Source: Chrysochromulina tobinii
Lineage: Eukaryota; Haptophyta; Prymnesiales; Chrysochromulinaceae
NCBI GenBank assembly: GCA_001275005.1
Contig: JWZX01002613.1
Coordinates: 1-21,184, forward strand
Length of the DNA: 21,184 nt
Direction: 5' to 3'
The notes under the pieces were generated by a model. That model did not search any database and had not been told where the DNA came from. It was given only the letters and a program-made list of their open reading frames with translations. Numbering within the stretch: the stretch's first letter is position 1; the number at the start of each line of letters is the position of its first letter. The translations under genes and the position numbers were made by a program. Positions 1 through 21,184 of this stretch are shown here, one piece after another.

Positions 1-886
1 CCTCGACAGCCTGTGCCGCCGCGCTCGCGTCGGCGTGGGCACGCTGCGTCACGGTGGTCGCCGTCGCAAGCCGCGCGCTCTGCGTGACCTTTGTCTCCTC
101 GAGCTCGGCGAGCACCCGCTGCGCGCGCGCGCCGCGTGTGCGCCCCTCGGCGAGCGCGGCCTCGTGGCTCTCTCGGGCGGAGGAGGCGAGCCGTTCAGCG
201 AGGGAGGCCATGCAGGCACGCCCGCGCCGCTCGCGCCCACGCAGCTGGAGCAGCCGGCAGAGCGCGGCGTGTGCCTCGCGCTCGCGCTCGAGAAGAGCCT
301 CGATGGCGCCAATGTCTTTTTGGACGCATGAGAGCGTCTCACGTTCCTTGACGAGCTGAGCGCGGCTGTGCGCGGCTGCCGCCTGCCAGAGCGCGGCACC
401 GCTCGCTTGCAGCAGCAGCCGCGTGAGCGCGGCGTCGTCGATGGGCCGCGATGCGCTGTGCTGCCGCACGCAGAACGAGGGCACGCTCGTGTCGATGCCG
501 AGCTCGAGCAGCGCCTCGCGCGCCTGCGCCGCTGTCGTCGTCCCACCGTTGAGCTTGAAGGCCCGCGACGCATCCTCCTTCACGTGAGCCATGAGCACCA
601 GTCGAGGCTCCGCCGACGGCAACGCAAAGGTGAGGCGCACGGCACACGGTCCGACGCGGGCCCGATTCGTGAGCTCAGCCCAGGAGCGCACATGCAGCAT
701 CGCTGGCTCTTGGAGCAGCGCGAAGAGTACGGCATCGAGTGCGTTCGACTTGCCGGAGCCGTTGGCACCGACGATGACGTTGAGGCCCGCACGCAGACGG
801 ATCACGGTCTCGTGCCCGAAGCTGCGCAGGTGTGAGATGCGCAGCTCGGTGATCAGAGCGGAAGAGGAGCGGCCAGGAGCAGCCAT
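1..886 (-). CDS. SMC-family ATPase, N-terminal part (cut by window edge)
   Basis: Reading from the ATG at 884-886 the frame stays open for 295 codons to the left edge, so only the N-terminal part is present. Residues 40-47 read GANGSGKS, a Walker A motif (746-769), followed by NALDAVLFAL, the usual SMC continuation. The region before it (ITELRISHLRSFGHETVIRL) fits the first beta strands of an SMC/RecF-type ATPase head. About residues 110-160 hold the segment that in SMC proteins carries the Q-loop area, here LNGG then VRQHSA. From about residue 170 the sequence becomes Ala/Glu/Arg-rich and heptad-like, as expected for the start of the coiled coil. SMC proteins are chromosome-structure or repair ATPases acting as dimers in the nucleus. 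The subfamily (SMC1-6 or an outlier) cannot be decided. It is divergent from the neighbour at 1502. There is no in-frame ATG just upstream, but a 5' exon cannot be excluded. Confidence 0.8.
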   Translation of the reverse strand, partial: MAAPGRSSSALITELRISHLRSFGHETVIRLRAGLNVIVGANGSGKSNALDAVLFALLQEPAMLHVRSWAELTNRARVGPCAVRLTFALPSAEPRLVLMAHVKEDASRAFKLNGGTTTAAQAREALLELGIDTSVPSFCVRQHSASRPIDDAALTRLLLQASGAALWQAAAAHSRAQLVKERETLSCVQKDIGAIEALLEREREAHAALCRLLQLRGRERRGRACMASLAERLASSARESHEAALAEGRTRGARAQRVLAELEETKVTQSARLATATTVTQRAHADASAAAQAVE

Positions 887-1501
887 CACATGCGTTTGCG
901 TGTGGGTGAGACCTTTTCGTGCATGCAATCGATAATAGTCGCACACATTGCAAAGTGTGAATCTTGACTTCATGCGCCCTTGCGAGGTGCCTGCATGCGA
1001 CGTCAAGAAGAGCGTTACTTTTCCAAACTTCTCACTCACGAGTGTTCGCTTATGAGCGATGCGAGAGTTGATGCGAGATGCTCTCCAGCTGGTGCACGAC
1101 GTCGTGAGGTGGCACGCGGCCCAACTGGAGCGGGGTGTGCGATCGGATGTGCAGCATCGAAGTGCCGTCGTTCTGGGCCGCTACTACAACCACCCTGCTG
1201 TGGCACGCTGCCCGATCCTGCTCAAGCATGGAGGCGTGCTCGTCCACAAGGTGGCCCGGGCATTAGCGGTGGCCACACGCCAGCATCTGCCGCGCGCCTT
1301 GACGGCTAGCTTTGGAGCGAAGCTCGTACAGCGCCTACGCAAAGGCCGACGCTTGCTCAAGCTCAGAGACGCTCTGGCCGCGCACGCGATCGCCAACGGG
1401 GCATTCTCAGCTGCGACCAGCAGATTGCTCATGCCAAACCTGTTGGCAAGGGCGGCCATCGTCGCAGGCAGCATGGTCGCCGAGCAGATGATTCAAATTG
1501 T
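887..1501. other. Intergenic stretch between divergent genes, no confident gene
   Basis: This 615-bp region separates the 5' ends of the SMC-like gene (-) and the gene at 1502 (+), so it should hold both promoters. Open frames exist on both strands (for example 1184-1474 and 1050-1247 on the minus strand), but none has a recognisable domain. The minus-strand phrase NDGTSMLHI near 1160 vaguely recalls an ankyrin repeat, too weakly to call. No TATA box or other motif was recognised. Confidence 0.4.
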
Positions 1502-3601
1502 ATGCAAACATCCTGCGATCAAGGACTCATGTCTGCAGGCTCCAGCACGATGGATGCCAGTCGGGCCCTGGCCCTTCTGTCAGCTTCCCCGCAGATCACG
1601 CCGTTGTCACTGCGCCTCGACGCCGCCGCTCTGCTCTCGCGCATCATCGAGGACCATCGCTACACGATCCGCTTCCTCGACGATGACAGAGCGCTGACGG
1701 AGCCGCTCCTTGCGGCAGTCGTCCGTGCGATGCTGGAGCTCGACGCCCATGATGAAGAGCTGGGGGACGCGCTGGTCGCGCTGCTCGACGCGCTCCTTCG
1801 CGCAACAAGCATTGCCACTGAGCAGCTCTTTGTGCAGCTCGACATCATGATGGGTGGTAGCGGCGGGCAGTCCTGGGCACTGCCCAGCGTGAGCTTCGCG
1901 CTCATCTCGCTGATCGAGCTCGCTTTCGACGTCGACCTGCACACGGCAGCGGCCGCTTTGCCAAAGTGCCCTAACCTTGTCCGTACTCTCGCGCGCGGCG
2001 TGGACGCTGTCGCCGAGACGCGGGCGCATCCGGGCCGTTGGTACGTTCATGCGCCAGATCTGGCCACGTGCTCACTCCAGATCTTTGTGCAGCTTCTACA
2101 GGCATGCGATGAGCCGGCGAGCATGGTGCTCGACGCGTGCAGCCTCTCACCGAATCAGTTCATCGGACTGCTGCCGGGCGTGGCGCGAGAGAGTTGCCCT
2201 TCACCAAGCATCACGCTTCTCGAGCTCCTCTTCGAGATTGCGGCCGACTCAAGGATTGCTCCGCTGCTCGCGACACCGGTCGTGCTCGCGGCGCTCAAGC
2301 CGCCGCTACTTTCGGGTTACGCACCGCTACAGCTCGCTTGCATCAACGTGCTTGCGGCGCTACATGACAACGGTGGCCCCGCCTCACGCGACGCCATCGT
2401 GGCCGAGGGCATCATGATCCTCGACGTGATCCGACAGCAAGGTGCAGGTGCAGGTGATAGGCTGTGTCTCAAGAGGATCTGTGAGAACGCCAAGGTGGGG
2501 AAGGTGTCGGTGGAGCCCCCCGCCTATGCCGCCGCCGCATCTACTGCCACCGCCGCCTCTTCCGCCGACTCCGCCGCTCACGCGTTGCCCACCGGGCAGC
2601 CCAAGCAGACCACGCCCGCCACCGCGCCTTCAACAGCGCTGATCGTCATGCCGTCGACGAGGGGCAACAGAAGCAGCGGCGCGCCTGGCGAGGCTGCACA
2701 GGGCGCCCAATACGACCAAGTCGACGCCCATGACGACGATCCCTACGACCAAGTCGACGCCCATGACGACGCCCAAGACGACGCCCACGATGCCGCGCCC
2801 GCGCCTCTAGATGCGCAGACGCCCTCACGCAAGCGCCCGTTTGAGCCCGACCCCTCTGCTTCAACGCCAGGCGGCTCGCCCTCAAAGGTTGATCCGCCTC
2901 TCTTCTTAACTGAGGGGAGCGGTGAGGGGAGCGGTGTTACCAAAGAGGGCGACCGTCCGGAGGCGAAGCGGAGGTGGAAGGAGCTGAAGGCGCTGCGGCT
3001 GCAGCAGTGCAAGTGGGCCACGAAGACTGGTGCCATCATCGCGCCGTCACGCAAAAAAGAGGGCTACGTGCTCCCCGTCGGCAACCAGCTCTCCTGCCTC
3101 GTTGACGCGCTCTACAACGGCCTGTGCACGCTCGGGTTCGACAGCGCCTCTCTCGCACGGCTCCGCAAGCGCGCCATGCCCGAGCTGGGCAACGACCCGA
3201 TGGCATCGTGGGACTCGGTCATTTGGGCACTCGCCGACCTCGGCTACCCCTACGTGCTCCAGGAGTCGACATCGCGCTTCGACGGGAAGGGGGGCCTCAT
3301 GCTCAACCTCCTTCGTGCCCCCGCGGGTGTCTACCTTGTCTCGCTCCAGGTCATCATCGATGGCAAGGAGAGTAAGCACGGTGTTGTGCTCTCCAAGTTA
3401 GCGGAGGAGCATGCGCCGCACGGGAAGCTGATCGACAACCACGGCAAGATGCAGCCGTGCTACCTCGAGGCCAAGGACACAAACGGCAAGGAGGCGGCAA
3501 AGATGGCGTGGAAGCTCTTCATCGGCCAGAACCCAGCCACGAAGGAGCGCCCCTTCTCAGTCAACCCCGCACAGGTCTTCGAGTTGAAGAAGAAGGCGTG
3601 A
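1502..3601 (+). CDS. Alpha-helical protein with C-terminal papain-fold-like (Josephin/C39-like?) domain
   Basis: One uninterrupted frame of 699 codons ends at TGA 3599-3601. The ATG at 1502 is the longest start; the ATG at 1529 is an alternative. Residues about 20-330 are leucine/alanine-rich helices resembling armadillo/HEAT repeats. Residues about 335-480 are low complexity (Ala/Thr/Ser/Pro) and include an exact tandem YDQVDAHDD repeat. A basic stretch (EAKRRWKELKALRLQQCKW) leads into a compact C-terminal domain, residues about 505-699. That domain has NQLSC (Cys532), KHGVV (His626) and LIDNH (Asp645), with Gln529 three residues before the Cys. The order Gln-Cys, His, Asp matches papain-fold proteases and deubiquitinases, so a cysteine peptidase role is plausible but inferred. 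No membrane segment or signal peptide is visible. It may belong to a repeated lineage-specific family; I cannot name it. Confidence 0.72.
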   Translation: MQTSCDQGLMSAGSSTMDASRALALLSASPQITPLSLRLDAAALLSRIIEDHRYTIRFLDDDRALTEPLLAAVVRAMLELDAHDEELGDALVALLDALLRATSIATEQLFVQLDIMMGGSGGQSWALPSVSFALISLIELAFDVDLHTAAAALPKCPNLVRTLARGVDAVAETRAHPGRWYVHAPDLATCSLQIFVQLLQACDEPASMVLDACSLSPNQFIGLLPGVARESCPSPSITLLELLFEIAADSRIAPLLATPVVLAALKPPLLSGYAPLQLACINVLAALHDNGGPASRDAIVAEGIMILDVIRQQGAGAGDRLCLKRICENAKVGKVSVEPPAYAAAASTATAASSADSAAHALPTGQPKQTTPATAPSTALIVMPSTRGNRSSGAPGEAAQGAQYDQVDAHDDDPYDQVDAHDDAQDDAHDAAPAPLDAQTPSRKRPFEPDPSASTPGGSPSKVDPPLFLTEGSGEGSGVTKEGDRPEAKRRWKELKALRLQQCKWATKTGAIIAPSRKKEGYVLPVGNQLSCLVDALYNGLCTLGFDSASLARLRKRAMPELGNDPMASWDSVIWALADLGYPYVLQESTSRFDGKGGLMLNLLRAPAGVYLVSLQVIIDGKESKHGVVLSKLAEEHAPHGKLIDNHGKMQPCYLEAKDTNGKEAAKMAWKLFIGQNPATKERPFSVNPAQVFELKKKA
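2711..2771 (+). repeat. 33-bp tandem repeat encoding YDQVDAHDD
   Basis: A 28-bp unit beginning TACGACCAAGTCGACG occurs at 2711-2738 and again at 2744-2771 without change, a period of 33 bp, so the reading frame is kept. A shorter related ACGACGCCCA unit follows to about 2790. The encoded DAHDD motif reappears in the AlkB-like gene at 20234-20396. Confidence 0.85.
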
Positions 3602-3961
3602 TGGGTGGGAAGTTAGATTAACCAGGAAAGGTGTGGGGGAGGAGGGGGGGAGGCTTTTTCTCTGCCGCTACACGCACCACACTCCACACAGCACGCGTCG
3701 TCTCGGAGCGTGGACAGCTGGCGCCGAACCACGAACGTCGTCGCTCGAAGCGCAACCATGTAGAGATGTACCATCGTGTCACACAGAATAACAGAAATGC
3801 ATAATCCGCCGGAATAAAAGTTTAAGTGACGACGCCTTCCTTTGATTGTTTGATCCTTCAACTCATCCGTTCGATGAACCACCTCCGTACGATGAACCAC
3901 CGGCAACGGCCAACGCCCAGGGTGACCCCACGGGGGTCCCTTCATTACAGTAGAGCCTATA

Positions 3962-3979
3962 TTACAGTCTAGACTGTAA
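3962..3979. repeat. 18-bp perfect palindrome next to MITE
   Basis: TTACAGTCTAGACTGTAA is its own reverse complement. Its right end overlaps the TA dinucleotide and the first base of the MITE-like element at 3979. An ATTACAGT half-copy lies just upstream (3944-3951). It could be an older insertion site or the end of another small element. Confidence 0.75.
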
Positions 3980-4339
3980 GGTAGTCCGCTCGCACTCATT
4001 AGGGTAATTTTGGAAATCAGCCCTACTATAAATCAATGAGTCCCAAGGCCCCCGGGGCGGGGGAGGGTGGGGAAAGAATGGACAACGGTGGAGCCAGACA
4101 GTGAAAATAAGCTGGTTCGAGTCTCAGGGGGCACTTCCCGCGCTTGCTTTTTTAGGTGAAATTAAGGTTTTGGGCTGGTTTGTGAACTAGAGTATGGGAT
4201 TTCCACGTTCGATTCTGAAAGTTTTGCGCTAGAACTCAATGGGAGTGCGTGGGACACCTCTGGCTTGAGTTTCGTTCAAATCCCTTCAGTAGTTTTGGAG
4301 ATCAGTTTTTGCCCCATGTACACCATGCGCGGACTACCT
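3979..4339. mobile_element. MITE-like element, 361 bp, TA-flanked
   Basis: The left end is AGGTAGTCCGC (3979-3989) and the right end is its exact reverse complement GCGGACTACCT (4329-4339). TA flanks both sides (3977-3978 and 4340-4341). Short terminal inverted repeats with a TA target duplication and no coding capacity fit a Tc1/mariner-type MITE. Internally TTTTGGARATCAG appears near both ends (about 4008-4020 and 4293-4305). Class assignment is inference; the termini and TA are seen directly. Confidence 0.65.
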
Positions 4340-4341
4340 TA

Positions 4342-4425
4342 AGGTAGTCCGCTCGCACTCATTAGGGTAATTTTGGAAATCAGCCCTACATAAATCAATG
4401 AGTCCCAAGGCCCAGCGGACTACCT
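4342..4425. mobile_element. Internally deleted 84-bp MITE copy, tandem to the first
   Basis: It starts with AGGTAGTCCGC (4342-4352) and ends with GCGGACTACCT (4415-4425), flanked by TA at 4340-4341 and 4426-4427. The first 70 or so bases match the left part of the 361-bp element apart from a 2-bp indel, then jump straight to the right terminus. It therefore looks like a deletion derivative. It shares the single TA at 4340-4341 with its neighbour, creating a 20-bp palindrome at 4331-4350. Confidence 0.65.
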
Positions 4426-4584
4426 TAAAGTTCCAAGTTCGATAGACAGATTGATTGTCTATCAGCTCACTTTGCTTGCGGCGTCAACCGACCGCCAGGC
4501 CCGACCCGCTCAGCGTGGAGCACGCTCAAGCATGATTCAAGGAGACAAGGACGCTCTCAGCTCTCACACCGAGGGTTAGGGGGG

Positions 4585-4620
4585 GTTTCCTATACAAATT
4601 GGGGGGAGTTTCCTATACAA
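4585..4620. repeat. 23-bp tandem duplication
   Basis: GTTTCCTATACAA occurs at 4585-4597 and 4608-4620, each preceded by a run of G. It immediately precedes the TGTATCC array. Confidence 0.7.
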
Positions 4621-4623
4621 TAC

Positions 4624-4993
4624 GTATCCTGATGTATCCTACATGTATCCTGCATGTATCCTGTATGTATCCTGCAGGATACATGTATCCCGAATGTATC
4701 CCGAATGTATCCTGATGTATCTCAAATGTATCTTACATGTTCTGTTACAATCCAAGAGAATACATGTATCTTGACATTTTGCATGTATTTCACACGTATC
4801 CCAAACGAGTACCAAGATACATTTTGGGATACACATGAGATGCGTTACGATACATGTATCTTGGGCGCTTCCTTGGTGTCACACTGGATACATGTCAGGA
4901 TACATCAGGATACGTGTATCTTGGACTCTTCATCACGATACATCTTATGATACATCAGGATACACCGAGATACAAACTCATGATACATGTATC
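4624..4993. repeat. TGTATCC / GGATACA degenerate array with polarity switch
   Basis: About a dozen degenerate 10-12-bp units of the form TGTATCCTG run in one orientation from 4624 to about 4740. From about 4812 to 4993 the units appear as the reverse complement (GGATACATCA). The 12-bp palindrome GATACATGTATC or close variants occur at about 4679, 4760, 4849 and 4982. The whole array is therefore an imperfect large inverted repeat. It lies downstream of both flanking genes. Confidence 0.8.
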
Positions 4994-5087
4994 TTGGATG
5001 CGTCATGACGAGGTACTTACGGGGAGCACCGACCACGCGAAGGGCGAAGCCGAGCTCGCTATCGGCCTGAGACTGGAGATCAGGCGC

Positions 5088-7463
5088 TCACACTACGCTG
5101 GACCTCACACTGTTGGCTTTGTCGAGACCCGCAGCAAAGGCGGCCGCAGCATCGGCTACCTTTTCCGGCGCCCCACCCTTGGTCTTCTGGAACGTCTGAA
5201 GTTTGGCAGAGTTCGGCTCCGAGGATCCCACCTGTTTGGATTGTTTCGCCAAGGAAGCCTTGGCAACCTTGGACCCCGCGCTTCGCCAGGCCTTTATAGC
5301 CTTCTTGGACTTTGAGCCAAAGCCCAGCCGACCGAGGATGGTGCGCTTCTTTTGCTCCTCTTCAGTCTTCCCAAAACTGATCTTTTGCCATTCCTCCACA
5401 GCGATGGCGAAGTCCTCGTAGACAATCGCGTCTGATTGGATGGCTTTCATGGCTGTGGTTACCTGCTTCCTGCCCAAGTTGGGGTACATGGCGTCAAGAA
5501 TGAGGCGAACCTCCGCCTTCTCGAGCTTCTTCGACTTGTCAAGGTCGAAGGAGTCGAATGTCTTCCGCATGATCTGGTCAACTTCTTCATCGGTCAGCTT
5601 TGACCTGTTGCTTTCCATATTGAGCGCCTTGAGCTTCTTGACCATCATCTGCCGATTTCTTTGGATCTTCCAGTCCTTGTATAGGACCCTCGCAGCTGAA
5701 CCGGACGTGAACAGCAACAGGCCTCCAACTACGACAAGCAGGAAGCCTGCCTGCTGCTCCAAACCCTTTAGGATGAAGCCGACCACAAGGCACGGGAAGA
5801 GGACAAAGGGAAGCAAGATCCGGAAGACGCCGTCGACGGAGGCGGCCAGGACCTTGCAGCCGAAGCGGATCAAAGCGTGCACGGCGATCGTCTCTACGAG
5901 CCCCGCGAGGATCACGAAGAACTGGACGAGCGCAAACTCGTCCGTCCAGATGAGGCTGCTGAGCGTCCCCAGGCCGGGGTCTGCGTTGGCGCGGGTAACC
6001 ACCAGCAACAGGGCAATGATGTGGAGCGAGGCGCGAGCACCAACAAGCGGAGGGACGGTCGCGTCCATGTACAGGCTGAGGAGCGGCGCCTCTGAGATGA
6101 CGATGGAGGGTACCAGCTGCTTGATGATGAAGATGTTGTTGTTGCGCCTGATCTTGAAGATCAACTGGCAGTCGCCTCGCCTGGACCCTGCACTTTCGGA
6201 CTGCAGGGAGGCCCTGGCAATTAATATGTCCTTTTCGATATTTGCTGCACTGCAGCCGCCGCCGGCAGTGCCACAATGATCCCAGAGCCAAGCAGCCGAC
6301 TGGGGAAGGATTTTGTTCGAGTCTTGAAAGTCCAACGTCTCCTTGTAACGCAACTGCTCGACCAGAGCTTCGCACCCACTGAGCTGCACAGTCGGCAGCC
6401 TGAGATCGAGGCGAACGGTCTGCCGGTCGAAGGGGTAGTTGCGATATTGGAAGTCCTGCGACAATGTAACAGCCTCGCGGATTTGCAGCCTTGCCATTGC
6501 GCCGTTTTGAGAATAGAGGGACTCAATGAGCCCGCGTGCCCGAGCGGGCTCCGTCTCGGTGCCAAGGGCAAGCTTCGGGCGCCAGAAGAGATTCGCGTAC
6601 TTTGACTCGGTCGAGGCCGCACTCGAAAGCATCGTATCGAGGACCCGGCGGCAGGGCGAGAGTTCGAGCCGAGTGTCGTTCCACGTCAGAGAGTAAGCTA
6701 GGGTGAACTCGATCTGCACGCCAGCGCCTTTGACCCTGTCGACTGAGATGCGGAACTCGCCCAACGTGAAGCTGCCAGCCACCGAGGGGACCGAGGCAGT
6801 ACCCGTGCCAGAGGGAGGCATCGAGGTGTAGTCGTTCCCCCGTGCAGCCTCTTTCTTCAAGCACTCGCTGACTGCCGCCTCCTTGGTGCAGTGGTAGTGC
6901 CCGCACTCCGCGGTGTTGCACTGCGGCCAGCACGTCGTGGCGTCCATATACATGAATTCGAGGCAGGAAACGGCAACGGAAGCACTTCTCCTCGCCATGT
7001 TCGAGCACTCGCTTGGGCAGCTCGTGCAATGGCTGCGCAGCCCGCAGTCGTCACAGTCGGAGCCAAGTTCGCACCTGGCTGGGGCCGGGCGGCCGTTCGA
7101 GTACGAAATGATTCCGTTGCTGTTCGCGCCATCCTCGCATTTGCCCCTACTTTGCGGAAACCTCGCATTGCACGTGTTCTGGCAGAGAGAAGGTGGCGGG
7201 AAGGGCGGGCTCGGCGGGGAGGGTGGGGGTGGCGGTGAGGGCGGTCGGTTTGGTCTAGGAGGCGAGCGTGGCGGCGTATAGATGGCGGTGGCGATTTTAG
7301 CATCGATCATTTCCAGGCCGGTGATTGTCACAGGCCCGAAGAACTCCATGAGCGAGGTCAAGTAAGTCATGTTGTACGATTGCATCCGAGTTCTCTTTTG
7401 CATTGGGGCAAGGTCGGCGCCGTTGAGGAGCAAGGACTCGGTTACGCAGATCACTGGTGGGAA
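5088..7463 (-). CDS. Pentameric ligand-gated ion channel with extra TM5 and EF-hand (C-terminal part of gene)
   Basis: Residue numbers count from the GTG at 7454. Residues 61-89 are polyproline; 91-140 are a Notch-like cysteine repeat ending GSDCDDCGLR, followed by more cysteines to about 198. Residues 228-435 fit the receptor ectodomain: WNDTRL (258-263), NLFWRPKLALG, and YPFDRQ (340-345) of the signature loop. The positions of the loop's cysteine pair are not Cys, as in prokaryotic Pro-loop receptors. M1 is about 443-463, M2 467-488, M3 507-529, M4 545-562 (VDGVFRILLPF start). The M3-M4 loop is very short. A fifth hydrophobic segment, 569-586 (5697-5750), follows. An EF-hand loop DLDKSKKLEKAE lies at 637-648 (5511-5546), then a second degenerate one and a basic Ala/Lys tail. 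Likely role: plasma-membrane ion channel modulated by Ca2+; the ligand is unknown. It joins the 7464-8723 part across a frame break. Confidence 0.85.
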   Translation of the reverse strand, partial: FPPVICVTESLLLNGADLAPMQKRTRMQSYNMTYLTSLMEFFGPVTITGLEMIDAKIATAIYTPPRSPPRPNRPPSPPPPPSPPSPPFPPPSLCQNTCNARFPQSRGKCEDGANSNGIISYSNGRPAPARCELGSDCDDCGLRSHCTSCPSECSNMARRSASVAVSCLEFMYMDATTCWPQCNTAECGHYHCTKEAAVSECLKKEAARGNDYTSMPPSGTGTASVPSVAGSFTLGEFRISVDRVKGAGVQIEFTLAYSLTWNDTRLELSPCRRVLDTMLSSAASTESKYANLFWRPKLALGTETEPARARGLIESLYSQNGAMARLQIREAVTLSQDFQYRNYPFDRQTVRLDLRLPTVQLSGCEALVEQLRYKETLDFQDSNKILPQSAAWLWDHCGTAGGGCSAANIEKDILIARASLQSESAGSRRGDCQLIFKIRRNNNIFIIKQLVPSIVISEAPLLSLYMDATVPPLVGARASLHIIALLLVVTRANADPGLGTLSSLIWTDEFALVQFFVILAGLVETIAVHALIRFGCKVLAASVDGVFRILLPFVLFPCLVVGFILKGLEQQAGFLLVVVGGLLLFTSGSAARVLYKDWKIQRNRQMMVKKLKALNMESNRSKLTDEEVDQIMRKTFDSFDLDKSKKLEKAEVRLILDAMYPNLGRKQVTTAMKAIQSDAIVYEDFAIAVEEWQKISFGKTEEEQKKRTILGRLGFGSKSKKAIKAWRSAGSKVAKASLAKQSKQVGSSEPNSAKLQTFQKTKGGAPEKVADAAAAFAAGLDKANSVRSSVV

Positions 7464-8723
7464 GGGGGGGGCGGGTACATGTAGGGACTAGGCCTGCCAT
7501 TGAAATACCGCTCGTGATACAGCCCCATGCCAAGCGCAATCATCTCCACCGATACCTCTTCGGAGCTGGTGACAGGAAGGGGAGGCGGCGGCGGCGGCGG
7601 ACGTGAGGGTGGGGATGGCGGCGCTCTCGGAGCAATTGGAGGACAAGTACGAAGCCGCGCAGCATCCATCCAGGTGACTGTGGCCGTGATTTTTAGCGTG
7701 TTGATACCCCCGTTGGTCGTGTCAATTGGGCTGCCAAGCGCCACCTTGCATCTCGGCGTACCGCCGCAGCCCATCTGAATCATGGTCTCTGCTAAGAGCC
7801 TGCCGTTGTTTCGTGGATCCCATGGCGTGGTGCCGGCTACTGTAGGAGTAGGAGCTGCTGGAGTGCCCGGGGTGCACCCAGTGATCTGAGAATTCGAGGC
7901 CGTGCAAACCGTGCTCAACCCGTTGAACTTGTACGTGATGATCAGCTGGGGGACGACCATGGCAAACCCAGTGTTGGCCGCAATCGGAGCCACTGGGGGC
8001 AGACTGGGTGGTCCGGGTGGAGGTGAAGGATATGGGACTGTGAAGGAGAAGGTTGCATCGTACGCATTGGGATCAGAGATCGTGAAGGAGAGATCGCCGT
8101 ATTCCCACGTGCCACCGGTCCAGCCAAAGCCATATTGGGAGTACAGAGTCAACGTGCACGTCGAGCCCGTCACAAGGGGGGGGGCTGTCACCGTCTGCGG
8201 CATAACTCCGTTGGGGACTGAGTAGCCGCCGGCGCAAGTCAATACCCATGTGCATTCGCTTGGATACTGGTCACCGCCGACGACAATATCTGGCGTGGCG
8301 GCCGGCGCAGATGGTGGCGCCATCACAATCTGGCGAAGGCCACAGTCGGTGCAGTCGGTGCCGAGGGTGCACGCTGAAAACTCCGACCCAGGTCCGCCAT
8401 CGTTACAGGTGTTGTCGTTAGCGCCTGAGCATGTGTTGGCGCATCGGTAGAAGATGCCGGGGGGTGCCGGAGAGTAGACGGTCGGTGGTGGGCGAGGGGG
8501 CGGAGCTGGGGACGGAGGTCGGAGTGGAGGTGGAGGACCAGCAGCACGGGGGCCACAGTCACTGCAGTCGCTTCCGAATTGGCACACTGACAAAATCTGA
8601 GCCCGAGCCGCCGTCGTCGCAGGCCATGTCATCGGCTGCAGAGCAGCTGTTGGTGCACTGCGCTGAGCTGGTGTCGATGAGACCCAGCACCATGAAGAGC
8701 AACATTGCGAACGAAGAACGCAT
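7464..8723 (-). CDS. N-terminal extracellular part of the channel gene: signal peptide, Notch-like repeats, polyproline
   Basis: Translation from ATG 8721-8723 gives MRSSFAMLLFMVLGLIDTSS then AQC, a good signal peptide; an ATG at 8772-8774 is in frame upstream. The first Notch-like repeat (CTNSC...CDDGGSGSDF...CQFGSDCSDCGPR) is split by a one-base frame break at 8591-8596. After a Pro-rich linker a second repeat (CANTC...GSEF...GTDCTDCGLR) follows. Then come two Cys-containing beta-rich segments of unknown family and another polyproline stretch. The frame runs into a stop at 7451-7453, eleven bases past a run of eight G (7464-7471). Adding one base there continues smoothly into the channel frame. 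The two parts are best read as one gene of about 1,210 codons. Whether the breaks are sequencing errors or real mutations cannot be told from the sequence. Confidence 0.75.
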
Positions 8724-8971
8724 CCGAACGGAGCCGTGCCAGCCAAGAGTTATACCTCGTTTCAACTGCGCCAAGATTTATCTGCGAGGCACAGCGACAG
8801 GGCTTCAGTGACAAAACAGGGGGCGCGCGCTCGCGCGATTTCCGGCTGGGAGGTGCCAAGAGAAAGGTGCCGAGGGATCGCCGGGAGTGGCGCACTCATA
8901 GACCTTTCGTCCTCAACACCGCACCAGGATCCAGGCAGGATTCCAGCCGACTTACGACTCAACATCCAAAA

Positions 8972-9006
8972 ATAACTCCCAAAATGTCAAATATAACTCC
9001 CAAAAT
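8972..9006. repeat. 21-bp period duplication
   Basis: ATAACTCCCAAAAT occurs exactly at 8972-8985 and 8993-9006 in an A/T-rich patch about 250 bp upstream of the channel start. It could be a duplicated regulatory site; no factor is suggested. Confidence 0.6.
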
Positions 9007-9445
9007 ATCGAGATACAAGCGAGGTCTTTTTCGTCCGACGAAAATGACGAATCGTTACGTCGATTACCCCCCCCTACGGCATGAAGCCGCATGCATGCAA
9101 TCGCAAAGCCGCGTCGACCTCTACTTTGACGAAACGCGCACGACCTCGCGAGCATCCACAAGTCACCTTAGTCACCCGCCACGTGCCACGACTAGCGAAC
9201 GCTCTTTTCGCCCGCGTCGTGTTGAGCCTTCCGTAACGGACACCGATCCCGTCGTGCGCGTGCCCGTGTGTTTGCTGCTTCGTGCTGTTCACGCCGTGCC
9301 GGTCGACATCCTCGCCGTAGCTCGCAGCGGACCGTTCCGCTATCCCTGCGAGCTTCGTGTGTGTCGCGAACAACCTCAGTCGCATCACCCTACGCGGACC
9401 GCAAGCATCTGGCAGCCACCCGCCAGCCAGCCCAGATGGACGGCC

Positions 9446-9585
9446 AACCCCCCCCTGTTTCACAGCGGGGAGCCGCCTCCCCTTCATAGAGAGCAGGAGC
9501 GTTCCCCCCTCAGCAGGGAGCGTCACCCCCCTGTTTCACAGCAGGAGTGTTCGCCCCTCAGCAGGGCGCGTCACCCCCCTCACTC
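9446..9585. repeat. Degenerate C-rich tandem repeat
   Basis: CCCCCTGTTTCACAGC occurs near 9450 and again near 9527. A roughly 40-bp unit (GCAGGAG, CCCCTCAGCAGGG, GCGTCACCCCCCT) occurs at about 9492-9532 and 9541-9580. Nothing about it suggests coding. Confidence 0.6.
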
Positions 9586-9605
9586 CATCCCCGTGGCTCT
9601 GCACG

Positions 9606-9631
9606 TAATATGGCATCCTAATATGGCATCC
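9606..9631. repeat. 13-bp perfect tandem duplication
   Basis: TAATATGGCATCC is repeated twice without a gap, starting 14 bases beyond the stop codon of the minus-strand gene, in its presumed 3' UTR. Confidence 0.75.
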
Positions 9632-9645
9632 TTGGCCCAGCGCCT

Positions 9646-12128
9646 TCATACAACAAAGGCCTCGCCTTTCGCCTTCGTCGGGCGCAGGCGCAGCCCCTCC
9701 TTCTTGCCACCCCTCGCCGACAGCGGCATGTTGAGCGACGCAGCTTCCTTGCTGAGAGCTGCCTTGCTGCCCCTCGCCGACAGCGGCATATTGAGCGACG
9801 CGGTTTCCTTGCTGAGCATTGCCTTGCTGCCCCTCGCCGACAGCGGCACGTTCAACGGCGCATTCTCCTTATCCATGGCGGCGGTGGCGGCGGCGGCGGC
9901 TCCTCCGATCTTCTTGAGCTTCTTCACAGCCCCGCTCTTCACAGCCCGACCGGCGGCGCCACCGCCCTTTTTGGCGCCGCGCGCGCTCGACTGGCACGAG
10001 CTCGGGAGCTCGTCCGAGATCTCGCCGAGATTCTCATCGAGCACGTTCGTCAGATTCTTCGTCGCCTCGAGCGCCGAGCTCAGGTCGAGCAGCAGGGTTT
10101 CGTCAGACGAGCGCCTGCGCAGGGTTTCGTCAGACGCGCCCTCGCCCGCCCGCGACGGCGCCTCTGTGGACGCGAGCGCGCTCTCGCTCGCCCGCGACGG
10201 CGCCGCGGCGCGCGCGCGCGTCAAGCGGCGCGACGCCGCCTCCATCGGAGACTTGAGCTTCTCCGCAGCAGCGCTCGCCGCAGCGCTCGACTCCATCGGA
10301 AACTGACGAAACTGGGCTGTGAACTGGGCTGTGCTGGCGGCCGCCTTGGCCGCCGCCTTGGCCGCGGCCGCCTGTGTGCCTTCCCTGAGCGACGCGATGG
10401 CGCCGCTGCCAAGGAGCCCAGCGAGGTCTGCCAACTCCGCCACCTCCGACGGCGCCGCCGCCGCCGCCGCCGCGGCCGCCTCGGCAGCGTCTGTCACCCG
10501 TTTCATAACCGCCTGCTCGGAGCGGTCATTGAGTGGTCATCAGTTGTCCATCGGAGTGGTCATCAGTGGTCATCAGTGGTCATCGGTGGTCATCGGTGGT
10601 CCTCAGTGGTCCTCAGTGGTCCTCAGTGGTCCTCAGTGGTCATCAGTGGTCCTCAGTGGCCCTCACCTGATCGGTTCGCGCTCGAAAGCGCGACGAGTGC
10701 GCGTGCGAGGGCGCGTCGGGCGCGCGCTCACCACGGCGCTGGCGTTGCCCGAGCTGCGGCCTCGGCGGCGGCGGCATCGCATGGATGGAGGACGCGTCCG
10801 CGGTTATCACTGCCTCCATCTCCAAGTGCATCGGGGCGGTGAGCGGCCTGGGGCGTACAGGTGGCAGCGGAGCGTGAGAGGGCATAGCGGCCGTGCCAAC
10901 GTATGCGTGAGCGGCGCGAGCAGCGTGGCGGCCTTGGCATCAGCAGCAGCGGAGCAGCCGCAGCGCCCCCCGCCTCAGCAGCCGCGCATCAGCCGCGCAT
11001 CAGAGGCGCAGCGGGTCGCGGGCTCTCAGCGCCGTCGCGGGCGCACCTCTCGCTCAGAGCGCACTCAGACCTGCCGTGCGATTTGAACGCGCTCGCCTCG
11101 TCTCGAAGGGTTTGTACCGCCGCCAGGACCTTACGCACGGCCATCACACGCAGCTTCGGGACGATCCCGCCGACGATCGTGAGGATCTGCTTGTCCGTGA
11201 GGCTCCTGAGCTGGTTCAGGTCCTCGACGGTCTCAAACAACGCATCCGGGAGCCCGGGCACGTTCTCCAGCCCCGCAATCCGGATCCAGCTCAGGATGGC
11301 CACCTCGCCCGGTGGAGGCGCGGGCAGCGGCGTGAAGGGGGCCGTCGGACCGGCAGCCGAACCAGGCGCCTTGCTATGGAAGGAGCTGGGCTGCTTGTCC
11401 GCCTTCTTGGGCGCGGGCGTCTTCACCCCAAGGATCCTTCGGCCTGAATCAAACCCGTCGCTCGCAGCCGCCTCCGACCGTCGCGCGGAGAAGAGCGAAT
11501 CGTTCGGAGGGCAGGGCGTCTTGGCACTCGAGGCGCCGGAGCGATCGGTCGTGTACGGAGTGGTCGTCGGTGCGGCAATCGCCTCCTGCCGCCGCGTCGC
11601 TGCCGTGCGGCTGCGATTGCGCACGCGGCCCGTGGGCGTGCGGCGCTCGCGCCGCGCCGCACGCCCGCGGCCGCTGAGCGGCACCTCGTCGGCACTCTGG
11701 CGGTCGGACTTGCGGTCGGACTTGCGGTCGGACTTGCGCGAGGACTCGCGCGAGGACTCGCCCGCATTGTGCCACACCATTGGCGACATGGAGCCCGCCC
11801 ACTTGACCGGCGACTTGGACGGCGACTTGGACGGCGACATCCCCTTGCCAAGGGCTGCCGCGAGGCCGCGACGCTTCTCTCCCTTGGTGGTGCGCGGCGC
11901 GAGCGCACCCGCGTGCAGCCACTCGACGCCGTCCTCGACGGTCGAGGGCATCTTGAGGGGCGGCGGTCGGAATATGGCACCCGTCATGGCCGGCGGCATT
12001 GTCTGAGCGACTGTGGCTGCGGCTGGGAAGTGGATGGCGATGTAGGGCCGCAAAGTCGGTTCAAGGCTGCGAGCGAAAATTTGCCGAGCACGTGCCCGAG
12101 ACGACGCTCCGTGCTTGCACAAGGCCAT
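9646..12128 (-). CDS. Disordered SPSK/KEN-motif protein, three-exon model
   Basis: Proposed exons (minus): 12128-11071, 10847-10667 and 10512-9646. Introns are GT-AG, phases agree, and the sum is 2,106 nt (701 residues). The 10666 donor (CAG|GTGAGG) and 10513 acceptor (GAGCAG|GC) are strong; the first intron is less certain. In-frame ATGs at 12002 and 11990 are alternative starts. Exon 1 encodes SPSKSPSKSP (residues 99-108), RKSDRKSDRKSD, many basic S/T-P sites, and a helical domain (about 275-343) with DLNQLRSLTDKQILTIVGG. Exon 3 is Ala-rich, then has MDKENAPLN, which contains a KEN box, and three 20-residue copies of a LNMPLSARGSKA-type repeat. SPxK sites plus a KEN box suggest a cell-cycle-regulated nuclear protein, but no family is recognised, so function stays unknown. 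It is divergent from the CRTISO-like gene. Confidence 0.62.
9718..9870 (-). repeat. 60-bp coding tandem repeat (three copies)
   Basis: A 60-bp unit beginning CCCTCGCCGACAGCGGCA on the plus strand recurs with exact 60-bp spacing at about 9711, 9771 and 9831. On the minus strand it encodes a 20-residue unit with the core LNMPLSARGSKA. Copies differ by a few substitutions and keep the frame. The third-copy side merges into the KEN motif. Confidence 0.85.
10547..10660 (-). repeat. 10-bp minisatellite in intron 2 of the minus gene
   Basis: About eleven units of TGGTCATCAG or TGGTCCTCAG (plus strand) fill most of the intron 10513-10666. In the transcribed sense the unit is CTGATGACCA, identical to the array in an intron of the CRTISO-like gene at 13656-13853. 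Confidence 0.85.
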
Positions 12129-12275
12129 CGACGTGGATCAGACACAATGCCGTCAGTACACAAGTGCCGTAGCGCCGTTGTCGCGTCTGTCGTGTTAACG
12201 TTCACATGTGTCCACATCTCCTCGTGCGCCCACGATGGCGTCGGTGCTTGTTGGCCTCTTTGTCCTTCAGCGTTC
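12129..12275. promoter_or_regulatory. Putative bidirectional promoter interval
   Basis: This interval lies between the 5' ends of the divergent minus gene (start 12128 or 12002) and the CRTISO-like gene (start 12276, or 12147). Any promoters must lie within or next to it. No TATA box or other named element was seen, so the call rests on position alone. Confidence 0.3.
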
Positions 12276-15200
12276 ATGTGGCTGCTGCTCGCGGCGTGCG
12301 GCGCGCTGGGGCTGCGCGTGGCACCGAATCAGTCCCCGCGCACCGCCTGCCGAGCATCAATTCCTCACTGCGCCGCGCGTCGCGACGGTGAGAGCGACAT
12401 CGTCGTGGTCGGCGCCGGCATCGGCGGCCTCTCGGCAGCCTCGCTCTTGGCCAAGTACGGATACTCCGTGACCGTGTGCGAGTCGCACGACCGCGTGGGT
12501 GGCGCGGCGCACGGTTTCACGAGGCGCACAGCCGCGGGCACCTTTCACTTCGACTCGGGTCCGTCGCTCTTCTCGGGCTGCTCCGTGCCCTCCGACAATC
12601 CGCTGCGGCAGGTGCTCGATGCAGTCGGCGAGTCGCCAAAGTGGGCGACGTACGATGCCTGGCAAATGTACATCCCCGAGGGCGAGTTCCGAGTGCGCTC
12701 GGGCAGCACCTCCGCCTTTGCTACCGAGCTCTCGCGCCTCGGCGGCACGAGCTGCGCAGACGAGTTCGCCGCGCTGCTCGAGGCAAACCGGCCGTTGGCC
12801 GAGGTAGTGGGAGGCGTGCCCCCGATTGAGGCCAGCATGCATGCGCTCACTATGACGCCTCTCTCCTCACAGGTGGTGGGAGGCGTGCCCCCGATTGCGC
12901 TCCGGGCGGACGCGGGTGCGGTGCAGAGCGCACTGCTGCGCTACTTTCCGAAGCTCGACCCGGCACTGATGGCGCGCTTCGGCCTCGAGCTGCTCCTCAA
13001 GGGCATTGATCCCTCAGGTCCCTTGATTCATGTTGATGACCACTGATGAGCTCTGATGACAGAAAGGGCATTGATCTCTCAGGTCCCTTGATTGCACATT
13101 GATGAGCGCTGATGACCGCTGAGTACCGCTGACGACCGCTGACGACCATTGATGTCCACTGTTGACCACTGATCGATGCCTCAGGGCCGTTCTCGCGCAT
13201 GCAAGTGCTCACCACGGCGCCATCGCACCTCAGGACCATTCTCGCGCGTGCTTGCCGCCGCCGGCGTGCCTCGCACGTCACTCGTGTACCGCTGGTTTGA
13301 CTTCCTCGCATTCGCGCTGAGTGGGCTACCCGTCGACCAGGTGAGCGGGTGCAGATTGCATGCGGATTGCATACGGATTGCATGCTGATTGCATGCTGAT
13401 TGCATGCTGATGGTCACTGATGAGTGGGCTGCCTGTCGACCAGACCTCGGCCGCCGCCATCGCGTTCATGATCAAGGAATTCTTCGCGGAGGGCGCCGTG
13501 ATGGACTATCCCATCGGAGGCTCGCAGGTGATTGCATGCTGATTGCACTTGATTGCCGACTGAGTAGAGCGCCGTGATGGACTATCCCATCGGAGGCTCG
13601 CAGGTGATTGCATGCGGAGTACTGCGGAGTGCTGATTGCACTTGATTGCCGATTGATGACCACTGATCAATGTAGACTACCGCTGGCTACCACTGATACC
13701 ACTGATGACCACTGATGACCACTGATGACCACTGATGACCACTGATGACCACTGATGACCACTGATCAATGTAGACTACCGCTGGCTACCACTGATGACC
13801 ACTGATGACCACTGATGACCACTGATCAATGTAGACCACCGCTGGATACCACTGACGTGTGACCCTCTCGTTTATTCGCGCAGGCGGTTGCGAACTCGCT
13901 TGCAACGGCGATCACGAAGCGCGGCGGCGAGGTGAGTTCAATTGAGTGTACTTGAGTACCGCTGAGTGCTATTGAGTGCCTCTCAGTGCCTCTAATGAGT
14001 GCCACTGATGATTGCCAATGATGAGCCTGATTGCCACTGATGAGCCCAGGTGCTTCTGATGAGCCTGATTGCCGTTGAGCCCAGGTGCTTCTGATGAGCC
14101 TGATTGCCGTTGAGCCCAGGTGCTTCTGATGAGCCTGATTGCCGTTGAGCACAGGTGCTTCTGCGCGCGCACGTGGATCAATTGATGGTCGATGCCTCGG
14201 GGCGTTGCGAAGGCGTTCGTCTCGCGGACGGGAGCGAACGTCGAGCTCGCGTTGGTGTGATTTCGAATGCGCCTGTGTGGGCGACTGCAAAGGTGAGCAC
14301 GCCTCGAAGTGCCTCTGATGGCCCCTGAGTGCATCCTTCATCAGCCCACGTCACCAATGCGTCCCGTGTGAGCGGCTGCATGCACAGCTGCTGCCTGAGG
14401 CTCAACGGGCGCGGGTTTCGTCAGACGTGCGGCTGCGTGGCTCGTGCTTGGATGCTGCCTCGACGCCTCCCACGCCCTCGTTCATGCATCTGCATGTGGG
14501 GTTCCGGGCCGACGGGCTGCCGCCACTCGGCATGCATCACATCGTGGTACGCGATTCGTCAGTGATTCGTCAATGATTCGGATGCGCTGATTGTGACGGA
14601 CTCGTCATGCATCACATCGTGGTACGCGATTCGTCAATGATTCGTCAATGATTCGGAGGCGATGACAATTGTGACAGCTCGCGGACTGTGATGGCCTCTG
14701 TGAGTGCCTCGGATGGCCTCCCTCATCAGCCACTGTGTGCCTCGGATGGCCTCCCTCATCAGGTACGTGATTGGGAGAAGCCGATCACTGCTGAGGACAA
14801 TTGCGTCTTCATCTGCGTCGCCTCAGCTCTCGATCCAAATGCGGCGCCCGAAGGCCACCATGTGCATGCTAGCCCGCCTGCCCGCAACCAACTCTGTGAT
14901 GACCTTTTTGAGGCTGACTGCGAGACTGATTGCGAGACTTGACTGCGAGACTGATGAATTTCCTCATTAGGTGCTGCACGCCTACCTGCCCGCGACCGAG
15001 CCGTACGACCGTTGGGAAGGGCTTGAGCGCACCTCCGACGAGTACCAAGCGCTCAAGACGGCGCGCGCCGAGCCGTTGTGGGAAGCCATCGAGCGCTTCA
15101 TCCCCGACATCCGCGCGCGCGCCGTCGTGAGCGCGATCGGCACGCCGCTCACGCACGAGCGCTACCTGCGCCGCCATAGGGGCACCTACGGGCCTGCGTG

Positions 15201-15396
15201 GGCGGCAGGCACGGACAGTTTCCCTGGGCACAAGTCACCCGTCGAGGGACTCTGGTGCTGCGGCGACAGCACCTTCCCGGGCATAGGTGTGCCGGCAGTC
15301 GCGGGATCGGGCATTGCGGTCGCGAACGGCATCGCGTCGCTCGAGAAGCATCTAGATCTCCTCGAGGAGATGCGCGCCAATAAGTGCTTGCGATGA
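12276..15396 (+). CDS. CRTISO-like FAD-dependent oxidoreductase, nine-exon model
   Basis: Proposed exons: 12276-12803, 12873-13017, 13234-13340, 13444-13527, 13884-13931, 14155-14292, 14388-14546, 14763-14861 and 14971-15396. All introns are GT-AG, all phases agree, and the total is 577 residues plus stop. MWLLLAACGALGLRV is a signal-like leader consistent with plastid import; an in-frame ATG at 12147 would add 43 residues. Residues 41-51 (DIVVVGAGIGG, near 12396-12428) are the FAD-binding Rossmann motif, with acidic E69 and RVGG after it and FDSGPSLFSG next. Later landmarks are DYPIGGSQ, VISNAPVWATA, SFMHLHVGF, GMHHIVVRDW, GTPLTHERYLRRHRGTYGP and CCGDSTFPGIGVPAVAGSG, the C-terminal FAD motif. 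These match the carotenoid-isomerase-like flavoprotein family of plastid organisms, nearer the CRTISO-like branch than true CRTISO. The exact substrate is unknown. Introns are unusual and listed separately. Confidence 0.85.
12804..12896 (+). repeat. Intron 1 (69 bp) whose start duplicates the next exon's start
   Basis: The intron 12804-12872 begins with 24-25 bases that match the first bases of exon 2 (12873-12896) with one difference (GTAGTGGGAGG versus GTGGTGGGAGG). It ends CTCTCTCCTCACAG. At 69 bp it is a multiple of three and has no in-frame stop, so retention would insert 23 residues (repeating VVGGVPPI). Family conservation favours splicing, but both forms are possible. Confidence 0.75.
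12999..13093 (+). repeat. Duplicated exon 2 / intron 2 donor junction
   Basis: The 30 bases 12999-13028, spanning the end of exon 2 and the donor CTCAG|GTCCC, recur at 13064-13093 inside intron 2 with one substitution. The period is 65 bp. Confidence 0.85.
13179..13251 (+). repeat. Duplicated intron 2 acceptor / exon 3 junction
   Basis: The acceptor and start of exon 3 at 13228-13251 (CCTCAG|GACCATTCTCGCG) have an upstream copy at 13179-13202 with three substitutions. Only the downstream acceptor gives an open frame that continues into the conserved sequence. Confidence 0.8.
13318..13443 (+). repeat. Intron 3 bounded by a direct repeat of the exon 3 end
   Basis: The last 23 bases of exon 3 (13318-13340, ending GTCGACCAG) recur with two substitutions as the last 23 bases of intron 3 (13421-13443). 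The period of 103 bp equals the intron length exactly. The intron interior is made of short GATTGCATGCT repeats. Confidence 0.85.
13493..13615 (+). repeat. 47-bp perfect duplication of exon 4 / intron 4 donor
   Basis: Bases 13493-13539, including the exon 4 end GGCTCGCAG and donor GTGATTGC, recur identically at 13569-13615 within intron 4. Use of the second donor would retain 76 bases and introduce stops, so it should be a decoy. Confidence 0.88.
13656..13853 (+). repeat. ACTGATGACC minisatellite with higher-order unit in intron 4
   Basis: Six perfect ACTGATGACC units lie at 13701-13760 and three at 13791-13820. A roughly 30-bp variant starting ACTGATCAATGTAGAC interrupts the array at 13662, 13761 and 13821. 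The array fills the centre of intron 4 (13528-13883). It matches the sense-strand unit in the intron at 10513-10666. Confidence 0.9.
14044..14163 (+). repeat. 35-bp tandem array of acceptor / exon 6 start
   Basis: A 35-bp unit containing CCCAGGTGCTTCTG starts at 14044, 14079, 14114 and (partial) 14149. The last copy is the real acceptor CACAG|GTGCTTCTG of exon 6 (14155). The array thus presents four near-identical acceptors in a row. Confidence 0.88.
14531..14636 (+). repeat. Duplicated exon 7 / intron 7 donor junction
   Basis: Thirty-one bases spanning CACATCGTG|GTACGCGATT occur at 14531-14561 and again at 14606-14636, a period of 75 bp. The intron's first bases (GTACGCGATT) also mirror the first bases of exon 8 (GTACGTGATT at 14763). 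Confidence 0.85.
14704..14762 (+). repeat. Duplicated intron 7 acceptor
   Basis: The 26 bases ending CCTCCCTCATCAG at the acceptor (14737-14762) have a perfect copy at 14704-14729. The intron 6 acceptor region (about 14318-14344) is a diverged relative ending TTCATCAG. Confidence 0.85.
14862..14998 (+). repeat. Intron 8 whose 5' end resembles the exon 9 start
   Basis: Intron 8 (14862-14970) opens GTGCATGCTAGCCCGCCTGC, and exon 9 opens GTGCTGCACGCCTACCTGCC (14971). They stay recognisably alike for about 28 bases, down to CCCGCAACC versus CCCGCGACC. The middle of the intron is CTGACTGCGAGA-type repeats. Confidence 0.65.
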
Positions 15397-15655
15397 TGGT
15401 CGGGGACGGGGTGTGTGCTCGGTCTGTCACTGTTGGCGCGCTCATTACTGAAGAGTTCATAGTGATAACCGCGCAGTCGGTCGTCTAGTACATGATGGTC
15501 GTCACTACTGTTAGTGCGAAATCGCAAATGAACCGGAAAAATTCTTTGTAGTATACTGTGCAACACCGTACTCGAGCGTAACCGTACTGAAGGCACGTAC
15601 GAAGCTCCGAGCGGACGAGTTGCGAAGAGAACTAGCGTCAGATCCTAACCTAGTT
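15397..15655. other. Short 3'-to-3' intergenic region
   Basis: This 259-bp segment separates the convergent stops of the CRTISO-like gene (15396) and the AP2/RING gene (15656). It should hold both 3' UTRs. It is relatively A/T-rich around 15520-15560. No terminator-like hairpin or repeat was seen. Confidence 0.5.
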
Positions 15656-17396
15656 TCACGTCCGTGTGCTCGCGACGGGACGGCGCTGCGACGGCCCGGG
15701 GATGAGCGCGCGAGTCAGTAGATCTTGCCTGCATGTCGGGCACTTTTTCTCGATCCTTTTGATTGGCAGTGGGTCATTGTCCGATTGCCCGGAGCCTTGC
15801 AGCCACTGGCTCAGGCAGCGCTTGTGGAAGTAGTTGCCGCAGCAAGGAGTGTGCCCGCACGCGGCCTCGCCTCGAGAGCTTGCCGCGCTCAAGTCCAGGG
15901 CTTCAAGGCAGATGACGCAACGAGCTGCGCCAGGGTCATCGCCGCTCTTCGCTGTGAGCTGTGGCTGAAGGGCCTCCGCTCGTGGCACGCCCACCTCTGC
16001 AAAGGCCACTGCAGCAGCTGGCCGCTTGCGCGAGGCGTGCTTGGTCGTGGCAGCTGGTGACGGCGGAGGCGGCGCCGACGATGAGGTCGAACCTTGCTGC
16101 TTGCGCCGGTCGTCGCGCATCGCCGTAAGCAGCAGTTGCCAACAGCGGAGCGCCTCCGCCTGCTCGACTTCGCTTCGAGTGGGCGGGGCGGGGACTGGCG
16201 CTCGGGGTGGAGGACGGTGGGAAGGGCGACGGCCCGGGATGAGCCAGCCGTCGACGAGGTCGCGAATGTAGCGTGAGAGGATGAGGGAGGCCTCCTCCGG
16301 CGTCGCGAAGCTGCCGAGGTGGCGCGCCTTGCACTTGTCCATGATCCTGGCCTGGTACCTGCCGCCATTCTTGAACACGCCCCTGAAGCCCGTCTCATTG
16401 CTCGAGGACGGCACCAGCTCGAGCCCCTCGGCCGCCGCGGCCGCCCTGGCCTCGTCCGCCGTCAGCGACTGCGGCCCTTCGCCCCTTGCTGCCGCCGCTT
16501 CTGCCGCCGCTCGCTCCGCCCCAATATGCCTCGCATAGCACAAGGCCGCCTCCTCCGGCGTCGCAAAGATGCCGAGGTAGTGCAGCTTGCCATTCTCTCT
16601 GACATGGGAGGCGTACTTGCCATCATCATTCTTCCACACGTTCTTAAAGCCCGTCTCATTGGTCGACGATGGGACCAGCTCGAGCCCCTCGGCCGCCGTC
16701 GCCGCCAGAATCTCCTCTGCTGTAGTGATCTGTGGCGGTCCTTTGCCCCTCAGCGGCCACTTCGGGCCTTCTCCCCTCGCCGCCGCCGCCTCAGCCGCTG
16801 CTCGCACCGGCCCAACGTGCCGCGCGTAGCGCAAGGCCGCCTCCTCCGGCGTCGCAAACATGCCGAGGTGGCGTAGCTGGCCGTTCTCCTTGATCCGCGC
16901 CATGAACTTCTCACGATGCTTGTGAACGTTCTTGAAACCCATCCTAGTGCCCGAGGACGGCACGAGCTCGAGCCCCTCGGCCGCCGCTGCCGCCCTGGCC
17001 TCGTCCGCTGTGAGCGGCTGCGGCCCTTCGCCCCTCGCCTGCGCCGCCTCAGCCGCCGCTCGCTCCGCCCCAATATGCCTTGCATAGCGCAAGGCAGCCT
17101 CCTCCGGCGTCGCGAAGGTGCCGAGGTGGCGCATCTTGCCATCCTCGTAGATCTTCGCCACGTAACTTAAGCTGCGCCAACCCTTATGTACGCCCTTGAA
17201 GCCCGTCTCGTTGCTTGACGACGGCACGAGCTCGAGCCCCTCGGCCGCTGCGGCAGCCCTGGCCTCATCCGCCGAAAGAGGCTGTGGCGCTTCGCTCATC
17301 GCCTCCAACGCACCTGCTTTCGCTCGCTCCGACCCGATATGCCTCGCGTAGCACAAGGCCGCCTCCTCCGGTGTCGCAAAGGTGCCGAGGTGGTGC
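15656..17396 (-). CDS. AP2-repeat protein, C-terminal part with RING finger
   Basis: Reading on the minus strand from about 17396 to the stop at 15656, this part completes the AP2 repeat interrupted by the frame break. It then carries four more AP2-like repeats starting GFKGVHKGW, GFKNVHKHR, GFKNVWKND and GFRGVFKNG. Each has the strand pattern followed by LGTFATPEEAALCYARH, as in AP2/ERF domains. They are separated by linkers like PLTADEARAAAAAEGLELVPS. A Pro-rich and basic spacer follows. Last is a RING finger at 15731-15919 (CVIC, CGHTPCC, FHKRC, CPTC), a Cys/His pattern that fits zinc-binding E3 ubiquitin ligases. AP2 repeats bind DNA in plants and apicomplexans, so a nuclear DNA-binding E3 is a reasonable inference. 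The gene is convergent with the CRTISO-like gene, whose stop is 260 bp away. Confidence 0.82.
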
Positions 17397-19560
17397 GAGC
17401 TTGCCATTCTCGTAGATCTGCCCCTGGTACTTGCCATAATGCTCGACCACGCCCTTGAAGCCCGTCTCGTTGCTCAACGACGGCACCAGCTGTAACCCTT
17501 CGGCCGCCGCGGCCGCCCTGGCCTCTTCCGCCATGAGTGGCTCCAGCCCTTCGCCCCTCGCCGACTTGCCTTGGCCGCGATCGCCCACTTCTAGCCTCAT
17601 CCGCCGTAGCTTCGTCCCCCTGGCCTCATCCGCCGAGAGAGGTTGCGGCGCTTTGCTCATCGCCTCCAACACACCTGCTTTCGCTCGCTCCGATCGAACG
17701 TGCCTCGCGTAGCACAAGGCCGCCTCCTCCGGCGTCGCAAACATGGCGAGGTGGCGCAGCTTGCCTTTCTCCCAAATCTGCGCCGCATACCTGCCACCCT
17801 TCTTGAACACGCCCCTGAAGCCCGTCTCGGTGCCCGGGGACGGCACCAGCTCGAGCCCCTCGGCTGCCGCGGCCGCCCTGGCCTCGTCCGGTGTGAGCGG
17901 CCGCGGCCCTGCAAGCCTCGCCTGCGCTGCCTCGGCCGCCGATCGCTCCGCCCCACCGTGCCTCGCGTAGCACAAGGCAGCCTCCTCCGCCGTCACGAAC
18001 CTACCAAGGTAGCGCTGCTTGCCATTCTCCACGATCTGCGCCTTGTACCCGCCTGGATGCTTAGCCACACCCTTGAAGCCCGTCTCATTGCGCATGGAGT
18101 GCACCAGCTCGAGCCCCTCGGCTGTCGCCGCTGCCCTGGCCTCGTCTGGTAACATCTCGCTCTTCCCATTATGAAGGTAGCGTGCAAGACGGTTCTGTGG
18201 CTCCTCGCGAAAGGTTCTGTGGAGGTTCCGTGAAGGTTCCGTGAAGGTTCCGTGAGGGTCCCGTCGCTCCTCGTTCCGAAAGCGATCACTGCCCCCGGCG
18301 CCGCGGTCGGACAGAACCTTGCGTTTGAGCTGCCGGTTGGATGCCCCCGATGCGCCCTGACTCTCTGAGGGCTCCGCCATCACCTCCACCTCCTCCGGCT
18401 CCTCGGGCTCCGCCGGCTCTTCGGCTTCTTCCTTGGCGATCGTCTTGATGAACCGCGGCGCCACGCGCTCCTCGTGGTCGCCATCGTCGTAGTGCAGATC
18501 GCACGTGCCGTCCTCGTGCACCGCCGTCACCACGCCATCGAACCAGTTGCGGCCTCCTATCTGCCCCTGGTACTTGCCTTGGATGCGATCGCCCACTTCT
18601 AGCCTCATCCGCAGTAGCTTCGTCCCCCTGGCCTCATCCGCCGAGAGAGGCTGTGGCGCTTTGCTCATCGCCTCCAACGCCCCTGCCGCCGCTCGCTCCG
18701 CCGCGATGTGTCTCGCGTAGCACAAGGCCGCCTCCTCCGGCGTCGCGAAGGTGCCGAGGTGGCGCATCTTGCCATATCCCTTGATCTGAAGATCAAAATT
18801 ATCCCACACCTCCACCCTGTATTTGCCATGACTCTTGCAAACGCCTTTGAAGCCCGTCTCACTGCTAGAGGACGGCACCAGCTCGAGCCCCTCGGCCGCC
18901 GCGGCCGCCCTGGCCTCGTCCGCCGTCAGCGGCCGCCCTTTGATCCTCGCCTCGGCCGCCTCTGCCGCCGCTCGCTCCGCACCTATGTACCTCGCGTAGC
19001 ACAAGGCCGCCTCCTCCGGCGTATTGAAATTGCCAAGGTAGCGGCACTTGCCATTCTCCTTGAGCTTCGCAACGTACCTGCCACAGTTCTTGCGCACACC
19101 CCTGAAGCCATTCACATTGAAGAACGAGGGCACCAGCTCTAGCCCCTCGGCCGCCGCGGCCGCCCTGACCTCGTCCGCCGTGAGCGGTCGGTACACTGCG
19201 GCCCTCTCCTTCGCCGCCTCCGCCGCTTCGGCAGCGGATCGCTCCGCTCCGATGTACCTCGCGTAGCACAAGGCCGCCTCCTCCGGCGTCGCAAAGCTGC
19301 CTAGGTAGCGCTGCTTGCGATTCTCGCAACTCTGCACCTTGTACCCGCCTGGATGCTTGGCCACGCCTTTGAAGCCCGTCTCATTGCTCGAGGACGGCAC
19401 CAGCTCGAGCCCCTCGGCCGCCGCGGCCGCCCTGGCCTCGTCCGCTGTGAGCGGCTGCGGCCCTTTGCCCCTCGCCTGCGCCGCCTCAGCCGCCGCTCGC
19501 TCCGCCCCAATATGCCTCGCATAGCGCAAGGCAGCCTCCTCCGACGTCGCGAACCTGGCC
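16290..19560 (-). repeat. Tandem array of AP2-encoding units (about 255-290 bp each)
   Basis: Ten complete units and one truncated unit can be counted from the recurring GFKGV and FATPEEAALCYARH phrases. DNA identity between units is high, especially in the GCCTCCTCCGGCGTCGC and AGCCCCTCGGCCGCCGC blocks. Such an array is prone to unequal crossing-over and to assembly collapse. Confidence 0.85.
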
Positions 19561-19571
19561 TCCTCCGCCAA
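17397..19571 (-). CDS. AP2-repeat protein, N-terminal part with Tudor-like domain (5' end missing)
   Basis: The frame enters in the middle of an AP2 repeat (ARFATSEEAALRYARH), so the true start is absent or in an unseen exon. The first in-frame ATG comes only 300 codons later. AP2-like repeats begin at residues 67, 155, 240, 498, 584 and 704, counted from 19571. Between the third and fourth lies a Tudor-like domain, residues 326-376 (18444-18596): GDRIQGKYQGQ, WFDGVVTAVHEDGTCDLHYD, DGDHEERV. A Glu/Pro-rich acidic stretch and an 11-bp coding repeat follow. A remnant of the Tudor start (RLEVGDRGQGK, 659-669) recurs before the last repeat, so the AP2-Tudor block was duplicated and partly deleted. 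At 17396-17398 TGCGAGC replaces the TGCAGC of sister repeats. This one extra base shifts the frame into the downstream part. Confidence 0.78.
18212..18258 (-). repeat. 11-bp coding repeat AGGTTCCGTGA
   Basis: AGGTTCCGTGA occurs at 18223-18233, 18234-18244 and 18245-18255, with a diverged copy before them. An 11-bp unit cycles through all three frames but stays open on the minus strand (TFTEPSRNLHRTFREEP). It may be a former intron or a recent expansion. Confidence 0.75.
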
Positions 19572-19608
19572 TGCTCTGCCGCCAATGCTCTGCCGCCAAT
19601 GCTCTGCA
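19567..19608. repeat. 14-bp tandem repeat at the 5' end of the AP2 gene
   Basis: GCCAATGCTCTGCC lies at 19567-19580 and 19581-19594, with a one-base variant at 19595-19608. It sits exactly where the truncated AP2 frame begins. Confidence 0.8.
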
Positions 19609-19739
19609 CCTTGCGTTCAAAAGTGTTCAAGCAACAGTTTTAAGCGTTCATAAACGCGCTCCGAGCGCCTCATCTCCGAGTCGTCAAGCGCTCCGAGCAC
19701 TCCGAGGCCGCCACCCATCGAGATGCTTCCGGAAGCGAT

Positions 19740-20816
19740 GTGCGCTGCGCTCTTGATCCCCTGCATCCCCGCACGTCATCCGTGTACTCACTGCTGACCT
19801 TTGCTCACGAGTCGCGCGGCAGCCCCGACTGGGCACAGAGCTTGTTCGACGCGCTCGTGGCCGCTGGCATCTTTCCAGCGGACGCGCCTCCAAATCACAT
19901 CATCGTGAATGAGTACACTCCAGGCATCGGCATGTCCGCCCATAAGGACGGCCCCATGTACGCTCCGCGTGTGGCAATCCTCACGTTGAGTGCCGCGGGC
20001 TCGTTTGACTTCATCCGGCATGGGCCAGCCGGCGACTCTCCCGAGGTATTACCCGAGGTGGAGGTGCGCCGGCACGTGGAGGCTACGCCCCTCGACCTCA
20101 GCAGCGAGGCTCCCGAGGCGGAGGAGCCGCATGCAGCGGAGGTCACCCCCACCTTCCAAAATGGGGATGGACCATCGGAGGGCGTCGCCGTGGCTTCACC
20201 GCGGGGTGCCTCGCCACAGTCCCTTGATCTGAGCGACGCCCACGACGACGCCTTACTTCCTAGTTTGGGACGATCAGGCAGCCAGCCCCTTGACCTGAGC
20301 GACGCCCACGACGACGCGCGCGACCACGAAGGGGATGAGAGCGGCGACGAGAGCGGCAGCAGCTTCCACAGTGAGAGCGACGCCCACGACGACGTCAGCG
20401 CCCAACACGGCGCCATACACGCGCCGTCGACGTGGTCGGGCCCCGTACACGTGCTTCATACGTGCCAGGTCGTCGCGTCGCTCGTCTTGCCACCTCGCAG
20501 CCTCCTTGTCTTCACGGACGAGGCGTACCACGACTGCCTGCACGCGGTGAACGCGCTCAGTGTGAATACGAACAGTGTGAATACGAACAGTGCTCCACCG
20601 CCGCTGTCGCCGGAGGCGCCGCCGCTGGTGCCGCCGCTGGTGCCGCCACCCGAGCCGCCGCCCACGACGGCGCCATCCGAGCTCCCGCCTCCTCCCCACC
20701 CGCGAACGGTTTCGTCAAAGGTTCGTCGCATCTCGATGACGGTGCGCCGTGTGAATCACGTGATGAGTGAAGAGGCTGCCCAACGCATTCGTCAAGAGGC
20801 TCTCGTGCCGTGGTGA
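19740..20816 (+). CDS. ALKBH6: AlkB-family Fe(II)/2-oxoglutarate dioxygenase (ALKBH6-like), N-terminus missing
   Basis: Residues are counted from 19740, where the frame has GTG rather than ATG. The first in-frame ATG is at residue 65, inside the catalytic region, so a 5' exon must be absent or elsewhere. An acceptor-like GCGGCAG at 19816-19822 could start the visible exon. NHIIVNEYTPGIGMSAHKDG gives the iron ligands H68 and D70. APRVAILTLSAAGSFDF and SLLVFTDEAYHDCLHAV supply the following strands and distal His (H268, or H264). RISMTVR (R330, R336) fits the 2-oxoglutarate-binding arginines. This strand order matches ALKBH6. About 140 residues of acidic low-complexity sequence with three DAHDD repeats are inserted between core strands, and a Pro-rich loop (285-320) with a 15-bp NTNSV duplication lies before the last strand. 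The family removes alkyl groups from nucleic acids; the substrate here is unknown. It is divergent from the AP2 gene. Confidence 0.78.
   Translation: MRCALDPLHPRTSSVYSLLTFAHESRGSPDWAQSLFDALVAAGIFPADAPPNHIIVNEYTPGIGMSAHKDGPMYAPRVAILTLSAAGSFDFIRHGPAGDSPEVLPEVEVRRHVEATPLDLSSEAPEAEEPHAAEVTPTFQNGDGPSEGVAVASPRGASPQSLDLSDAHDDALLPSLGRSGSQPLDLSDAHDDARDHEGDESGDESGSSFHSESDAHDDVSAQHGAIHAPSTWSGPVHVLHTCQVVASLVLPPRSLLVFTDEAYHDCLHAVNALSVNTNSVNTNSAPPPLSPEAPPLVPPLVPPPEPPPTTAPSELPPPPHPRTVSSKVRRISMTVRRVNHVMSEEAAQRIRQEALVPW
20221..20396 (+). repeat. 66-bp-spaced repeat encoding LDLSDAHDDA
   Basis: Thirty bases encoding LDLSDAHDDA occur at 20221-20250 and again at 20287-20316 with few changes. A shorter third copy (GAGAGCGACGCCCACGACG) lies at 20374-20396. 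The DNA core GACGCCCACGACGACG differs by one base from the repeat in the gene at 2711-2771. Confidence 0.85.
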
Positions 20817-21184
20817 GCGTCGTGCTGAGCGCTCTGTCAAGAGGCACTCCTTGGAATTGCACGGATAGGGAAACAGATTTGGGAGGAGGCGGTGCGCGGT
20901 TGACGGGGTCGTCCCTTCCCCGCTTGTTTGGCTCCCGGCTGCATGCCCGGCTGGCGCGGGCTCGTGCCGGGCACGCTTTTGCCTCCTCGCCTTTCGGTCG
21001 CACCGCTCACCTGCACGTCCCGTCAGTGTATAAACTCTCAAAAAGTACTAGTGAAACGCGCGTCGACGACGACGTCTCTAGCTGTGCGGCTACTGATGGC
21101 CAACTGAGCAGTAAAGTGGGGGAATCTAGCAAGATTCCTGACATGTCCGGATTTCCGAGACCCTCCTTGGTGTCCGGGAGGGTC
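20817..21184. other. Intergenic end of window with hairpins and TATA-like string
   Basis: No supported gene starts here. TATAAACT at 21029-21036 could be a TATA box for a gene beyond the right edge, but this is speculative. Two hairpins lie close together: GGAATCT/AGATTCC (21121-21138, 4-base loop) and GACCCTCC/GGAGGGTC (21159-21184, 10-base loop), the latter ending exactly at the window edge. Confidence 0.4.

Follow-up and report, generated by a model that had tools for sequence, protein, structure and literature searches.

The genome of the haptophyte Chrysochromulina tobinii is very probably being invaded, or was invaded recently, by introner-like cassettes that make introns and that are accompanied by long target-site duplications (TSDs). 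What seems to be new is the combination of shared 3′ splice-site cassettes, long and variable duplications in exact register with a donor GT, and empty paralogous sites. The window analyzed (the whole stretch of DNA, 21,184 nucleotides) holds a CRTISO-like gene in whose introns the first-pass annotation had reported copies of splice junctions, and a repeat search finds every copy that it named. Its interpretation, that introns arose as tandem duplications of exonic segments containing AGGT or grew by slippage at their junctions, survives in part: the copies do appear to record intron gain and later growth of junctions, but the reading of the introns themselves as tandem exonic AGGT copies finds no support.

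Junction copies in the CRTISO-like gene

The predicted protein has its best match (82-83%) in P0001, which was translated from a transcript of the haptophyte Coccolithus braarudii and agrees with a haptophyte origin of the window. The alignment passes without a gap over all eight exon junctions, which, together with the intact spliced frame, indicates that the nine-exon model of the first-pass annotation is probably good. Because the protein reaches 215 bits against TIGR02730 (carotenoid isomerase), under the NCBIfam cut-off of 586.9, we use the name “CRTISO-like.” Introns 2-8 were recovered exactly by a gene finder that had learned from pieces of this genome (described below); intron 1 was called exon. 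Given that intron 1 is in frame and free of stop codons, it could be read through; judged by reading frame, it is the one among the eight whose splicing is least certain, yet it holds a cassette that is found in other genes. The features of the locus are collected in Table 1, where F1 and F2 denote the two cassettes characterized in the next section.

Table 1. Features of the CRTISO-like gene, in window coordinates
Feature	Position	Strand	Description
CRTISO-like gene	12276..15396	+	nine-exon model; spliced frame 577 aa
Exons	12276-12803, 12873-13017, 13234-13340, 13444-13527, 13884-13931, 14155-14292, 14388-14546, 14763-14861, 14971-15396	+	
Intron 1	12804..12872	+	69 nt, in frame, stop-free; TSD copy, then F2 cassette
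Intron 1 TSD copy 1 (donor side)	12802..12828	+	26/27 identical to 12871-12897
Intron 1 TSD copy 2 (exon 2 start)	12871..12897	+	pairs with 12802..12828
Intron 1 F2 cassette with 3′ splice site	12835..12872	+	F2 core 20/25 at 12835-12859
Intron 2	13018..13233	+	exact F2 core at 13197-13221
Intron 2 donor copy	12999-13028 / 13064-13093	+	29/30, period 65
Intron 2 acceptor-side copy	13179-13202 / 13228-13251	+	24 nt, 88%, period 49
Intron 3, mirror type (class B)	13341..13443	+	acceptor inside copy of exon 3 end, 13318-13340 / 13421-13443
Intron 4	13528..13883	+	secondary donor copy 13490-13562 / 13566-13638 flanking repeat-like filler
10-mer array in intron 4	13689-13826	+	
Intron 5	13932..14154	+	35-nt unit, 4.1 copies, 14019-14163, the last extending into exon 6
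Intron 6	14293..14387	+	internal F1-like end 14325-14344 (17/20), unused as acceptor in the nine-exon model
Intron 7	14547..14762	+	F1 3′ end 14743-14762 (CGGATGGCCTCCCTCATCAG); second copy 14710-14729
Intron 7 donor copy	14525-14590 / 14600-14665	+	66 nt, 94%
Intron 7 acceptor copy	14701-14729 / 14734-14762	+	29 nt, 97%
Intron 8	14862..14970	+	TSD copies 14862-14889 / 14971-14997 (about 28 nt, one gap); F1-like end TTTCCTCATTAG

Intron 1 starts like exon 2, with a period of 69 that equals the length of the intron. The copy, 25-27 bp long, has a TSD score of 22.5, where 28 null trials gave at most 5.5, and the intron matches the F2 core at 20 of 25 positions, together with TCTCTCCTCACAG. At intron 3 the arrangement is reversed, the end of the intron resembling the end of exon 3 (21/23), again with a period, 103, equal to intron length. 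The likeness between the start of intron 8 and the start of exon 9 extends over 23 nt at 78% when no gap is permitted and over about 28 nt with one gap; its gapped score of 12 stands beside a null maximum of 8.5 taken from a related test in which the first two bases were omitted.

Both donor and acceptor are duplicated in introns 2 and 7, and the start of intron 7 also resembles the start of exon 8 (10/12), a feature to be added to the original description. The donor copy of intron 4 has a perfect core of 47 bp that lies within a 73-nt pair at 85% identity. The tandem acceptors described for intron 5 are present as well, and the repeated unit contains the CTGATTGCC module together with the first letters of exon 6. 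For intron 6, the weak resemblance to the acceptor of intron 7 amounts to a 29-nt match at 72% and no more. In the repeat search of this one gene region, no inverted repeat was found that bounds any of the introns.

Introns 1 and 2 thus carry F2, F1 forms the 3′ end of intron 7, an F1-like end is combined with a TSD in intron 8, and intron 3 is of the mirror type; the other copies look like later duplications around repeat filler. Cassette insertion does not explain introns 4 and 6. The 10-mer array seen in intron 4 (GATGACCACT) occurs a second time in the window, again in sense, in a predicted intron of the neighboring minus-strand gene (10532..10659, minus strand).

Cassettes and target duplications across the genome

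Other genes were examined in a sample that, with the window included, comprises 33 pieces and 254,396 bases (about 254 kb of the 53-Mb genome). Twenty pieces of 10 kb come from contigs 1 to 210, every 11th, of 2253, and 11 further pieces of 3 kb, two of them overlapping, were chosen for the 10-mer array. Introns were called by a hidden Markov model (HMM) that was trained on the sampled pieces themselves and admits GT/GC-AG introns only; we infer splicing in this strain from homology and from a gene finder that learned from the same data. The output contains 95 internal introns, and dropping three introns of L010, which is the same stretch as L006, leaves 92 distinct ones. L010 was wholly omitted from the tests of F1 and F2 location, of F1 and F2 upstream copies, and of coding score and CTGAT. 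Two calls are suspected to be in error, one at L018 63, where the cassette core reaches into called exon, and one at L042 150, where a GC donor fits better. The HMM also undercounts, since the F2 sites of L032, L038, L045 and CRTISO-like intron 1 are labeled exon.

Junction copies are present in these genes too, at rates above chance. Bases 3-14 of each intron were compared with bases 3-14 of the next exon, all other intron-exon pairs serving as the null, and at least 10 of 12 bases agreed for 14 of 92 introns (0.02 expected). The mirror comparison, intron end against previous exon end, gave 5 of 92 at the same threshold (0.01 expected). The signal is tied to one register: at a threshold of at least 9/12 there are 14 matches in register and 0 or 1 after shifts of 3-12 nt. 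When gaps were allowed and the first two bases omitted, scores of at least 9 were reached by 16 of 92 starts, compared to 0 of 2270 swapped pairs, and by 5 of 92 ends, compared to 0 of 2279.

Without the 11 array-selected pieces among the 33, the signal is weaker, still above chance. In the 20 pieces unselected for repeats, 3 of 43 introns have a start match of at least 9/12 (null rate 0.0011), and a gapped score of 8 is reached by 5 of 43. The strict ungapped test (at least 9/12) applied to the 10 predicted introns of the window returned one end and no start, the latter because the gene finder took intron 1 for exon and introns 7 and 8 have diverged. A total of 68 of the 92 introns carry no clear ungapped duplication, which suggests that many introns are older or of other origin.

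The first-pass annotation had named equally frequent duplications at positions unrelated to splice sites as the observation that would count against its view. The distribution is quite different. A second copy of a 30-nt window (at least 22/30) lies nearby for 18 of 80 donors and 14 of 80 acceptors, compared to 2 of 80 and 0 of 80 for control exon windows 20-50 nt away. Windows swapped between introns gave 0 of 786 for donors and 0.4% of 797 for acceptors.

We distinguish two arrangements. In class A, the cassette brings the acceptor and the donor GT comes from the TSD; the target copies of 22 such introns with a gapped score of 8 or more are 8-36 nt long (median 20), and in one intron of L011 the two copies agree at 33 of 33 bases. 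Class B, the mirror arrangement, is represented by CRTISO-like intron 3, L002 86, L027 219 and L042 152. Had introns been formed by tandem duplication of an exonic AGGT segment, both flanks should match, and none of the 19 introns with a clear start match also has an end match with a score of at least 5, so that the model is contradicted for class A. It can point to CRTISO-like intron 1, which has AGGT at both ends and a period equal to its length, and to one class B intron, L002 233, in which both flanks do match (A run 6, B run 17). The body of the introns, however, consists of cassette or repeat and not of exon, the cassettes between the copies recur at hundreds of places, and intronless paralogues (next section) carry the stretch once. 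We therefore regard AGGT duplication as hardly tenable.

The cassette F1 is defined by CTGATTGCCTCCCTCATCAG. The exact 20-mer occurs at 643 places in the 53-Mb genome (0 for the reversed control), and at 425 of these a GT follows. An F1 end (at least 16/20) is found on 25 of the 92 introns and on 10 of the 43 in unselected pieces, and it is usually preceded by a repeat with a period of about 10 (CTGATGACCN and variants). The F2 core is the 25-mer GCATGCAAGTGCTCACCACGGCGCC, with 327 exact places in the genome and 0 for the control; the 3′ end of F2 is pyrimidine-rich and terminates in CACAG. Similar introns are thus present at non-homologous sites of one genome for F1 and F2 alike. Similarity along the whole intron is not seen for F1, whose members have the 3′ end in common and, beyond it, a 10-nt repeat theme. 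Because they are alike mainly at the 3′ end and have a variable repeat as their 5′ part, F1 is not a whole-length transposon copy. F2, with a fixed core and a fixed 3′ end, comes nearer to end-to-end similarity.

Target copies can be recognized at these cassettes without recourse to the gene finder. The 16 bases that follow an F1 end have an upstream copy (at least 14/16) at 16 of 35 sites, a count in which several entries are two sites of one intron, and the corresponding rates are 0.5% for 372 swapped words and 7.6% for 700 random AGs. For F2, 11 sites with a recognized 3′ splice site were scored, five others, including CRTISO-like intron 2, having been dropped because the pattern was not matched. 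An upstream copy with a score of at least 11.5 is present at 7 of the 11, compared to a maximum of 5.5 for swapped words in 28 trials; six of the seven, among them CRTISO-like intron 1, measure 25-35 nt and score at least 19.

The cassettes are oriented with respect to genes. Among 53 F1 copies (at least 16/20), 51 lie in sense in introns and two, both in L027, lie antisense to predicted exon; none was found in the 58.8 kb of the sample that the gene finder labels intergenic. F2 (at least 19/25) is found in sense in 11 introns and five predicted exons, with two antisense-exon matches and one intergenic place that are perhaps due to chance. These three were not seen as whole cassettes, one being without the 3′ end and two falling under the core threshold. 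By coding score, the 90 nt downstream of F1 are coding in the same sense at 34 of 42 sites, compared to 4 of 42 for the opposite strand. Within introns, CTGAT is far commoner in sense (442 copies) than in antisense (55 copies), and the last CTRAY precedes the AG by a median of 23.5 nt, which is the usual location of a branch point.

Empty sites and possible routes of insertion

The joined flanks of 21 introns were searched in the genome, and 40 of the 45 candidate places were scored. For three of the 21 sites (L036, L015 and L049) there are intronless paralogues, as distinct from alleles, that carry the repeated stretch once; no empty place was recognized among the scored candidates for the remaining 18. 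The clearest example concerns L036, a 74-nt intron with a 22-nt copy, for which all six fetched paralogues are continuous through the insertion point. Four of them are gapless, and two, which are alike where aligned, have a compensated pair of one-base gaps at the junction. One paralogue of L015 is gapless over the site, and together the six L036 paralogues and this one are 78-88% identical across the insertion point. For L049, a paralogue situated on the L049 contig itself aligns through the site over 120 nt without a gap; many further L049 matches break off close to where the target copy ends (query 339-349), so that empty and filled places look the same, and these were not counted. In the flank search, six L036 places besides those fetched also extend beyond the copy.

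A related observation comes from the APC8/CDC23 gene of L018, which has an intron with a 28-nt start match: the residues before and after this intron adjoin each other in human CDC23, without a gap. Within the downstream exon, the stretches repeated at these introns belong to the coding sequence. The intronless paralogues are explained more simply by insertion into one paralogue than by intron loss in the others.

The same data bear on the possibility that the introns are old and have grown neutrally, minisatellite slippage having copied junctions by chance and such copies being tolerated in introns. There are many 10-11 nt arrays, and the secondary copies in introns 2, 4, 5 and 7 of the CRTISO-like gene have a period unequal to intron length; for this second layer, the junction slippage considered in the first-pass annotation is a suitable explanation. 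It fails for the main signal, in which the period equals intron length and a single register is kept, and the intronless paralogues contradict it at their sites unless introns have been lost there. We thus consider neutral repeat growth very improbable.

Under the cassette model, insertion would take place in an exon, and the target stretch would become duplicated on both sides of the cassette. For type A, the duplicated stretch would begin with a donor-like GT, and the cassette would supply the AG, preceded by a pyrimidine stretch and by a module resembling a branch point (CTGAT, which in F1 recurs at intervals of about 10 nt). Splicing would then remove everything from the GT in the first target copy through the AG in the cassette, leaving one target copy in the mRNA and the protein unchanged. 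For the rarer type B, seen in CRTISO-like intron 3, the GT would come from the insert and the AG from the target copy. Further rounds of duplication at the repeat filler could generate the extra donor and acceptor copies of introns 2, 4, 5 and 7, and amplification of whole units of target copy plus cassette could likewise add copies of junctions.

Signs of such additional rounds are found in the sample, where several introns have three or more copies. An entire unit of target copy plus cassette is repeated in L006 138, and the exon end and donor are repeated around repeat filler in L002 187 and L015 274. CRTISO-like introns 2, 4 and 7 show this same arrangement at the donor, and intron 5 shows it at the acceptor. 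One type of event, the duplication of a target around repeat-like filler, may lie behind both the birth of introns and their growth.

With regard to the enzyme, we infer a candidate route from the form of the insertions. The duplications vary in length from 8 to 36 nt, the 3′ end is fixed whereas the 5′ end is not, and no F1 copy was found in the predicted intergenic DNA of the sample. These features are more in keeping with reverse transcription that is primed at a nick and uses a short intron RNA as template, or with the copying of such RNA or DNA at a staggered break, than with transposition of the cut-and-paste kind. Blind insertion should leave intergenic copies, and since none is seen for F1, insertion seems to be tied to transcription or RNA, in so far as a small intergenic sample labeled by the same gene finder can indicate. 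Cut-and-paste DNA transposons, in the form of MITE-like introners whose short, fixed target duplication was later obscured, would be in line with the DNA transposition to which most known introners are assigned in PMC9860276. Because the duplications are long and variable, no inverted repeat bounds the introns of the CRTISO region, and F1 is without a fixed 5′ end, we judge this origin improbable.

Another explanation is the repair of staggered double-strand breaks, in which fill-in of overhangs would yield direct repeats, an intron-derived repeat would be captured, or copied in, as filler, and selection would keep those inserts that can be spliced, with no need for a mobile element. It overlaps with the break-copying variant of the cassette model, and the odds that we attach to the two are not meant to add up to one. 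Duplication lengths that vary from 8 to 36 nt, the occurrence of both types A and B, and the repeated rounds within L002 187, L006 138 and L015 274 are all compatible with such repair, as are the few letters that the repeat unit has in common with the last bases of the target copy (at least 2 nt in 6 of 13, compared to a null of 15% of 156), although these 5′-junction matches are suggestive only. The Daphnia report (PMC4202315) likewise describes 33 such direct repeats and repeated rounds, but the repeats given there are 4-12 bp long. Blind filler would also not be expected to have an identical 3′ end at hundreds of places, nor does it predict that F1 in the sample lies in sense and is missing from predicted intergenic DNA. 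On balance, break repair with blind filler appears rather unlikely.

Returning to the cassettes, we tentatively raise the possibility that they form a distinct introner class, in which minimal 3′ splice-site cassettes enter genes in the sense orientation, copied by way of RNA or at breaks, about 10-36 bp of target is duplicated, and a donor is recruited from it. This would join the introner model and the model of broken-DNA repair in one genome, where single genes such as that of L011 could have received five fresh insertions and introns could grow by further rounds.

Relation to known systems

The cassette introns resemble introners as presented in PMC9860276 (Gozashti et al. 2022) in several ways: many similar introns occupy unrelated sites, the element has one splice site and the other derives from the duplicated target, and a haptophyte is among the examples. 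In most of the families described there the mRNA is restored, as the gapless protein alignments would predict for the cassette introns. The haptophyte example, from a Chrysochromulina sp. metagenome-derived genome, has a 4-bp TSD and carries the 5′ splice site, whereas the main type here carries the 3′ site. In the families characterized in the same account, TSDs are 3-9 bp; the duplications reported here, of 8-36 nt, are neither short nor fixed. We file the cassette introns as a variant of introner, set apart by their partial similarity and their long, variable TSDs. The detection used in PMC9860276 required introns to be alike from close to each of their two ends and discarded families of low complexity, and introns of the F1 type could for this reason have been missed.

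Similarities also exist with the introns of Daphnia attributed to staggered breaks, in which one end of the intron and the exon next to it share a direct repeat and internal rounds are repeated (PMC4202315). The end of the adjacent exon is indeed repeated at the opposite end of the intron in our genes. In contrast to the 4-12 bp repeats and the inserts of mostly unknown source described in that report, the inserts here are not of unrelated origin, their F1 and F2 ends being shared genome-wide. The introner elements of Amoebophrya are likewise invasive repeated introns with direct repeats at their borders; as described in PMC7789003, they have mostly non-canonical splice sites, inverted repeats of 8-20 nt and direct repeats of 3-5 nt. 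The introns in our sample are GT/GC-AG (a limit set by the gene finder), and in the one gene checked no inverted repeats bound them.

The tandem genomic duplication in potato RdRp also placed duplicated coding sequence beside a new intron, but in that case (PMC4974935) the intron is said to have come from the tandem duplication itself, whereas here the duplication involves a single flank and encloses an insert of non-exonic sequence. A survey from 2025 (PMC11782384) covers 213 introns of many kinds and reports that all of them have direct repeats close to their borders, 4-30 bp long with a mean of 11.4, and long repeats near splice sites are therefore not new as such. We found no report of the present pattern in the literature on introners, intron gain and haptophytes, a search that covered mostly open papers.

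The origin of new introns is an old question, and the near-identical target copies suggest that some of the insertions are young. Long, variable duplications and the absence of F1 from the sampled intergenic DNA point away from simple DNA transposition, and ordinary population sequencing of this lineage could separate RNA-based, repair-based and transposase-based models. Methods that require similarity at both ends, or that discard repeat-rich introns, may have a blind spot for such families.

The genome has 26 matches to the reverse transcriptase domain RVT_1, 22 of them over the cut-off, with no tie to F1 or F2. A viral reservoir was also considered and set aside, the exact 21-mers of F1 and of the 10-mer array being found in 0 contigs of IMG/VR. 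The F2 21-mer is present there in one short contig.

An apparent insertion hot spot and a paralogue-rich gene

The gene predicted on L011, a sampled piece of the C. tobinii genome, appears to be a hot spot of fresh insertions (Table). All five of its introns have ends resembling those of F1, one of the two recurrent cassettes (F1 and F2) that carry a 3′ splice site, and all five have target copies, the duplicated target stretches, of 12–36 nt. For one intron, the target copies are identical at 33 of 33 positions. On another sampled piece, L036, a genome search with joined intron flanks located 12 paralogous places for gene 1, which is on the minus strand, and these paralogues can serve to score intron presence versus absence.

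Table. Locations of the features discussed.
Feature	Location (strand)	Description
L011	C90:7003-10022	One predicted gene, Filamin-repeat matches
L036 (C45), gene 1	-	ADP-ribosyltransferase and HEAT-repeat gene (Pfam)
Predicted intron	window 10513-10666 (-)	10-mer array; gene adjoining CRTISO-like gene
Predicted protein	window 15656-19609 (-)	Gene with tandem DNA repeats of ~264 bp
L052	IMGVR_UViG_3300027760_000958, 4338-4554	IMG/VR contig bearing F2 sequence

Donor sites of predicted introns

Among the gene-finder introns of the sample, G|GTGCG is favored at donors, and position +4 is C in 55%. A C at this position looks unusual, and the cassettes' target preference could be behind it. GC donors occur in 7 of the 95 predicted introns. 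For a 150-nt intron of L042, the gene finder picked a GT donor, but an upstream GC donor gives a 15/16 match with the next exon; target copies may thus be a source of GC donors as well.

Other repeats and matches

The 10-mer array in the predicted intron of the neighboring gene is the same as that in intron 4 of the CRTISO-like gene, and lies in sense orientation. Exact TGATGACCACTGATGACCAC was found at 369 places genome-wide. For the repeat-bearing predicted protein, the portion encoded at 15659-17257 (-) matches an AP2 domain and also gives a RING-like match.

The IMG/VR contig may be a chimera, a piece of the host, or a vehicle for the F2 cassette. An exact F2 21-mer lies at 4499-4519. This contig also has a reading frame judged by eye to be terminase-like and, close to its end, four repeats of TGACGAACCC.
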